Origin: Methylomonas koyamae
GTDB lineage: Bacteria > Pseudomonadota > Gammaproteobacteria > Methylococcales > Methylomonadaceae
Direction of reading: 5' to 3'
Assembly: GCF_001644025.1 (NCBI RefSeq)
Contig: NZ_LUUK01000226.1
Coordinates: 1 to 64,000 of the forward strand
DNA: 64,000 nt
Shown here: positions 1 to 64,000 of the stretch, piece after piece
Numbering within the stretch: the first letter of the stretch is position 1
Layout: every line of letters starts with the position of its first letter
Translations under genes and position numbers: made by a program
Notes under the pieces: model-generated
The model's input: only the letters and a program-made list of their open reading frames with translations
The model's database searches: none
What the model was told of the DNA's origin: nothing

Positions 1-20
1 CTTGCGTCGGCACATCCTAT

Positions 21-716
21 TTAGCGCATCTTATCGCGCTTATTCGCAAGATATTCCTCACATATGCCACCAAGATAGTTTCTCGTCTCTTGATTGAGCA
101 GGTGACCATGCTTTTCTAGTATAGGCGGTAAATATTCGGTCGCGCATAACCCAGCATGGTGGATTTGGCCATTTTCTGCCGATCGTTCAAGAAGGTCTTT
201 GTTTTGTTCAGGCGTCAGATCATCAAGATACGGAAGTATCATTTTAAAATTAGCTTCAGCACCTCGAAATGACTTAGAACGACCAATAATCCTAATAATT
301 TCATTTATTGTTCCTGTACAGTCATGCTGTATAAGAGCCGGGAACAACACGGGTAATGCCAAATTTTCCAGTGAGATTTTCGTCGATTGAATATGTGAAA
401 AGAACCCCTGTGGGATGCTTCCATCAAGAGACAGCGGAATAATTGTCATATCCGCTCGAAAAGCTGCGATTCCAGATTCTTGGACGCACCATGAAGACTC
501 AAAATAGCTTTTGCTTAAAATGCAGATAAAAACACTCGCTTTCCTTATCTCTTCTAATATTTTCAGCCTCCATTCTTCGGAAACATCAATATCTTCGTGT
601 GCTAGAAATGAGGCGATCCCGATAGACTCCAGAAGTTCCTTGATTCGGCCCGCAATCTGCTTATCGGCGGTTTGGTAACTTATAAACGTATAACAGTCCA
701 TCTGTATGATTTCCAA
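21..716 (-). CDS. Stand-alone TIR-domain protein (putative NADase or signalling effector)
   Basis: 231 residues. The first ~140 form a TIR domain: an opening strand (CYTFISYQ), a helix, a BB-loop-like region (HEDIDVSEEW) and the SSWCVQE segment, where E80 sits at the position of the catalytic glutamate of NAD-cleaving TIR domains. The last ~90 residues are a mostly helical region I do not recognise; it could sense a ligand or partner. No signal peptide or membrane segment is seen, so it should be cytoplasmic. An internal Met six residues in is an alternative start. No ThsA-like or other defence partner lies to its right; the left side is cut off by the window. The gene is visibly more AT-rich than its neighbours, which suggests transfer. 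A role in phage defence is inference from the family. Confidence 0.8.
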   Translation of the reverse strand: MEIIQMDCYTFISYQTADKQIAGRIKELLESIGIASFLAHEDIDVSEEWRLKILEEIRKASVFICILSKSYFESSWCVQESGIAAFRADMTIIPLSLDGSIPQGFFSHIQSTKISLENLALPVLFPALIQHDCTGTINEIIRIIGRSKSFRGAEANFKMILPYLDDLTPEQNKDLLERSAENGQIHHAGLCATEYLPPILEKHGHLLNQETRNYLGGICEEYLANKRDKMR

Positions 717-910
717 TGACTAACAAGTAATTAAACAGTTTCCGTATACCACCACACCACGATTCACCCGCGCGACAACCCGTTGTTAAACATTGAGTGT
801 CTCCTTCCGTAAATCATTTTACGACCTGCAATGGCAATTAAGGCGCCGACATTGAATCAAGCCAAGCGCTGGGCCACAACGCTTAGGCTTCCGCCGCGCC
901 CGCGGCGATG

Positions 911-944
911 CCCCAGCATTCCGGCTCGCGCCGGAATGCTGGGG
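911..944. repeat. Perfect 15-bp inverted repeat (hairpin) downstream of phosphoketolase
   Basis: Arms at 911-925 and 930-944 are exact reverse complements with a 4-base loop (tcgc). It lies 20 bases beyond the stop codon of the minus-strand phosphoketolase gene, so it probably ends or stabilises that mRNA. No T-run follows on either strand, so it is not a classical intrinsic terminator; it may instead be a REP-like element. Confidence 0.6.
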
Positions 945-964
945 CCGACGGGTTTAGCAAACGA

Positions 965-3331
965 TCAAGGCCACAGCCAGTTGTCGGCTTCCGGTAGATC
1001 CACGCCGTTTTCGTAGGCGTAGTTGCGGCATTCGATTTGGCGGTCGCGGAGTTTTTCCTTGACGTGGGCGCCGGCGACTCGGAGCGCGGGTATCCTGTCG
1101 ATCACATCGATGGCCAGGCTGAAACGGTCGATTTCGTTTTGAATCGCCAATTCCAGCGGGGTGTTGATGCTGCCTTTTTCCTTGTAGCCGCGTACGTGCA
1201 GATTTTTGTGGTTGGTGCGACGGTAGGTCAAACGGTGAATCAGCCACGGGTAGCCGTGGAAATTGAAGATAACCGGCTTATCGACGGTAAACAGGCTGTC
1301 GAAGTCCTTGTCGCTCAAGCCGTGCGGGTGCTCGGCGGCCGGGGTCAGCTTGTAGAGATCGACGACGTTGACGAAGCGAATTTTCAAGTCCGGAAAATGC
1401 TCGCGCAGTAGGACCACCGCCGCCAGCGCTTCCTTGGTCGGAATGTCGCCGGCGCTGGCGAGCACCGCATCCGGCTCGCTGCCGTTGTCGTTGCTGGCCC
1501 ATTCCCAAATGCCGATGCCTTTGGTGCAATGCTTGATCGCGGCGTCCATGTCCAGGTATTGCAAGTGTTTTTGCTTGTCGCAGACGATGACGTTGATGTA
1601 ATTGGTGCTTTGCAAGCAATGGTTGGCGACCGACAACAGGCAGTTGACGTCGGGCGGCAGGTAGATTCGGGTGATTTCCGGGCTTTTGTTGACGACCACG
1701 TCCAGGAAACCGGGGTCTTGGTGGGTGAAACCGTTATGGTCCTGGCGCCAGACCGTCGAGGTAATCAGCAGATTCAACGACGACACCGGCGCCCGCCAAG
1801 ACACGGCCTTCATCATCGCCAGCCATTTGGCGTGCTGGTTGAACATCGAATCGATGACGTGAACGAAGGCTTCGTAAGTCGAGAAAAAACCGTGGCGGCC
1901 GGTCAGCAGATAGCCCTCCAGCCAGCCTTCCAGCGTGTGCTCGGACAGCATTTCCATGACCCGGCCGTCGGTCGCCAATTCGCCGCCGTCGGCGTCTTCC
2001 GGCAAATAGTCGGCCAGCCAGGTTTTTTTGCTGGCACCGTAGATCGCATCCAGTTTGTTGGACGAATTTTCATCCGGGCCGAATACCCGGAAGTTGCGCA
2101 TGTTCTCCGCCATAATGTCGCGCAGGAACAGGCCGAGCGGCCGGGTGTTCTCGGCGACCGATTTGCCGGGGCCGGGCAAGGCCGCCGCGTAGTCGCGAAA
2201 ATCCGGCATCCGCAATGCTCGGCGCAATACGCCGCCATTGGCGTGCGGCGTCGCGCTCATCCGTCGCGGCCCCTTCGGCGCCAGTGCTTTCAATTCCGGA
2301 ATTAAACTGCCGTTGGCGTCGAACAATTCTTCCGGCCGGTAGCTCCTCAGCCACTCGTCCAATTGCGCCAAATGCGCCGGCTTTTCCCTGACTTCGGCCA
2401 TCGGCACTTGGTGAGCGCGCCAGAAGCCTTCGACCTTGCGATTGTCGACAAACTTGGGGCCGGTCCAACCCTTGGGCGAGCGCAACACGATCATCGGCCA
2501 GCGCGGCCTTACTACCTCACTGCCCGCACGGGCGGCCTGTTGTATCTTGCGGATTTCCAGCAGGCAGGTTTCCAGGGTCTCGGCCATTTTCCGATGCATT
2601 GTCAGCGGATCGTCGCCCTCGACGAAATACGGGGTCCAGCCGTAGCCTTTGAACAGGTCTTCCAGCTCTTGATGCGAGATGCGCGACAGCAAGGTCGGGT
2701 TGTTGATCTTGTAGCCGTTCAGATGCAGGATGGGCAGCACGGCGCCGTCGCGGGCCGGATTCAGGAATTTGTTGGAATGCCAGGAGGTCGCCAACGCGGC
2801 GGTCTCGGCCTCGCCGTCGCCGACCACGGCCGCGACCAGCAGATCCGGATTGTCGTAAGCCGCGCCGAAGGCGTGGGAAATGCTGTAACCCAGCTCCCCG
2901 CCTTCGTGGATGGAACCCGGCGTTTCCGGCGTGCAATGGCTGCCGATACCGCCCGGAAACGAGAATTCCTTGAAAAACTGGCGCATGCCTTCTTCGTCTT
3001 CGCCCTTGTTCGGATAAATCTCGCTGTAGGTGCCTTCCAAGTAAACCGGCGCCAACACGCCCGGCGCGCCGTGGCCGGGGCCGGCGATGAACAGCACACT
3101 TTGGTCGTACTTGTTAATCAAGCGGTTCAGATGCACGTAGGCAAAACTCAAACCGGGACTGGAACCCCAATGGCCAAGCAGGCGGCGCTTGATGTGCTCG
3201 GGTTTTAACGGCTCGCGCAGCAAGGGATTGTCGCGCAGGTAAATCATCCCGGCGGCCAAGTAATTGCACGCGCGCCAGTAGGCGTCGATCTGGCGCAGTT
3301 CGGTGTCGGACAGGTTGATTTCGGTACTCAT
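965..3331 (-). CDS. xfp: Xylulose-5-phosphate/fructose-6-phosphate phosphoketolase
   Basis: 788 residues, the usual length for the family. This ThDP enzyme splits xylulose-5-P (or fructose-6-P) with phosphate to acetyl-phosphate plus glyceraldehyde-3-P (or erythrose-4-P). Family signatures are visible: PGHGAPG near the N-terminus, the segment [13 protein letters not shown] followed by [15 protein letters not shown], and the ThDP-binding GDGEAETA. The start at 3331 (MSTEINLS) is preferred because a GGAG ribosome site lies just upstream; the open frame runs on to 3457 but that extension is unlike the family. It stands alone, with no acetate kinase next to it. In methanotrophs this enzyme gives a short route from pentulose/hexulose phosphates to acetyl-P; that role here is inference. 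Confidence 0.95.
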
Positions 3332-3550
3332 GACTACTCCGTAGGTTCGGCTGAAACGATGGCGATTCGAATAACGACAACCATGCCGATCGACGGAGCG
3401 ATCAAGCTGGACGCCACGCCACAAGCATAGCCGACAACGCCGAAAGTGGCGGCCCAAGCAGCTTTAACCGAAATGTCACGCAAGCTTTACCGAGCTGTCA
3501 CATAACAGATTTATGCTGAACTCATGTCAAACTGCTATGGTGAGCGTGCC

Positions 3551-4357
3551 ATGAAATTGCACTATCGTTCGATCTGGATTTCCGATACCCATCTCGGCAC
3601 CAAGGGGTGTAAGGCCGAGTACTTGCGGGACTTTCTGGACAACAGCGAGTCCGACTACCTGTATCTGGTCGGCGACATCATCGATTGCTGGAAATTTCGT
3701 AGCGGCTTTTACTGGCCGGCGCTGCATAACGACATCGTGCAACGCATCATCAAAAAAGCCAAGGCCGGCACCCGCGTGGTCTACATTCCCGGCAACCACG
3801 ACGAAATGTTCCGCAAACACGCCGGCATGCATTTCAACGGCATCGACATTCAACTAAACGCGGTCCATAAGACCCAGGACGGCCGGCGCTTTCTGGTGTT
3901 GCACGGCGACGAGTTCGACAGCATCGTCTGCCACAATAAGAGCTTGGCCTACATCGGCGGCGAGGCTTACGAAGTGCTGCTGTACATCAACCGCTGGTTC
4001 AACGCGATCCGCGCCCGTTTGGGTTACAAATACTGGTCGCTGTCGGCGTATTTGAAGCATAAGGTCAAGAATATCGTCGCGTTCATGGACAACTACCAGC
4101 ACATCCTGAGTCTGGAAGCCCAAAAACGCAAGGTGGACGGCATCATCTGCGGTCACATCCACCACGCCGACATCAGCGATATGGAGTTTGGCAAGACTTA
4201 CGCCAACTGCGGCGACTGGGTAGAAAGTTGTACCGCCCTGGTCGAGAATGCCGCCGGCCAGTTGAGCATCGTGCATTGGCTGGAAGACAGCCAACGCCTG
4301 CTGGATGCCGCGCCGGAGCCGCAAACCGCCACCGGCGGTTACGCCCAGGCGGCCTGA
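3551..4357 (+). CDS. Metallophosphoesterase, UDP-2,3-diacylglucosamine diphosphatase-like
   Basis: 268 residues from the chosen start. The five calcineurin-type metal-binding blocks are present in order: DTHLG, GDIIDCW, GNHDE, HGDEFD and GHIHHA. This pattern and length match the LpxH-like family (COG2908), whose founding member hydrolyses UDP-2,3-diacylglucosamine to lipid X in lipid A synthesis. It is longer than E. coli LpxH (about 240 residues) and has a central Tyr/Trp/Lys-rich segment, so it may be a paralogue with another nucleotide-diphosphate substrate. Start: the ATG at 3551 (MKLHYRS) has a GGTGAG six bases upstream; an in-frame ATG at 3524 is possible. It is convergent with the minus-strand gene ending at 4373. 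Confidence 0.85.
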   Translation: MKLHYRSIWISDTHLGTKGCKAEYLRDFLDNSESDYLYLVGDIIDCWKFRSGFYWPALHNDIVQRIIKKAKAGTRVVYIPGNHDEMFRKHAGMHFNGIDIQLNAVHKTQDGRRFLVLHGDEFDSIVCHNKSLAYIGGEAYEVLLYINRWFNAIRARLGYKYWSLSAYLKHKVKNIVAFMDNYQHILSLEAQKRKVDGIICGHIHHADISDMEFGKTYANCGDWVESCTALVENAAGQLSIVHWLEDSQRLLDAAPEPQTATGGYAQAA

Positions 4358-4372
4358 AACCCGATTCGGCGG

Positions 4373-4798
4373 CTAGCGATGCCGTTTCTTGCCGGCGCTG
4401 GATTTGGCCGCGGTCTTTTTTCCGGCTTTTTTAGACTTGCCGGATTTTCGGGCATGGGCGGCCGCCGGTTCGGCGGCCGCGCTCTCCAGTTTGGCGTCGT
4501 CCTCGGCATCGGCCGGTAAATCGGGTACCGCAACCGCATTGGCCGAAGACGGGACAACGCCGCCATCGACAGTGGATTGGTCGCAATCCGGTAGATCGTG
4601 GTCTTCCGGCGTGCAAATGACCCGGTAAACAATTTTGCGGTCGTCGCGGCCGGAGCTCTCGGCCGGCACCGTTGGCGCGGCCGTGTCGTCCGAGATGGTG
4701 CCCAACACCTCGGCCTGGACCGGCCGGGACATCCAGATACCTAGCGATAATAGAGCGGCGGCGGATAGCGCGCCGATCGGGCCGGATCGAGGCTTCAT
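4373..4798 (-). CDS. Small secreted hypothetical protein with Lys-rich tail
   Basis: 141 residues. The N-terminus (MKPRSGPIG, hydrophobic stretch, then PVQAE) looks like a signal peptide cut after PVQA. The middle contains two cysteines in a short VICTPEDHDLPDCD segment that could form a disulfide. The end is Ala-rich, then strongly basic (repeated KSGKSKK, AGKK blocks, last residues KRHR). I recognise no family. The start codon overlaps the stop of mazG by an ATGA, so it is translationally coupled to it and belongs to the pfkB-mazG operon. The basic tail could bind nucleic acid or anionic polymers, which is speculation. Confidence 0.7.
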   Translation of the reverse strand: MKPRSGPIGALSAAALLSLGIWMSRPVQAEVLGTISDDTAAPTVPAESSGRDDRKIVYRVICTPEDHDLPDCDQSTVDGGVVPSSANAVAVPDLPADAEDDAKLESAAAEPAAAHARKSGKSKKAGKKTAAKSSAGKKRHR

Positions 4799-5598
4799 TG
4801 GCTTTGCAAGCGGCGCTTGGCTTCGTTCCATAACGCGTCCAGTTCGGCCAGCTCGCAATCCAACAATTGCCGGCCGCTGGCCTTAACCTCGCGTTCGATG
4901 AAATTGAAGCGGCGAGTGAATTTACGAGTGGCTTCGCGCAACGCGATTTCCGGATTGACTTTCAGATGGCGGGCCAAATTGACGGCTACCAGCAGCAAAT
5001 CGCCGACTTCCTCGTGGATGTGAGCTTGATCGCCGGATTGCCAGGCTTCATGGACTTCTTGCAATTCTTCGCGAACCTTGTCGAATACCGGTTCGACGGC
5101 CGGCCAATCGAAGCCGTGACTGGCGGCGCGGTTTTGAATTTTCTCGCATTGCACCAGAGCCGGCAGACTTTGGGCGACGCCGGCCAGCACGCTTTCATCG
5201 GCGTCGGCCGGCCGCTTTTGTTGACGTTCCTCGGCCTTGGCGGTTTCCCAGGCTTGCTGGCGTTGTTCGTCGCTGTCGAATTTGGCGTCGGCGAATACGT
5301 GAGGATGGCGGCGCACCAGCTTGTCGCCGATCGCGCCGGCGACTTGCTCGAAATCGAACAAGCCGCGTTCTTCGGCGATTCGGGAATGAAACACCACTTG
5401 CAGCAGCAAGTCGCCGAGTTCACCGCGCAGATCATCGAAGTCGTCGCGCTCGATCGCGTCGGCGACTTCGTAGGCTTCTTCTATCGTGTAGGGAATCAGG
5501 CTGCGGAAGTCCTGCTTGACGTCCCAGGCACAACCGGTGTCTGGATCGCGCAGCCGGGCCATCAAGGCCAGCAAGGCTTGGGTTTTGGCTAAACTCAA
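4795..5598 (-). CDS. mazG: Nucleoside triphosphate pyrophosphohydrolase MazG
   Basis: 267 residues from the TTG start, close to the 263 of E. coli MazG. It hydrolyses (d)NTPs to NMP and pyrophosphate, cleaning the nucleotide pool. Two tandem MazG repeats are seen. The first has the acidic metal-binding pattern EEAYEVADAIE followed by ELGDLLLQVVFH; the second has EEVGDLLLVAVNLARH. No ATG exists at a sensible place, but a TTG at 5598 opens SLAKTQALLALMARLRD and overlaps the TGA of the upstream kinase gene as TTGA. That makes an unusual start codon and translational coupling the likely explanation. Its own stop overlaps the next gene by ATGA. Confidence 0.92.
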   Translation of the reverse strand: MSLAKTQALLALMARLRDPDTGCAWDVKQDFRSLIPYTIEEAYEVADAIERDDFDDLRGELGDLLLQVVFHSRIAEERGLFDFEQVAGAIGDKLVRRHPHVFADAKFDSDEQRQQAWETAKAEERQQKRPADADESVLAGVAQSLPALVQCEKIQNRAASHGFDWPAVEPVFDKVREELQEVHEAWQSGDQAHIHEEVGDLLLVAVNLARHLKVNPEIALREATRKFTRRFNFIEREVKASGRQLLDCELAELDALWNEAKRRLQSQ

Positions 5599-6527
5599 AA
5601 CGTCGATCCGAAGGTTTGTTCGTAACGGGCCTTGAATTCCGCCAGTGTGAAGGTGTGGTTTTGAGTGCCGTTGTGCTCGATCTTGATCGCGCCCAGCAAC
5701 GACGCGATCCGGCCGGTCACGTCCCAATCGTAGTCGTTCATCAGACCGTACAACAAGCCGGCCCTGAATGCGTCGCCGCAACCGGTCGGGTCCGCCAGTT
5801 GCTTGGGTTGGGCCGACGGGATGTCGATGCACTCGCCGCGCGTATAAATTTTCGACCCTTGGCCGCCCAAGGTCACGATCAACGCGTCGACCCGCTCGGC
5901 CAGTTGCTCCAGACTCAAGCCGGTGCGCTGTTGCATCAATTCCGACTCGTAATCGTTAAACGTGGCGTAATTGGCCAGATCCATCAATTTCAACAATTCG
6001 TCGCCGTCGAACATCGGCATGCCCTGGCCGGGATCGAAGATAAACGGAATTCCCAGTTCGGCGAATTGTTCGGCGTGCTCCAGCATGCCTTGCTTGCCGT
6101 CCGGCGAAACGATACCGACGCTGATCTCGGACGCCAACGGCACGCTGTTCAGATGGGAGAAATTCATCGCGCCGGGGTGGAAGGCGGTGATTTGATTGTC
6201 TTCCACGTCGGTGGTGATGTAAGCCTGACCGGTGTAATGGTCGTCCAGCACCTTGATGTAACGGCTGGAAATGCCGCATTGGCTCAGCCAATGGGCGTAG
6301 GGTTCGAAATCGTGGCCGACCGTGGCCATGATCAGCGGTTCCTCGTTCAACAGTTTCAGGTTATACGCGATGTTACCGGCGCAACCGCCGTATTCGCGGC
6401 GCAGCGCCGGTACCAGAAACGACACGTTCAGTATGTGCAATTTCTCGGGCAGGATGTGATTTTTGAATTTGTCGTGGAACACCATGATGGTGTCGTAGGC
6501 CATCGATCCACAGATAAGTGCGCTCAT
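5595..6527 (-). CDS. PfkB-family carbohydrate/nucleoside kinase (adenosine-kinase-like)
   Basis: 310 residues. It carries the PfkB signatures: an N-terminal glycine pair in EYGGCAGNIAYNL and the C-terminal DPTGCGDAFRAG with the catalytic aspartate. Overall length and the AYITTDVEDNQ segment resemble the proteobacterial adenosine-kinase-like branch of the family rather than fructokinases, so a nucleoside or sugar is phosphorylated from ATP; the substrate cannot be fixed from sequence alone. First gene of a coupled operon with mazG and a small secreted protein. Pairing a nucleoside kinase with a nucleotide pyrophosphohydrolase hints at nucleotide salvage or housekeeping. Confidence 0.85.
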   Translation of the reverse strand: MSALICGSMAYDTIMVFHDKFKNHILPEKLHILNVSFLVPALRREYGGCAGNIAYNLKLLNEEPLIMATVGHDFEPYAHWLSQCGISSRYIKVLDDHYTGQAYITTDVEDNQITAFHPGAMNFSHLNSVPLASEISVGIVSPDGKQGMLEHAEQFAELGIPFIFDPGQGMPMFDGDELLKLMDLANYATFNDYESELMQQRTGLSLEQLAERVDALIVTLGGQGSKIYTRGECIDIPSAQPKQLADPTGCGDAFRAGLLYGLMNDYDWDVTGRIASLLGAIKIEHNGTQNHTFTLAEFKARYEQTFGSTF

Positions 6528-6627
6528 TGTTGTCCTTGAAATAACGTTTTTCGGCGGGCGCTAAGGTACCGGATGTTGGCGCCCGGTACAAGGCAAAGAT
6601 AGCAGACCGGCCGAACCGGTCCGGCCG

Positions 6628-6987
6628 TTACAACAAGATCAGAGCCCAGGTCGCGGCGGCCCAAATCAGCGACAGCATCACCGCCGCCGAGCCGATGTCC
6701 TTGGCCCGGCCGGACAATTCGTGATGCTCGAAACCGACTCTATCGACGACGGCCTCAACCGCCGAATTCAACAGTTCCACCAACAGCACCAACACCACGC
6801 TGCCGATCAGCAAGGCTTTTTCGATTGGGGTATGCCCCAACCAGATCGCCAGCGGCGTAGTCACCAGGAACAAAACCACCTCTTGGCGAAACGCTTCCTC
6901 ATGTTGCCAGGTGGCTTTGAAGCCGGCGATCGAGAAGAAGCAGGCATTCACCAAGCGCTTCAATCCTTTTGCGTTTTGATTGGCCAT
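6628..6987 (-). CDS. dgkA: Diacylglycerol kinase
   Basis: 119 residues, three membrane helices, the size of E. coli DgkA. It phosphorylates diacylglycerol to phosphatidate in the inner membrane, recycling the lipid left by membrane-derived glycan synthesis. The conserved segment ELLNSAVEAVVDRVG, containing the catalytic and metal-binding Glu residues, is intact. The open frame extends to 7083, but the ATG at 6987 (MANQNAKGL) is preceded by AGGAAA at good spacing and gives the family length. It begins 9 bases after the gcvH stop and is probably cotranscribed with it. Confidence 0.93.
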   Translation of the reverse strand: MANQNAKGLKRLVNACFFSIAGFKATWQHEEAFRQEVVLFLVTTPLAIWLGHTPIEKALLIGSVVLVLLVELLNSAVEAVVDRVGFEHHELSGRAKDIGSAAVMLSLIWAAATWALILL

Positions 6988-6995
6988 GCCGTTTC

Positions 6996-7379
6996 CTAAG
7001 CCTCGATTTGAGCAGTATACGCGGCGGCGTCCAGCAAGCCGTCCAATTCGCCGGGATCGGCAGCCTGCACGCAGAATAGCCAAGTGGCGTACGGCGCGTC
7101 GTTGACCTGCTCCGGCGCGTCGGCCACGCTGTCGTTGACCGCGACGACGCTACCGCCAACCGGGCTGTACAGATCGGACGCGGTTTTTACCGACTCGACC
7201 ACGGCGCATTGCTCGCCTTGCTTGACGGTCCTGCCGACTTCCGGCAAGCCGATGAACACGATGTCGCCCAGTTCGGACTGGGCGAAATCGGTAATCCCGA
7301 CCCGAACCAGGTTGGCATCCTCCAGCTTGGCCCACTCGTGGGTGGCCGCGTATTTCAAGTTTTCTGGCGTTTCACTCAT
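6996..7379 (-). CDS. gcvH: Glycine cleavage system H protein
   Basis: 127 residues. The H protein carries the aminomethyl group between the P, T and L proteins of glycine cleavage on a lipoyl arm. The lipoyl-lysine motif ESVKTASDLYSP is intact (K65), as are the N-terminal THEWAKLED and the GDIVFIGLPEVG segments. An AGGAT precedes the ATG. gcvT and gcvP are not in the window, so this copy is separated from the rest of the system and could also serve as a lipoyl donor. A hairpin with TAGCCC/GGGCTA arms lies in the leader (about 7406-7427); it does not look like a glycine riboswitch. Confidence 0.95.
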   Translation of the reverse strand: MSETPENLKYAATHEWAKLEDANLVRVGITDFAQSELGDIVFIGLPEVGRTVKQGEQCAVVESVKTASDLYSPVGGSVVAVNDSVADAPEQVNDAPYATWLFCVQAADPGELDGLLDAAAYTAQIEA

Positions 7380-7538
7380 GACGATATCCTGTAAAGCCTA
7401 ACGGTAGCCCAACAGCATAACGGGCTAATTTTTTTACACAACAAAAAATTCAGGGCGCCATTGGCGCGCACCCTTATAATTTCGACGATCCGCCGGCGTC
7501 GAATCGGCCGGTTTCTCAGACATTCACTCGATCACATC

Positions 7539-8555
7539 ATGCGCAATCTCCGTATTCCGGCCTGTCTGCTCGCTGCCTCGGTCGCGGCCAGCGCCGCCGC
7601 GGCTACCGACCCGGACGATGCCGAGCCCGGCCAGGTCCCGGCCGCCGGCGCCGCCACCGAGGCGCTGACGCTGACTCGGTCCGGCCAACGTTTGGCCGGC
7701 ATCGTCACCCGTCGCCTGGAAAGCAGCCGGCGCCGTTCCGAATTTTCGGCCTACGGCAGCGTGCTGAACCCGGAGCCGCTGTTGGCAATCCGCCAGCAAT
7801 ATTTGGCCGCGCAAGTCCAACAGGACAGCGCTCGGGCCAAATTCGACGAATCGGCCCATAACTTGGCCCGGACCCGCGACCTGCACCGGCAAGACATTGT
7901 TTCCACCCGCCGCCTCCAGGAACAACAAGCGCTGTGGCAGGCCGACAAATCCGGCCTGGCAAGTAGCGGCTACCAACAACAAGCGATCACCGCCGCCAGC
8001 CGGCTGACCTGGGGGGCAACATTAACCGACTGGTTCACCCGCCCGAATCATCCGCAAGCCGAACAGCTACTGACCGGCCAAGCCCAGCTATTGCAAATCA
8101 CCTTACCGGCCAACGCACCCGTCGATCTTGCCGTCGGCAAGGCCCGAATTCAGGCCGACGCCCAACCCCAGACCGAACTGACCGCCGAAGCCATCGCCCC
8201 GGCGCCGCAAGTCGATCCGGTCAGCCAGGGTCGCCGTTACTTCATGCTGTGCCGAGCCTGCCGCCTGCCCTACGGCGCGCCGCTAACGGCCTGGCTGCCC
8301 GGCGCCGAAACCGGCCAGACCGGCGTGCGGATTCCGGCCTCCGCACTGGTCTGGCATTTGGGGCAAGCCACGGTGTTCGTCAAATCGGCCGACGACCGTT
8401 TCAGCGCGCGGCCGTTGCTAGACTACGCGGCGGACGGTCTTGACTATTTCGTGACGGCCGGCCTGCAAGCCGGCGAGGAAGTCGTCACGACCGGCGCGCA
8501 GACGCTGCTGTCTCAGCAATTGAAAGGCACCGCCAGCGGCGAAGGCGATGATTGA
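7539..8555 (+). CDS. Orphan periplasmic adaptor (RND/HlyD membrane-fusion-protein-like)
   Basis: 338 residues from the ATG at 7539, which opens a signal peptide (MRNLRIPACLLAASVAASAA). The body has the layout of an efflux adaptor: an opening beta segment (RSEFSAYGSVLNPEPL), a helical hairpin rich in Gln, Ala and Arg (about residues 80-150), and a C-terminal beta-barrel/proximal region (VRIPASALVWHLGQATVFVK, then GLQAGEEVVTTGAQTLLSQQ), as in CusB/HlyD-type proteins. No RND pump or outer-membrane channel is beside it. Odd: a CRAC motif (MLCRACRLPYG) in the second half, which could bind a metal or form a disulfide. No strong ribosome site is visible; an upstream in-frame start at 7461 is possible. 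Confidence 0.7.
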   Translation: MRNLRIPACLLAASVAASAAAATDPDDAEPGQVPAAGAATEALTLTRSGQRLAGIVTRRLESSRRRSEFSAYGSVLNPEPLLAIRQQYLAAQVQQDSARAKFDESAHNLARTRDLHRQDIVSTRRLQEQQALWQADKSGLASSGYQQQAITAASRLTWGATLTDWFTRPNHPQAEQLLTGQAQLLQITLPANAPVDLAVGKARIQADAQPQTELTAEAIAPAPQVDPVSQGRRYFMLCRACRLPYGAPLTAWLPGAETGQTGVRIPASALVWHLGQATVFVKSADDRFSARPLLDYAADGLDYFVTAGLQAGEEVVTTGAQTLLSQQLKGTASGEGDD

Positions 8556-8567
8556 AGACGGGATCAG

Positions 8568-9608
8568 TCAATAGCTGACCTGTAGCACGTCCACTTTTTC
8601 CCAGACCCGTTCGGTGAAATCGGCGTCCATTGCCGGCATGCCGTCCTTGAGCCAATCGACGATGACTTTGGCAACGTTCGGATAAGTCACATGCACCGCG
8701 TGCGGATGCCGCAACCACTCGTCGATCACCGCCGCGTCCAGGTTGTACATCGTGTGCCCGTAACCCAGTTGTTTCAACGCGGCGGCGTTGGAGATCTGTT
8801 CCATCTGGGCGTGCAAGGGCTTGACCAGTATCTTCTTACCCAATTGCAGGGATTCGCTGGCCAGCTCGAAGCCGGCGTTGCTGATGATGCCGGCACTGTC
8901 GTACAAATCGGTTTGAAAGCCTTGTCGAGACAGCGGTTTGCACTGAATATGCGAGTAGGGGCTGGCGATCGGCTCCGGCGCGTAGACATGAAACTGGTAA
9001 TTTTCGAAAGGACTCAGCAGCGTCATCACTTCGCCGATGTCCTCGAACGGCAAATACACCAGAATCTTGTTCGCCTGCACGCTTTGCGGAAACGCCGGGG
9101 TTTCAATGATGGGCGGCAATATAGGCTGGCCGAAATGATGCCAATGCAGGCCGATACCAATGTCGGCGGGCGCGAAATACTTCATGACCCGCTCGGCGAT
9201 GGGGTCGCCGCCGGCCCGCGGAATATCATGGCCGAACGCATATTGATGACCGATACCCAACACCGGCTTGCGCTGGCGTTTGGCGGCCCAAGCCGTCACC
9301 GGTTCGAAATCGCTGATGATCAAATCGTAGCCGCTCAAGTCCAGGCTGCCGATGTCCTTGACAAAGCGGATAGGCTTGGCTTGCAACGCGGTCTTAACGT
9401 AACTGACCTGGCCCTTGTGAGTATTGAAGGTCAAGCCATCCTTGAGCTGGTAGCCGTTGAACACCTCCATGTCGAAATACTTGTCGGCCGGCCGGCCGCT
9501 GAATTGAAACGTCACATCGAAACCGGCCGCGTTAAGCTCCCTGGCCATCACTCTGGCGCGGGTGATATGACCGTTGCCGGTCCCCTGCACCCCGTAAAAT
9601 ATTTTCAT
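8568..9608 (-). CDS. Glycosyltransferase, MJ1255/VC2487 family (GT28-like)
   Basis: 346 residues. The N-terminus MKIFYGVQGTGNGHITRA is typical of this uncharacterised glycosyltransferase family, with a glycine loop like that of MurG-type GT-B enzymes. The C-terminal half holds the expected sugar-nucleotide region (DSAGIISNAGFELASESLQLGK, then PLHAQMEQ). The enzyme should transfer a sugar from a nucleotide donor to a lipid or carbohydrate acceptor; the acceptor is unknown. Its start overlaps the stop of the upstream PAP2 gene by ATGA, so the two are coupled. A lipid phosphatase next to a lipid-type glycosyltransferase suggests a shared isoprenoid- or glycerolipid-linked pathway. Confidence 0.85.
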   Translation of the reverse strand: MKIFYGVQGTGNGHITRARVMARELNAAGFDVTFQFSGRPADKYFDMEVFNGYQLKDGLTFNTHKGQVSYVKTALQAKPIRFVKDIGSLDLSGYDLIISDFEPVTAWAAKRQRKPVLGIGHQYAFGHDIPRAGGDPIAERVMKYFAPADIGIGLHWHHFGQPILPPIIETPAFPQSVQANKILVYLPFEDIGEVMTLLSPFENYQFHVYAPEPIASPYSHIQCKPLSRQGFQTDLYDSAGIISNAGFELASESLQLGKKILVKPLHAQMEQISNAAALKQLGYGHTMYNLDAAVIDEWLRHPHAVHVTYPNVAKVIVDWLKDGMPAMDADFTERVWEKVDVLQVSY

Positions 9609-10129
9609 AATAAGGTTTGATTTAAGCTAAAAATCGCGATGGCAACGCCCAGCAGAGCCCCCATCAGCGTATCGGTCGGAAAATGCACGCCCAACACTAC
9701 CCGCGAAAACCCCACCGACGCCGCCCACAGATACAACAACGGCATCAGCGTCGGCAGGAAATTGCCCAGCAGAGTCGCCACCATGAAAGCGGCCGAGGTA
9801 TGGCCGGACGGGAAACTAAACTGGTCGGACGGCTTGATCGTGCTGCGAAAATCGCGCAGCGCCTGCTGCGGCCGGTTGCGTTTGAAGCCGTTCTTCAGCA
9901 ACCAATAAATCGGACGCTCCAACAGAAATGCCAGCAACAGCGCTTGTAGCAGCCGGTCGTGACCGCCCTGGTCCCAGTACAACCAAATCGCCAGCATCAC
10001 ATACGGCACGCCGTCGCCGGTCCTGGAAATCGATCGACATACACCTACCAAATTGGCGTGCGCACCGACGCCATTCAGCCAGGTAAATAACGAAACGTCG
10101 TATTTGTGTATCGAATAAATCAGCTTCAT
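9605..10129 (-). CDS. PAP2-family membrane phosphatase
   Basis: 174 residues with about five membrane helices. All three parts of the PAP2 phosphatase signature are visible: KNGFKRNRP (pattern K-x6-RP), FPSGHTSA with the catalytic His, and SRVVLGVHFPTD with the second His. Proteins of this class dephosphorylate lipid phosphates such as phosphatidate or undecaprenyl pyrophosphate at the outer face of the inner membrane. First gene of a two-gene operon, its stop overlapping the start of the glycosyltransferase. Divergent from the c-di-GMP gene at 10367, with a 237-base shared upstream region. Confidence 0.9.
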   Translation of the reverse strand: MKLIYSIHKYDVSLFTWLNGVGAHANLVGVCRSISRTGDGVPYVMLAIWLYWDQGGHDRLLQALLLAFLLERPIYWLLKNGFKRNRPQQALRDFRSTIKPSDQFSFPSGHTSAAFMVATLLGNFLPTLMPLLYLWAASVGFSRVVLGVHFPTDTLMGALLGVAIAIFSLNQTLL

Positions 10130-10366
10130 GGCCCTTCCCCCTCAGCTTTGCCGCGCGTGTCGACCGCGACGGCCGCACGGCGTTGGAAAACCGTTTTTCC
10201 TTTTGTTATTTGGTCCTTAACGCGATGGGACTAGCTTAAATTGGCCGTGTGACAGTGGAATGAAGGTTTGTTTAAGGTTGTGTGACAACCCGATCCGGCG
10301 CGAAAGGGCTAAAATAGCGGAAGGCTCGGCCGGGCCTGACACCGCATAGGGCACCACGAGATTAGG

Positions 10367-13306
10367 ATGAGTCGAAAAACCATTGCCGATTTGATGACCA
10401 GGGAGGTCGTGCAAGTCGCGCCCGCGACACCGCTGGCGGATTGCGCCGATATGATGGCGCGCCGCCGCATTAGCTCGTTGGTCATCGGCGAACAGCAAAT
10501 GCCGCTCGGTATCGTCACCGAACGGGATATGGTCAAACTGCTCGGCAACGGCACCGATCTGGCGCTGCCGGTCGGCGATTTCATGGCGGCTCCGCTGATT
10601 ACCGCACCAGCCGAAACCGATTTTCGTGACGCGGTTCATTTATTGATACAGCACGGAATACGCCATCTGGCGGTCGTCGACGACCAAGGCCGGCTCAACG
10701 GCATCGTCACCGAAACCGATTTTCGCCGGCATAGCGGGATCGAGGAATTCGTCGGGCTGCGCACGATCGCCAGCATCATGGACACCAACGTGCTGTCGCT
10801 ACGCCGTACCGCGACCGTCGGCGACGCGGCCGTCCGCATGCATGCCTGCCGCGCCAGCTGCGCGATCGTCGTCGACGGCGTCAAGCCGGTCGGGATCATC
10901 ACCGAGCGCGACATGGTCCGCCTTTATCGCCGCCAAGCCGCCGATATGCTGGTCGGCGACGCGATGAGCAGTCCGGTGCTCAGCGTGTCTCCCGAGCATC
11001 TGGTCATCGACGCGGTTCAACTGATGCAGACTCGCGGCGTCCGTCACCTGGTCGTTGTCGACGACCGGGGCGACATGCTGGCCACCGTCCGCGAACACGA
11101 CGTGGTCAAGCACACCGAAGGCCAGTACATCGACCTGCTCAATCAGATCATTCACGAACAACTGGACGAATTGCGCCAGCACCAAGCCAAAATCGCCGAG
11201 CTGACCTATCAGGCGGCACTGTTGGCCAGCGAAAACCGGGTCCTGGAAAAACAACGCAAGCTCGATGCGATCATCGAAAACGCACTGGACGCTATCGTGC
11301 TGATGGATGAAAGCGGGGCCATCAGCGGCTGGAACCATCAGGCCGAAACGATGTTCGGTTGGCCGAGGGACCAGGCCTTGGGCCGGAAACTGTTGGAAAC
11401 CATCGTGCCGCCGATTTATCGGCAGCAGCATCGAGAAGGCGTGAGGACCTTTCTGGCATCCGGCGCCAACCGCCTGAACATGCGCGTCGAAACCCTGGCG
11501 ATCGATCGGCAGGGCCGGCATTTCGCGGTGGAATTGTCGGTTACCTTGGTCGAAACCGCGCAAGGCCGGGAATTTGCCGCATTCATTCGCGACATCTCCG
11601 AACGCAAGCGCAACGAGGACGAAATGCGAGTGGCCTCGCTGATCTATCAAAACAGCGGCGAAGCGATGATGGTCACCGACGCCAACGGTGCGATCCTGAA
11701 CATCAATCCGGCCTTTACCGAATTGACCGGCTATCGGCTGGACGAAGTGGTCGGCAAAAAACCGCGCATGCTCAATTCCGGCCGCCACGACGCCGGCTTT
11801 TACCAGGAAATGTGGCATCGTTTGAACACTTGCGGCGCCTGGCAGGGCGAAATCTGGAATAAGCGCAAAAACGGCGAAATCTTTGCCGAGTGGCTGACGA
11901 TCAATACGATTTTCGACGAAGCCGGCGCGCCGCACCGGCGTGTGGCTCTGTTCTCCGACATCACCGAAAAGAAGCGCGCCGAGGAATTGATCTGGACCCA
12001 GGCCAATTTCGATCCGCTCACCGGCCTACCCAACCGCCGGATGTTTCAAGAACACCTCAGTTTAGCCGTCAAAAAATCCGAGCGCAGCGGCATTCCGCTG
12101 GCCTTGATGTTTATCGACCTGGATCATTTTAAGGAAATCAACGATACGCTGGGCCACGACATCGGCGATAAATTGCTGCAGGAAGCGGCTCGGCGTCTGA
12201 GCGGCAGCGTGCGCGCCACCGACACGGTCGCGCGCTTGGGCGGCGACGAATTTACCGTGATTCTCGAAGACATCGAGTCGCCGAGCGCCACTTCGCGTAT
12301 CGCCGAACATATCCTGGAAAAACTGGCGACCAGTTTTCATGTGGAAGGCGAGGTTTTTTACATTTCGGCCAGTATAGGTATCACGTTTTACCCGGACGAC
12401 GCCGAGGCGCTCGACGACTTACGCAAAAATGCGGATCAGGCGATGTACGATGCCAAGCACCAGGGTCGCAATCGCTATAGCTACTTTACCTCGGACATGC
12501 GCGAAGTCGCGCTGAATCGGCTGAGCATCGTCAACGGCCTGCGCCAAGCCCTGGCCAACGCCGAACTCAGACTCTACTACCAACCCATCGTCGACCTGCG
12601 CGACGGTTCGGTTTACAAGGCCGAAGCGCTAATCCGCTGGCAACATCCGCAACGCGGCCTGATTGGGCCGGATATTTTCATCCCGCTGGCCGAAGAACAA
12701 GGCTTGATCCTGGATATCGGCGACTGGGTTTTCCGGCGCGCGATCCACCAAGTCGGCGAATGGCGAGAACGCTTTCGCCCCGATTTCCAGATCAGCGTCA
12801 ACAAGTCGCCGGTACAGTTTCAGACTGATCAAACCTTTTACAAGAACTGGCTGCAAATTCTGCTCGACGCCGGTTTGCCGGGCGACAGCGTCACGATCGA
12901 AATCACCGAGAGCCTGACCTTGGGCGGCAAACCCATCGTCGCCGAAAAGCTGCAACTGTTTCGCGATGCCGGCATCCAGGTGGCGATCGACGACTTCGGC
13001 ACCGGCTACTCGTCGCTCGCCTACCTGAAGCGCTACGACATCGATTTCCTGAAAATCGACCGCAGCTTCGTCCGCAACCTGGACAGCAACGAGAACGACC
13101 GGGTGTTATGCGCGGCGATGATCGCCATGGCCCACACGCTGGGCATGCAGGTCATCGCCGAAGGCGTCGAAACCGAACGGCAGCGCGACTTGCTGGCCGC
13201 GGCCGGCTGCGACTATGCGCAAGGCTATTGGTATACCGTTCCCTTGCCGGCGGACCAATTCGAGCAATGGTTGCTCGACTCCGGCCGAGCAAACTATACC
13301 AAATGA
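10367..13306 (+). CDS. CBS(x4)-PAS(x2)-GGDEF-EAL cyclic di-GMP regulator
   Basis: 979 residues, no membrane segment. Order: four CBS motifs (about 5-57, 70-122, 134-187, 196-249), a coiled coil (255-300), two PAS domains (300-415 and 425-545), GGDEF (550-715) and EAL (725-970). The GGDEF motif is intact (625-629, RLGGDEF), so cyclase activity is plausible. The EAL domain keeps EALIRW, EITES and DDFGTGYSSL, so phosphodiesterase activity is also plausible. CBS pairs usually bind adenine nucleotides or S-adenosylmethionine, so this protein may tie c-di-GMP level to cell energy state; PAS domains may add redox, light or gas sensing. It is soluble, unlike most sensors of this type. Confidence 0.93.
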   Translation: MSRKTIADLMTREVVQVAPATPLADCADMMARRRISSLVIGEQQMPLGIVTERDMVKLLGNGTDLALPVGDFMAAPLITAPAETDFRDAVHLLIQHGIRHLAVVDDQGRLNGIVTETDFRRHSGIEEFVGLRTIASIMDTNVLSLRRTATVGDAAVRMHACRASCAIVVDGVKPVGIITERDMVRLYRRQAADMLVGDAMSSPVLSVSPEHLVIDAVQLMQTRGVRHLVVVDDRGDMLATVREHDVVKHTEGQYIDLLNQIIHEQLDELRQHQAKIAELTYQAALLASENRVLEKQRKLDAIIENALDAIVLMDESGAISGWNHQAETMFGWPRDQALGRKLLETIVPPIYRQQHREGVRTFLASGANRLNMRVETLAIDRQGRHFAVELSVTLVETAQGREFAAFIRDISERKRNEDEMRVASLIYQNSGEAMMVTDANGAILNINPAFTELTGYRLDEVVGKKPRMLNSGRHDAGFYQEMWHRLNTCGAWQGEIWNKRKNGEIFAEWLTINTIFDEAGAPHRRVALFSDITEKKRAEELIWTQANFDPLTGLPNRRMFQEHLSLAVKKSERSGIPLALMFIDLDHFKEINDTLGHDIGDKLLQEAARRLSGSVRATDTVARLGGDEFTVILEDIESPSATSRIAEHILEKLATSFHVEGEVFYISASIGITFYPDDAEALDDLRKNADQAMYDAKHQGRNRYSYFTSDMREVALNRLSIVNGLRQALANAELRLYYQPIVDLRDGSVYKAEALIRWQHPQRGLIGPDIFIPLAEEQGLILDIGDWVFRRAIHQVGEWRERFRPDFQISVNKSPVQFQTDQTFYKNWLQILLDAGLPGDSVTIEITESLTLGGKPIVAEKLQLFRDAGIQVAIDDFGTGYSSLAYLKRYDIDFLKIDRSFVRNLDSNENDRVLCAAMIAMAHTLGMQVIAEGVETERQRDLLAAAGCDYAQGYWYTVPLPADQFEQWLLDSGRANYTK

Positions 13307-13508
13307 ATCGCCTACGGTTTCTTCGCGCGATTTCAATCCCGGCGGACTCCGGTTGGCAATTTCCGGCGCGATGGAGCGCGCGGCGATTGAATTTTTAGCC
13401 GCGCGCCAGGTTTGCTACAATTTACGGTCGCGCCCGGCGTCGCGCAAGACCTTGCGCTACCGGCAACCCATGATCGATCCGTTCCCACTCCGGCAACCTC
13501 GGGGCACT

Positions 13509-14966
13509 ATGCAACGTTTTTGTACATTAGGATTCGTACTCGGCCTGATATTGATGGTCTTCGGCCTGACTTACGCACTGCCCATCGCCACCTCGCTCTA
13601 CTTCGACGACGGCATGGCCGATCATTTCGTCCGCGGCATGTCGCTGAATATCGGCCTTGGCAGCGTGCTGGCCGGTCTGACGATGCGCTTTCGCGGCGAC
13701 ATTAAAACCCGCGACGGCTACCTACTGGTCGCCTCGTTTTGGATATTGATGTCGGCGGCGGCAACGCTACCGCTACTGTGGGGCATCCCTGGCCTGTCGT
13801 TTACCGACGCTTTCTTCGAAACGGTTTCCGGCTTTACGACCACCGGCGCCACGATATTGATCGGTCTGGACGCGCTAGCGCCGTCGCTGAATCTGTGGCG
13901 GCACGAAATGGTTTGGATCGGCGGCCTCGGCATCATCGTATTGGCGGTGGCGATTCTGCCGCTTTTAGGTATCGGCGGCATGCAGCTCTACAAAGCCGAA
14001 ATCGCCGGGCCGATCAAGGACAGCAAAATCACGCCCCGCATCACGGAAACCGCCCGCCTGCTGTGGCTAGTCTATGCCGGCATCACGCTGGCGTGCATCG
14101 CCTCGCTTAAAATGGCCGGAATGAGTTGGTTCGACGCGATATGCCATGCATTCTCGGCAATGGGCCTGGGCGGCTTCTCCACCCACGACGCCAGCGTCGG
14201 CTATTACGACTCGCCGGCCATCGAACTGGTTTTGATCGTGTTCATGCTGATTTCGGCAATGAACTTCGCGCTGCATTACCAGGCCGTACACCTCGGAAGC
14301 CTAATGCCCTACAAGCAGGATGCCGAAGTGTTGCCTATGTTGGCCTTGGTCGCGTTTAGCATCTGGCTGTGCAGTTGGTACATTTGGGATAACGGTGTGT
14401 ATTCCACTTTTCTCGAAAGCTTGCGACACGTGGCGTTCAACTTGGTCTCGATCGCGACCGACTGCGGGTTCGCCAGTGTCGATTACGACAAATGGCCGCC
14501 GTTCGTCCCCTGGTGGATGCTGTATTTGAGTTGTATTACCTGCTGCACCGGCTCGACCGGCGGGGGCATCAAGATGTTTCGCACACTGCTGCTTTGGAAG
14601 CAGGCCAGCCGGGAGATGTTCAGCATTCTCCATCCGAGGGCCATCAACCCGATCCGGATCGGCGACATGCCGATACCCAATAAGATCATTTTCGCGGTTC
14701 TGGCCTTTATCTTTATGTACTTTATCTCGGTGGTGGTGCTGACCTTTTCGCTGATTTTTTCCGGGCTGGACGCGATCTCTGCGTTAAGCGCGATTCTGGC
14801 GTGCATCAACAATGCCGGCCCCGGACTAAACCAAGTCGGCCCGGCTACCAACTATCAGAGCCTCGGCGATTTTCAAACCTGGATTTGCTCGGCGGCAATG
14901 CTGCTCGGACGTTTGGAAATTATCACGCTGATCGTGCTTTTTACTCCCACTTTCTGGAGAAAATAG
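13509..14966 (+). CDS. trkH: Potassium uptake protein TrkH
   Basis: 485 residues, matching E. coli TrkH (about 483). Multi-spanning inner-membrane K+ channel subunit that works with the regulatory subunit TrkA (not in the window). The four pore-loop filter regions can be seen: SGFTTTGATI, FSAMGLGGFSTHD, ATDCGFASVDYD with the nearby CCTGSTGGGIKMFR, and NNAGPGLNQVGP. The ATG at 13509 (MQRFCTLGFVLG) is chosen because it begins at the first membrane helix; upstream in-frame starts back to 13215 would overlap the previous gene. It precedes secF by 85 bases in the same direction. Confidence 0.93.
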   Translation: MQRFCTLGFVLGLILMVFGLTYALPIATSLYFDDGMADHFVRGMSLNIGLGSVLAGLTMRFRGDIKTRDGYLLVASFWILMSAAATLPLLWGIPGLSFTDAFFETVSGFTTTGATILIGLDALAPSLNLWRHEMVWIGGLGIIVLAVAILPLLGIGGMQLYKAEIAGPIKDSKITPRITETARLLWLVYAGITLACIASLKMAGMSWFDAICHAFSAMGLGGFSTHDASVGYYDSPAIELVLIVFMLISAMNFALHYQAVHLGSLMPYKQDAEVLPMLALVAFSIWLCSWYIWDNGVYSTFLESLRHVAFNLVSIATDCGFASVDYDKWPPFVPWWMLYLSCITCCTGSTGGGIKMFRTLLLWKQASREMFSILHPRAINPIRIGDMPIPNKIIFAVLAFIFMYFISVVVLTFSLIFSGLDAISALSAILACINNAGPGLNQVGPATNYQSLGDFQTWICSAAMLLGRLEIITLIVLFTPTFWRK

Positions 14967-15051
14967 TACAATTCCCAGCCTTATCGCCCGTGGGCGCCGT
15001 CGCCGTCCGGCATTGGCCCCGCCACCACTTCAATTATCGGAAACCCTAGTC

Positions 15052-15978
15052 ATGACCGCCGAACGCCATATCGACTTCCTCAGCAAGCGCAAGCTGGCTT
15101 ATTTCTTCTCCGGCACCCTGTTCCTGATCTCGCTGATTTCGTTTTTCGTCAAGGGCCTGGACTTGGGCATCGACTTTACCGGCGGCAGCGTTTACGAGAT
15201 GCATTACAACCAATCGGTCGACATCGACAAAATGCGCTCGACCCTGGAACAACAAGGCTTCGCCGACGCCAACCTACAAAATTTCGGCAGCTCGCAAGAT
15301 ATTTTGATCCGCCTAAAGCCGATCGAAAACATCAGCCAAAAGGAACTCAGCGAGAAAGTCCTGTCCGTCGCCAACAGCAGTCAAGCCCAAGCCGGCGAGC
15401 TGCGCCGCGTCGAGTTCGTCGGCCCGCAAGTCGGCGACGAATTGATCAACGACGGCGGTTTGGCGCTGTTCTTCGCCTTCGTCGGCGTCATGGTCTACGT
15501 CAGCATACGCTTCGAATGGAAGCTGTCGGTCGGCGCGATCGCCGCGCTGTTCCACGACACCATCATCACGATGGGCTTCTTCTCGGTGTTCGGCTGGGAA
15601 TTCGACATGACCGTGCTATCGGCGATCCTGGCGCTGATCGGTTACTCGATCAACGACACCATCGTCGTCTACGACCGAATTCGCGAAACCGTCCGCACCA
15701 GCCGCCGCGAACCGATCGCCGACATCACCAACCGCGCCCTGAACGACACCTTGAGCCGGACCATTCTGACCTCGCTGACGGTATTCCTGACCCTGTTGGC
15801 CTTGGCATTCCTCGGCGGCAAAACCATACACGGCTTCGCGATCGCAATGTTGATCGGCGTCATCAAAGGTACTTATTCGTCGATTTATATCGCCAGCTCC
15901 TTGGCGTTAAGCCTGGGCTTGACCCGGGAAGACCTGATGCCGCCCGAAAAAGATGAAACCGTCGATCAACTGCCGTAA
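15052..15978 (+). CDS. secF: Protein translocase subunit SecF
   Basis: 308 residues, the normal SecF length. With SecD it forms the proton-driven complex that helps pull secreted proteins across the inner membrane. Features: N-terminal helix after FLSKRKLAYFFSG, the first-periplasmic-domain motif GLDLGIDFTGGSVYEM, and the conserved membrane segments with ALIGYSINDTIVVYDRIRE and NRALNDTLSRTILTSL. Six membrane helices are expected. Odd: SecD and YajC, which normally lie directly upstream, are absent; trkH is there instead. Start 15052 (MTAERHIDF) is preferred over the in-frame ATG at 15013. Confidence 0.93.
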   Translation: MTAERHIDFLSKRKLAYFFSGTLFLISLISFFVKGLDLGIDFTGGSVYEMHYNQSVDIDKMRSTLEQQGFADANLQNFGSSQDILIRLKPIENISQKELSEKVLSVANSSQAQAGELRRVEFVGPQVGDELINDGGLALFFAFVGVMVYVSIRFEWKLSVGAIAALFHDTIITMGFFSVFGWEFDMTVLSAILALIGYSINDTIVVYDRIRETVRTSRREPIADITNRALNDTLSRTILTSLTVFLTLLALAFLGGKTIHGFAIAMLIGVIKGTYSSIYIASSLALSLGLTREDLMPPEKDETVDQLP

Positions 15979-16085
15979 AACATTCCACTCAAGGAACGCC
16001 ACGGCGCGCTCCATATCGCGGCCGTGACGACGGCCGCGATGCCAGACTACGATTTTCCACTTCAAGCGAACTATCACGGAAACAC

Positions 16086-19000
16086 TTGATGACCAAACAG
16101 TTAAACACCCGCGACCTGACTCAACTCACTTTAGGCATCCCCGGTTTCGACTATCGAGACCTGTACGACAGTCGGCGACTGAACGACCTGATGACGGTGT
16201 TCGACCTGTCGGTCGAGCAACACGATCCTAACTTGTTCAAGGAAATCGCGGCTTACCGCGCCTGCGGCGGAGCGGGCATGAAGCCCGAGGACATCTCGGA
16301 ACTTCTGGTCAAAATGGCGCCGCTAGTGGGCACCTTCGTCGCGAAACTGTTCAACGTCGGCGATGTACGCGAGCAACAAATCGACAAGATTCGCGGCGAG
16401 TTCGACAGCGTGTTCACTTACCGCACGCAAATCGTTGGCAATTTGGCCAAACTGTTCAAAGGCCAGACTATCGAGGGCTGGGACATCGCCGAACTCGGCG
16501 CGCAGTTGGATGCCCTGCTGGCGGCAACCGGCAGATCCGAACTGTATGCAACCGATCCGGAACTAGCTGTTAGCCAGCTCGGCGCGGACTTTTGGCGTTT
16601 AACCCAAAATGCCGATCTCAGCGATGCGGATATTGCCGCATTGAAGCAACAAGTCGCCGATTCACCGATATTGAGCAAGGCCGCCATCAGCGACGGCCCG
16701 GCCGCCTTCGCCGCCGCGCTGCTCGACATCGTCCGCCGCTGGAGCTTCGCCGCCAAACAAGTGCCGGAACTGCAAGCCGTCGTCGAAAAGTGGCTGAGCT
16801 TCAAGATCGCCGAAAAAACCGACCTGGATAACTTGGTGGCGCACGCCAGCGTCTCGCAAGACGGCTACGAAGTCTGGGCCTGCGACGAACACCATCACCG
16901 CCGCCGCGATGGTTTTGCATTGACCGACAAGCGCTTCAAACAACGCCAGGCACTGTACGAAATCGATCACTGCATTTACTGCCACGATCGCGACAATGAT
17001 TCGTGCTCGAAAGGCATCAAGAACAAAAAAGACAACACCTTCAAGGCCAACCACCTGGGTTCGTTGATGACCGGTTGCCCGCTGGAGGAAAAAATTTCCG
17101 AAATGCACTTGGTCAAGCGTCAAGGCGACAACATCGGCGCGCTGGCGATGATCATCATCGACAACCCGATGTGCCCCGGCACCGGCCACCGGATTTGCAA
17201 CGACTGCATGCGCGGCTGCATTTACCAAAAAACCGAGGCCGTCAACATTCCGCAAATCGAAACCAACGTCCTGACCGACGTGCTGTTCATGCCGTGGGGT
17301 TTCGAGATTTACAGCCTGTTGACCCGCTGGAACCCGCTCAACGTCAAGCGCCCGGTCGCCCTGCCCTACAACGGCAAAAACGTCTTGGTGGCCGGAATGG
17401 GGCCCGCCGGTTACACGCTATCGCATTATTTGCTCAACGAAGGCTTCGGCGTGGTCGGCATCGACGCGTTGAAAATCGAACCGCTGCCCTTGCATTTGAC
17501 CGGCGACCGGGACAATCCGCCGTTACCGATCATCGATTTCCAAGCGCTTTACGAGGATCTGGATAAACGGGTCATGCTCGGCTTCGGCGGTGTCGCCGAA
17601 TACGGCATCACCGTGCGTTGGGACAAGAATTTTTTGAAAGTGATTTACCTGACGCTGCTGCGCCGTAGTGCCTTCAAGTGCTATGGCGGCGTGCGTTTCG
17701 GCGGCACGATCACCATCGACGAGGCCTGGGGTCTGGGTTTCGACCACATCGCCATCGCCAGCGGCGCCGGCAAGCCGACCGTCATCGATCTGAAAAACAA
17801 CATGACCCGCGGCATTCGCAAGGCTTCGGACTTCTTGATGGGCTTGCAATTGACCGGCGCGGCGAAAGAATCGTCACTGGCCAACCTGCAAGTCAGAATG
17901 CCGGCCGGCGTGATCGGCGGCGGTTTGACCGCTATCGATACCGCCACCGAATTGCTGGCTTACTATCCGTTGCAAGTCAGCAAAATCACCAAACGTTACG
18001 ACAAATTGGTCGCCAAATACGGCGAGGCCGAAGTACGCGGCCGTTATGACAAGGAAGAACTTGAAATCCTGGAAGAATTCCTGGCCCACGGCCGGGTGAT
18101 CGAAGCCGAACGCGCCCGCGCTGCGGCGGCCGGCGAAACGCCGAACTTCCTGCCCTTCCTGAAACAATGGGGCGGCGTGACGATGTTCTATCGCAAAGGC
18201 ATCAAGGATTCGCCGGCCTACCGGCAAAACCACGAAGAAATCCACGAAGCGCTGTCGGAAGGGATTTATCTGGCCGAAGGCATGAGCCCGCTGGAAGCCA
18301 TCAACGACGACTACGGCCACCTAAAAGCGGTGCGCTTCGAGAAACTGGAATTGCAGGAAGGCCGTTGGCGCACCGTCGGTGAACAGGAAGTCGCGTTGCG
18401 CGGCCTGTTTATCGCCGCCGGCACCGCGCCGAATACGATTTACCAGTCCGAACACCCACGCACTTTCGCGATGGAAGGCAAGTTCTACAAACGCCACGAA
18501 CCCGACTGGCTGCCAGGCAAGGCCGAACTGGTACCGATGGCCGACGAGGCACAAGTCAAGGTCGGCAAGCCCTCACCGTTTACCTCGTACCATAGCGAAG
18601 GTCGCTATATTAGCTTCTACGGCGACAACCATCCGGTTTATGCCGGCAACGTCGTCAAAGCGATGGCCAGCGCCAAGGACGGTTATCCGTATATCGTCAA
18701 ACTGTTCGAAAACGAAATCGCCAAGCTGGATGCCGGAAAACAAGCCGAGCGCGACGCGGCCTGGCGGGCCATGCAGGACAAGCTGGACGAGTTGTTCCTG
18801 GCCCATGTCGTCGAAGTCAACCGCCTGACCCCGACCATCATCGAAGTCGTGATCAAGGCCCCGGCGGCGGCGAAAAACTTCGAGCCGGGTCAATTCTACC
18901 GAGTACAGAACTACGAGTCCTTGGCGCCCGTCGTCGAAGGCACCGCGCTGGCAGCCGAAGGTTTGGCTCTGACCGGTGCCTGGGTTGACAAAGAAAAAGG

Positions 19001-19769
19001 CCTGGTATCCTTGATTGCATTGGAAATGGGCAGCTCCAGCCGTCTATGTGCGACCTGGAAAGCAGGTGATCCGTTGGTATTGATGGGCGTCACTGGCGCA
19101 CCGACCGAAATCCCGACCGGCAAAACCGTATTGTTATTGGGCGGCGGCTTGGGCAACGCGGTATTGTTCTCGATCGGCAAGGCCATGCGCTCCGCCGGCA
19201 ACAAAGTCTTGTATTTTGCCGGCTACCGCAACCGGTCCGATTTGTTCAAGGTAGCGGAAATCGAGGAAGCATCCGACGTCATCGTCTGGGCGGTGGACAA
19301 ATTGCCCGGTAACGAGGCGATTCCGGTCACCCGTCCGCAGGACAAAACGTTCGTCGGTAACATCGTCGAGGCGATGATCGCCTATGCCGAGGGCCAACTG
19401 GGCGACACCGCGTTGAAACTGCAGGATGTCGAGCATTTGATCGTGATCGGTTCCGACCGGATGATGGCGGCGGTTAAGGCGGCTCGCTTCGGCGCATTGA
19501 AGCCTTACTTGAAAGAAGGCCACGAAGCCGTCGGCTCGATCAATTCGCCGATGCAATGCATGATGAAAGGCGTTTGCGCGCAATGTATGTGCAAACACGT
19601 CGATCCGGAAACCGGCGAAGAAAGCTTTATGTATTCCTGCTACAACCAGGATCAAGCGCTGGATTATGTCGACTTTCCCAACCTGAATGCGCGATTGCGG
19701 CAAAATACGGTGCAGGAGAAATTGTCGTCCTTGTGGCTAACCTATTTGTTGGAAAGCGAACGCGGCTAG
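16086..19769 (+). CDS. Large FAD/Fe-S oxidoreductase: GltD/NfnB-like fused to PyrK/NfnA-like
   Basis: 1227 residues. Residues 1-290 are a helical domain I do not recognise. Residues 290-900 resemble GltD/NfnB: eight cysteines fit two [4Fe-4S] sites (C296, C299, C307, C331 and C363, C371, C374, C378), followed by a dinucleotide fold (VLVAGMGPAGYTLSHY) and a second NAD(P)-type fold (PAGVIGGGLTAIDTATELL). Residues ~920-1227 resemble PyrK/NfnA: an FAD-binding barrel (FEPGQFYRVQNYE), a nucleotide-binding region (VLLLGGGLGNAVLFSIGKA) and a C-terminal cysteine cluster (C1158, C1164, C1167, C1169, C1185) fitting [2Fe-2S]. In NfnAB the same modules, as two subunits, bifurcate electrons between NADPH, NADH and ferredoxin. 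The fused protein probably moves electrons between pyridine nucleotides and a low-potential carrier; bifurcation is inference. Confidence 0.85.
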   Translation: MMTKQLNTRDLTQLTLGIPGFDYRDLYDSRRLNDLMTVFDLSVEQHDPNLFKEIAAYRACGGAGMKPEDISELLVKMAPLVGTFVAKLFNVGDVREQQIDKIRGEFDSVFTYRTQIVGNLAKLFKGQTIEGWDIAELGAQLDALLAATGRSELYATDPELAVSQLGADFWRLTQNADLSDADIAALKQQVADSPILSKAAISDGPAAFAAALLDIVRRWSFAAKQVPELQAVVEKWLSFKIAEKTDLDNLVAHASVSQDGYEVWACDEHHHRRRDGFALTDKRFKQRQALYEIDHCIYCHDRDNDSCSKGIKNKKDNTFKANHLGSLMTGCPLEEKISEMHLVKRQGDNIGALAMIIIDNPMCPGTGHRICNDCMRGCIYQKTEAVNIPQIETNVLTDVLFMPWGFEIYSLLTRWNPLNVKRPVALPYNGKNVLVAGMGPAGYTLSHYLLNEGFGVVGIDALKIEPLPLHLTGDRDNPPLPIIDFQALYEDLDKRVMLGFGGVAEYGITVRWDKNFLKVIYLTLLRRSAFKCYGGVRFGGTITIDEAWGLGFDHIAIASGAGKPTVIDLKNNMTRGIRKASDFLMGLQLTGAAKESSLANLQVRMPAGVIGGGLTAIDTATELLAYYPLQVSKITKRYDKLVAKYGEAEVRGRYDKEELEILEEFLAHGRVIEAERARAAAAGETPNFLPFLKQWGGVTMFYRKGIKDSPAYRQNHEEIHEALSEGIYLAEGMSPLEAINDDYGHLKAVRFEKLELQEGRWRTVGEQEVALRGLFIAAGTAPNTIYQSEHPRTFAMEGKFYKRHEPDWLPGKAELVPMADEAQVKVGKPSPFTSYHSEGRYISFYGDNHPVYAGNVVKAMASAKDGYPYIVKLFENEIAKLDAGKQAERDAAWRAMQDKLDELFLAHVVEVNRLTPTIIEVVIKAPAAAKNFEPGQFYRVQNYESLAPVVEGTALAAEGLALTGAWVDKEKGLVSLIALEMGSSSRLCATWKAGDPLVLMGVTGAPTEIPTGKTVLLLGGGLGNAVLFSIGKAMRSAGNKVLYFAGYRNRSDLFKVAEIEEASDVIVWAVDKLPGNEAIPVTRPQDKTFVGNIVEAMIAYAEGQLGDTALKLQDVEHLIVIGSDRMMAAVKAARFGALKPYLKEGHEAVGSINSPMQCMMKGVCAQCMCKHVDPETGEESFMYSCYNQDQALDYVDFPNLNARLRQNTVQEKLSSLWLTYLLESERG

Positions 19770-19894
19770 AGCCAATCCAGCTCGGCCCACCGCCACCCGC
19801 CGAACCGGGTGGCGGAACCGCTCGCGAGGCGCCGCGAACCTTAGTATTCCGCGCCGGACACCTCGCCGACAGCCTTTGAAATTGGAGTTCACAC

Positions 19895-21328
19895 GTGTTG
19901 CAGCGCACCCTGCTTGCCATTTCGTTAATTTTCCTACCGCTACTGGCCTGGGCTGACGCCGATGCCAACCAAGTCGCCCTCAACCTGACTCGGCATTGGG
20001 TCGGCTATCTGTCGATCGCAATATTCGCGCTTGCGTACATGCTGGCGATGACCGAGGAAATCACCGAGCTGAACAAGTCCAAACCGATGGTGCTGGCCGC
20101 AAGCCTGATCTGGGCCTTCATTGCCTCGATTTACGTGCAAGGCGGGATGGGCGAACAAGCCGGCCGCGCCTTCCGTGCGTGCCTGGAAAGTTACGCCGAA
20201 CTGTTCTTGTTTATCATGGTGTCGATGGCCTATCTGAATGCGATGGAAAGCCGCGGCGTATTCGACAACCTACGTGTCTGGTTGCTCAGCAAGGGCTTCA
20301 GTTATCGCAAGTTGTTCTGGATAACCGGCGTGATGTCATTCTTTATGTCGTCGGTGTGTAACAACCTGACCACCGCGCTGCTAATGGGCGCGGTCATCGT
20401 CGCAATGGGCAAGCATAATAAACGCTTTATGACGATGGCCTGCATCAATGTTGTTGTTGCCACCAACGCCGGCGGTTCGTTCAGTCCGTTCGGCGATATC
20501 ACCACATTACTGGTTTGGCAAAGCGGCGTTGTGCCCTTCGTGGATTTCTATTCGCTGTTCATTCCGGCCGTGGTCAATTTCGCGCTGCCAGCCGCCGTGA
20601 TGCATTTTTGGATACCCAACGAACACCCGGCCGCCGTCGGAAAAGCTCCGAAAATGAAACGAGGAGCTTTGACGATGATGGTGTTGTTCTTGTTGACGAT
20701 CATTACCGCGGTCAGTTTCGAAAACTTCCTGGATCTGCCGCCGGCCGCCGGCATGCTGGCCGGACTGACTTATCTGAAGTTTTTAGGCTACTACCTGCAA
20801 AAAACCGAAGACAAACAAAAAGTCAGCGATTTTGCCCACGTTTACAAATTATTCAACGTCGAACTGCCGTTGGCCAATCAAAATCAACGCTTCGACGTGT
20901 TCAAAAACGTCGCCAATTTGGAATGGGATACCCTCTTGTTTTTTTACGGCGTGATGGTCAGTGTCGGCGGACTAAGTTTCATCGGCTATTTAACGATGGC
21001 TTCCGACGTGCTGTATGTCGGCATGGATCCGACGATCGCCAATATCGTCGTCGGCATCTTGTCGGCCTTTATCGATAACGGCACGATCATGTTCGCGGTG
21101 CTGACGATGCATCCTGAGATTTCCCAAGGCCAATGGCTGTTGGTCACGTTGACGGCCGGCGTCGGCGGCAGTCTGCTGGCAATCGGCTCGGCGGCCGGCG
21201 TTGGCCTGATGGGACAGGTCAAGGGAGTCTACACCTTTAGCGCCCATTTAAAGTGGATGCCGGTCATCCTGCTCGGTTACGCCGGCAGTATCGCCACGCA
21301 TTTTTTATTAAACAGCCACTATTTTTAA
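19895..21328 (+). CDS. nhaD: Na+/H+ antiporter NhaD
   Basis: 477 residues with a signal-like first helix and roughly a dozen membrane helices. NhaD antiporters expel Na+ in exchange for H+ and matter in saline or alkaline settings. Family segments include FMSSVCNNLTTALLMGAV, ATNAGGSFSPFGDITTLLVW and the C-terminal FIDNGTIMFAVL with GGSLLAIGSAAGVGLMG. The start is GTG at 19895, supported by a GGAG seven bases upstream; TTG at 19898 is next in frame. It follows the large oxidoreductase gene by 125 bases with no clear terminator between. Confidence 0.9.
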   Translation: MLQRTLLAISLIFLPLLAWADADANQVALNLTRHWVGYLSIAIFALAYMLAMTEEITELNKSKPMVLAASLIWAFIASIYVQGGMGEQAGRAFRACLESYAELFLFIMVSMAYLNAMESRGVFDNLRVWLLSKGFSYRKLFWITGVMSFFMSSVCNNLTTALLMGAVIVAMGKHNKRFMTMACINVVVATNAGGSFSPFGDITTLLVWQSGVVPFVDFYSLFIPAVVNFALPAAVMHFWIPNEHPAAVGKAPKMKRGALTMMVLFLLTIITAVSFENFLDLPPAAGMLAGLTYLKFLGYYLQKTEDKQKVSDFAHVYKLFNVELPLANQNQRFDVFKNVANLEWDTLLFFYGVMVSVGGLSFIGYLTMASDVLYVGMDPTIANIVVGILSAFIDNGTIMFAVLTMHPEISQGQWLLVTLTAGVGGSLLAIGSAAGVGLMGQVKGVYTFSAHLKWMPVILLGYAGSIATHFLLNSHYF

Positions 21329-21496
21329 CCTACCGTAAACCGAGCGGCCAATTCGGCAACACGCGGCCAACACCCAGTTTTCTAAAAATTTCAATTACTT
21401 AATAAGAAACCACTCCCTGTACATCAAACCGATTGACGAATATTCATTTCTTTGCTCAATCGTCATAATCCATTAACACGCAAAATCCTGCTATTT

Positions 21497-21662
21497 TTGT
21501 GGAACGCTTGGAATAGCCATGTATAATGAAGCCGATTTAGCTCGGTATCGTTGTCGCTTTTCAAGCTCGCAATAGGATCAACAAACTTTGTTTTCCGCTT
21601 ACCCGCTTTATTCACCAACCCTAGTTCCAAACAGCGAAAGCACTTTTTAGCAAGAGAGATTT
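21497..21662 (+). promoter_or_regulatory. Putative promoter and long 5' leader of the cold-shock gene
   Basis: A perfect -10 hexamer TATAAT lies at 21522-21527, with a weak -35-like TTGTGG at 21497-21502 (19-base spacing, or GTGGAA at 17). Transcription would begin near 21534, giving an untranslated leader of about 130 bases. Long leaders are typical of cold-inducible csp mRNAs, where structure in the leader controls translation by temperature. The 200 bases upstream are AT-rich and hold no gene. Confidence 0.5.
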
Positions 21663-21872
21663 ATGTCAGTTCAAGTAGAAGGCAAAGTTAAATGGTTTAA
21701 CGACGAGAAAGGTTTCGGCTTCATTGAGCAAGAAGGCGGCAAAGACGTATTCGTCCATTTTAGCGCTATCAACGGTTCCGGCCGCAGAACCCTGAAAGAA
21801 GGCCAAAAAGTCACGATGGAAGTGACCAACGGCCAAAAAGGCCCACAAGCGGAAAACGTAACACCGCTGTAA
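21663..21872 (+). CDS. Cold-shock protein (CspA family)
   Basis: 69 residues, single OB-fold cold-shock domain. Both RNA-binding motifs are intact: RNP1 KGFGFIEQ and RNP2 DVFVHFSAI. It binds single-stranded RNA or DNA and melts mRNA secondary structure. AGAGAG precedes the ATG. A long leader with a TATAAT promoter lies upstream and a clear terminator downstream, so it is a single-gene transcript. Which csp paralogue it is cannot be told. Confidence 0.97.
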
Positions 21873-21881
21873 ATTGAACTG

Positions 21882-21908
21882 AAAAAGCCGCCTGACCAGC
21901 GGCTTTTT
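21882..21908 (+). terminator. Intrinsic terminator of the cold-shock gene
   Basis: Arms AAAAAGCCGC (21882-21891) and GCGGCTTTTT (21899-21908) are exact reverse complements with a 7-base loop. The GC stem is followed by a run of five T on the plus strand. It sits 10 bases past the csp stop codon. The symmetrical A-run means it could also act on the opposite strand, after the minus-strand rimO gene ending at 21985. Confidence 0.9.
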
Positions 21909-21984
21909 CATTTGCGGCCGATTTGCTTGTAACACGATCCATCCAACCGCACCGTCTGGCGCGGAGAGATGGCTCGTTCCGTCG

Positions 21985-23295
21985 TTAGAGTAAGGCACCC
22001 CACAAATCGTAGTCGTCGGCTTCCTCGATTTCGACCTCAACGAATTCGCCGACCCTCAGGTGGTTTGCACCATCGATAAACACTTGACCGTCGATTTCCG
22101 GGGCATCGCTTTTAGTGCGAGCCACGGCGCCTTCTTCGACGACCTCGTCGATCAACACCACCTCGCGACGGCCTATCCGTTGCTTTAAACGTTCGGCACT
22201 GATCGCGGCCTGATGCTCCATAAATCGTGCCAATCGCTCCTGTTTGACTTCTTCCGGCACCGCGTCCGGCAACGCGTTCGCCGCCGCACCCTTGACCGGC
22301 GAATAGGCGAAACAACCCACTCTGTCCATTTGCGCTTCGCTCAAGAATTGCAGTAGCTCTGCGAATTCCTGCTCTGTCTCGCCGGGAAAACCGACGATGA
22401 AAGTACTGCGTATCGTCAAATCCGGACAAATTTTCCGCCAAGCGCGGATGCGCTCCAAATTGTTTTCAGCGGCGGCCGGGCGTTTCATCAATTTCAAGAT
22501 CCTGCTGCTGGCATGCTGAAACGGAATATCCAGATACGGCAAAATTTTACCGTCCGCCATCAACGGCACCACGTCGTCGACGTGCGGATAGGGGTAGACG
22601 TAATGCATTCGGACCCAAATATCCAGTTCGCCCAACGCCGCCGCCAAGTCTTGGAATCGGGTTTGGTAAGCTCGTCCCCGCCAATCGCGGCTTTGATATT
22701 TCAAGTCTAAACCATAAGCACTGGTGTCTTGCGACACGACCAGCAGCTCCTTAACACCGGCGGCAGCCAGCGTTTCCGCCTCCACCATCACCTCGTCCAA
22801 CGGCCGGCTGACCAAGTCGCCGCGCATCGACGGAATAATGCAGAACGAACAACGGTGATTGCACCCTTCGGAAATTTTCAAGTAGGCGTAATGCTTGGGC
22901 GTCAATTTAATCCCTTGCGGCGGCACCAAGTCCATGAATGGATTGTGCGCCGGCGGCAGATACTCGTGCACAGCTTCGACCACTTCGTCGGTCGCGTGAG
23001 CGCCGGTGATTTTCAGCACTTGCGGATGCCGTGCCAAAATCTCGTCCTGCCGCGCGCCCAGACAACCGGTGACGATGACCTTACCGTTTTCAGCGAGCGC
23101 TTCGCCTATGCTGTCCAGCGACTCCTCGACCGCCGCGTCTATAAAGCCGCAGGTATTGACGATGACCAGATCGGAATCCTTGTAATTCGGCGATACTTGG
23201 TAGCCTTCGCTACGCAAGCGGGTCAAGATCTGCTCGCTATCGACCAGGGCTTTCGGGCAGCCCAGACTGATAAATCCAACGCGGGGGTTACTCAT
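21985..23295 (-). CDS. rimO: Ribosomal protein S12 methylthiotransferase RimO
   Basis: 436 residues. Radical-SAM enzyme that adds a methylthio group to Asp of ribosomal protein S12. Three domains in order: the UPF0004 domain with cysteines in [13 protein letters not shown] and VTGCLGARQ (second Fe-S cluster), the radical-SAM core with [13 protein letters not shown] (C-x3-C-x2-C), and a C-terminal TRAM domain (about 375-436). The SLGCPK N-terminus separates RimO from MiaB. Convergent with the cold-shock gene across the terminator. Confidence 0.96.
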
Positions 23296-23313
23296 TCGAC
23301 ATTCTCGATAACA

Positions 23314-23646
23314 CTATAAACAGGTGGGCGGCTTGGGCAGGCCGGCGATTTTGCAGGCGTATTTCAACGGGCCTTGCGGAAACAATTTTTGCAGATAGCG
23401 GCTATTGCCTTTTTCTTCACCCAGGGTTTTGCGTACCGCGGCGACGAACATCCGGGCATTCGGCAAATGCTGGAATTTTCGATAGTAATCGCGGATAAAC
23501 AGCAAAATCTCCCAATGCGCCTCTTCGATCACCAAGCCTTCCAGACGCGCCAATTCGTCGGCGACGTTGCGATTCCACAGATCGGCACTCCGCAAAAACC
23601 CGTCATCGGTCGTAGCCAATTCGGCACCGTCGACTATCAACGCCAT
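23314..23646 (-). CDS. DsrC/TusE family sulfur-transfer protein with two C-terminal cysteines
   Basis: 110 residues. DsrC/TusE proteins accept sulfur as a persulfide on the penultimate cysteine of a flexible C-terminal arm. Here the arm ends YACKIAGLPKPPTCL: C109 is the universal cysteine, and C98, ten residues earlier, matches the second redox cysteine of true DsrC, which E. coli TusE lacks. GEEKGNSRYLQKLFPQGP is the conserved core segment. The start at 23646 overlaps the end of the TusB gene by 10 bases. tusC and tusD are not adjacent. It may serve the tRNA 2-thiouridine relay or another sulfur-trafficking route. Confidence 0.88.
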   Translation of the reverse strand: MALIVDGAELATTDDGFLRSADLWNRNVADELARLEGLVIEEAHWEILLFIRDYYRKFQHLPNARMFVAAVRKTLGEEKGNSRYLQKLFPQGPLKYACKIAGLPKPPTCL

Positions 23647-23930
23647 GTATGAGCCACCGGATGCTTGACCGTCAAATCGACCAACCCGGCGTAATCCGTC
23701 CAGGCCACGCCGGCCATCGCGGCATCCGGCGCAAGTCCGCAGGCCTCGGCGTATTCCCGTAACACGAAAACCCCACATTCCCGATCCAGCACGCTTTGCA
23801 ACAGCGGGTTATCCCGATGTCCGGCGCGAGCCGACAACGCGGCGGCATCCAACAGCACGACGTCATCGCCCGAGCCGATACGCTCCAGCCATTCCGGCCT
23901 GACCGGCGAGGAAGCCACGATATGCAACAT
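23637..23930 (-). CDS. tusB: TusB/DsrH-family sulfur relay protein
   Basis: 97 residues. Begins MLHIVASSPVRPEWLER and contains DDVVLLDAAALSA, the opening of the DsrH/TusB fold; in E. coli TusB joins TusC and TusD in a heterohexamer that passes sulfur to TusE for tRNA wobble 2-thiouridine. The start is TAATG-overlapped with the end of the SMR gene upstream, and its end overlaps the DsrC-like gene, so the three genes are tightly coupled. The sequence is divergent, and the partner subunits are missing from this locus. Confidence 0.75.
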   Translation of the reverse strand: MLHIVASSPVRPEWLERIGSGDDVVLLDAAALSARAGHRDNPLLQSVLDRECGVFVLREYAEACGLAPDAAMAGVAWTDYAGLVDLTVKHPVAHTWR

Positions 23931-24253
23931 TATTCGGTATGGGTCAGTTTCAAGCCGACGATGCCGATCACGATCAACAGAATCGAAGCCAACCGTATCC
24001 AATCGGAAGATTCCTTGAACAGGAAAATGCCGACGATCGCCACGCCGACCGCGCCCATACCGGTCCAAACGGCGTACGCGGTGCCCAGCGGTAAGGTTCT
24101 GATTGCCAACATCAACAGGTAAAAACTGCCGGCGCCGGAAATCCCGGTCACCACGCTCGGCCACAGCTTGGTAAAGCCATCGTTAAATTTAAGACTGATC
24201 GCGAATACGATCTCAGAACAACCCGCCGCCAACAGCAACAGCCAACCCATCAA
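23930..24253 (-). CDS. SMR-family transporter, SugE/Gdx-like (probable guanidinium exporter)
   Basis: 107 residues, four membrane helices. The essential Glu is in the first helix (AGCSEIVFAISLKF), and AYAVWTGMGAVGVAIVGIFLFKES closely follows the SugE/Gdx pattern, which exports guanidinium rather than the broad cations of EmrE. GAGGAGA precedes the start. I looked for guanidine-riboswitch hairpins in the leader and saw none. Its stop overlaps the tusB start by one base, an unexpected operon partner for sulfur-relay genes. Divergent from the YcgR-like gene at 24330. Confidence 0.85.
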   Translation of the reverse strand: MMGWLLLLAAGCSEIVFAISLKFNDGFTKLWPSVVTGISGAGSFYLLMLAIRTLPLGTAYAVWTGMGAVGVAIVGIFLFKESSDWIRLASILLIVIGIVGLKLTHTE

Positions 24254-24329
24254 CTCTCCTCGGACATACGCTATAATCGGAGCATTTTACAATAGCGTTT
24301 CTGTCAAACCGCATTATTTAGCCCTGTAA

Positions 24330-25076
24330 ATGGAAAAAGAATCCGACTACCTCGTTCGCAACGCCAAAATGATTTATGGCCATTTGACCGACTTGGTAAA
24401 AAACAAGTGCATCATCGCCGCGAATTTCGGCGAAGACAACGCTTCGTTCTTGACCACCATCGTCGAGCTCGACCAGAAAACCAATCTGCTGGCGCTCGAT
24501 GTCGCGCCCAACGAGCAACTGAACCGACAATTGCTGACTTCGGCGAAAGTCCTGTTCCGTACCGAGTTCGACGGTATCAAAGTATCGTTCCGGGGCAAAG
24601 CCATCAAAAAAACCGAGCGTAACGGCATGGCGGTTCTAGCGATGCCGTTGCCGGACGCGATATTTTGGATGCAGCGCCGCCAGTTTTATCGAGTAAAAAT
24701 TCCGCTCTCGCATAAAAACAGTTTCTGTGAAATCGAGTTTCGCACCGTGGATGAAGACAACAATCCGCAAACGCTCTCGGGGATTTTTCCGTTGGCCGAT
24801 CTGAGCATTTCCGGATTCGCGATGCTGGTAAACGACACCAAGTTCTCCGAATTCCTGCAACAGGGCGCCGAACATGGCGATTGCGCGCTGTATCTAAACG
24901 ACGGCAGCCGCGCCAATGTCGGCATCATGGTCCGCGATATCGCCACCATGCGGGCCGGAGCGGCCGGTAAACAGCAGCGGGTCGGCTGCCAGTTCACCCA
25001 AGTTTCGCAGATGTTCGAATCCAGCATTCAACGTTACGTCCAAGACATCGAGCGGCAACAAAAAAACATCGGTTAG
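24330..25076 (+). CDS. YcgR-like flagellar brake / PilZ-domain c-di-GMP effector
   Basis: 248 residues. An N-terminal YcgR domain (about 15-110) is followed by a PilZ domain. Both c-di-GMP-binding motifs are present: RxxxR at R117-R121 (in MQRRQFYRVKIP) and D157-L-S-I-S-G (pattern D/NxSxxG). In enteric bacteria YcgR with c-di-GMP bound slows the flagellar motor. No flagellar genes are in the window. It is the natural receiver for the many c-di-GMP enzymes encoded nearby. Confidence 0.9.
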   Translation: MEKESDYLVRNAKMIYGHLTDLVKNKCIIAANFGEDNASFLTTIVELDQKTNLLALDVAPNEQLNRQLLTSAKVLFRTEFDGIKVSFRGKAIKKTERNGMAVLAMPLPDAIFWMQRRQFYRVKIPLSHKNSFCEIEFRTVDEDNNPQTLSGIFPLADLSISGFAMLVNDTKFSEFLQQGAEHGDCALYLNDGSRANVGIMVRDIATMRAGAAGKQQRVGCQFTQVSQMFESSIQRYVQDIERQQKNIG

Positions 25077-25251
25077 CGCGCGCCAAGATCATCGGCAGAC
25101 AGTCGATTCGCTCTTACGTCGGCGCTCCTCCGAAGATTCAAGCGCATACCAGCCACCAATCTCCGCTCAAGACTTTTCAGGCGACTTGCGCGGCCAGCGC
25201 GACCGTCAAATTTCAGCCACACACCTCGCCATTCTCCACCGCCAATAACCG

Positions 25252-28695
<3,444 letters not shown>

Positions 28696-28716
28696 TTTTA
28701 ATTTTTTGGAGGTAAT

Positions 28717-28905
28717 ATGTCGCACTGTCAAACCGCCAAGCAAGAAGCCATCGCCGCCATCAATCTATTGCCAGACACGGTAGATTTTGAAGAAATCGTG
28801 TATCGGCTCTACGTTCTGAACAAAATATATCAGGGGCTAGAAGATGTAGAGCACGGCAAGGGCATTAGCAGCGAGATCTTGCTACGCGAAATCGAGCAAT
28901 GGTAA
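28717..28905 (+). CDS. Putative antitoxin of a ParE-type module
   Basis: 62 residues, helical (MSHCQTAKQEAIAAINLLP, then a Leu/Ile-rich helix and a C-terminal EILLREIEQW). A strong GGAGG lies seven bases before the ATG. Its last seven bases overlap the toxin gene. Size, order and overlap fit a type II antitoxin; the sequence shows no clear ribbon-helix-helix, so DNA binding is uncertain. Confidence 0.75.
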   Translation: MSHCQTAKQEAIAAINLLPDTVDFEEIVYRLYVLNKIYQGLEDVEHGKGISSEILLREIEQW

Positions 28906-29198
28906 TTTGGACGCCTCGCGCCAGAACAGACCTCAAAGCCATTCATGATTACATCGCGCAGGATTCACCGCTTACTGCCAAACGCATCATCCGGGAATTG
29001 ATACAAAAAACCGACAGCCTGCTGGTGTCTCCTTACCTCGGTAAAAAAGTGCCCGAGTTTGAACAACAGGAATTAAGGGAAATCGGCGTGCATTCTTGGA
29101 GAATCATTTACCAAATTAAGTTTAATCAAGCCTATGTTGTCACAGTGGTTCATAAACGCCGCGATTTCAAAAATTCGGACTTATCGATAGACCAATAA
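28899..29198 (+). CDS. ParE/RelE-superfamily toxin
   Basis: 99 residues. Opening VIWTPRARTDLKAIHDYIAQ and the closing IREL..SWRIIYQIK..VVTVVHKRRDF follow the ParE/RelE fold, with R and H residues near the C-terminus. ParE toxins poison gyrase, RelE toxins cut mRNA on the ribosome; the helix pattern DLKAIHDYIAQDSP is closer to ParE. Translationally coupled to the antitoxin gene by a 7-base overlap. It is less GC-rich than the mfd gene before it. Confidence 0.88.
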   Translation: MVIWTPRARTDLKAIHDYIAQDSPLTAKRIIRELIQKTDSLLVSPYLGKKVPEFEQQELREIGVHSWRIIYQIKFNQAYVVTVVHKRRDFKNSDLSIDQ

Positions 29199-29239
29199 AC
29201 GCGCAAATCCAAGGGTACGGCAATTATTGGAGTCAGAGC

Positions 29240-29572
29240 ATGAACAGCATGACTTACAAAGGCTATACCGCCCGCATCGATTTCGACGACAGAAACAACT
29301 TGTTGGTTGGGCGCTTGCTGGGCATTCAAGATGTCATCGGCTTTCATGCCGATACTGTGACCGAATTGCGCAGCGCTTTCGAGGAAGCGGTGGACGATTA
29401 TCTGGAAACTTGCGCCCGCATCGGCAAACCGCCGGAAAAACCGGCTAGCGGCAAACTGATGCTGCGCATACCACACGAAATCCACGCCGCAGCGCTAGTA
29501 ACCGCCAAAGCGAAAGGCAAAAGCCTGAATCAATGGGCGACGGAAGTGTTGAATGAAGCGTCACACATCTGA
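29240..29572 (+). CDS. HicB-family antitoxin-like protein
   Basis: 110 residues. The first ~60 match the HicB partial RNase-H-like fold (YKGYTARIDFDDRNNLLVG, then FHADTVTELRSAFEEAVDDYLE); the last ~45 form a ribbon-helix-helix DNA-binding part (GKLMLRIPHEIHAAALVTAKAKGKSLNQW written in pieces: KLMLRIP and SLNQWATEVL). No HicA toxin is next to it, so it is an orphan or uses another partner. It follows the ParE toxin by 41 bases and may be cotranscribed. Confidence 0.85.
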   Translation: MNSMTYKGYTARIDFDDRNNLLVGRLLGIQDVIGFHADTVTELRSAFEEAVDDYLETCARIGKPPEKPASGKLMLRIPHEIHAAALVTAKAKGKSLNQWATEVLNEASHI

Positions 29573-29594
29573 CACTATTCGATGCCAGACTAGT

Positions 29595-29744
29595 TCATAG
29601 AGTCTTCTGCGGGAACGAATTCGGATGTTTAAATCTTAACCCATCACCCCACGCGGGAGCATAGGAATAAGGCATGTTTAGCTTCCCGTCAGAGTTGGCA
29701 CGCCATGATGCAGCATACGCCTCTAAACTCTTAAAAATATCCAT
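29595..29744 (-). CDS. Possible small protein, 49 residues
   Basis: A minus-strand open frame from ATG at 29744 to TGA at 29595. It begins MDIFKSLEAYAASW, is rich in aromatic residues and Pro (NMPYSYAPAWGDG) and ends PNSFPQKTL. A GGA sits five bases before the ATG. The composition looks protein-like rather than random, yet it may be a fragment of a decayed gene. Family unknown. Confidence 0.35.
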   Translation of the reverse strand: MDIFKSLEAYAASWRANSDGKLNMPYSYAPAWGDGLRFKHPNSFPQKTL

Positions 29745-29850
29745 TTTTCCAAGAAAACTCACCTGCTTTTGACCGCCGTCGACAAGTTAAATCAATATGC
29801 TGCAAGCAGGGGCGCACAAATTATTCGGCAAAAATAAAGGAGGAATTGTT

Positions 29851-30630
29851 ATGTTTTTTCTCGAAAAACTGTATGGACTCACAAAGTTGTTTGGTTTACT
29901 AGTGCTTCTTGGCGCTTGCAAAACTGCCAATGCATCATTCTTTTGGGCTCCTATTTACGATCTAACCAAGCCCATCACTAGCATCGTATGGGTGGATAGC
30001 ACTCCATTTACCTGGTGTTTGATTGGTGGAGAATGCCAGAGTCTTGGCTCTTATCGGGCCTTTTATGGTTCAAATGGGTACGGAGCAACGAGTTCAAGTA
30101 TTTTTTACCAATCCGCACCCGCCGGAACCCAAAAAACCCCATTGGACGTTGAAGCATCGTTAGCGCCAAATCCGGCCGGCGTCTTTGATTGGGGGCAATT
30201 CAATGTTCCTCAATTTTTGCCGTATGATCTGGGTAGCAATCTGTCAGGAACGTTTAAAATTAAATTAACACTGAATAGAGAACTCGCTGATTTAGAAGAA
30301 GTTTATATTGCTATTTTTCAAAACCGCGATCCAGACAATATCTTGCTTGGGGATTGGGAATTGCTCAACCAAAAGTTATTAGCCGATGACACTATTTTCG
30401 AAGGGATATTCAATTCGGAGGCGGGGTTATCTACTAGATTATTTGTTCATGGATTCGCCTTTAACGCTCTCGAATATCACATTACTGTCAGCGAAGTGCC
30501 TATTCCGAGTTCGGCACTGCTTTTGTTAACATCGTTACTATTTTTTTGCCGGAATTGGTATTTTCGTAAGTCCGTACGGCGGAAGCCTACAGGCGGATCG
30601 CCTCTTGGCATCCGCCCTTGTATGATCTGA
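29851..30630 (+). CDS. Secreted surface protein with VPIP/PEP-CTERM-like anchor
   Basis: 259 residues. Start at 29851 has a strong GGAGGAAT upstream. Signal peptide MFFLEKLYGLTKLFGLLVLL ending near ACKTANA; a cysteine there also leaves lipoprotein processing open. The middle is a beta-rich region with no family I know. Near the end, VPIPSSALLLLTSLLFF followed by basic residues is the layout of a PEP-CTERM-type sorting signal (Pro motif, hydrophobic helix, Arg cluster), read by exosortase. Odd: about 14 further residues (from ~residue 246) are encoded by a hairpin repeat, so the native end was probably overwritten. Base composition is low in GC compared with neighbours. Confidence 0.65.
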   Translation: MFFLEKLYGLTKLFGLLVLLGACKTANASFFWAPIYDLTKPITSIVWVDSTPFTWCLIGGECQSLGSYRAFYGSNGYGATSSSIFYQSAPAGTQKTPLDVEASLAPNPAGVFDWGQFNVPQFLPYDLGSNLSGTFKIKLTLNRELADLEEVYIAIFQNRDPDNILLGDWELLNQKLLADDTIFEGIFNSEAGLSTRLFVHGFAFNALEYHITVSEVPIPSSALLLLTSLLFFCRNWYFRKSVRRKPTGGSPLGIRPCMI

Positions 30631-30699
30631 AAATGGTACGCGGCGCGTACCCTCCACAACTCCAAATAAAGTGAGGCGGCCTGCCACTGCAAAGCCGCC
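30592..30699. repeat. Cluster of three hairpins (REP/BIME-like)
   Basis: Three inverted repeats follow each other: GGCGGAT/ATCCGCC (30592-30598, 30610-30616), GGTACGCG/CGCGTACC (30635-30642, 30644-30651, one-base loop) and GGCGGC/GCCGCC (30675-30680, 30694-30699). They lie between convergent genes and the first overlaps the last codons of the surface-protein gene. The arrangement resembles extragenic palindromic elements spread by a REP-associated transposase, none of which is in the window. Confidence 0.65.
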
Positions 30700-30715
30700 C
30701 TACCATTCAATCAGT

Positions 30716-31096
30716 CTATTTCTTGTTAAAGTGGTAAATATCCCCAAACTTGCCTTTTAACGTCATCGTCTTATCGTCCTTTTCGACCAGCGAGAAGATA
30801 TCGAATTTATCCGACCGGCCCAGCAAGGAAATTTTCAATTTACCGTTTTCCACTTCGTAATTGACCGGCGATTGGTCGTAATAGCTGCCTTCGCGCGGGA
30901 TATGGGTGATCGTGACCTTGCCGGCGCCAAAGGTCCACGTGTCTTCCCGCTTGATGGTTTCTTGAGTCGCCGCCGATTTTTTGGTGTATTCCAGTTTCCA
31001 ACTGCCTTGTACTTCGTCGCCGGATTGCAGCGGGACATCGGCAAACGCCTGGCTTGCGACGACCGACAAAACCAGCGCTAATGTTATGTTCTTCAT
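30716..31096 (-). CDS. Small periplasmic hypothetical protein (lipocalin-like beta protein)
   Basis: 126 residues. Signal peptide MKNITLALVLSVVASQAFA, cleaved before DVPLQ. The mature part is a run of short beta strands (GSWKLEYTKKSA, DTWTFGAGKVTITH, GKLKISLLGRSDKFDIFSL, KTMTLKGKFGDIYHF), as in lipocalin-like domains that describe a residual-signal formula 'GxWxL...'. The function is unknown. The ATG at 31096 is preferred over the upstream start at 31135 because it opens the signal peptide and follows a G-rich ribosome site. Confidence 0.75.
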   Translation of the reverse strand: MKNITLALVLSVVASQAFADVPLQSGDEVQGSWKLEYTKKSAATQETIKREDTWTFGAGKVTITHIPREGSYYDQSPVNYEVENGKLKISLLGRSDKFDIFSLVEKDDKTMTLKGKFGDIYHFNKK

Positions 31097-31268
31097 GTCC
31101 AACCCCCGACTTTTATTGATATAGGAGGGTCGCATTCTACGCTCCGGGCGACGTAAAGTACCTAATATTCAAGCTAGCGCGGCCGGCCGCCGTTCGTAAG
31201 AACGGGCGCGCGTCAATCCGAATGCGTTAAAATCCCAACTTGCGCCACCTTTCGGAATACCCGCGAAC

Positions 31269-31667
31269 ATGCTTCGTTACGACCGCTCCCGCTTTATCGC
31301 CCTGGGCCTGCCCAGTCTTTTGAATGCCGCGCTGGTGATCTACATGCTGGAACTGCGGCCGGAGCAGTGGTCCGACGACATCCGCAACGGTTTTTATTGG
31401 GCCTTGGTCGGAGGTCTCGGTCTGTTCGGAATCGCGGCGATGATCAAACGCGCTCGCGATCTGGGCTCGTCGGCGTGGGGCATTTTACTGGGATTTTTGT
31501 TTGCGCCGCCGTTCATGCTGCTGGTCGCCCTCATACTGGCCTTTATTCCCAGCAGCCCCGATGCCGACCGTCTGGAACCGCCGCCGCCCAACGCATCCTT
31601 AGCAACCTGGCAAACCGGCTTGGCGATTCTGGTAGTGCCCTGGTTGGCGATTTGGCTGTTTCGGTAA
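31269..31667 (+). CDS. DUF805-like small inner-membrane protein
   Basis: 132 residues with three to four membrane helices. IKRARDLGSSAWGILLGF matches the R-x-x-D-x-G core of DUF805 proteins, which have no known activity. The C-terminal loop is Pro-rich (EPPPPNAS) and is followed by a last helix. It stands alone: divergent from the small periplasmic gene and followed by a 564-base gap. Confidence 0.75.
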   Translation: MLRYDRSRFIALGLPSLLNAALVIYMLELRPEQWSDDIRNGFYWALVGGLGLFGIAAMIKRARDLGSSAWGILLGFLFAPPFMLLVALILAFIPSSPDADRLEPPPPNASLATWQTGLAILVVPWLAIWLFR

Positions 31668-32231
31668 CGCTTGGTCGCCAGCCGTCAACGCCGGCACTCG
31701 CCAGCCCGGCCTGTTCGCCGCAATCGGCATCTGGCGACTCCGATGAATTTGCGATCCACTTCGCAAATCCGTTAGCCTGAAGGCGGGCATTTCTCAGCCG
31801 TCGCTTCCATCAAATCGCGGGCAAGGCAAATTCGTTTGTTAGCCTCTTCACAGATTGGACTTGTCCTTCCAGCGCCTAAATGCCCGTCGGCGCCTCGCGA
31901 TCAATCGAGCTTGCAACAGAGCGACAACGCTTGCCGATTTTCTCAAAAAGATACAGAAAACCCGAGTGGCCTTGGAATAAAGCGTACCCCGGCCAAGCTT
32001 AGCCGCCAATCCGGCCGCGCCACCATCCGCCACGCGTAAAATCCCTCCCGATTTGGAAACGCTCCCGATTCCCCCGCGCTACCGGCGGAAATTGCTCCTC
32101 TACACTTTCTCTTCGGAACCGCACCGGCCAAGTTCGGCCAACCCTGCCGCAAGCAGCGCGGCGGCGCTGTTCCGGCACCCGAACCATTCGGCTATCGATA
32201 ACCCGGTATTGTTTAACCTCGCGGGGTAACC
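31668..32231. other. Gene-free spacer upstream of the ThDP/SDR/citrate-synthase-like operon
   Basis: No convincing gene: the open frames are short and biased. One hairpin is seen, ATTTGCGA/TCGCAAAT at 31747-31754 and 31761-31768, without a T-run. The region must carry the promoter of the operon starting at 32232; I could not identify a convincing -35/-10 pair. GGGG at about 32221-32225 serves as the ribosome site of the first gene. Confidence 0.5.
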
Positions 32232-34100
32232 ATGAGCGCGCAAATCTCCCTGATTCATCACCATACAGACCTAATCGACGACATCGCCGACCCCAGACAT
32301 TCGCAGCCGGCGGACATCGCCGATCTGCTGGTCGCCTATCTGGAACAGATGGGGGTCGAATACGTTTTCGGCGTGCCCGGCGGCGCCATCGAGCCGCTCT
32401 ACAACGCCATCGCCCGTAGCAGCCGGCGCGGCGGTATCCGTCACGTGCTGGCCCGCCACGAAGCCGGCGCCGCCTTCATGGCCGACGGCTACGCTCGGGA
32501 AACCGGCAAAATCGGCGTCTGCTGCTCCACATCGGGTCCCGGCGCCACCAACCTGATTACCGGCGTGGCCTGCGCTTACGACAACAACATTCCGATGTTG
32601 GTCATTACCGGCCAACCGGCCCTGCCGGCGTTCGGCAAATACCCCTTGCAAGAATCCTCGTGCACCGGCATCAACACGCTGGGCATGTTCCGGCATTGCA
32701 CGCTATACAACTCGTTGGTCTCCCACCCCAAGCAATTGGAAACCAAACTGGTGACCGCGCTGCAACGGGCGATTCGTGCCCCGCGCGGACCGTCGCATCT
32801 GACCGTGCCGGTGGATGTGTTCCGCAGCCCCTGCAGCCGCGGCACACCGTCCTACAACCTGGAGCAACTGCTGGCGCCGTCGTCGATGGTGGACGACGAC
32901 GCCATCACCGAATTGCGCGACATGCTGGCCGAGGCCCAAAACGTCGTTCTGCTGATCGGCGGCGGCTGCGGCGAAGCGATCGGTTCGATTCTGCAATTCG
33001 CCGCGCTGAAAGGCACGCCGCTAGTCACCACGCCCGACGGCAAAGGCCTGGTCAATCCACGCCATCCGTTGTTCCGGGGCGTGTTCGGTTTCGGCGGTCA
33101 CGAAACCGCCGACGCCGCGCTGCGAGACAAAGCAGTCGATTTGATCCTAGCCATCGGCGCCAACATGGGCGAGTGGAACAGCGGCGGCTGGAGCGACAGC
33201 CTGCTCAACGAGCGCTTGGTTCATATCGACGAGTCCGAGGAAAACCTGTCGCGTACGCCGATGGCCCGCCTGCACGTGCGCGGCCGGATCTTGTCGGTGT
33301 TCAGCCGGCTGGTCGAGCACCTGCATCACCAGCAAAAAACCGACAATTTCGAATATGCCCGGCAGCGCGCCTCCCGCGAACACAAGGTCGACCAACACGA
33401 TCCCCACCAACTGTTAAGCGCGCCGGAAAAATATCAAAGCGATGCCACGCCGCTGAAACCGCAGCGCTTGATGCGCGAATTGGGCCAACTGTTTCCGCCG
33501 ACCACCCGCTTTTTGGCCGACACCGGCAATAGCGTGTCGTGGGCCGTACATTATCTGCACCCCGGCATCGACCGACGGGTCGGCGAACGCCGATTGGGCG
33601 GCGGCGGCCGCAAGATCACGCCGGGCCTGCGCCGCACCGACGGCGGCTGGCTGCGGGTAACGATGAATTTCGCGGCGATGGGTTGGGCGATCGGCGGCGC
33701 GATCGGCACCGCGATCGCCAACCGCCGTCAGCCGGTAGTCTGCATCACCGGCGACGGCAGCATGTTGATGAACGGTCAGGAAATTTCGGTCGCGGTCGCC
33801 GAGCGTCTGGCGGTGGTGTTTATTGTGCTCAACGACCAGTCGCTAGGCATGGTCAGACACGGCCAGCGCTTGGCCGGGGCCGAACAAATCGGTTGCGATT
33901 TGCCGCCCAGCGACTTCGCGGCCCTGGCCCGCGCCCTCGGCGCCGACGCCTACACGATCCGCTCGCCGCACGACTTGACCAATCTGAATATCGCCGCGAT
34001 CTGCGCACGCAAGGGGCCGACCCTGCTTGACGTGCTGATCGATCCCGACGAAGAGCCGCCGATGAACGTGCGGATGCGCGTCCTGACCAACACCTTATAA
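32232..34100 (+). CDS. Acetolactate-synthase-like ThDP-dependent enzyme
   Basis: 622 residues. Three-domain ThDP enzyme of the acetolactate synthase/benzoylformate decarboxylase type: an N-terminal pyrimidine-binding domain with the activating Glu in LARHEAGAAFMADGYAR, a central domain (LIGGGCGEAIGS), and a C-terminal diphosphate domain with GDGSMLMNGQEISVA...LNDQSLGMVRHGQ. Such enzymes decarboxylate a 2-oxoacid and pass the acyl unit to an acceptor. Compared with ordinary IlvB there is an insertion near residues 445-470 rich in Gly and Arg (VGERRLGGGGRKI), just before the diphosphate domain. No small regulatory subunit follows; instead an SDR and two citrate-synthase-like genes do. A special C-C bond-forming role is inferred. 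Confidence 0.85.
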   Translation: MSAQISLIHHHTDLIDDIADPRHSQPADIADLLVAYLEQMGVEYVFGVPGGAIEPLYNAIARSSRRGGIRHVLARHEAGAAFMADGYARETGKIGVCCSTSGPGATNLITGVACAYDNNIPMLVITGQPALPAFGKYPLQESSCTGINTLGMFRHCTLYNSLVSHPKQLETKLVTALQRAIRAPRGPSHLTVPVDVFRSPCSRGTPSYNLEQLLAPSSMVDDDAITELRDMLAEAQNVVLLIGGGCGEAIGSILQFAALKGTPLVTTPDGKGLVNPRHPLFRGVFGFGGHETADAALRDKAVDLILAIGANMGEWNSGGWSDSLLNERLVHIDESEENLSRTPMARLHVRGRILSVFSRLVEHLHHQQKTDNFEYARQRASREHKVDQHDPHQLLSAPEKYQSDATPLKPQRLMRELGQLFPPTTRFLADTGNSVSWAVHYLHPGIDRRVGERRLGGGGRKITPGLRRTDGGWLRVTMNFAAMGWAIGGAIGTAIANRRQPVVCITGDGSMLMNGQEISVAVAERLAVVFIVLNDQSLGMVRHGQRLAGAEQIGCDLPPSDFAALARALGADAYTIRSPHDLTNLNIAAICARKGPTLLDVLIDPDEEPPMNVRMRVLTNTL

Positions 34101-34113
34101 GCGGGGCGACTTC

Positions 34114-34872
34114 ATGAACAAACTCAGCGGTAAAACCGCGTTGATTACCGGCGGCTCCAGCGGCATCGGCCTGGCCAGCGCCAAACTATTCCTCGCCGAG
34201 GGTGCCCGGCTGGCGATCACCGGACGGGACCCGGAACGCTTGGAAACCGCCCGCCAACAGTTGGGCGACGACACGCTGGCCCTCGTCAGCGAGGCCGGTT
34301 GTCTGAACGACATCGAAGCCCTGCTGGAACAGGTCGGCCAACATTTTCAAACTTTGGACATTCTGTTTCTGAACGCCGGCATCGCCGAACCGACACCGTT
34401 GGAACTGACCACCGAAGACCAATTCGACCGCATCATGCGGGTCAATTTCAAGGGCGTGTTTTTTACGATCCAAAAAGCCTTGCCGATGCTCAAACCCGGC
34501 GCCTCCATCATCGTCACCACGTCGATCACCAACCGTAGCGGCACCCCCAATTTCAGCGTGTACGCCGCCAGCAAGGCGGCCTTGCGTTCGATGGTGCAAT
34601 CGTTGGGATTGACCTTGATAGGACAAGGCATACGGGTCAACGCGATCAACCCCGGCCCTATCGATACCGAAGGCTTCAACCGCCTGCCGTTACCCGGCGA
34701 CGTGTTTCAAGCCATCAAAACCGATATCGAGGGCCGTTCGCCGATCAAGCGCTTCGGCGCGCCGGAGGAAGTCGCCAAGGTCGCGTTGTTTTTGGCGTCC
34801 GACGATTCGGCCTATGTCGTCGGCGAAGAAATCGTCGTCGACGGCGGCATCAGTTTAGTTTGTTTACCCTAG
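34114..34872 (+). CDS. Short-chain dehydrogenase/reductase (SDR)
   Basis: 252 residues, classical SDR. The cofactor loop is TGGSSGIGLASA; the absence of an acidic residue soon after the second strand, where ITGRDPERL has Arg, suggests NADP(H). The catalytic Ser lies in TTSITNRSG and the YxxxK motif in SVYAASKAAL, with the NAG motif (LNAGIAE). The closing segment DDSAYVVGEEIVVDGG is typical. It probably reduces the keto product of the preceding ThDP enzyme or oxidises an alcohol. It starts 13 bases after that gene and ends 8 bases before the first citrate-synthase-like gene. Confidence 0.92.
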   Translation: MNKLSGKTALITGGSSGIGLASAKLFLAEGARLAITGRDPERLETARQQLGDDTLALVSEAGCLNDIEALLEQVGQHFQTLDILFLNAGIAEPTPLELTTEDQFDRIMRVNFKGVFFTIQKALPMLKPGASIIVTTSITNRSGTPNFSVYAASKAALRSMVQSLGLTLIGQGIRVNAINPGPIDTEGFNRLPLPGDVFQAIKTDIEGRSPIKRFGAPEEVAKVALFLASDDSAYVVGEEIVVDGGISLVCLP

Positions 34873-34880
34873 GAGGCATT

Positions 34881-35690
34881 ATGAGCGCCGATCAAACCAT
34901 CCCGACGATACGCACCCGCATCTGGCGGGAAGAAGCCGAGTCCGACAACCGTTTCGCCACCCGAACCGCCTATTGCCGAGGCTACGACGTTTACGGGGAA
35001 ATGCTGGGCCAGGCCCGCTGGACCGATCTCTTGTATATGCTGTTCATGCCGGAAGCGCCGAGCGCCGAACAATCCGCCCTATTGGACAGCTTGGCGCTGG
35101 CGCTGGCGAATCCGGGACCGCGCGACCCGGCCGTGCATGCGGCCATGTGCGGCGGCGTGTGCGGCTCGCCGGCCGCCTCGTCGTTGATGGCGGCGTTGGC
35201 GGTCGGCGCCGGTCAGGCCGGCGGCGCTCGCGAAGTCTACAACGCGGCGAACGGCTGGCTGCGCTGCGGCACCGATTTGAACGCCTGGCGGCGTTGGCTG
35301 ACCGAGTCGCTGACCGCCGATCCGGGCAGTGTCTGGCCGGCGATCGAGCATCCGTCCGGGTTCGACGATCATGGCGCCGGCACCTCGCTACCGGTACGGC
35401 AAACCCTGGACTGCCTGGCGGAATACGGCGTTGGGCCGCGCCTGCCTTGGCTGATCGAAAACCTGGCGGCGCTGCAAGCACTGGCCGGCCGGCCGTTGGC
35501 ACTGTCCGGCGTCGCGGCGGCGGCGCTAGCGGATTTGGGTTTTGACCCGGAACAAAGCGAAATGCTGTATCTGCTGTTGCGTCTGCCGGGCGCGGCGGCG
35601 CATGCCTTGGAACAACGGCCGCTGGGTTACAAGAAATTTCCGTTCGGCGTCGTCGAATTGGAAACGCCACCGGTGGAGCAAGCGGCATGA
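34881..35690 (+). CDS. Divergent citrate-synthase/citryl-CoA-lyase-like protein, copy 1
   Basis: 269 residues, about the size of short citryl-CoA-lyase-type members of the citrate synthase superfamily. Landmarks: TAYCRGYDVYGEML (the family's YRG-Y-D-I-x-x-L), then a helical body and DLGFDPEQSEMLYLLLRLPGAAAHALEQ. The HGGA segment, which carries an active-site His in citrate synthases, reads AGQAGGAREV, and the later G-F-G-H position reads GFDDHG. So catalytic histidines seem replaced, though a nearby His might substitute. AGGAGG ribosome site 5 bases upstream. The stop overlaps the start of copy 2 by ATGA, suggesting a heteromer of two subunits. Confidence 0.75.
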   Translation: MSADQTIPTIRTRIWREEAESDNRFATRTAYCRGYDVYGEMLGQARWTDLLYMLFMPEAPSAEQSALLDSLALALANPGPRDPAVHAAMCGGVCGSPAASSLMAALAVGAGQAGGAREVYNAANGWLRCGTDLNAWRRWLTESLTADPGSVWPAIEHPSGFDDHGAGTSLPVRQTLDCLAEYGVGPRLPWLIENLAALQALAGRPLALSGVAAAALADLGFDPEQSEMLYLLLRLPGAAAHALEQRPLGYKKFPFGVVELETPPVEQAA

Positions 35691-36502
35691 GGGGCGCAAA
35701 ATTACTCGACCGCCACGTCGGCGTCTTGAAAAGCCGGATGGGCAAGTTTTACCCCGGCAGCCACGTGGTGTTTCGCGGCCGCGATTTGCTGAGTGAATTA
35801 AAAGACATGGACTGGTTGGAATTGTACGTGTTCGGCATCACCGGCCGCCACTTCGACCCAGCCCAACTGAAATTGCTGCACGCGATCTGGATTTACACCA
35901 GTTATCCCGACGTCCGGCTGTGGAACAATCGGGTCGCGGCCTTGGCCGGCAGTACCCGCAGCACCGGGACGCTGGGTCTGGCGGCGGCCCTGGCGGTATC
36001 GGAAGCGGAAATATACGGCGGCGGCATTTTCGTACGATCGATCGACTTTTTCAGCCGCGCGTTACGCCAACTCGAACAAGGCGGCGATCTGGAAACCTGT
36101 ATTCGCGAGGAACTGGCCACCCACCGCGGCATCGGCGGTTACGGCAGGCCGCTAGTCAACGGCGACGAACGCATCGGTCCGTTGTTGGATTTGGCGAAGG
36201 CATTGGGCCTGGACCAAGGCCCTTATCTAAAGTTGGCCTTGGCGGTCGAGCAAATGTTGTTGAACGGCCGCTGGCGGATGAAAATGAATTACGCCGCGCT
36301 GGTCGCCGCCTTGGGCAGCGACCTGGGCATGAGCGCGCGCGAGCTGTATTTGTTCATCTTTCCGGTATTTCTGGCCGGAATGCCGCCGGGTTATATCGAA
36401 GCCAGCGAACGCCCGGCCGGCACGCTCTACCCTACGCCGTGCGACGGCATTGTTTACGACGGATCGCCTCGCCGCACTTGGCATCCCGCAAAGCCCGACT
36501 AA
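35687..36502 (+). CDS. Divergent citrate-synthase/citryl-CoA-lyase-like protein, copy 2
   Basis: 271 residues, homologous in layout to the preceding gene. Landmarks: SHVVFRGRDLLSEL (citrate synthase RG-D-x-x-x-L), GSTRSTGTLGLAAALAVSEAEIYGG (which corresponds to the region before the first catalytic His) and GIGGYGRPLVNGDERIGPLL (G-F-G-H-P-x-x-x-x-D-P-R of citryl-CoA lyases, with His replaced by Arg). The C-terminal part keeps the large helical domain (MNYAALVAALGSDLGMS). Coupled to copy 1 by ATGA. The pair may bind an acyl-CoA and one keto acid but perform altered chemistry. Last gene of the operon. Confidence 0.75.
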   Translation: MRGAKLLDRHVGVLKSRMGKFYPGSHVVFRGRDLLSELKDMDWLELYVFGITGRHFDPAQLKLLHAIWIYTSYPDVRLWNNRVAALAGSTRSTGTLGLAAALAVSEAEIYGGGIFVRSIDFFSRALRQLEQGGDLETCIREELATHRGIGGYGRPLVNGDERIGPLLDLAKALGLDQGPYLKLALAVEQMLLNGRWRMKMNYAALVAALGSDLGMSARELYLFIFPVFLAGMPPGYIEASERPAGTLYPTPCDGIVYDGSPRRTWHPAKPD

Positions 36503-36622
36503 ACTGCGCTTCAATTATCTCTGGCAATCGATGGTCCGGGCTTGGTATGCTCCGCAACCGGCCCGGCCCATCGGTGACCCGAGCTTCGCCATCAAGACAA
36601 GACATCCATTCAGGAGCCCACC

Positions 36623-38770
36623 ATGCATCGCCGCCTGTTCTTCCTCGCCGCGGTTTGCGTCAGCGCAAGCCCCTCGGCGCAACCGGTTTCGACCGAGGAA
36701 GAAGAAAAAGCCCTATCGCAAATCTACGGCGGCGAAGAAATGGTCAGCATCGCCAGCGGCTACAAACAGCCGATTTCCAAAGCGCCGTCAATCGCGACGG
36801 TCATCACCGCGGAAGACATCAAGTCGATTGGCGCGACCGATATCGACGAGGCGTTGGAAACGGTTCCCGGCTTGCATGTGGAGCGCAACACCATAGGCTA
36901 CAACCCGATTTACACCTTTCGCGGCATTTTTTCGCAGTTCAATCAGCAAGTGCTGATGATGGTCAACGGCATCCCGATTACCAATTCCTATACCGGCAGC
37001 CGAGGCGAGGCCTGGGGCGGCATGCCGCTGCGCGATGTCGCCCGGATCGAAGTGGTGCGCGGTCCCGGCTCGGCGGTGTACGGCGCCGACGCCTTCGCCG
37101 GCGTCATCAACGTCATCACCAAAACTCGGCAAGACATCGAGGGCACAGAGGTGGGCGGCCGGGTCGGCAGCTTCGACACGTACGACGGCTGGGCGCTGCA
37201 CGGCGGCGAATGGGCCGGCTTCGACGTGGCGTTGGCGCTGGAATACCACAAGACCGCCGGCCAGGATTCGATCGTCGATGCCGACCTGCAAAGCTATTTC
37301 GACAGTCTGGGCCTGGGGCCGAAAGCCTCGTTGGCACCGGGACCGCTCAATCTGTCGCGCGACAACCTCGACGCCCGCATCGATTTATCGCGCGGTCATT
37401 GGCGGTTTCGCGGCGGCCTGCAACATCGCGGCGATTTCGGTAACGGCTCGGGCGTCGCTCAGGCGCTGGACCCGATCAACCGCTACGCCAGCGACCGCTG
37501 GAATGCCGACGTCACCTACCATAACGACGATATCGATAACTGGGATCTGACCACCCAAGCCAGTTATTTCGAAACCACCCAGGAAATAGAACGCAATTTG
37601 ACACTGTTTCCGCCCGGCACCACGTTGCCGATCGGCGGCAACGGCCAGATCGGCCTCGGCGCGCCGGTGACCTTCCCGAACGGCTATATCGGCAACCCGG
37701 AAGTCTGGGAACGCCATATTCGCATCAACCAATCGATTGCTTACACCGGTTTTCAGCAACATTTATTGCGCAGCGGTATCGGCTTCAATTACGACAGTCT
37801 GTTCCGGGCCAAAGTCAGTCAGAATTTCGGTATCGACCCGACCACCGGCCTGCCGATTCCGTCGCTACCGGGCATTCCGCTCACCGATGTTTCGGGCACC
37901 GCGTCAACCTTTATCCCGGAAGTCGACCGCAAGGTCGCCTATTTGTTTTTGCAGGATCAGTGGAATTTCGCCAACGACTGGACGCTGACCGCCGGCGCCC
38001 GCTACGACCGCTATTCGGATTTCGGCAACACCTTCAATCCGCGCGCCGCGTTGATCTGGGAGGCCGACTACAACCTGACCGCCAAGTTGATGTACGGCTC
38101 GGCGTTCCGCGCGCCGTCGTTTCAGGAGATGTACATCATCAACAACCCGGCGCAGCTCGGCAATCCGCGCTTGAAGCCGGAAACGATGGAAAACGTCGAG
38201 CTGGGTTTCGACTACCGGCCGACCGACAGCCTGCGCCTGGGCTTGAACTTCTTCAACTATTGGTGGAAGGATATTATCCGCTTCGTGCCGGACAGCGGTT
38301 CGACGACGTCCACCGCTCGGAACACAGGCACACAACAAGGTTACGGCACCGAGTTCGAAGCGGAATGGCAGGCCGCCGACAATCTGAAACTGATCGGCAA
38401 TTACGCCTACCAACGCAGCCGCGACGAAGCGCTGAATCACGATGCCGGCTATGCGCCGCATCACCAGATTTATTTGCGCGCCAATTGGGAATTCCTGCCT
38501 GACTGGTCGCTCAGCCCGCAAGCCAAGTGGATAGTCGGCCGCGAACGCAGCTACGGCGACGCACGCGAGCCGGTAGCCGACTATACTTGGGTCGACTTGA
38601 CCCTACGCCGGCAAAATCTGGCCAAACATGTCGAAGTGGCGTTCTCGGTTCGCAACCTGTTCGACGTCAGCGCCCGCGAACCCAGCTTGGTTGGCAGCCC
38701 GACCGCCATCCCCAACGATTTGCCGCTGGCGACCCGCAGTTTTTACGGGGAAATCAGCGTTAACTTTTAG
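36623..38770 (+). CDS. TonB-dependent outer-membrane receptor
   Basis: 715 residues. Signal peptide (MHRRLFFLAAVCVSAS), a plug domain (about 45-160) with VITAEDIKSIGATDIDEALETVPG and RIEVVRGPGSAVYGADAFAG, then a beta-barrel whose last strand ends ...YGEISVNF, with terminal Phe as usual. A TonB-box is not obvious, but the region near residues 38-45 (EEMVSIAS) may serve. Such receptors import scarce ligands (metal chelates, cobalamin, sugars); the ligand is unknown. The gene is followed by a substrate-binding protein and a hybrid kinase, an arrangement that couples uptake to sensing. Confidence 0.93.
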   Translation: MHRRLFFLAAVCVSASPSAQPVSTEEEEKALSQIYGGEEMVSIASGYKQPISKAPSIATVITAEDIKSIGATDIDEALETVPGLHVERNTIGYNPIYTFRGIFSQFNQQVLMMVNGIPITNSYTGSRGEAWGGMPLRDVARIEVVRGPGSAVYGADAFAGVINVITKTRQDIEGTEVGGRVGSFDTYDGWALHGGEWAGFDVALALEYHKTAGQDSIVDADLQSYFDSLGLGPKASLAPGPLNLSRDNLDARIDLSRGHWRFRGGLQHRGDFGNGSGVAQALDPINRYASDRWNADVTYHNDDIDNWDLTTQASYFETTQEIERNLTLFPPGTTLPIGGNGQIGLGAPVTFPNGYIGNPEVWERHIRINQSIAYTGFQQHLLRSGIGFNYDSLFRAKVSQNFGIDPTTGLPIPSLPGIPLTDVSGTASTFIPEVDRKVAYLFLQDQWNFANDWTLTAGARYDRYSDFGNTFNPRAALIWEADYNLTAKLMYGSAFRAPSFQEMYIINNPAQLGNPRLKPETMENVELGFDYRPTDSLRLGLNFFNYWWKDIIRFVPDSGSTTSTARNTGTQQGYGTEFEAEWQAADNLKLIGNYAYQRSRDEALNHDAGYAPHHQIYLRANWEFLPDWSLSPQAKWIVGRERSYGDAREPVADYTWVDLTLRRQNLAKHVEVAFSVRNLFDVSAREPSLVGSPTAIPNDLPLATRSFYGEISVNF

Positions 38771-38822
38771 CCGACGAATTGTCGCCGCGACTGGCTCATT
38801 CATGCATTATTCAGGAGTTATT

Positions 38823-39770
38823 TTGTTCGGTCGTTTGATTTTCACGCTGCTATTGGCAGTCTTTTTGTCGGCGATGGCCGGTATCGTGCGAGCCGATACG
38901 CCGACAGTAGCAATCGTTTATCCGGATGTCCGCGAACCTTACCGCTCGGTGTTTTTGGAAATCGCCCGCGGCATGGAGGAGGAACTGGGCAAACCGGTCG
39001 GCCACTATTTGCTCAACGACCGCGACTCGACCGCCGCCGACCGCTTGATCGGCGCCCTGAAAAACGACCGGATCGACGTGGTCGTCACGCTGGGTCGCGC
39101 CGGACTGGCTGTGGCCAGGCCGCTCTCGGCGGCTTTTCCGGTCGTGATCGGCGCGACCATGATCCGCCCGGACGAGGTACCGCAAGGCTTGGCCGGCATC
39201 AGTCTGACGCCGGCCCCGGAAGCGATGTTCGACCATCTGAAAAAATTGGTGCCGGACATCAAAAAAGTCACCGTGATTTACGATCCCCGCCAAACCGCCT
39301 GGGAAATCGAACACGCCGAACGTGCCGCCAAGGAGAGGGACTTGATCCTGACGGCCCAACCGACCGGCAACCTACGCGATTCCTCGGACCTGTTCCGGCA
39401 GATCCTGCTGGAAATCAAAGACAACTCGATCGCGTTGTGGCTACCGCGCGAAAACGCGGCGATGGACGAACAATCGCTGTTGCCCGAAGTGCTCCGGGAA
39501 GCCTGGGAGAAAAACTTCGTGGTGTTCTCCAGCAATCTCGACCATGTCCGCAAAGGCGCGTTGTTTTCGTTGTATCCGGACAATTTCGGCATGGGCCGCA
39601 GCTTGGCCAGCTTGGCCTTGCAACAAGCCAGGCCCGGCGGCAAATTCGAGTCGGTCAAATTGCTGAGGGATTTGCTGGTCGCCGTCAACTTACGGACCGC
39701 CGAACATTTAGGCCTGCGTTTTTCCAGTCAGACCCGCCGCGAATTCGCCATGGTTTTCCCAACCCCCTGA
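38823..39770 (+). CDS. ABC-type substrate-binding protein (PF04392-like)
   Basis: 315 residues from a TTG at 38823, which has AGGAG five bases upstream; the ATG at 38802 is the alternative and lacks a good site. N-terminal signal peptide (FGRLIFTLLLAVFLSAMAG...VRA). The rest is a two-lobed periplasmic binding fold: PTVAIVYPDVREPYRSVF, VVVTLGRAGLAVARP, FPVVIGATMI, KVTVIYDPRQTAWE, with the LysR-like EIKDNSIALWLPRENAAMD region. No ABC permease or ATPase is in the window, so it may work as a sensor partner. It lies between a TonB receptor and a kinase and starts 52 bases past the receptor's stop. Confidence 0.85.
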   Translation: MFGRLIFTLLLAVFLSAMAGIVRADTPTVAIVYPDVREPYRSVFLEIARGMEEELGKPVGHYLLNDRDSTAADRLIGALKNDRIDVVVTLGRAGLAVARPLSAAFPVVIGATMIRPDEVPQGLAGISLTPAPEAMFDHLKKLVPDIKKVTVIYDPRQTAWEIEHAERAAKERDLILTAQPTGNLRDSSDLFRQILLEIKDNSIALWLPRENAAMDEQSLLPEVLREAWEKNFVVFSSNLDHVRKGALFSLYPDNFGMGRSLASLALQQARPGGKFESVKLLRDLLVAVNLRTAEHLGLRFSSQTRREFAMVFPTP

Positions 39771-39776
39771 GCCTGA

Positions 39777-42700
39777 ATGAAGCAGCGATCCAGGCCACGC
39801 CTGCGGGGCGCGAGTTTTTTACAACAACTGACGGTCACCTTCAGCGTCGGTTTATTGGTGATCTCGCTGCTGTCCTCGTTCGGCATTTCGACACTGTCCT
39901 ATCGCATCGTCCGCGATCAATGGATCGCCCAGGGCCGACAATCCACCGAAGCCTTCGCCGCCCAAAGCGCGCTGGCCTTGCTCTACGCCAGCAAGGAAAA
40001 CGCCGAGGAGCCGGCCCGGCGATTTCTGTCCTTCCCGGACGTACGCGGGGTTGCGATTTTCAACACCGCCCACCAAGCCTTGTTCGAGCGCGGCGACACC
40101 ACTCAGCCCGACGGCGGGGCCGCGTCCGGCTGGCCGGACGACCTGCGTCTGATCCAGGAAACCGATCAAGCCTGGTATTTCGCGGCGCCGGTGTTCGCGC
40201 GCGGCGGCGACCAGGACGCGTCGCCGTTCGAGGCCCAAGCCGAACCGGAGTTGATCGGTTACGTGCGCCTAGCCCAGGGCAAGCAGTCGCTAAACGTGAT
40301 GAAAAAACAGATACTGTGGGCGACGCTGCTGGTCTCGGGCGGCGCGGCCATGCTGTTCTTCTTGTTCCTGCTGGCGATGACCCGCCGCCTGACCCTGCCG
40401 ATTCAACTGCTGGCCAAGCAAATGGGCAAGGCATCGGCCGGCGCGAAAAACGTCAGAGCCAAATTGCAGGGCCCGCGCGACATCACCGATATGGGTAGCG
40501 CCTTCAATACGATGATGGAAGTGCTGGAAACTCGCGAAAAGCAGTTGGAACGCGCCCGCGACACCGCGCTGGAATCGGCGAGATTGAAGGGCGAATTCGC
40601 CGCCAACGTCAGCCACGAATTGCGCACGCCGCTGAACGCGGTGCTGGGCATGTTGGAACTATTGCAGGACATGGGCCTGACGCCCAAGCAACTCGAATAT
40701 TCTATGATCGCCCGCAACGCCGGCGAAGCATTGTTGAAATTGATCGAGGACATCCTCGACTTTTCCCGGATCGAAGCCGGCATGTTGAAGCGCCAGCCGG
40801 TGGATTTCGTACTTTACGAAACGTTGGACGAAGTCGTCGAATTGATGGCCGGCCAAGCTCACCGCAAAAACCTGCAACTCCATTACGCCGTCGCCGACGA
40901 AATCCCGTTGGTGATGAACGGCGAGGCCTCCAGGGTCCGGCAAGTGCTGATCAATCTGGTCGGGAACGCGCTGAAATTTACCGAGCAAGGCGCAATCTCG
41001 ATTCGGGTGAGCGTGGAAAGCGCCAGCGCCGACCTGCATCTGCTGCGCTTCGAGGTCAGCGACACCGGCATCGGCATTTCCGCCGCCGCCCAGTTAACCA
41101 TCTTCGACGCCTTTGTACAGGCCGACGGCTCCAGCACTCGCCACCACGAAGGCGCCGGCCTGGGCCTGGCGATCTGTCGGCAACTGGTCAATCTGATGGG
41201 CGGCAAGATCGGCGTCGTCAGTCAGCCCGGCGGCGGCAGCACCTTCTGGTTTACCGTGCCCTTCGAGGCGCCTCGCGGCACTCAAGCATTGTCGGAAGCC
41301 CGCCAGGCTTATTTCGCCAATTTGCGCGTCCTAGTAATTTCCGAAAACGCCAAGATGCGCCAATTCCTGACCCAGACCCTGGAACATTGGCAAATCCATT
41401 ACCGCCACAGCGAATACGGCATTCGCGCGGTCGACATGCTGCGCTCGGCGCGCGAACAGGACCAGGCGTACCAATTCGCGATCGTCGATCTGAAAGACGC
41501 CGGCGACCTGAGTTGGCTGGATTTGATCGCTCACGATCCGGCGCTGGCCGACCTGAAAATCATCCTGCTGTCCAATCCGGGCAACACCGCCGGCCAGTCC
41601 CGCCTGCCCAACGTGGCCGCCAATCTGACCAAACCAGTACAGGTATCCAAGTTATACGACTTCATCCTGACCGTCGGCCAGGATTACCGGGAGTCCGCAC
41701 CGGTCGAAGCCATCGCCGAAACGCCGTACTCGGCCGAGTTGGGCCGCGTAATCCTGATCGTCGAGGATAACCGCGCCAGTCAGATGGTGGCGGCCGGCAT
41801 GCTGGAGCGGCTGGGCTGCGCGTACGAAATCGCCGCGTCCGGCAGCGAAGCCTTGGAATGGCTGGCGCGCAAACCCTTCGACCTGGTCTTGATGGATTGC
41901 CACATGCCGAACATGGACGGTTTCGAAGCCACTCGCCGCATCCGGCTGTTGCCGGAGCCGTTGGCGCGCATTCCGATCGTGGCGATGACCGCCAACGCCC
42001 GACAAGGCGACAGCGACTTGTGCCAGGCCGCCGGTATGGACGATTACCTGGCCAAGCCGATCAAATTGGCGCCGTTGCGCGAAAAGCTGCTGCACTGGCT
42101 GGAGAACGCCCCTGTCGCGGCGACGCCCAATATCCGCGCCAACGCGACGCCCAACACCTTGGACGACCAGGTCTTGCGCCAATTGCGCGACGAAATCGGT
42201 CAAGGTTTCGAGCGGATGGTTCGGTTTTATCTGGAAGATTCGCCGGTCCAAATCCAACAATTGGCTTTGGCCTTGACGACCAACGACGTACGACAGGTTC
42301 GCGAACTCGCCCATAGCCTGAAAGGCGCCAGCCGCAACCTCGGCGCCGATAAGCTGGCGGCCGTCGCCAAGCAGCTGGAAGATGCCGGAGAGCAGCATAG
42401 CCTTGAAAACAGCGAAGCGCTGCTACGCCAATTGCGCAAGGAATATCAATTCATCGAACAATTGCTGCTACGCGAAATCGGCACCGAAACGATCGCCGAC
42501 GCCGCGCCCGCGCCGCAAGGTCCGCGCATTCTGGTAGCCGACGACGACCGCGCGATGCGCTTTGCGTTGCAGGATATTCTGGAAAAGGACGGCTACATCG
42601 TCGATCTAGCCGGCACCGGTCAGCAAGCCGTCGCTCTTTGTCAACAGCAAATGGCCGATCTGATCCTGATGGATGCGCTAATGCCGGAGATGGACGGCTT

Positions 42701-44213
42701 CGAAGCCTGCCAAAAAATCCGGGCGCTGCCGAACGGCGCCGAAGTGCCGATTTTGATGATCACCGCGCTGGAAAACGAACATTCGGTGGAGTTGGCCTTC
42801 TCGATAGGCGCCAACGACTACATTCCCAAGCCGATCCATTTCACGGTGTTGCGTAAACGCATCGCCCACTTGCTGGATGCCAGCCGCAGCCAACGCACGC
42901 TGAACCGCCTGGCTTATCACGACCCATTGACCAATCTGGCCAACCGTGCCCAGTTCATGGACAAACTGAACGCGGTTATCCAGGCCGACGGCATCCACCC
43001 GCAATTGCACGCGGTGTTATTTCTGGATTTGGACCGCTTCAAGCTCACCAACGACACGATGGGCCACGATGTCGGCGACCAATTGTTGAAAGCCGCCGCC
43101 GAGCGCATCCAGAGCTGCGTGCGCAAGGAAGACATGGTATCCCGCTTCGGCGGCGACGAATTCATTCTACTGTTGGAAAAAATCGGCAACGCCCAGGTCG
43201 CGGCGGCGGTCGCCGACAAAATCTGCAACACCATCGCCAAGCCCTTCCTGCTGATGGAGCAAGAGTTCTATATCAGTTGCAGCATCGGTATCTCCTTGTT
43301 TCCGGCCGACGGCATCGACAGCGGTTTGTTGATCAAACACGCCGACACCGCGATGTACCGCGCCAAGGAACAGGGCAACACTTTTTGTTTTTACGAAGAC
43401 AGCATGGAATTCGCGGTATCGTCGAAACTGCGGTTGGAAAGCGATTTGCGCCGGGCCTTGCAACGCGACGAATTCTTTCTGCACTACCAACCACAAATCG
43501 ATCTGAATTCCGGCCGCATCATCGGTGCCGAAGCGTTGATCCGCTGGCAGCATCCGACACTAGGCTTGGTGCCGCCGGATGCCTTCATCCCGGTGGCCGA
43601 GGAAATCGGTCTGATCGAAACGATAGGCGCCTGGGTATTGCGCGAAGCCTGCCGGCAAAACCGTTTGTGGCAGCAAACCGGCTATCCGCCGTTCAGCGTT
43701 GCCGTCAACGTCTCGGCACGCCAGTTGGATCACGAGGGTTTCGCCGATCAGGTGACCGCGATCGTCGCCGATACCGGCCTGCCGCCACAATACGTCGAGT
43801 TGGAATTGACCGAGAGTCTGTTCATCCGCCACCCGGAAAAAAAGCGCGAGATTCTGGCGCAACTGCGCGAAGCCGGCATGCAAATCTCGATAGACGACTT
43901 CGGCACCGGCTATTCCAGCTTGAACCAACTGAAGCATTTTGCCTTCGACAAGCTGAAAATCGACCGCTCCTTCGTCGCCAACATCATGCACGACGCCGAC
44001 GCGGCCGCCATCGTGCTGGTGATTATTTCGATCGCCCGCATCCTCAAGTTCAAGGTCATCGCCGAAGGCGTGGAGACCGAGCAACAAGCCCAATACCTGA
44101 TGCAAAACGATTGCGACGAAGCCCAAGGTTACTTGTTCGGCAAACCGATGCCGGCCGAAGACCTCACCGCCATCCTGGAGCGCGCCGGACAGCTTTACCG
44201 CATTGCCCATTAA
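39777..44213 (+). CDS. Hybrid histidine kinase-receiver-HPt-GGDEF-EAL membrane protein
   Basis: 1478 residues. Order: helix 1 (about 16-40), periplasmic domain (41-178), helix 2 (180-200), HAMP (201-255), HisKA with H280 in NVSHELRTP, HATPase (385-500; NLVGNALKF, DTGIGIS, GAGLGLAICRQL), a weak receiver (515-635, D571 present, acidic pair incomplete), receiver 2 (D707), HPt (H846 in AHSLKGASRN), receiver 3 (D966), GGDEF (1125-1129, RFGGDEF) and EAL (E1252, EALIRW). A phosphorelay appears built in, ending in control of c-di-GMP turnover. The binding-protein gene ends 6 bases upstream, so the periplasmic domain may read that protein. The domain number is unusually high. Confidence 0.95.
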   Translation: MKQRSRPRLRGASFLQQLTVTFSVGLLVISLLSSFGISTLSYRIVRDQWIAQGRQSTEAFAAQSALALLYASKENAEEPARRFLSFPDVRGVAIFNTAHQALFERGDTTQPDGGAASGWPDDLRLIQETDQAWYFAAPVFARGGDQDASPFEAQAEPELIGYVRLAQGKQSLNVMKKQILWATLLVSGGAAMLFFLFLLAMTRRLTLPIQLLAKQMGKASAGAKNVRAKLQGPRDITDMGSAFNTMMEVLETREKQLERARDTALESARLKGEFAANVSHELRTPLNAVLGMLELLQDMGLTPKQLEYSMIARNAGEALLKLIEDILDFSRIEAGMLKRQPVDFVLYETLDEVVELMAGQAHRKNLQLHYAVADEIPLVMNGEASRVRQVLINLVGNALKFTEQGAISIRVSVESASADLHLLRFEVSDTGIGISAAAQLTIFDAFVQADGSSTRHHEGAGLGLAICRQLVNLMGGKIGVVSQPGGGSTFWFTVPFEAPRGTQALSEARQAYFANLRVLVISENAKMRQFLTQTLEHWQIHYRHSEYGIRAVDMLRSAREQDQAYQFAIVDLKDAGDLSWLDLIAHDPALADLKIILLSNPGNTAGQSRLPNVAANLTKPVQVSKLYDFILTVGQDYRESAPVEAIAETPYSAELGRVILIVEDNRASQMVAAGMLERLGCAYEIAASGSEALEWLARKPFDLVLMDCHMPNMDGFEATRRIRLLPEPLARIPIVAMTANARQGDSDLCQAAGMDDYLAKPIKLAPLREKLLHWLENAPVAATPNIRANATPNTLDDQVLRQLRDEIGQGFERMVRFYLEDSPVQIQQLALALTTNDVRQVRELAHSLKGASRNLGADKLAAVAKQLEDAGEQHSLENSEALLRQLRKEYQFIEQLLLREIGTETIADAAPAPQGPRILVADDDRAMRFALQDILEKDGYIVDLAGTGQQAVALCQQQMADLILMDALMPEMDGFEACQKIRALPNGAEVPILMITALENEHSVELAFSIGANDYIPKPIHFTVLRKRIAHLLDASRSQRTLNRLAYHDPLTNLANRAQFMDKLNAVIQADGIHPQLHAVLFLDLDRFKLTNDTMGHDVGDQLLKAAAERIQSCVRKEDMVSRFGGDEFILLLEKIGNAQVAAAVADKICNTIAKPFLLMEQEFYISCSIGISLFPADGIDSGLLIKHADTAMYRAKEQGNTFCFYEDSMEFAVSSKLRLESDLRRALQRDEFFLHYQPQIDLNSGRIIGAEALIRWQHPTLGLVPPDAFIPVAEEIGLIETIGAWVLREACRQNRLWQQTGYPPFSVAVNVSARQLDHEGFADQVTAIVADTGLPPQYVELELTESLFIRHPEKKREILAQLREAGMQISIDDFGTGYSSLNQLKHFAFDKLKIDRSFVANIMHDADAAAIVLVIISIARILKFKVIAEGVETEQQAQYLMQNDCDEAQGYLFGKPMPAEDLTAILERAGQLYRIAH

Positions 44214-44235
44214 GCGCCGCCCGGCGCTGTTGCGA

Positions 44236-44508
44236 TTACCGCCAGTTGCCCGGATAGCTATAAATAGCTTGGCCGTATGCTTTATCGACGTAGATCGCCC
44301 GCGCTTTGCCCATCGGATGCTCCGCGATCGGGTTCGGGTAGCTGTGTATGCCCCGGCTATAGGCCGGATTGTCGTAGACCACTTCGGCGATAGCGGTTTT
44401 GGCTTCCCCGCTATTGGCTTCAATTCGGTCGCCGTGCGCGCGTACGTTGGCGGCCATCAATACGGTGGCGATAACGGCGGCGATTTTAATGGTTTTGCTG
44501 GTGTTCAT
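44236..44508 (-). CDS. Small secreted hypothetical protein
   Basis: 90 residues. Signal peptide MNTSKTIKIAAVIATVLMAA ending NVRA, then a 66-residue mature protein containing two similar YDNPAYSRGIHSYPN and VDKAYGQAIYSYPGNW stretches: an internal duplication with a Y-x-x-A/G-I-x-S-Y-P core. AGGAGA precedes the start. Family unknown. The upstream region is unusually AT-rich with a repeated TATTTATATAAAAA, which suggests special control. Confidence 0.75.
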   Translation of the reverse strand: MNTSKTIKIAAVIATVLMAANVRAHGDRIEANSGEAKTAIAEVVYDNPAYSRGIHSYPNPIAEHPMGKARAIYVDKAYGQAIYSYPGNWR

Positions 44509-45103
44509 GGCTGTTCTCCTGATAGGTGTTTGATAAGGCCGGCGGCGATGTCTCGCCCGGTTCGTCCGGCTTGGTCGCTATTCTGGAGAAGATTTTTATA
44601 TAAATAAAATCGATTGTTTTTATAGAGTCGATAGCTTTTTTATATAAATACGCTGTAACTAGTCATAGGCGTTTTGGGGGGAAGTGATGACCAACGGCGC
44701 CAAGTTAAACGGTTGCAGTCAATGTAAGCCGCTGGCTGAACGGAGCTGAAATGAGGCTTTGGCCCAGCCGAAATAAGGCGTTGGCCGAACCGAAATAAGG
44801 TGCTGGCTGAGCCGAAATGAGGCGTTGGCTGAGCGGAGCCGAAGCCAGCGATTTCGCTTCGACGCCGCTCAGCGAACGGCATAGCTGACATTGAGGAATT
44901 CATCCCCCGTTCCGCCGGGAGAGGGCGTTTTTACTTCGCGCTGAATAGTTACAATACGCTCAGCCTTCAACAGGCCGCGCCGCCATACATAACCGAGCCT
45001 GATGAGGGGGCGTCGAGCCGACAAGAAACCGAACATCGACACGCCAGTCCAAGTCGCCACAGTCGCCTCCAAAGCGTGTTCCCCCAATCAAACAGGATTA
45101 CCG
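44509..45103. other. AT-rich leader and repeat spacer without genes
   Basis: 595 bases between the small secreted gene and the fatty-acid-hydroxylase-like gene. The left part holds an AT-rich island (about 44597-44650) with TTTTTATATAAATA twice as direct repeats. The middle carries five degenerate tandem units (44731-44844). I see no convincing gene in either direction; short open frames across the repeats have repetitive, non-protein-like composition. Confidence 0.6.
44731..44844. repeat. Degenerate 22-bp tandem repeat, about five units
   Basis: Units begin at 44731 (25 bp), 44756, 44778, 44800 (22 bp each) and 44822 (23 bp), with consensus roughly GCGTTGGCTGAGCCGAAATAAG. Differences are scattered substitutions and short insertions. 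The repeat is in a spacer and not in a gene; it may be a minisatellite of the strain and could vary between isolates. Confidence 0.75.
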
Positions 45104-45595
45104 ATGATGTTTGCCGTCCAGTTTGTTCTAGCGCTCTGTTACGCCAATCTCGGCGAATGGTTGATGCATAAATTTATTCTGCACGGCCTGGGCAAGCGCC
45201 AAAACAGCTTTTGGGCCTATCACTGGCACGGGCACCACGCGACCTGCGCCGAACACGCGATGTACGATCCGGGTTACGCGAAAATCCGCTTGAACGCATG
45301 GAACGCTCAGACCAAGGAACTGGCGGTATTGGCGGGCATCGCCGCGCTACACGCGCCGTTACTGGCGATCTGGCCCGGCTTTCCGTGCGGCCTGTATTTT
45401 TCGCTACTGATTTATTACACCCGCCACCGCAAGGCCCATTTAGACCCGGCTTGGGGCCGGCGCCATTTAAGCTGGCACTACGACCACCATACCTTAAACA
45501 AACCCGGCAACTGGTGCGTGACCTGGCCGGGGTGCGACTACCTGTTCGGTACCCGGCTATCCGCTCAGAAGCCTAACGACGCCGACCGAATTTAA
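45104..45595 (+). CDS. Fatty-acid-hydroxylase-superfamily-like membrane protein
   Basis: 163 residues. His-rich motifs typical of the di-iron membrane hydroxylase/desaturase family are visible: EWLMHKFILHG (H-x4-H), HWHGHHATC (HxHH) and HYDHH. Two to four membrane helices. It may hydroxylate or desaturate a lipid, sterol, hopanoid or carotenoid; shorter than average members, so possibly a partial fold. The start at 45104 is preceded by AGGA seven bases upstream; the open frame extends to 45002. It stands apart from ubiD by 139 bases. Confidence 0.75.
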   Translation: MMFAVQFVLALCYANLGEWLMHKFILHGLGKRQNSFWAYHWHGHHATCAEHAMYDPGYAKIRLNAWNAQTKELAVLAGIAALHAPLLAIWPGFPCGLYFSLLIYYTRHRKAHLDPAWGRRHLSWHYDHHTLNKPGNWCVTWPGCDYLFGTRLSAQKPNDADRI

Positions 45596-45734
45596 GCGCT
45601 CGCCGTTCGAGCGCCTGGCTCGCCTTGCAATTCCCCCGGCAAAGCGGGCAAACTTGTCGCCGATTAGCCCGGAACCGCCGGCCGTTCGGTCTTAAGACCT
45701 GCCGTACCCTGCCCCACCGACCACCCACCATCCG

Positions 45735-47198
45735 ATGAAATACAAAGACTTAAGAGACTTTATCGCTCAACTGGAAAAACAAGGCGAACTGAAACGCATC
45801 AAAATCGAGGTCGATCCCTATCTGGAAATGACGGTGATCTGCGACCGGGTCTTGAAGCAAGGCGGTCCGGCCTTGCTGTTCGAAAACGTCAAAGGTTCCA
45901 ATATCGCCGTGCTCGGCAATCTGTTCGGCACCACCAAGCGGGTGGCGATGGGCATGGGCGCCAGCGATATTTCGGAATTGCGCGGCATCGGCGAACTGCT
46001 GGCTTACTTGAAAGAGCCCGAGCCGCCCAAGGGCATGAGAGACGCCCTGGAAAAACTGCCAGTGTTCAAGCAGGTGCTGAACATGGCACCCAAAGTCGTC
46101 AGCAATCCGCCCTGTCAGGAAGTGATCCGCATCGGCGCCGAGATTGACTTGGCCGATTATCCGATCCAGACCTGCTGGCCGGAAGACGCCGCGCCGTTGA
46201 TTACCTGGCCGCTGGTGATTACCAAGGGGCCGAACAAGGAACGCCAGAATCTGGGCATCTACCGCCAGCAGGTGATAGCCAAAAACAAGGTCATCATGCG
46301 CTGGCTGGCGCATCGCGGCGGCGCCCTGGATTTTCGGGAATGGCAACAACAACGCCCCGGCGAACCGTTCCCGGTCGTGGTGGCCTTAGGCGCCGATCCG
46401 GCGACGATACTGGCGGCGGTGACGCCGGTGCCGGACCCCTTGTCCGAATACGCGTTCGCAGGACTATTGCGCGGCGCCAAAACCGAAGTCGCCAAATGCC
46501 TGAGCAACGATTTGCAAGTGCCGGCCAGCGCCGAAATCGTGCTGGAAGGTTTTATCTATCCCGGCGAAACCGCGCCGGAAGGCCCCTACGGCGACCACAC
46601 CGGTTATTACAACGAAGTCGACGAGTTCCCGGTGTTCACCATCGAGCGCATCACCCAGCGCCAAGTGCCGATCTACCACAGCACCTACACCGGCCGGCCG
46701 CCCGACGAACCGGCGATTCTCGGCGTGGCCTTGAACGAAGTGTTCGTGCCGATATTGCAAAAGCAGTTTCCGGAAATCGTCGATTTCTACCTGCCGCCGG
46801 AAGGCTGCTCGTACCGGATGGCGGTGATCAGCATGAAGAAGCAATACGCCGGCCACGCCAAGCGGGTCATGCTCGGCACCTGGTCCTACCTGCGGCAATT
46901 CATGTACACCAAGTTCGTCATCGTGGTTGACGACGACGTCGATGTGCGCAACTGGCAAGACGTGATTTGGGCCATCACCACCCGCATGGACCCTGCCCGC
47001 GATTTGACGATCCTGGAAAACACGCCGATCGATTATCTGGATTTTGCGTCGCCAGTGTCCGGTCTAGGCTCGAAAGTCGGCTTCGACGCCACCAACAAAT
47101 GGCCCGGCGAAACCCAGCGCGAATGGGGCAGGCCTATCGTGATGCGCGAGGACGTCATTAAAAAGGTCGATGCGATGTGGGACAGGCTGTTCAACTGA
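45735..47198 (+). CDS. ubiD: 4-hydroxy-3-polyprenylbenzoate decarboxylase UbiD
   Basis: 487 residues, the size of E. coli UbiD. Decarboxylates the aromatic ubiquinone precursor using prenylated FMN made by UbiX (not in the window). Family landmarks: start [48 protein letters not shown], and [12 protein letters not shown] with the active-site Glu nearby (PE). The gene stands alone between repeat-containing spacers. Confidence 0.95.
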
Positions 47199-47844
47199 CC
47201 GCCCGCGTCAGAATAGTTGTCGCCTCAAATTTTCAACCGCATTTAAATTTGAGATCAAAAAATGAATCCTTCCAAGAACCGGAAGGACAAAGCCTTGGTC
47301 GAAGCCACCGCCTTGTTGATCTCGCAAAAAAGGTCCAGGCACTGTTGGGGGCGACGGATACAGTCGAATCACCCGACCGTGCCGACGACTCGGCGGAATG
47401 TGGCAACGGCCGAAAATCCCGTGCGGTGCAGCGAAACCGATACACAATTTGAGGTCCGCCACCGCCTACCGGCATAGCCTAACGATCATGACGGGATTTT
47501 CGCCGCGCGGAATAAAACGCATCGGCGTAGGCGCGGTTTCAGCCGCGATCGGCAGCGCGCCGAAACCGTGCGCCGGCGGCTGGACCGGCGACTTTGTTGT
47601 AAAAACTGCCGTCGCAAGGGCAAAGCCATTAATTATTAAATCGGCCCTCAAATACCGTTCGCGGTAGCTCGTAAACGTTCGTGGTAACTCGTAAACCGTT
47701 CGAGGTGAGCCTGTCGAACCATGGACGGTTTATCTGTTCGCCCTTCGGCCGTGCTTGGGACCAACGCTTAGTCCTCGACTTTACCGCATCGGAGTGCCGG
47801 CCTTCCGCCGATCCGCGCCGGACGTACCCCATTTCCGGCCTCTG
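47199..47844. other. Spacer with possible gene remnant and repeat units
   Basis: 646 bases with no intact gene. Around 47262-47440 two overlapping plus-strand frames together read like a short protein broken by a frameshift (NPSKNRKDKALVEATALL in one frame, LAKKVQALLGATDTVES in the next); I cannot name it. Downstream (47656-47720) lie short repeated units. Minus-strand frames across this area look random. Confidence 0.4.
47656..47719. repeat. Short tandem/dispersed repeat with inverted end
   Basis: Three consecutive units of about 20 bases begin CGTTCG-x-GGT: at 47656, 47676 and 47697. The last contains the inverted pair GTTCGA (47698-47703) and TCGAAC (47714-47719), a palindrome type dispersed in many proteobacterial genomes. 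Function unknown. Confidence 0.6.
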
Positions 47845-49557
47845 TTAGCGCCCCTCGTCCGCCAACATCGCCTTCGCGACCAACGGAATCGGCGGCGAAC
47901 CGTAGGACAGAAAAGTATCGTGGAATTGCCGCCAGGCGGCCCGGCCGCCGCGCCGGGCGCTCCAGTCGTCGCGCAGTTGTCGGATCAGCAATTTCCCCAG
48001 CGTGTAGTTCAGATAGGCCGGATCGAAGGTGCCGCGCGCGGCCTGTTGGCGGGCGTTGCCCGGATCGCGAAAGGCCTGTTCCCGGAACATTTGTTCGGCC
48101 TGTTCGACGCTCCAGCCTTGGGTATGTAGTCCAATCGCGGCCAGAAAACGCACGTCGCGCAGCAAGGCGTTGACCAACTGGCCGATATGGGTTTCCGGAT
48201 CGCCGTCGTTCAGGCCGGCTTCCCACATCAATTCCTCGGCGTAATGCGCCCAGCCTTCCGAAAAAGCGTAACTGCCGAACAGTTGACCAAACTTGGAGCC
48301 GGCTCGGTGGGCGTGCAGAAATTGCAGAAAATGGCCGGGCCAGACCTCGTGCGCCGACACGAACAGCAAATTGGCTTGGCCGGGCAGATAGGCGGCCTGC
48401 TCAGCCGCGCTCCAGGCCGGATCGGGCGGCGCAACGTAATACACCGACGGCAGGCCGTGCTCGTAGGGTCCCGGAATGTCGATGTAAGCCAAATTCCAGC
48501 GCGCATAAGGCGGCGACGGCGCGACGCTTGCTTCTTCGTCACTCGGAATCGTCAGCAATTGCCGCTCGGCGACGAAGGCTTTCAAGTGCTTGAGTTGCTC
48601 GCCGGCGGCGGGGACCGGACCGGCCGCCGGCTTATGCGCCTCGGCCCGCGCCACGCAATCCGCCGTGGTTGCGGCCGGTGCGAACCGGCGGCAGGCTTGC
48701 GCCAATGCTTTCAGATTGCGATGCAAATCGGCGCGGCCCATTTGCTCCAGCTTCGGCAACGGCAGCTCGACGGTTTCGGTATCGGCCAGCATCCGGCTGA
48801 AGGTTTCCGCTCCCAACGCGAATGCGTCGGTCGCCGTTGGCCTTTGCTGCTCCAGCCAATCCACCAACTCGCGTAGCGCCTGTGCCGCCGGGCCGACTTT
48901 TTCTACAAACGCCCGTTGCAATTCCGGATCGGCAACGTCGGCAAACGCGACCTTGGCCTCGGCTTCGTAAAACTTGGCCAGGCCGCCAAACACGGTCTTG
49001 CCGATGTCGAGGTAGGTGCGCGGCAGCGGCAGTTCCAGATTGGCACGAATCTGCGCCGCAGCGCGCGGCACGTTGCCGGCATAGGCGATGAACGCCCGCA
49101 TCCGCTCGGCCAACGGTGCATAAGGCCGGCTGATGTAAAGATTCGGGTCCAAGGCGCCGGCATAAAACTGCGGGCTTTTGAACGGCCGCCGCGCGACTTG
49201 CCGCCAGAACAATTCCTTGGCCACGGTCGCTAGCAAATAGTCGCGCTCGAAACGTTGCGCCGGCGTCAAGGCTTGGTCCGGATAGGCCAGCGCCAACATC
49301 CGCTGCGCTTCCAGCCAGCGTTCGGTATCGCGCAAACCTTGCGGACTCCAATCCGGCAAGCGACCGTCGAATTCGTGGCGGCCGGCCTCGGCGGCGAAGG
49401 TGGGTTGCTGCTCAAAGTAGCCGGCAATAAAGCCTTCGACAAATTCCGGCCAGGCCGGCGGCCGGGTTTCGGCGGCATGCGCGGGTATCATCCGCAACAT
49501 CAGCAAGCAAGCGCACCAAAACCCAGCGCGGCGAAGTTTGTTTGACGCAGCCATCAT
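47845..49557 (-). CDS. DUF885 family secreted protein, probable zinc peptidase
   Basis: 570 residues. Signal-peptide-like N-terminus (LRRAGFWCACLLMLRMIPAHA). The DUF885 landmarks are SAHEVWPGHFLQFLHAH (HE-x-x-x-GH, consistent with zinc ligands) and EGWAHYAEELMWEAG. Members are distantly related to metallopeptidases, but substrates are not known for most. AGGG-type ribosome site upstream is modest. It faces the spacer downstream of ubiD convergently and is a single-gene unit. Confidence 0.88.
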   Translation of the reverse strand: MMAASNKLRRAGFWCACLLMLRMIPAHAAETRPPAWPEFVEGFIAGYFEQQPTFAAEAGRHEFDGRLPDWSPQGLRDTERWLEAQRMLALAYPDQALTPAQRFERDYLLATVAKELFWRQVARRPFKSPQFYAGALDPNLYISRPYAPLAERMRAFIAYAGNVPRAAAQIRANLELPLPRTYLDIGKTVFGGLAKFYEAEAKVAFADVADPELQRAFVEKVGPAAQALRELVDWLEQQRPTATDAFALGAETFSRMLADTETVELPLPKLEQMGRADLHRNLKALAQACRRFAPAATTADCVARAEAHKPAAGPVPAAGEQLKHLKAFVAERQLLTIPSDEEASVAPSPPYARWNLAYIDIPGPYEHGLPSVYYVAPPDPAWSAAEQAAYLPGQANLLFVSAHEVWPGHFLQFLHAHRAGSKFGQLFGSYAFSEGWAHYAEELMWEAGLNDGDPETHIGQLVNALLRDVRFLAAIGLHTQGWSVEQAEQMFREQAFRDPGNARQQAARGTFDPAYLNYTLGKLLIRQLRDDWSARRGGRAAWRQFHDTFLSYGSPPIPLVAKAMLADEGR

Positions 49558-49712
49558 GGATTTCCCTCGAAATCGGCCAAAACCCGATAATAACCGGATT
49601 CAGCCGCCAAGCGAAACCGAAAAGCTGGGCATAGCGACGCTGCAACCTGAAACTCGCCGGCCCCGGCGAAGGAAAATCCGAAGGCGGCAACCTCGGATAG
49701 CCCGCTTCAGGT

Positions 49713-50558
49713 TTAGGAATAGAACAATTTAAAAATGCCTTCGAATTCCATGCTGATGTCGTCCAACACGACACTGAGCTGATCGGGCGTCAAGCCCAGA
49801 GCGTCGATAGTAAAAGCATCGTAGGGATTCTCGATTCGGCACAGCAGATTCGCCAGTCTGACGATGGCGGCAATGTCGGCGCAGGGTGCCAGTGTGTCCG
49901 GATAGCAATGCAGCCTGACGCTTTCGACGATGACTTCGGGCAGCTTCCAAAGCCGGCAAAGCTCGGCGCCAACTTGGAAATGATCGAAGCCAATGACGCT
50001 TTGCTCGATGCGCACTTCGTCGTCGCTTTCCGGTTGGGCTTGCGACTGCAGCAACAAATCGACTTCCCGCGCCAGCACCGGAATTCGTCGGTAGAACACC
50101 AGTTGGCCGATGTTGTGGACCAATCCGCACACGAAGGCGGTATCGGCGTAACGCTTTCCCAGCAGTTTGTCGAGCGCTCTCGCCAGCAGCGCGCAACGTA
50201 AATTGCGCGCCCAATAGTCGTGCATCGACAACAATTGCCCCGGCAGTTCCGAGAACCGCTCGACCACCACCATCGCCAACACCAAGTTCTGCAATTCGCG
50301 CATGCCGATCAGCGAAATCGCCTTGGCGATCGAACTGACTTGCGACGGAAACCCGTAAAACGCGCTATTGACGATCTTCAAAACCTTCAACGCCAGAGCC
50401 GCGTCGTCTTCGATAACGAAGGCCGCATCGCTAGCCGATTTTTGCGGATCGTCTATGATTTTTTTAAGCAGAAAATAAACATTGGGGGGCGAAACCAACT
50501 GAATGTCGCCTCGAAGTAAATCCGAAACGCTTAAACCCAACGACGAAGAAAGTTGCAT
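49713..50558 (-). CDS. HDOD-domain signalling protein
   Basis: 281 residues. A single HDOD domain (about 20-215), a catalytically dead relative of HD phosphohydrolases: FVIEDDAALALKVLKIVNSAFYG, SISLIGMRELQNLVLAM-like helix, and FVCGLVHNIGQLVFYRR in place of an HD pair. HDOD proteins act as adaptors in c-di-GMP, motility and stress signalling. Divergent from the GADEF-EAL gene at 50741 with a 182-base shared upstream region, suggesting joint control. Confidence 0.88.
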   Translation of the reverse strand: MQLSSSLGLSVSDLLRGDIQLVSPPNVYFLLKKIIDDPQKSASDAAFVIEDDAALALKVLKIVNSAFYGFPSQVSSIAKAISLIGMRELQNLVLAMVVVERFSELPGQLLSMHDYWARNLRCALLARALDKLLGKRYADTAFVCGLVHNIGQLVFYRRIPVLAREVDLLLQSQAQPESDDEVRIEQSVIGFDHFQVGAELCRLWKLPEVIVESVRLHCYPDTLAPCADIAAIVRLANLLCRIENPYDAFTIDALGLTPDQLSVVLDDISMEFEGIFKLFYS

Positions 50559-50740
50559 CTGGATTATTGGAATGAAAATTTAACCTATACTAAACCGCAG
50601 CTTTATAGAAATGACTTTAAGCACTCAGTTTAAACCTAGACCATTTATATAATTTTTCAATCCTCACCCTGCTGGATTCCTGCGCACGCTATGGTTTATG
50701 ATGGTTCAAGATTTTTTCAATACCTGGACGGTATGGACAG

Positions 50741-52576
50741 ATGATTGCCAGTGACGCGCTCAAGGAAAAACTTATCATCATTGCCGAGCATGACGAGGTT
50801 TCCGCCCAAAAAATCGCCGCCACCCTCAAGGCCAAAGGCTTCGGAAACCTCCGTTCGGCCAGCAACGGCGAACAAATTTACCAGATTCTCAAACCCTTCC
50901 ACGACCAGCCGCAAGCCGTCGGCCTGATCGTGCTGAACGCCAAATTGCCGGCCTGTAAAACCGCGGATCTCTGTCACAGCTTGGCCAATGCCAACGAAGC
51001 GTCGGTGATACCGGTCGTGATCCTGGACGACGAAAACCCCGACTGCAGTGCATCACCATGCCCTCAGGAGTACGAAAACTGCCTGGTGTACAAAATCAAC
51101 AATCCATTCAACACCCAGGAATTGTTGCTGGCGGTCCGCTTTCTGCTTAGCCTGCATCAGGAGCGTTTACTGCGCTTCAAGCAGGAAGAACAATTGATCA
51201 ACGAACTGGCCGCCAAAAGCATCATCGACGCCAAATTGAAGTTTTTGGTCGCCCACGACGAATTGACCGGTTTGTTTAACCGGAGCAGTTTCGAACGGCA
51301 ACTGCGTTTAATCCTGAACCGCAGCAATAAACTGCAGAAAGACGGCGCCCTGCTGTTTATCGATGTCGATCGCTTTAGCTTGATCAACGAGCTGGAGGGT
51401 TTCGAAGTCGGCGACCGTCTGTTGGTCGAATTGACCATACTGGTCCGGAAAATGGCGCCACCGGGCAGTTTGTTCGCCCGCATCGGCGCCGACGAATTCT
51501 GTCTGTTCCTGGAAAACAAAACCCAAAAACAAGCCAGAGTGTTCGCCGAGACGATCAAGAACGCGGTCGACAATTTCCGATTTTTTACCGGCGAAGTTTG
51601 TTACAGCGCATCGGTTTCGATCGGCATTGCCGCACTCGATAATTCGGTCGCCGCCGTGCATCCCGGCGAGATGATTCTGCACGCCCGCCAGGCCTGCAAC
51701 TATGCTAAAAACAGTGGCCGAGACAAGGTCTGCCTTTACAACAGCGAAGATATTTCGGTCAAGGAACGCCGCCGCGACATCTATTGGGTACCGCTGATTC
51801 GCAAGGCCTTGCGCGAAAACAACCTGTTTCTGGTTTTTCAACCGGTCGTTCAGTTATGCGACGGCAATATCTCCCACTACGAGGTGTTGCTGCGCATGCG
51901 CGGCGAAAACAACGAAGTGATCACGCCGGATCAGTTTATCCCGGTCGCCGAGCGCACCGGCTTGATCCACGCGATCGACCTGTGGGTCGTCGAACACGCC
52001 ATCGATTTTTTGGCGGCGATGCCGTCTTACATGTCTTACGTGTCGCTGGCGATCAATCTGTCCAGTACCGCCTTCCAGTATCCCGATCTGCTGCCGACGA
52101 TACGGGACAAGCTGGAATTGACCTGGGTGGAAGCCGGCCGCCTGACCTTCGAGATTACCGAAACCGCCGCCGTCGACAATTTCGAAAAAACCCGCCACAT
52201 GATCAACAAAATTCGGGCGCTGGGTTGCAAGTTCGCCCTCGACGATTTCGGCGCCGGCTTTTGTTCGTTCAATTACCTGAAAACCTTTCCGGTCGATTAC
52301 GTCAAAATCGACGGCCAGTTCATCCGAAACCTTCTGGAAAACGAAACCGATCAGATTTTGGTGAAATCCATGGTCGAAATCGCCGCCAAATTGGGCAAAA
52401 AAACCATCGCGGAATTCGTCGAATCGGCCAGCACCGCGCTCAAGCTCAAGGAAATCGGCGTCAATTTCGGCCAGGGCTACGCCTTCGGCAAGCCCGACAT
52501 CAATCTTCTGGATAGCCATAAAGTGTCGATCGCGATCTTGCTGAACGGCCACACCGGTCAAACGCCGGTGAAATAA
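50741..52576 (+). CDS. Pseudoreceiver-GADEF-EAL cyclic di-GMP protein
   Basis: 611 residues. Residues 8-135 have a receiver fold, but the phosphoacceptor position reads LIVLNAKLP (Asn instead of Asp), so it is probably not phosphorylated. GGDEF domain (about 165-335) has GADEF at 249-253 in place of GGDEF; activity is probably weakened but not excluded. EAL domain (355-600) begins YEVLLRM (EVL variant) yet keeps EITET and DDFGAGF. It may be a phosphodiesterase or a c-di-GMP-binding scaffold. Soluble. Divergent from the HDOD gene, a likely functional partner. Confidence 0.93.
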   Translation: MIASDALKEKLIIIAEHDEVSAQKIAATLKAKGFGNLRSASNGEQIYQILKPFHDQPQAVGLIVLNAKLPACKTADLCHSLANANEASVIPVVILDDENPDCSASPCPQEYENCLVYKINNPFNTQELLLAVRFLLSLHQERLLRFKQEEQLINELAAKSIIDAKLKFLVAHDELTGLFNRSSFERQLRLILNRSNKLQKDGALLFIDVDRFSLINELEGFEVGDRLLVELTILVRKMAPPGSLFARIGADEFCLFLENKTQKQARVFAETIKNAVDNFRFFTGEVCYSASVSIGIAALDNSVAAVHPGEMILHARQACNYAKNSGRDKVCLYNSEDISVKERRRDIYWVPLIRKALRENNLFLVFQPVVQLCDGNISHYEVLLRMRGENNEVITPDQFIPVAERTGLIHAIDLWVVEHAIDFLAAMPSYMSYVSLAINLSSTAFQYPDLLPTIRDKLELTWVEAGRLTFEITETAAVDNFEKTRHMINKIRALGCKFALDDFGAGFCSFNYLKTFPVDYVKIDGQFIRNLLENETDQILVKSMVEIAAKLGKKTIAEFVESASTALKLKEIGVNFGQGYAFGKPDINLLDSHKVSIAILLNGHTGQTPVK

Positions 52577-52708
52577 GCCGAGTTACCCGCCGGGAAAATC
52601 GCCCGTATTTACCGCTTCGCCCGCCTCTGGTATATTCGCGGCCGGCGTCTACAATTGTCATCACATTGTTCTTAAACCAAAAAATAATATTTACAAAGGG
52701 GAAGGGTT

Positions 52709-53173
52709 ATGGCCGAACTGTTATTCATCGCGACCACGATATTTGTCGCTTATGTCGTCTTTGTGGTCATGGGCGATAAAAAACCCAAGCCGAGCGCCGC
52801 CAAACCGGAAGCGGCGATAACGCCGGCACCGGAACCGAAGGCCAGTCAAGCCGAAGCGATAAGCCCCCCGCCAGTCCCCACCGAAAAACCCGCGACACCC
52901 CGCCCTTCCACCCGCAAAACCGCCGCCAAGCCGGCCGCGCCAGCCCAAGCCGCCGCACCGACCGCCACTGCCGACAGCGTCAAAAATCCGAAAACAGGCG
53001 AAGTCGCGAAAATTTCCGGCAACTATGCCTTTGCCAAACGCTGGATCAAGGATGCGCTGGTTGAGGAAGGCTTGCTCGACAAAGTCTATAAAAACAACGA
53101 ACTGGACGAAGCCGCAACGACCAAAATCCAGGCCGCGCTACAGCAACTGGCCGCCATGGACAAGTACCGCTAA
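52709..53173 (+). CDS. Membrane-anchored hypothetical protein with Pro/Ala linker
   Basis: 154 residues. One membrane helix at 4-22 (LLFIATTIFVAYVVFVVMG), a Pro/Ala/Lys-rich flexible linker (about 25-90), and a small helical C-terminal domain (95-154; GNYAFAKRWIKDALVEEGLL...). The C-terminal part faces the cytoplasm if the N-terminus is outside, as with TolA- or FtsN-like arrangements, but I recognise no family. A good GGGGAAGGG ribosome site is present. Convergent with pilR. Confidence 0.75.
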   Translation: MAELLFIATTIFVAYVVFVVMGDKKPKPSAAKPEAAITPAPEPKASQAEAISPPPVPTEKPATPRPSTRKTAAKPAAPAQAAAPTATADSVKNPKTGEVAKISGNYAFAKRWIKDALVEEGLLDKVYKNNELDEAATTKIQAALQQLAAMDKYR

Positions 53174-53211
53174 CGGAACCCGCTTCTCGGCAGCCGGTCC
53201 GGCTGCCGCAC

Positions 53212-54552
53212 TCACTCCAGTCCCAGCTTTTTCAGCCGATACCGCAACGAGCGGAAGGTCAAGCCCAGTTGCTTGGCGGTCGCGGTTTTATTCCAGCGGT
53301 TTTCTTCCAACGCACTGCTCAGCGCTTTCTTTTCGATGCCCTCCAAATAGCTTTCGAGCGACATCTTTTGCGCGTCGAAATCCTCGGCCGCGGCAGCCTC
53401 CAGCCCCAACGGCAAATTCAAATCGTCAACATCGATCAGATTGCCCTCGTGCAAGGCCAACGCTCGCTCGAGAATGTTTTCCAATTCCCGCACATTGCCT
53501 GGAAAGCAGTACCCCTTTAGCGCTCGCCAAGCCGCATCGCTCAGATCGGGAATTGCCGTGCCGTTGGCGGCGGCTAACTTGGTCAGTAAGTGGCGGGTCA
53601 ATTGCGGAATATCGGCTTCCCTGGCCCGCAGCGGCGGCAAATTCAGTTCGATGACATTGATCCGGTAATACAAATCCTGCCGAAACGCCCCTTCCTGGAC
53701 CATTTTCGCCAAGTCCTTATGCGTGGCACTCAGCAAGCGCACGTCAACCGGGACTTCGCGTTGCTCGCCAACCGGCCGGACCTTCTTTTCCTGGATGGCT
53801 CGCAACAATTTGACTTGCAACGGCAACGGCAAATCGGCGACTTCGTCGAGAAACAGCGTGCCGCCTTCGGCAGCCTGAAACAAGCCTTGCTTGTCGCTGA
53901 CCGCGCCGGTAAAGCTGCCTTTTTTATGACCGAAGAACTCGCTTTCCATTAACTCCAGCGGAATCGCGCCGCAATTGATCGCGACAAAGGGCTGCGCGCC
54001 GCGCGGGCTTTGCTGATGAATCAAGCGCGCCACCAACTCCTTGCCGGAACCGGACTCACCGCTGATGTAGACCGGCGCCTGATTGCGCGCCACCTTCTCG
54101 ATTTTCGAGCGTATCGCCCGCATCGGTACCGAATCGCCCAACAACACATCGCGAGTGCGGCGCTCTTTTTCGGCTGCCCGCCCTTGCGAGGCTTGCAACG
54201 CATGGTTGACCAGCTGCCGCAACACCGCCAAATCGACCGGCTTGGATAGGAAGTCGAAAGCCCCTTTTTTCATGGCCTTGATGGCGATATCCATATTGCC
54301 GTGCGCGGTAATCACCGCCACCGGCAACGGCAGACCGCAGGCCTGGATGTGGTCGACCAGTTCCAAACCGTCGCCGTCCGGTAATTTCATATCGGTCAAA
54401 CACAGATCGAAACGTTGATTGGCCAGCAATTGCTTGGCCCCGGCCAAATCAGCCGCGCAGCGGGTTTGAATGTCCATTCGGTTCAGCGTGATTTCCAGCA
54501 ATTCCCGAATGTCGGGCTCGTCGTCGACAACCAGCGTGACGGGTGGGCTCAT
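53212..54552 (-). CDS. pilR: Sigma-54-dependent response regulator, PilR-like
   Basis: 446 residues. Receiver (about 5-120, Asp in LCLTDMKLPDGDG), AAA+ central domain (140-375) with Walker A GESGSGKEL and the sigma-54 contact loop GSFTGA (the variant found in PilR), and a Fis-type HTH at the C-terminus (WNKTATAKQLGLTFRSLRYRL). It activates sigma-54 promoters; in Pseudomonas PilR drives pilin (pilA) transcription. Its start overlaps the stop of the kinase gene by ATGA. Which target it serves here is inferred from the pairing. Confidence 0.92.
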   Translation of the reverse strand: MSPPVTLVVDDEPDIRELLEITLNRMDIQTRCAADLAGAKQLLANQRFDLCLTDMKLPDGDGLELVDHIQACGLPLPVAVITAHGNMDIAIKAMKKGAFDFLSKPVDLAVLRQLVNHALQASQGRAAEKERRTRDVLLGDSVPMRAIRSKIEKVARNQAPVYISGESGSGKELVARLIHQQSPRGAQPFVAINCGAIPLELMESEFFGHKKGSFTGAVSDKQGLFQAAEGGTLFLDEVADLPLPLQVKLLRAIQEKKVRPVGEQREVPVDVRLLSATHKDLAKMVQEGAFRQDLYYRINVIELNLPPLRAREADIPQLTRHLLTKLAAANGTAIPDLSDAAWRALKGYCFPGNVRELENILERALALHEGNLIDVDDLNLPLGLEAAAAEDFDAQKMSLESYLEGIEKKALSSALEENRWNKTATAKQLGLTFRSLRYRLKKLGLE

Positions 54553-56174
54553 ATTTCTATCACCGTGTTTTCCGCGTTAGCCAGCGCCAGCACGAAGCAG
54601 GATTTTCCGCCATCCTGAACGTAGCCGAGATCGGCCTGATTCAGTTCCGCGAGCGCTTTGGAAATGTACAAACCTAACCCGGTGCCTTTGTGCGAGGTCG
54701 TGAAAAACGGCTCGAACAAATGCGTCAGATGTTCACCGCCGATGCCGGGACCGTTGTCGATCACTTTGATCGTCGGCTGTTCGTCGACCAGATCGACCAC
54801 AACCCGGATTTTCCCCGCTTCCGGCCTGCCGTATTGCAGTGCGTTGGCGCACAAATTATCCAGAATTTGTTTCAAATGGCCGTCGTCGATGCAAGCCGTC
54901 AAGCCCGTCCTGACAAACGCCAGCGCGAACGCATCTGCGCGTCCGCCCAAATCGAATTTCTGCTCGCTGAAATAAGCCGTCAACCAAGCGTCCAGATTGA
55001 TTTTTTGCTTATGACTGAAGTGCCGGCGGGACAACTTCAAAATATCCTCGATAATACAGTTCACCCGTTGGCAGTGGTTCTGAATGATCTCGGTCAGCCG
55101 CACTTCCTGGGCGGGCAAGCCTGGCGCCTCGGACAACAACTGTCCTGCGTGGCTGATTGCGCTAAGCGGGTTGCGAATCTCGTGGGCGATGCTGGCGGTC
55201 AAGCGACCCAGCGAAGCCAGCTTGCTTTGCTGCAAGCGTTGGTTATACAAAGCGATGTCCTCGATGATCAACAGATACAAAGCCTCGCCGTCCATCGATA
55301 ACACGGAAAACCGTACCTGAATTTCCCTGTCGCCGGACAAATGCAAGATGGCAAAATCCTGCTCGGAGTTGTCGCGCCATAAGCCGAAGGCTTCTTGCAA
55401 CGGAGCCGCCAAGTCCGCCAATGTCGGCGGAATATCCGCCAGATCCAATAACCGTAGCGCCGACTGATTGGCTAATTGCAGCATTCGCTCGCCATCCACA
55501 ATCAAAATTCCGGATTGCAAATGCTGAATAATGTAGCGATTCAAGCCTTCCAAGCGAGCGATAGTCTGTGCTTGCTGTTGCGCCAGAATCGCCGACTGCT
55601 CGGCGCGCTGAGCCAAAATCACCGAGAGGAACGCAATCGAGAAAAACGAAATGCCCAGCATGCCGGAATAGGTCAGCGTCACCGCCTCGAAACTGCGCGT
55701 CTGAATCGCGTAAACCTGCTCGGCCAACACCGCCAGACTGGCCAACGCCGCGAACAAGATCGCGCAACGGCCGCCGATCAATAGGCCGCCGGCGGCGATC
55801 GAAATCGCCAACAACATGCCGATGCCGCTGGCGATGCCGCCGCTGGCATGCATCATCAACGTGATAAAGACAATATCGGTGAAGATAAACATCTGCGCCA
55901 GCATCGCGTAACCGAAGCGATGCCTGAGCGTGATCGGCGCGGCAACCACGGAAATCGCAAGGTATCCGAGACTAGCGAACTGGTACAATGTGTTGTCGTA
56001 GGTGCCCAGCGTCGATGCGCCGAACCGTAAATAAAACAGCATCACGAACAAACTGCCGGCCATGAAGCGATAGATGGCGAATATCTTCAGCATCAGCCAT
56101 GCTTGCCGCTCGGGTATGCCGTAACCTCGGGAAAACGGACAAGGGTAATAGGTATGGGTTTGACCGGGAGGCAT
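54549..56174 (-). CDS. pilS: Sensor histidine kinase, PilS-like
   Basis: 541 residues. Six membrane helices in the first ~190 residues (for example FMAGSLFVMLFYLRFG), a PAS-like region (about 205-310), HisKA with SIAHEIRNPLSAISHAGQLL and an ATPase domain (DNLCANALQYG, DNGPGIGGEHL, GTGLGLYISKAL). The layout is that of PilS, which in Pseudomonas senses pilin in the membrane and signals to PilR. The first Met (MPPGQTH) may be too early: MLKIFAIYRF, 27 codons later at 56093, is a plausible start. Confidence 0.9.
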   Translation of the reverse strand: MPPGQTHTYYPCPFSRGYGIPERQAWLMLKIFAIYRFMAGSLFVMLFYLRFGASTLGTYDNTLYQFASLGYLAISVVAAPITLRHRFGYAMLAQMFIFTDIVFITLMMHASGGIASGIGMLLAISIAAGGLLIGGRCAILFAALASLAVLAEQVYAIQTRSFEAVTLTYSGMLGISFFSIAFLSVILAQRAEQSAILAQQQAQTIARLEGLNRYIIQHLQSGILIVDGERMLQLANQSALRLLDLADIPPTLADLAAPLQEAFGLWRDNSEQDFAILHLSGDREIQVRFSVLSMDGEALYLLIIEDIALYNQRLQQSKLASLGRLTASIAHEIRNPLSAISHAGQLLSEAPGLPAQEVRLTEIIQNHCQRVNCIIEDILKLSRRHFSHKQKINLDAWLTAYFSEQKFDLGGRADAFALAFVRTGLTACIDDGHLKQILDNLCANALQYGRPEAGKIRVVVDLVDEQPTIKVIDNGPGIGGEHLTHLFEPFFTTSHKGTGLGLYISKALAELNQADLGYVQDGGKSCFVLALANAENTVIEI

Positions 56175-56301
56175 GCCGTCTCTGTCAGCGGGTTTCAGTT
56201 AGAATGAAGATGGCTTTCATCATAGCATTAAGTCGGCGGAGGACCTGCCCGGCGGCTAGTCTTATAGTGACGGCGGCAATCAACGTGAATCGGAGCGGGA
56301 C

Positions 56302-57471
56302 ATGAATATCCACGAATACCAGGCGAAACAACTGTTTACCGTGTACGGTGTACCGGTGCCGAAAGGCGATATCGCGGAGTGCGCCGCGAACGCCGCCAAG
56401 GTCGCCGAACAATTGGGCGGCGATGCCTGGGTCGTCAAGGCGCAAATCCATGCCGGCGCGCGCGGCAAGGCCGGCGGCGTCAAGCTGGCCCGCGATGCCC
56501 GCGAAGTCGCCGAGCACGCCGCCGAAATGCTGGGAAAACGCTTGGTCACTCATCAAACCGACGCCTTCGGACTGCCGGTCAACTGCGTCTGGGTCGAAGA
56601 GGCATCCGCGATCAAAAACGAATTTTATTTGAGCCTCTTGCTGGATCGGGAAAGCGAGCGCCTGTTGTTTGTCGCCTCGGCGGCCGGCGGCATGGACATC
56701 GAAGCCGTCGCCGCCGAAACGCCCGAGAAGATCGTCCGTATTCCGGTGCACCCCGCCGCCGGCCTGCAAGCCTATCAGGGCCGGCAAATCGGCGCGGCGC
56801 TCGGCTTGGGCAAAGAGCAACAGGTGCAATTGCCGGCCATCCTGAACGGCATGTACGAACTGTTCCTAAGCAAGGATTGCAGCCAGATCGAAATCAATCC
56901 GCTGATAGAAACCGAAGACGGCAAACTGCTGGCGCTGGACGGCAAAATCAATTTCGACGACAACGCCCTGGCCTTGCATCCCGACATCGCCGCGCTGCGC
57001 GACGCCAGCCAGGAAGACCCCAAGGAAGCAGAGGCCAAGCAATTCGATCTGAATTACATCACCTTGGGCGGCAATATCGGTTGCATGGTCAACGGCGCCG
57101 GCCTGGCGATGGCAACCATGGACATGGTCAAACTCAAAGGCGGCGCGCCGGCCAATTTCCTGGACGTCGGCGGCGGTACCAACAAGGACAAGGTCAAGGA
57201 AGCCTTCAAGCTGATCCTGTCCGACGGCACCGTCAAAGCCGTGCTGGTCAATATCTTCGGCGGCATCGTCAAATGCGACGTGATCGCGGCCGGCATTCTG
57301 GCGGCGGTCGAGGACATGCATCTGACGATTCCAGTCGTGGTCCGCCTGGAGGGCACCAACGTCGAGCAGGGCTTGGCCATGCTGAAAAACTCCGGCCTGG
57401 GACTGACGCCCGCCGAGGATTTGAATCAAGCCGCCGAATTGGCGGTGAAACTGGCTCAAGAGGTGGCCTAA
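56302..57471 (+). CDS. sucC: Succinyl-CoA ligase beta subunit
   Basis: 389 residues, typical size. Beta subunit of the enzyme that makes ATP (or GTP) from succinyl-CoA in the TCA cycle. Landmarks: start [19 protein letters not shown]-grasp [17 protein letters not shown], and the C-terminal [16 protein letters not shown] and [13 protein letters not shown]. The GGIVKCD wording is that of SucC rather than malate thiokinase MtkA, though the two families are close. GGAGCGGGAC ribosome site. Overlaps sucD as TAATG. Confidence 0.94.
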
Positions 57472-58343
57472 TGTCTATTCTGATAGCCAAACACACCAAA
57501 GTCATCTGCCAGGGCTTCACCGGTAAACAAGGTACTTTCCACTCCGAACAGGCGCTAGCCTACGGCACCCAACTGGTCGGCGGCGTCACGCCGGGCCGGG
57601 GCGGCTCCAGCCATCTGAATTTGCCGGTATTCGACACGGTCCAGCAAGCCGTCAAGGCCACCGGCGCCAGCGCGACGATGATTTACGTGCCGCCGTTTTT
57701 CGCCGCCGACGCGATCCTGGAAGCGGTCGACGCCGGCATAGCATTGATCGTCTGTATTACCGAGGGTATCCCGGTGTTGCAAATGTTGAAAGTCAAGGCG
57801 GCGATGCAAGGCGCGCAATCCTTGCTGGTCGGCCCGAACTGCCCCGGCGTTATCACACCCGGCCAATGCAAGATCGGCATCATGCCCGGCCATATTCATC
57901 AGCCCGGCAAGATCGGCATCGTCTCCCGCTCCGGCACGTTGACTTACGAGGCCGTCCACCAAACCACCCGTGAAGGCCTGGGCCAAAGCACCTGCGTCGG
58001 CATCGGCGGCGACCCGATCCACGGCATGAACTTCATCGACGTATTGAGCCGCTTTCAAGACGACCCGCAAACCGAGGGCATCGTCATGGTCGGCGAGATC
58101 GGCGGTAGCGACGAAGAACAAGCGGCGGAATTCATCAAGGCCCATGTCACCAAACCGGTGGTCGGTTATATCGCCGGCCAAACCGCGCCGCCCGGCAAAC
58201 GCATGGGCCACGCCGGCGCCATCGTCACCGGCGGCGCGGGCACCGCGAAAGGCAAGATCGCGGCGATGCAGGCGGCCGGCGTGACCATGGTCAGCTCGCC
58301 GTCGGACATCGGCGCGGCAATGCGCGGCTGTATCGCCCGGTAA
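57471..58343 (+). CDS. sucD: Succinyl-CoA ligase alpha subunit
   Basis: 290 residues. Alpha subunit, binds CoA and carries the phosphohistidine: [15 protein letters not shown] and GRMGHAGAI-type segment ([13 protein letters not shown]) with the active His. The opening [19 protein letters not shown] is near-identical in form to E. coli SucD. Start overlaps the sucC stop by one base. The NAD synthetase gene begins three bases after its stop, so the three form an operon. Confidence 0.95.
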
Positions 58344-58346
58344 TCG

Positions 58347-59993
58347 ATGACTCTAACCATCGCCCTGGCTCAACTGAATTTCACGGTCGCCGACATTTCC
58401 GGCAACGTCGAAAAAATCCTGTCCGCCGTCGAGCAAGCCAAACACCAACACGCCGATGTGATCGTTTTCCCGGAATTGTGCGTGACCGGCTACCCGCCGG
58501 AGGACTTGCTGTTGCGCGGCGATTTTTTGGCCCAGACCGAACGCGGTCTGGCCCGGCTGCTGCGCGACATCCAAGGCATTACCGCCGTGATCGGCTACCC
58601 GAGCCGGCAAGGCGAGACGCTCTACAACGCCGCCGCCGCGTTGCGGGACGGCGTCATCGTCGCCGAATACCACAAACTCGCCCTGCCGAACTACGGCGTC
58701 TTCGACGAGCAACGCTATTTCAAGGCTGGCCGGCACACCTGTCTTTTCGAAGTCAAGACCACGAAACTGGCGCTGACCATTTGCGAGGACATCTGGCGCG
58801 ACGGCATCATCGCCGCCAATCGCGACGCCGGCGCCGACATCATCCTGACCCTGAATGCTTCGCCGTTCCACGCCGGCAAGATGCAGCAACGCGAAACCAT
58901 CATTTGCAGCCAAGTTCGCGCGGCGGGCATTCCGTTGGTCTATGTTAATCAAATCGGCGGCCAGGACGAATTGGTCTTCGACGGCGCCTCCTTCGTCGCC
59001 GATCGCGATGGCGAGATTGTCTATCGCGCCGCCGAATTCGAGGAGCAACTCGATCTCGTCGAGTTCAACGGCTCGCGGCCGGCCAAAACCGGCATCGTCG
59101 CTCTCTACCAGCCGGTGGTCAGCGAATACAAGGCACTGGTGCTCGGCATTCGGGATTACGTGCGCAAGAACGGCTTCCAAGGCGCGATCCTAGGGCTATC
59201 GGGCGGCATAGACTCGGCACTGGTTCTGGCATTGGCGGTGGACGCGTTGGGCGCGGATAGGGTCGAATGCGTCCTGATGCCGTCGCGTTATACCCAAGAC
59301 ATCAGCAACCAAGATGCCGAGTTGGAAGCCAAGGCGCTCGGCGTCAGGCATCACGTGATCCCGATCGAACCGGCCGTCTCCGCGTTCAACGCCATGCTGT
59401 CGCCGCTGTTTGCCGGTTCCAAGACCGACACCACCGAGGAAAACATCCAAGCCCGCTGCCGGGGGGTTTTGCTGATGGCGCTGTCCAACAAACAAGGCAA
59501 ACTGTTGTTGACCACCGGCAATAAAAGCGAAATGAGCGTAGGCTATGCCACGCTCTACGGCGACATGGCCGGCGGCTTCGCGCCGCTCAAGGATGTCTCG
59601 AAATTACTGGTTTACCAACTGGCCGAATACCGCAACACGCTGACGCCGGTGATTCCGGAACGGGTGATTAGCCGGCCGCCGTCGGCCGAATTGGCCCCGG
59701 ACCAAAAAGACGAGGATTCGCTGCCGCCTTATTCGGTGCTAGACCCCATCCTGGCGCTATACATAGAGCGGGATCAATCGGCCGCCGACATCGTCGAGCT
59801 AGGCTATCCGCGCGAGGCGGTCGAACGCGCGATTTCGCTGGTCGATCGCAACGAATACAAACGCCGGCAATCGCCGCCCGGCATCCGCATTACCCCCCGC
59901 GCCTTCGGCCGGGATCGGCGTTATCCGATTTCGTCGGCCTACCGGGGCATTTCCGAACTCAACCCAACCGCGCAAGACAACGTTACGGAGTAA
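58347..59993 (+). CDS. nadE: Glutamine-dependent NAD+ synthetase
   Basis: 548 residues. Two domains: an N-terminal nitrilase-type glutaminase (about 1-250; catalytic Glu in VFPELCVTGYPPEDLL, Lys in EYHKLALPNYGVFDE, Cys in LTICEDIW) and a C-terminal ATP-pyrophosphatase synthetase (LSGGIDSALVLALAVDAL, with TTGNKSEMSVGYATLYGD). It amidates nicotinic acid adenine dinucleotide to NAD+, using glutamine. Third gene of the sucCD operon. Confidence 0.96.
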   Translation: MTLTIALAQLNFTVADISGNVEKILSAVEQAKHQHADVIVFPELCVTGYPPEDLLLRGDFLAQTERGLARLLRDIQGITAVIGYPSRQGETLYNAAAALRDGVIVAEYHKLALPNYGVFDEQRYFKAGRHTCLFEVKTTKLALTICEDIWRDGIIAANRDAGADIILTLNASPFHAGKMQQRETIICSQVRAAGIPLVYVNQIGGQDELVFDGASFVADRDGEIVYRAAEFEEQLDLVEFNGSRPAKTGIVALYQPVVSEYKALVLGIRDYVRKNGFQGAILGLSGGIDSALVLALAVDALGADRVECVLMPSRYTQDISNQDAELEAKALGVRHHVIPIEPAVSAFNAMLSPLFAGSKTDTTEENIQARCRGVLLMALSNKQGKLLLTTGNKSEMSVGYATLYGDMAGGFAPLKDVSKLLVYQLAEYRNTLTPVIPERVISRPPSAELAPDQKDEDSLPPYSVLDPILALYIERDQSAADIVELGYPREAVERAISLVDRNEYKRRQSPPGIRITPRAFGRDRRYPISSAYRGISELNPTAQDNVTE

Positions 59994-59996
59994 ATC

Positions 59997-61124
59997 ATGT
60001 CAACCCTGCGTACCCTGTTATTCACCGGCGGCCTGCTGCTGACGGCGCAAGCCGCCCAGGCTCGCGAGATCAACGTACCGGTGCCGATGGAATACGGCCT
60101 GATCAGAAGCGTACTGGTCAACCAGCTTTACACCGGCGCCGGCGAAACCGCGCGCGTCTGGAAGGACGGCAAGCAATGCAGTTTTTTGGATTTGTCCCAG
60201 CCGCAAATCGGCGGCGAGGACGGCTTGGTCAAAATCGAAAACCACGTGCAGGCCAAGATCGGCACCGCGCTCGGCAACAAATGCATGACCATCGTCGAAT
60301 GGTCCGGCATTCTGCAAACCTTTCAACAGCCCACGCTGGATTCGACCGGTAACGTGCTGTCGTTTCCGGTCACTCGCACCCAGGCCTACGACGGCAACGG
60401 TCAAGCGCTGAACATCGACCAATTGCTGTCGCTGATTAAAAAAGCCGCCGAACCGAAACTGGCCTCGCTAAAAATCGACCTGAACCGGGCTCGCCCGGAC
60501 ATCGCCAAATCGCTGCTGCCGTTTATCTCGGCGGAGCACAGCGAAGACTGGCACGACGCGGTCAACAGTCTACGTTTCAACCAAGCCAAGGCCGACGCCA
60601 AGGGCTTGTTGCTAGGTGTCGGCTACACGGCCAACGACCGGAAAAGCGACGGGATCAAGTCGTCGCCGGTATTGACCGAAACCGAACTCGCGCAATGGCG
60701 GCAACTCTGGCAAAACTGGCAAGGCTCGGTCGAGCAAGCCATCGAACGCACCAAACTGACCGCCGCCGACGAATCGGCCAAGGCCACGATGCGCGAGGTT
60801 TTGGAAAAGGCCGGCAGCGCGTTCGAACAAGGTCTGACCGGCGAATACGTGGCGGAAAACGATCCGGTACGGAAATTTTTCAACAGCTCGTGGGACAAAC
60901 TGGCACCGCTGCTGCGCTTGGCGTCCACGCAACTGCCGGGCGGCGAGAACTTGCGCTACGTGACGCTGGTGGCCGCGACCGACCTGATGTACGAACTGGA
61001 ATCGATAGGCTCGCCGCTCGGCCTGGAAGTCTCGTCCAACGGACTGCGTAAACTGGCGCGTTCGTTGATCGCCCAGGAATTTCCGAAAACCAAAACCAAG
61101 GGCAAACGCAAACATCAACAGTAG
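59997..61124 (+). CDS. Secreted hypothetical protein
   Basis: 375 residues. Signal peptide MSTLRTLLFTGGLLLTAQAAQA, cleaved before REINV. Contains two cysteines near residues 60 and 95 that could pair (KQCSFLDLS and GNKCMTIVEW). Middle and C-terminal parts are helical and Gln/Lys-rich; the end is basic (KTKTKGKRKHQQ). It has no domain I know; an opening beta part may form an ordered lipid- or polymer-binding unit. It begins 3 bases past nadE, so it is probably cotranscribed. Confidence 0.8.
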   Translation: MSTLRTLLFTGGLLLTAQAAQAREINVPVPMEYGLIRSVLVNQLYTGAGETARVWKDGKQCSFLDLSQPQIGGEDGLVKIENHVQAKIGTALGNKCMTIVEWSGILQTFQQPTLDSTGNVLSFPVTRTQAYDGNGQALNIDQLLSLIKKAAEPKLASLKIDLNRARPDIAKSLLPFISAEHSEDWHDAVNSLRFNQAKADAKGLLLGVGYTANDRKSDGIKSSPVLTETELAQWRQLWQNWQGSVEQAIERTKLTAADESAKATMREVLEKAGSAFEQGLTGEYVAENDPVRKFFNSSWDKLAPLLRLASTQLPGGENLRYVTLVAATDLMYELESIGSPLGLEVSSNGLRKLARSLIAQEFPKTKTKGKRKHQQ

Positions 61125-61346
61125 GAACCGTCCCGCCGCGCGCTGGCTTTGTCGGCAACGCGCGGCACGGAGTCAAAGCCCAGACACGACATAACGGGCC
61201 GGCTGCCGCCGGCCTGAAACCCGCACTGCTACAAAACTGTTTTATTGCAAGGGATTTTGCGCTAAATTCGCGCGTCATCCCGGCTTCGGGAGTAACGCCT
61301 TTTCGGTCCGGCGGCCGATTGCCGGAGCGTTGTTTTCGGGAGCGCC

Positions 61347-63446
61347 ATGCACGAATCACAGCCCCATTTGTTCGATATGCAGGCTTACATGCCGCACGGC
61401 CAATGTTACTTATGGCAAAGCGACTTGCTGTTGTTGCATACCGTGTCCGACGCGCTGATCGTGCTGTCTTACTACTCCATTCCGTTCGCGATGGTGTATG
61501 TGTTAAAGCGCCGCCAGGACATACAATTCGGCTGGGTATACTGGCTATTCGGTCTGTTTATCTTCCTATGCGGCACCACCCATTTACTGAGTATCTGGAA
61601 CGTTTGGGTACCCGATTATTGGGCGTCGGGACTGGTCAAACTGGCTACCGCCGCGGCTTCGTTGACCACGGCAGTCTTAATCTGGCCGCTGATCCCGAAA
61701 ATTCTGGCGATACCCAGCCAAAGCCAACTGATGGCCGCCAACGCTGCGCTGGCCAAGGAAATCGACAATCACCGTAAGACCGAACGCGAACTGCGCAAGC
61801 TGTCTTTGGCGATGCAATACAGTTCCAGCATGGTCATCATCACCGACCACCAGGCCAAGGTCGAATACTGCAATCCGGCATTTTATCGGATCACCGGATT
61901 TACCGAACAAGAAGTGATCGGCCACAAAGCCAATTTATTGAAATCCGATCTGACCGCCAACGAAATCTACGACGAATTGTGGCAAACCCTGAATGCCGGC
62001 CAGGACTGGCACGGCGAATTCCTGAACCGCAAGAAAAACGGCGACTTATTCTGGTGTCTGGAGTCGATCACGCCGATTCTGGACGACGATAACGCCATCA
62101 GCCACTTTGTCTCCATCATCCACGACATTAGCGACCGCAAGGATTCGGAAGAAATCATCAAGCATCTAGCGTATTTCGACCCGCTGACGGACTTGCCCAA
62201 CCGCGCCCTGTTCAACGAACGGCTGGCGCAATCTATTAGTCAGGCGCGCCGGCATCGCACCGAGTTCGCGTTGCTCTACATGGATTTGGACCGATTTAAG
62301 AATATCAACGACACGCTGGGGCATCTGGTCGGCGACAAACTGTTGATCGAAGTCGGCAAGCGCGTCACCGCTTGCTTGCGCGAGCACGAAACCGTGGCCC
62401 GCCTGGGCGGTGACGAATTCGCGATCATCGGACTAAATCTGCGCACCGCCACCGATGCCGGCGAAATCGCTCGGCGGGTGATCGAGCAAGTCAACCAAGC
62501 ATTTTTTATCGACGACCACCAATTGTTTATCGGTACCAGTCTGGGCATCGGGGTGTATCCGGCCGACGGGGAAAACAGCGAAACCTTGATCAAACACGCC
62601 GACGACGCGCTCTACCAGGCCAAACAGCGCGGCCGCAATAAATTCGAATTCTACGACGCGTCGGCCAACGCCCTGTCCTTGCGGCGCGTGACGCTGGAGC
62701 AGCATTTGCATCAGGCGCTGGCCCGGGGCGAATTCCAATTGCGCTATCTGCCGCTAGTAGCCTTGCCCGGCGGCGCGCCGGTCGGGGTCGAAGTGTTGTT
62801 GCGCTGGCACCCGGACATCGGCGAGGTTCAACCGGACGAATTCATTCCCATCGCCGAAGACAGCGGCCTGATCGTCGAGATCGGCGCTTGGGTATTGCGT
62901 ACCGCCTGCCGCGACATTCTAACCTTGCCGGCCGCGGCCGGCTTGATGCTGGCGATCAATCTGTCACCCCGCCAGTTCAAGCAACCCGACCTGATGAATC
63001 GCATCGACGCGATACTGGCGGAAACCGGTTTCCCGGCCAGCCGCCTGGCATTCGAAATGACCGAAAACATGTTGATGGACAATTTGGACGCGGCGATCGC
63101 GCAAATGCGGGCGATGAAAAGCCGCGACATGCGCCTGAGCATCGACGACTTCGGCACCGGTTTCTCGTCGCTGAGTAATTTGCGTCAGCTGCCGATCGAC
63201 ACGCTGAAAATCGATAAGTCCTTCATCGACGACCTCCACGCGGAAACCGGCGACGCCTGTATCGTCCGTTCCATCGTCGGTTTAGCGCACGGCATCCATT
63301 TGCAGGTGGTCGCCGAGGGCGTCGAAAACGAGCGGCAAACCGCTATGCTAGGCGCGCTAGATTGCGATCTGGCGCAAGGCTTTCACTTCAGCGCGCCGTT
63401 GAACCTGGCGGAACTCCGCGGCTACTTGGAAACCGGCCGGCCTTAA
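61347..63446 (+). CDS. Ethylene-receptor-like membrane sensor-PAS-GGDEF-EAL protein
   Basis: 699 residues. Three membrane helices at about 28-52, 62-84 and 93-118 resemble the ethylene-binding domain of plant ETR1. At a constant +10 offset every key ligand/copper residue I recall is present: D35, Y42, I45, P46, I72, C75 and H79 (ETR1 D25, Y32, I35, P36, I62, C65, H69). A PAS domain (~148-270), GGDEF (354-358, RLGGDEF, intact) and an EAL domain (E482, EVL variant; AFEMTENM, DDFGTGFSSL) follow. It should convert a membrane-borne small-molecule signal, possibly ethylene bound at Cu(I), into c-di-GMP change. Standing alone, 222 bases after the previous gene. Confidence 0.88.
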   Translation: MHESQPHLFDMQAYMPHGQCYLWQSDLLLLHTVSDALIVLSYYSIPFAMVYVLKRRQDIQFGWVYWLFGLFIFLCGTTHLLSIWNVWVPDYWASGLVKLATAAASLTTAVLIWPLIPKILAIPSQSQLMAANAALAKEIDNHRKTERELRKLSLAMQYSSSMVIITDHQAKVEYCNPAFYRITGFTEQEVIGHKANLLKSDLTANEIYDELWQTLNAGQDWHGEFLNRKKNGDLFWCLESITPILDDDNAISHFVSIIHDISDRKDSEEIIKHLAYFDPLTDLPNRALFNERLAQSISQARRHRTEFALLYMDLDRFKNINDTLGHLVGDKLLIEVGKRVTACLREHETVARLGGDEFAIIGLNLRTATDAGEIARRVIEQVNQAFFIDDHQLFIGTSLGIGVYPADGENSETLIKHADDALYQAKQRGRNKFEFYDASANALSLRRVTLEQHLHQALARGEFQLRYLPLVALPGGAPVGVEVLLRWHPDIGEVQPDEFIPIAEDSGLIVEIGAWVLRTACRDILTLPAAAGLMLAINLSPRQFKQPDLMNRIDAILAETGFPASRLAFEMTENMLMDNLDAAIAQMRAMKSRDMRLSIDDFGTGFSSLSNLRQLPIDTLKIDKSFIDDLHAETGDACIVRSIVGLAHGIHLQVVAEGVENERQTAMLGALDCDLAQGFHFSAPLNLAELRGYLETGRP

Positions 63447-63448
63447 GC

Positions 63449-64000
63449 CTAGCCCGCGGCATAAGGTCCAAGCGGATCGGCGCCCAGCGTGCCGACCAGC
63501 GTTTGCGGATAATCCGCCGCCGACACCGCCAGCAAGCGGGTCTTCGCCCGTTGCAAGCGCTCGACCAAATTCAATTCCGCCGCCGGCGCCTGGTGTCCGC
63601 TGGCGTTCAAAAAGGTTTGCAAATAATCGACATGACCCTGCCAAAGTGCAATGTCTCGCTGTTGTTTAATACTCAGCCGCTCGCGGTACCAATCGGAAGC
63701 CAACAAAGCCTCGCGGCCAAACATGGCTCGGATTTGCGGATGACTGGCGTCCATTCCCTGGTAGTATCCGTCGGCCATGATATGCAGCAAGGCGAACAGC
63801 GGCGGGCAAGCGTCTTGAATGCTGCCATCCTCGAAATACTGCCGGGCCACCCGCTGCTGGGTATCGACGATATTGTTAACCCCTTCCACAAACACCGCCA
63901 GACTCTGCCGTTCGGGTTGCAAAATCTCGTCGGTGAACACCGCGTAAGGATTATCGAAAATCTTGCCCATCAAGCCATGCACGAAGTGGCTGGTAATCCG
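63449..64000 (-). CDS. C-terminal part of an unidentified large protein (runs off the window)
   Basis: At least 183 codons are open to the right edge; the annotated GTG at 63982 is probably internal because the frame continues upstream (RITSHF). The sequence is mostly helical, with FVEGVNNIVDTQQRVAR, PPLFALLHIMADG and ERLSIKQQRDIALWQ. I do not recognise the family. The last residues (DPLGPYAAG) end normally. It is convergent with the ethylene-receptor-like gene, only 2 bases away. Confidence 0.6.
   Translation of the reverse strand, partial: RITSHFVHGLMGKIFDNPYAVFTDEILQPERQSLAVFVEGVNNIVDTQQRVARQYFEDGSIQDACPPLFALLHIMADGYYQGMDASHPQIRAMFGREALLASDWYRERLSIKQQRDIALWQGHVDYLQTFLNASGHQAPAAELNLVERLQRAKTRLLAVSAADYPQTLVGTLGADPLGPYAAG

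Follow-up and report, generated by a model that had tools for sequence, protein, structure and literature searches.

A bacterial gene set that joins a ThDP-dependent carboligase and citrate-synthase-like proteins with altered catalytic residues to receptor and sensor genes

We analysed a window of 64,000 nucleotides from Methylomonas koyamae (contig NZ_LUUK01000226.1) and found that genes for a ThDP-dependent carboligase, an SDR oxidoreductase and two citrate-synthase-like proteins (CS1 and CS2) adjoin genes for an outer-membrane receptor, a periplasmic binding protein and a membrane sensor. Across genomes, the genes for synthesis and those for detection are linked or co-occur, and we put at about even the chance that they work as one system, producing a small molecule and then sensing it. 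The genes of the window are as follows.

32232 to 34100, forward strand: ThDP-dependent carboligase, 622 aa, with PF02776, PF00205 and PF02775 domains
34114 to 34872, forward strand: SDR oxidoreductase, 252 aa, an accessory member of the gene set
34881 to 35690, forward strand: CS1, citrate-synthase-like protein, 269 aa, starting at ATG 34881
35687 to 36502, forward strand: CS2, citrate-synthase-like protein, 271 aa
36623 to 38770, forward strand: TonB-dependent outer-membrane receptor, 715 aa
38802 to 39770, forward strand: PF04392 periplasmic binding protein, with a signal-peptide-like N-terminus
39777 to 44213, forward strand: membrane sensor, 1478 aa, with weak sCache_4, HAMP, HisKA, HATPase, receivers, Hpt, GGDEF and EAL

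The ORF coordinates bear out the compact layout given for the first four genes in the original prediction, with gaps of 13 bases between the ThDP enzyme and SDR genes and 8 bases between the SDR and CS1 genes, and an ATGA overlap between CS1 and CS2. That prediction had taken these four genes as the complete unit. Comparison of loci revealed no end at 36502, and the overlooked second half, comprising the TonB receptor, the periplasmic PF04392 protein and the sensor kinase with GGDEF-EAL, belongs to the unit. A TTG at 34860 is an alternative start for CS1. The start of the PF04392 protein at 38802 was picked by eye, homology searches used 38799 (one residue longer), and a longer open frame from 38628 is present in the ORF list. 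Scans for promoters and terminators were uninformative, with 1 promoter site against 3.4 expected and 18 terminator sites against 16.5 expected.

A genome-neighbourhood check, as proposed earlier, showed that the four genes recur as a real unit in Methylococcales and Burkholderiales. Fifty-five of 80 loci spanned at least 18 kb, and among these the ThDP enzyme was found in 54, CS2 in 54, the TonB receptor in 50, the PF04392 protein in 42 and a sensor-like protein in 50, the sensor matches being unspecific. Four of the 54 ThDP loci carry a different ThDP enzyme on the opposite strand (33-35% identity). Carriers include Gallionella, Sideroxydans, Geobacter, Aquabacterium and Methylomonas, and in divergent clades these parts recur in a rearranged order. 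Thirteen loci had no PF04392 gene nearby; for 6 of these a subfamily protein was encoded at another place in the genome, and for 6 none was found genome-wide (E 1e-20). L039 gave a weak subfamily match only, yet has a divergent PF04392 gene inside its cluster. Within the fetched loci L075 and L095, no TonB, PF04392 or sensor match was seen. An antisense shadow frame excepted, no further family occurred in more than 6 of the 81 loci, where rarer families were left unannotated, and no recurring exporter was recognised.

CS1 was present in 33 of 276 genomes of the host class, all 33 of which also encode CS2, and CS2 without CS1 was seen in 2 of the 276, one of them a fragment. The PF04392 subfamily was detected in 36 of these genomes, namely in 29 of the 33 with CS1 (it was not found in the other 4) and 7 of the 243 without CS1; the Fisher test on this co-occurrence takes no account of descent. 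The binding protein lies on another contig than CS1 in 8 of the 29 genomes with both, and plasmids gave no CS1 match. The TonB receptor, PF04392 protein and sensor are conserved with the enzymes, also where unlinked and in changed order, and this pattern favours extracytoplasmic sensing of a product over a role in central metabolism.

By profile, CS1 and CS2 fall into the fold family of citryl-CoA lyase (PRK06224 models; 6HXP) and PF00285, and are remote citryl-CoA-lyase homologues, with a homology that is weak but consistent. Both matched only citryl-CoA lyase models in NCBIfam (CS1, E 1.4e-14, 53.8 bits against a cut-off of 261; CS2, E 6.8e-11, 41.8 bits against 245). The 6HXP profile matched CS1 at E 7.8e-11 and CS2 at E 1.3e-10, no solved structure other than 6HXP matched CS1 at E 1, and PF00285, the citrate-synthase superfamily, was found in 54 of 76 CS1 members (best E 2.8e-07). 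Unlike citryl-CoA lyase, however, CS1 and CS2 are two dissimilar, adjacent proteins that have lost catalytic residues and score far below the curated cut-offs.

Residue equivalence was taken from profile alignments and motif reading. The CS1 alignment (A3) comprised the window and 75 of 80 loci (L040, L044, L046, L062 and L101, with truncated, fused or odd starts, were left out), and the CS2 alignment (A4) the window and 75 of the 77 loci with a CS2 match (L058 and L099 left out); counts over 87 CS1 and 89 CS2 sequences include 11 CS1 and 13 CS2 from L106-L121. The catalytic Asp, which we take to be Asp375 in pig numbering, is absent from 87/87 CS1 and 89/89 CS2, a point that the original prediction left unmentioned. 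Its broader claim, that catalytic residues of citrate synthase are missing from both proteins, agrees with this and with the absence of either His from CS2. It had further stated that both proteins lack the His of HGGA and of GFGHP, which holds fully for CS2: the HGGA His (His274) occurs in 0/89 sequences whether the site is read by motif at Tyr110 or placed by the 6HXP alignment at Ile114, and the second His site (His320) is Arg154 in 89/89. For CS1 the statement holds for most sequences at HGGA, the His being absent in 77 of 87 sequences (74/76 main, 3/11 divergent) and kept in 2/76 main and 8/11 divergent ones. It may not hold at the second site; CS1 has no GFGHP motif, but the 6HXP alignment sets CS1 His157 on His320, and this residue, found in 72/76 main and 0/11 divergent sequences, may stand for the second catalytic His. 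A GF-D-P-His stretch follows His157, and His164 is present in 60/76. Tyr110 of CS2 is conserved (Phe in 3/89), and R154, D160, E161, R162, N201 and D212 are invariant (89/89).

The ThDP enzyme retains its catalytic Glu77 and the GDG motif (G507-D508-G509) in at least 97% of the 69 rows of an alignment of the window with 68 of 73 loci. Its best solved relatives are BbmA (8X3X, 282 bits) and CsmA (8X3Z, 241), which outscore acetolactate synthase (6LPI, 212). Among NCBIfam models, TIGR00118 (biosynthetic acetolactate synthase) scored 302 bits against a cut-off of 538, ahead of the ScyA models (251 and 242), all under cut-off. The Gly/Arg-rich insertion that had been pointed out in this enzyme is present; it is variable among homologues, being short or missing in L084, L086, L100 and L103, and was therefore rejected as a hallmark. 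The SDR (>50% identity) was found in 20 of the 55 loci of at least 18 kb, at varying positions, and is an accessory part of the gene set.

Among solved proteins, the ThDP enzyme matches best the CybE-type carboligases of furanolide pathways (CybE, BbmA and CsmA), and has an AFGKxxLQES stretch in common with them. An excerpt of one report gives CsmA and 'BpmA', which we take as BbmA, as CybE homologues (PMC12395478), and excerpted text of another describes the CybE partner CybF as a 3-oxoacyl-ACP-synthase type enzyme and phenylpyruvate as the proposed substrate of a CybE homologue (PMC8777810). Here, in contrast, the citrate-synthase-like pair occupies the place of CybF. We did not adopt a furanolide pathway, since none of the other enzyme families reaches more than 6 of the 81 loci, so that a recurring CybF-type partner is lacking.

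The solved matches of the TonB receptor were CirA, PirA, BtuB and FepA-type receptors, and the binding protein gave profile matches to 3LKV and 3LFT. The solved PF04392 proteins VC_1101, SP1069 and CD0873 bind Phe, Trp or Tyr, as stated in an excerpt of PMC6816091; the binding protein of the window is likewise PF04392, but adjoins a TonB receptor and a sensor. Ten sensors from CS loci were scanned, and 4 of them carried GGDEF-EAL (window, L026, L041 and L099), which was absent from those of L046, L057, L065, L078, L082 and L086; L039 has two kinases, both without it. In LuxP-LuxQ autoinducer sensing, a periplasmic binding protein is paired with a membrane hybrid sensor, and the genes here suggest the same pairing by analogy, although the synthesis enzymes differ and a TonB receptor is added. 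Similarly, PfeS-PfeA siderophore sensing combines a TonB receptor with a periplasm-facing kinase, an arrangement that the gene content here would match, but here the binding protein is separate, and we saw neither a siderophore synthetase nor an importer common to the set.

In 13 of 36 Methylomonas genomes the receptor, binding-protein and sensor genes are present while CS1 and CS2 are both absent, and five genomes have CS1 as well. The TonB receptors of the receptor-only genomes are 84-87% identical to that of the window. In TonB and sensor trees, which include 4 producers (G007, its genes split over contigs, was left out), receptor-only genomes are interspersed with producers. Within the limited flanks available, producers and receptor-only genomes shared no flanking or upstream sequence (no >50% identity match outside the cluster).

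If the genes make and sense one molecule, the ThDP enzyme would decarboxylate a 2-oxoacid and ligate the resulting acyl group onto another carbonyl partner, probably also a 2-oxoacid, to yield an alpha-hydroxy-beta-keto acid or an acyloin. CS1 and CS2 would form a citrate-synthase-fold heteromer that transforms this compound; the reaction would take place in a remodelled pocket of CS2 (Tyr110, Arg154, DER160-162 and Asn201) or at a site shared between the two proteins, to which CS1 His157, for example, would contribute. Where present, the SDR would reduce the product. The product would exit the cell and then enter the periplasm via the TonB receptor, where the PF04392 protein would bind it and report to the membrane sensor, with phosphorelay and c-di-GMP domains as the likely output in the window. 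We infer that synthesis and detection act on one and the same molecule. This reading draws on the linkage of the genes, their co-occurrence when unlinked and the receptor-only genomes, as well as on the aromatic amino-acid ligands of solved PF04392 proteins and the phenylpyruvate proposed for a CybE homologue. Several points stand against it. TonB receptors are not commonly associated with freely diffusing signals, no recurring exporter was recognised, the sensor output is variable, 4/33 CS1 genomes are without the subfamily binding protein, and the fetched loci L075 and L095 show no receptor-gene match; receptor-only genomes also resemble users of foreign siderophores.

The main rival to a make-and-sense system, and in our estimate a rather unlikely one, is a metallophore system, in which the product of the ThDP enzyme and CS1/CS2 would be an alpha-hydroxy-acid chelator whose metal complex is imported by the TonB receptor and reported by the binding protein and sensor. 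The matches of the receptor to CirA, PirA, BtuB and FepA-type proteins would suit such a role, receptor-only genomes fit siderophore piracy, and the carriers Gallionella, Sideroxydans, Geobacter and Methylomonas are iron- or methane-metabolising genera. However, the ligands of solved PF04392 proteins are aromatic amino acids, according to the excerpt of PMC6816091. Moreover, since no further family occurs in more than 6 of the 81 loci, neither a siderophore synthetase nor an inner-membrane importer is common to them. The latter argument, as regards an inner-membrane transporter, applies equally to a catabolic system, in which an outside compound enters via the TonB receptor, is sensed, and is broken down by the ThDP enzyme, SDR and CS1/CS2. 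Catabolic operons with sensor regulation and TonB receptors are a familiar layout, which would suit this reading; nevertheless, 13/36 Methylomonas genomes hold the receptor genes without CS1/CS2, and CS1/CS2 are without lyase residues, making catabolism an unlikely explanation.

CS1 and CS2 might instead be non-catalytic, and modulate the ThDP enzyme by binding either it or an acyl-CoA; the ThDP product itself would then be the ligand. The absence of the Asp from both proteins would fit, as would L039, L045, L050 and L063, where a different ThDP enzyme (33-35% identity) adjoins a CS1 that is 60-62% identical to that of the window. The invariant polar residues of CS2 (R154, D160, E161, R162, N201 and D212), which we judge to be more than a scaffold needs, render this very unlikely. 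Least credible, and barely plausible to us, is the route originally predicted, a self-standing one of 2-oxoacid decarboxylation followed by joining or splitting of an acyl-CoA by citrate-synthase chemistry. The citryl-CoA lyase homology of CS1/CS2 is in its favour, and CS1 His157 may keep the second His, but the Asp is found in 0/87 CS1 and 0/89 CS2, and the HGGA His is gone from 77/87 CS1 and 89/89 CS2. With CS2 lacking both His, the SDR accessory and the receptor genes conserved with the enzymes, the sequences argue against that route.

We found no description of the gene set in open-licence papers searched by title and start of abstract, which is no proof of absence. We tentatively suggest, as something possible rather than probable, a new and widespread class of bacterial chemical communication, in which the synthesis of a new type of signal would fall to a ThDP carboligase together with a remodelled citrate-synthase heteromer whose catalytic residues are non-canonical. 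Reception would run via a TonB-gated binding protein and sensor relay, and receiver-only strains would eavesdrop. If the make-and-sense reading is right, about 1 in 8 of the sampled host-class genomes (33/276) would carry an undescribed small-molecule system, whose synthesis enzymes would be a case of the citrate-synthase fold put to use again with another set of residues.

The four genes originally predicted to form a compact operon lie where that prediction placed them, separated by the 13- and 8-base gaps and joined by the ATGA overlap that it gave, and are followed on the same strand by genes for a receptor, a binding protein and a sensor.

32232-34100, + strand: ThDP enzyme (TPP), within the four-gene unit
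34114-34872, + strand: SDR oxidoreductase, 13-base gap after the ThDP enzyme
34881-35690, + strand: citrate-synthase-like CS1, 8-base gap after the SDR
35687-36502, + strand: citrate-synthase-like CS2, ATGA overlap with CS1
36623-38770, same strand: TonB receptor
about 38802-39770, same strand: PF04392 periplasmic binding protein
39777-44213, same strand: sensor of 1478 residues (HAMP, histidine kinase, receivers, Hpt, GGDEF, EAL)

Upstream of the ThDP gene, at about 32098-32108 (counted by hand), lies a CTCTACACTTT stretch that was common to four of five aligned producers (the window and loci L013, L014 and L024, not L015) and could be a promoter or operator. The window also encodes, at 29797-30630, a 277-residue protein with no family match in Pfam, whose C-terminus, read by eye, resembles a PEP-CTERM anchor.

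Relatives of CS1 were collected from 84,980 species genomes (tblastn, E 1e-3), giving 298 stretches that may include remote homologues; the best 80 formed the locus set. These 80 of 298 came from Gallionella, Sideroxydans, Rhodocyclales, Aquabacterium, Herbaspirillum, Geobacter, Pelotalea, Methylomonas and a Fibrobacteres bin. Among them, 55 loci were at least 18 kb long, and carried TPP (54), CS2 (54), TonB (50), sensor-like (50), PF04392 (42) and SDR (20) genes. No further family was present in over 6 of the 81 loci made up of the window and these best 80 of 298; the one exception, in 10 loci, has a representative that is antisense to the ThDP gene. The order TPP-(SDR)-CS1-CS2-TonB-binding protein-sensor was complete in 8 of 12 CS1 relatives besides the window (L013, L014, L015, L017, L018, L019, L022 and L023); three more loci (L020, L021, L024) were ended early by contig ends, and L016, from genome G039, has a CS2 fragment and lacks receptor genes nearby. 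The G039 CS2 gene is in two pieces, one adjoining CS1 (L016 10490-10708) and one about 517 kb off (L119 9631-10383), and neither fetched stretch gave a TonB or binding protein match; this locus is perhaps a decaying copy.

Divergent clades have the same parts in different orders, and some fetched stretches lack one or more parts. In the Pelotalea locus L039, CS1-CS2 is flanked on one side by a TonB receptor and a different ThDP enzyme, and on the other by a pair of kinases and a PF04392 protein. In four Geobacter-type loci (L039, L045, L050, L063), CS1 is 60-62% identical to that of the window while identity of the ThDP enzyme is no more than 33-35%, as though another carboligase had been swapped in. 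A Rhodocyclales bin (L031 5546-12656) carries in tandem a ThDP enzyme, SDR, CS1, CS2, CS1 and CS2, plus another CS2. Sensor output differs between loci: by Pfam scan, GGDEF-EAL was found in 4 of 10 CS-locus sensors (window, L026, L041, L099) and was absent from six (L046, L057, L065, L078, L082, L086), and both L039 kinases lack it.

Among 276 genomes of the class, CS1 was found in 33 and CS2 in 35, and every CS1 genome also had CS2. The binding-protein subfamily occurred in 36 of these genomes, 29 with CS1 and 7 without, and was missing from 4 of the 33 CS1 genomes (Fisher 2e-28, uncorrected for descent). CS1 and the binding protein were on separate contigs in 8 of the 29 (G094, G127, G198, G211, G232, G235, G329, G330), drafts in which the two genes may nonetheless lie close together. 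Of 13 loci picked because no binding protein lay beside CS1, six had a strong copy elsewhere in the genome, one a weak copy and six none.

Within the genus Methylomonas, five genomes among that of the window and 35 congeners have CS1 (G000, the window's own, and G006, G007, G013 and G015), and all five have the receptor genes. An orthologous binding protein (at least 64% identity) was present in 19 of 37 genomes: these five, G335, which is of the same species as the window and has CS2, and 13 others. In all 13, a TonB receptor (84-87% identity) and a sensor adjoin the binding protein; the 19.5 kb fetched contained none of the set's ThDP, SDR and CS genes, apart from one SDR match at 34%, and CS1 and CS2 were absent from the whole of these 13 genomes (E 1e-5). 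Producers and receptor-only genomes are interspersed in the TonB and sensor trees, where well-supported branches force at least two changes of state. The synthesis half has thus been gained or lost on two or more occasions, with the receptor half retained. The window's genome has no CS1 beyond the window. It does have a second TonB-PF04392-kinase set (L124, G000:C209:24500-44000; TonB 48% and binding protein 39% identity). Next to this set lies a disrupted TonB copy, the fragments of which share 56-69% identity with the receptor of the window.

Neither CS1 nor CS2 of the window matched Pfam at E 0.01, and in NCBIfam they matched only citryl-CoA lyase, far under cut-off. Profiles of 76 sequences each reached the citryl-CoA lyase 6HXP (CS1, E 7.8e-11; CS2, E 1.3e-10), and CS1 and CS2 matched each other (hhalign probability 96). 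In the numbering of pig citrate synthase, the HGGA His is His274. In 89 CS2 sequences, the HGGA His is replaced, by motif reading, by Tyr110 (Tyr in 86, Phe in 3) or, by the 6HXP alignment, falls at Ile114, and no His occurs in either column. CS2 also lacks the second His, with Arg154 and Pro155 invariant, and has Ala, Gly, Asn, Val, Ser or Thr at the Asp position; D160-E161-R162, N201, D212 and W79 are conserved in 89/89. In CS1, Asp is absent from the Asp position in all 87 sequences, and a His occupies the HGGA position in 2 of the 76 main sequences and in 8 of the 11 divergent ones. The full HGGA motif is present in the divergent CS1 of L120 (10563-11384). Every main CS1 has at least one His within residues 153-168; His157, which the 6HXP alignment places on the second His, is present in 72 of 76, and His164 in 60. 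On these counts, the loss of catalytic residues is complete in CS2 and partial in CS1, and a composite site built from both proteins is possible.

The best relatives of solved structure of the ThDP enzyme are BbmA and CsmA. CsmA and 'BpmA' are described as homologues of CybE (PMC12395478). For a CybE homologue, joining of phenylpyruvate and 2-oxobutanoate has been proposed, and the partner is CybF, a 3-oxoacyl-ACP-synthase-type enzyme (PMC8777810). In the present set, CS1/CS2 occupy the partner's place. The PF04392 proteins whose structures have been solved have Phe, Trp or Tyr as their ligand (PMC6816091). The product is predicted to derive from an aromatic or similar 2-oxoacid. Since no inner-membrane importer common to the loci was seen, the simplest reading is that the product would be detected in the periplasm.

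The gene set was not found described in the literature searched. Each part belongs to a known kind; what appears to be undescribed is their combination, together with the rebuilt CS1/CS2 pair. We rate the system as resembling make-and-sense or metallophore-like systems, and a larger claim would become possible once the identity of the product is established.
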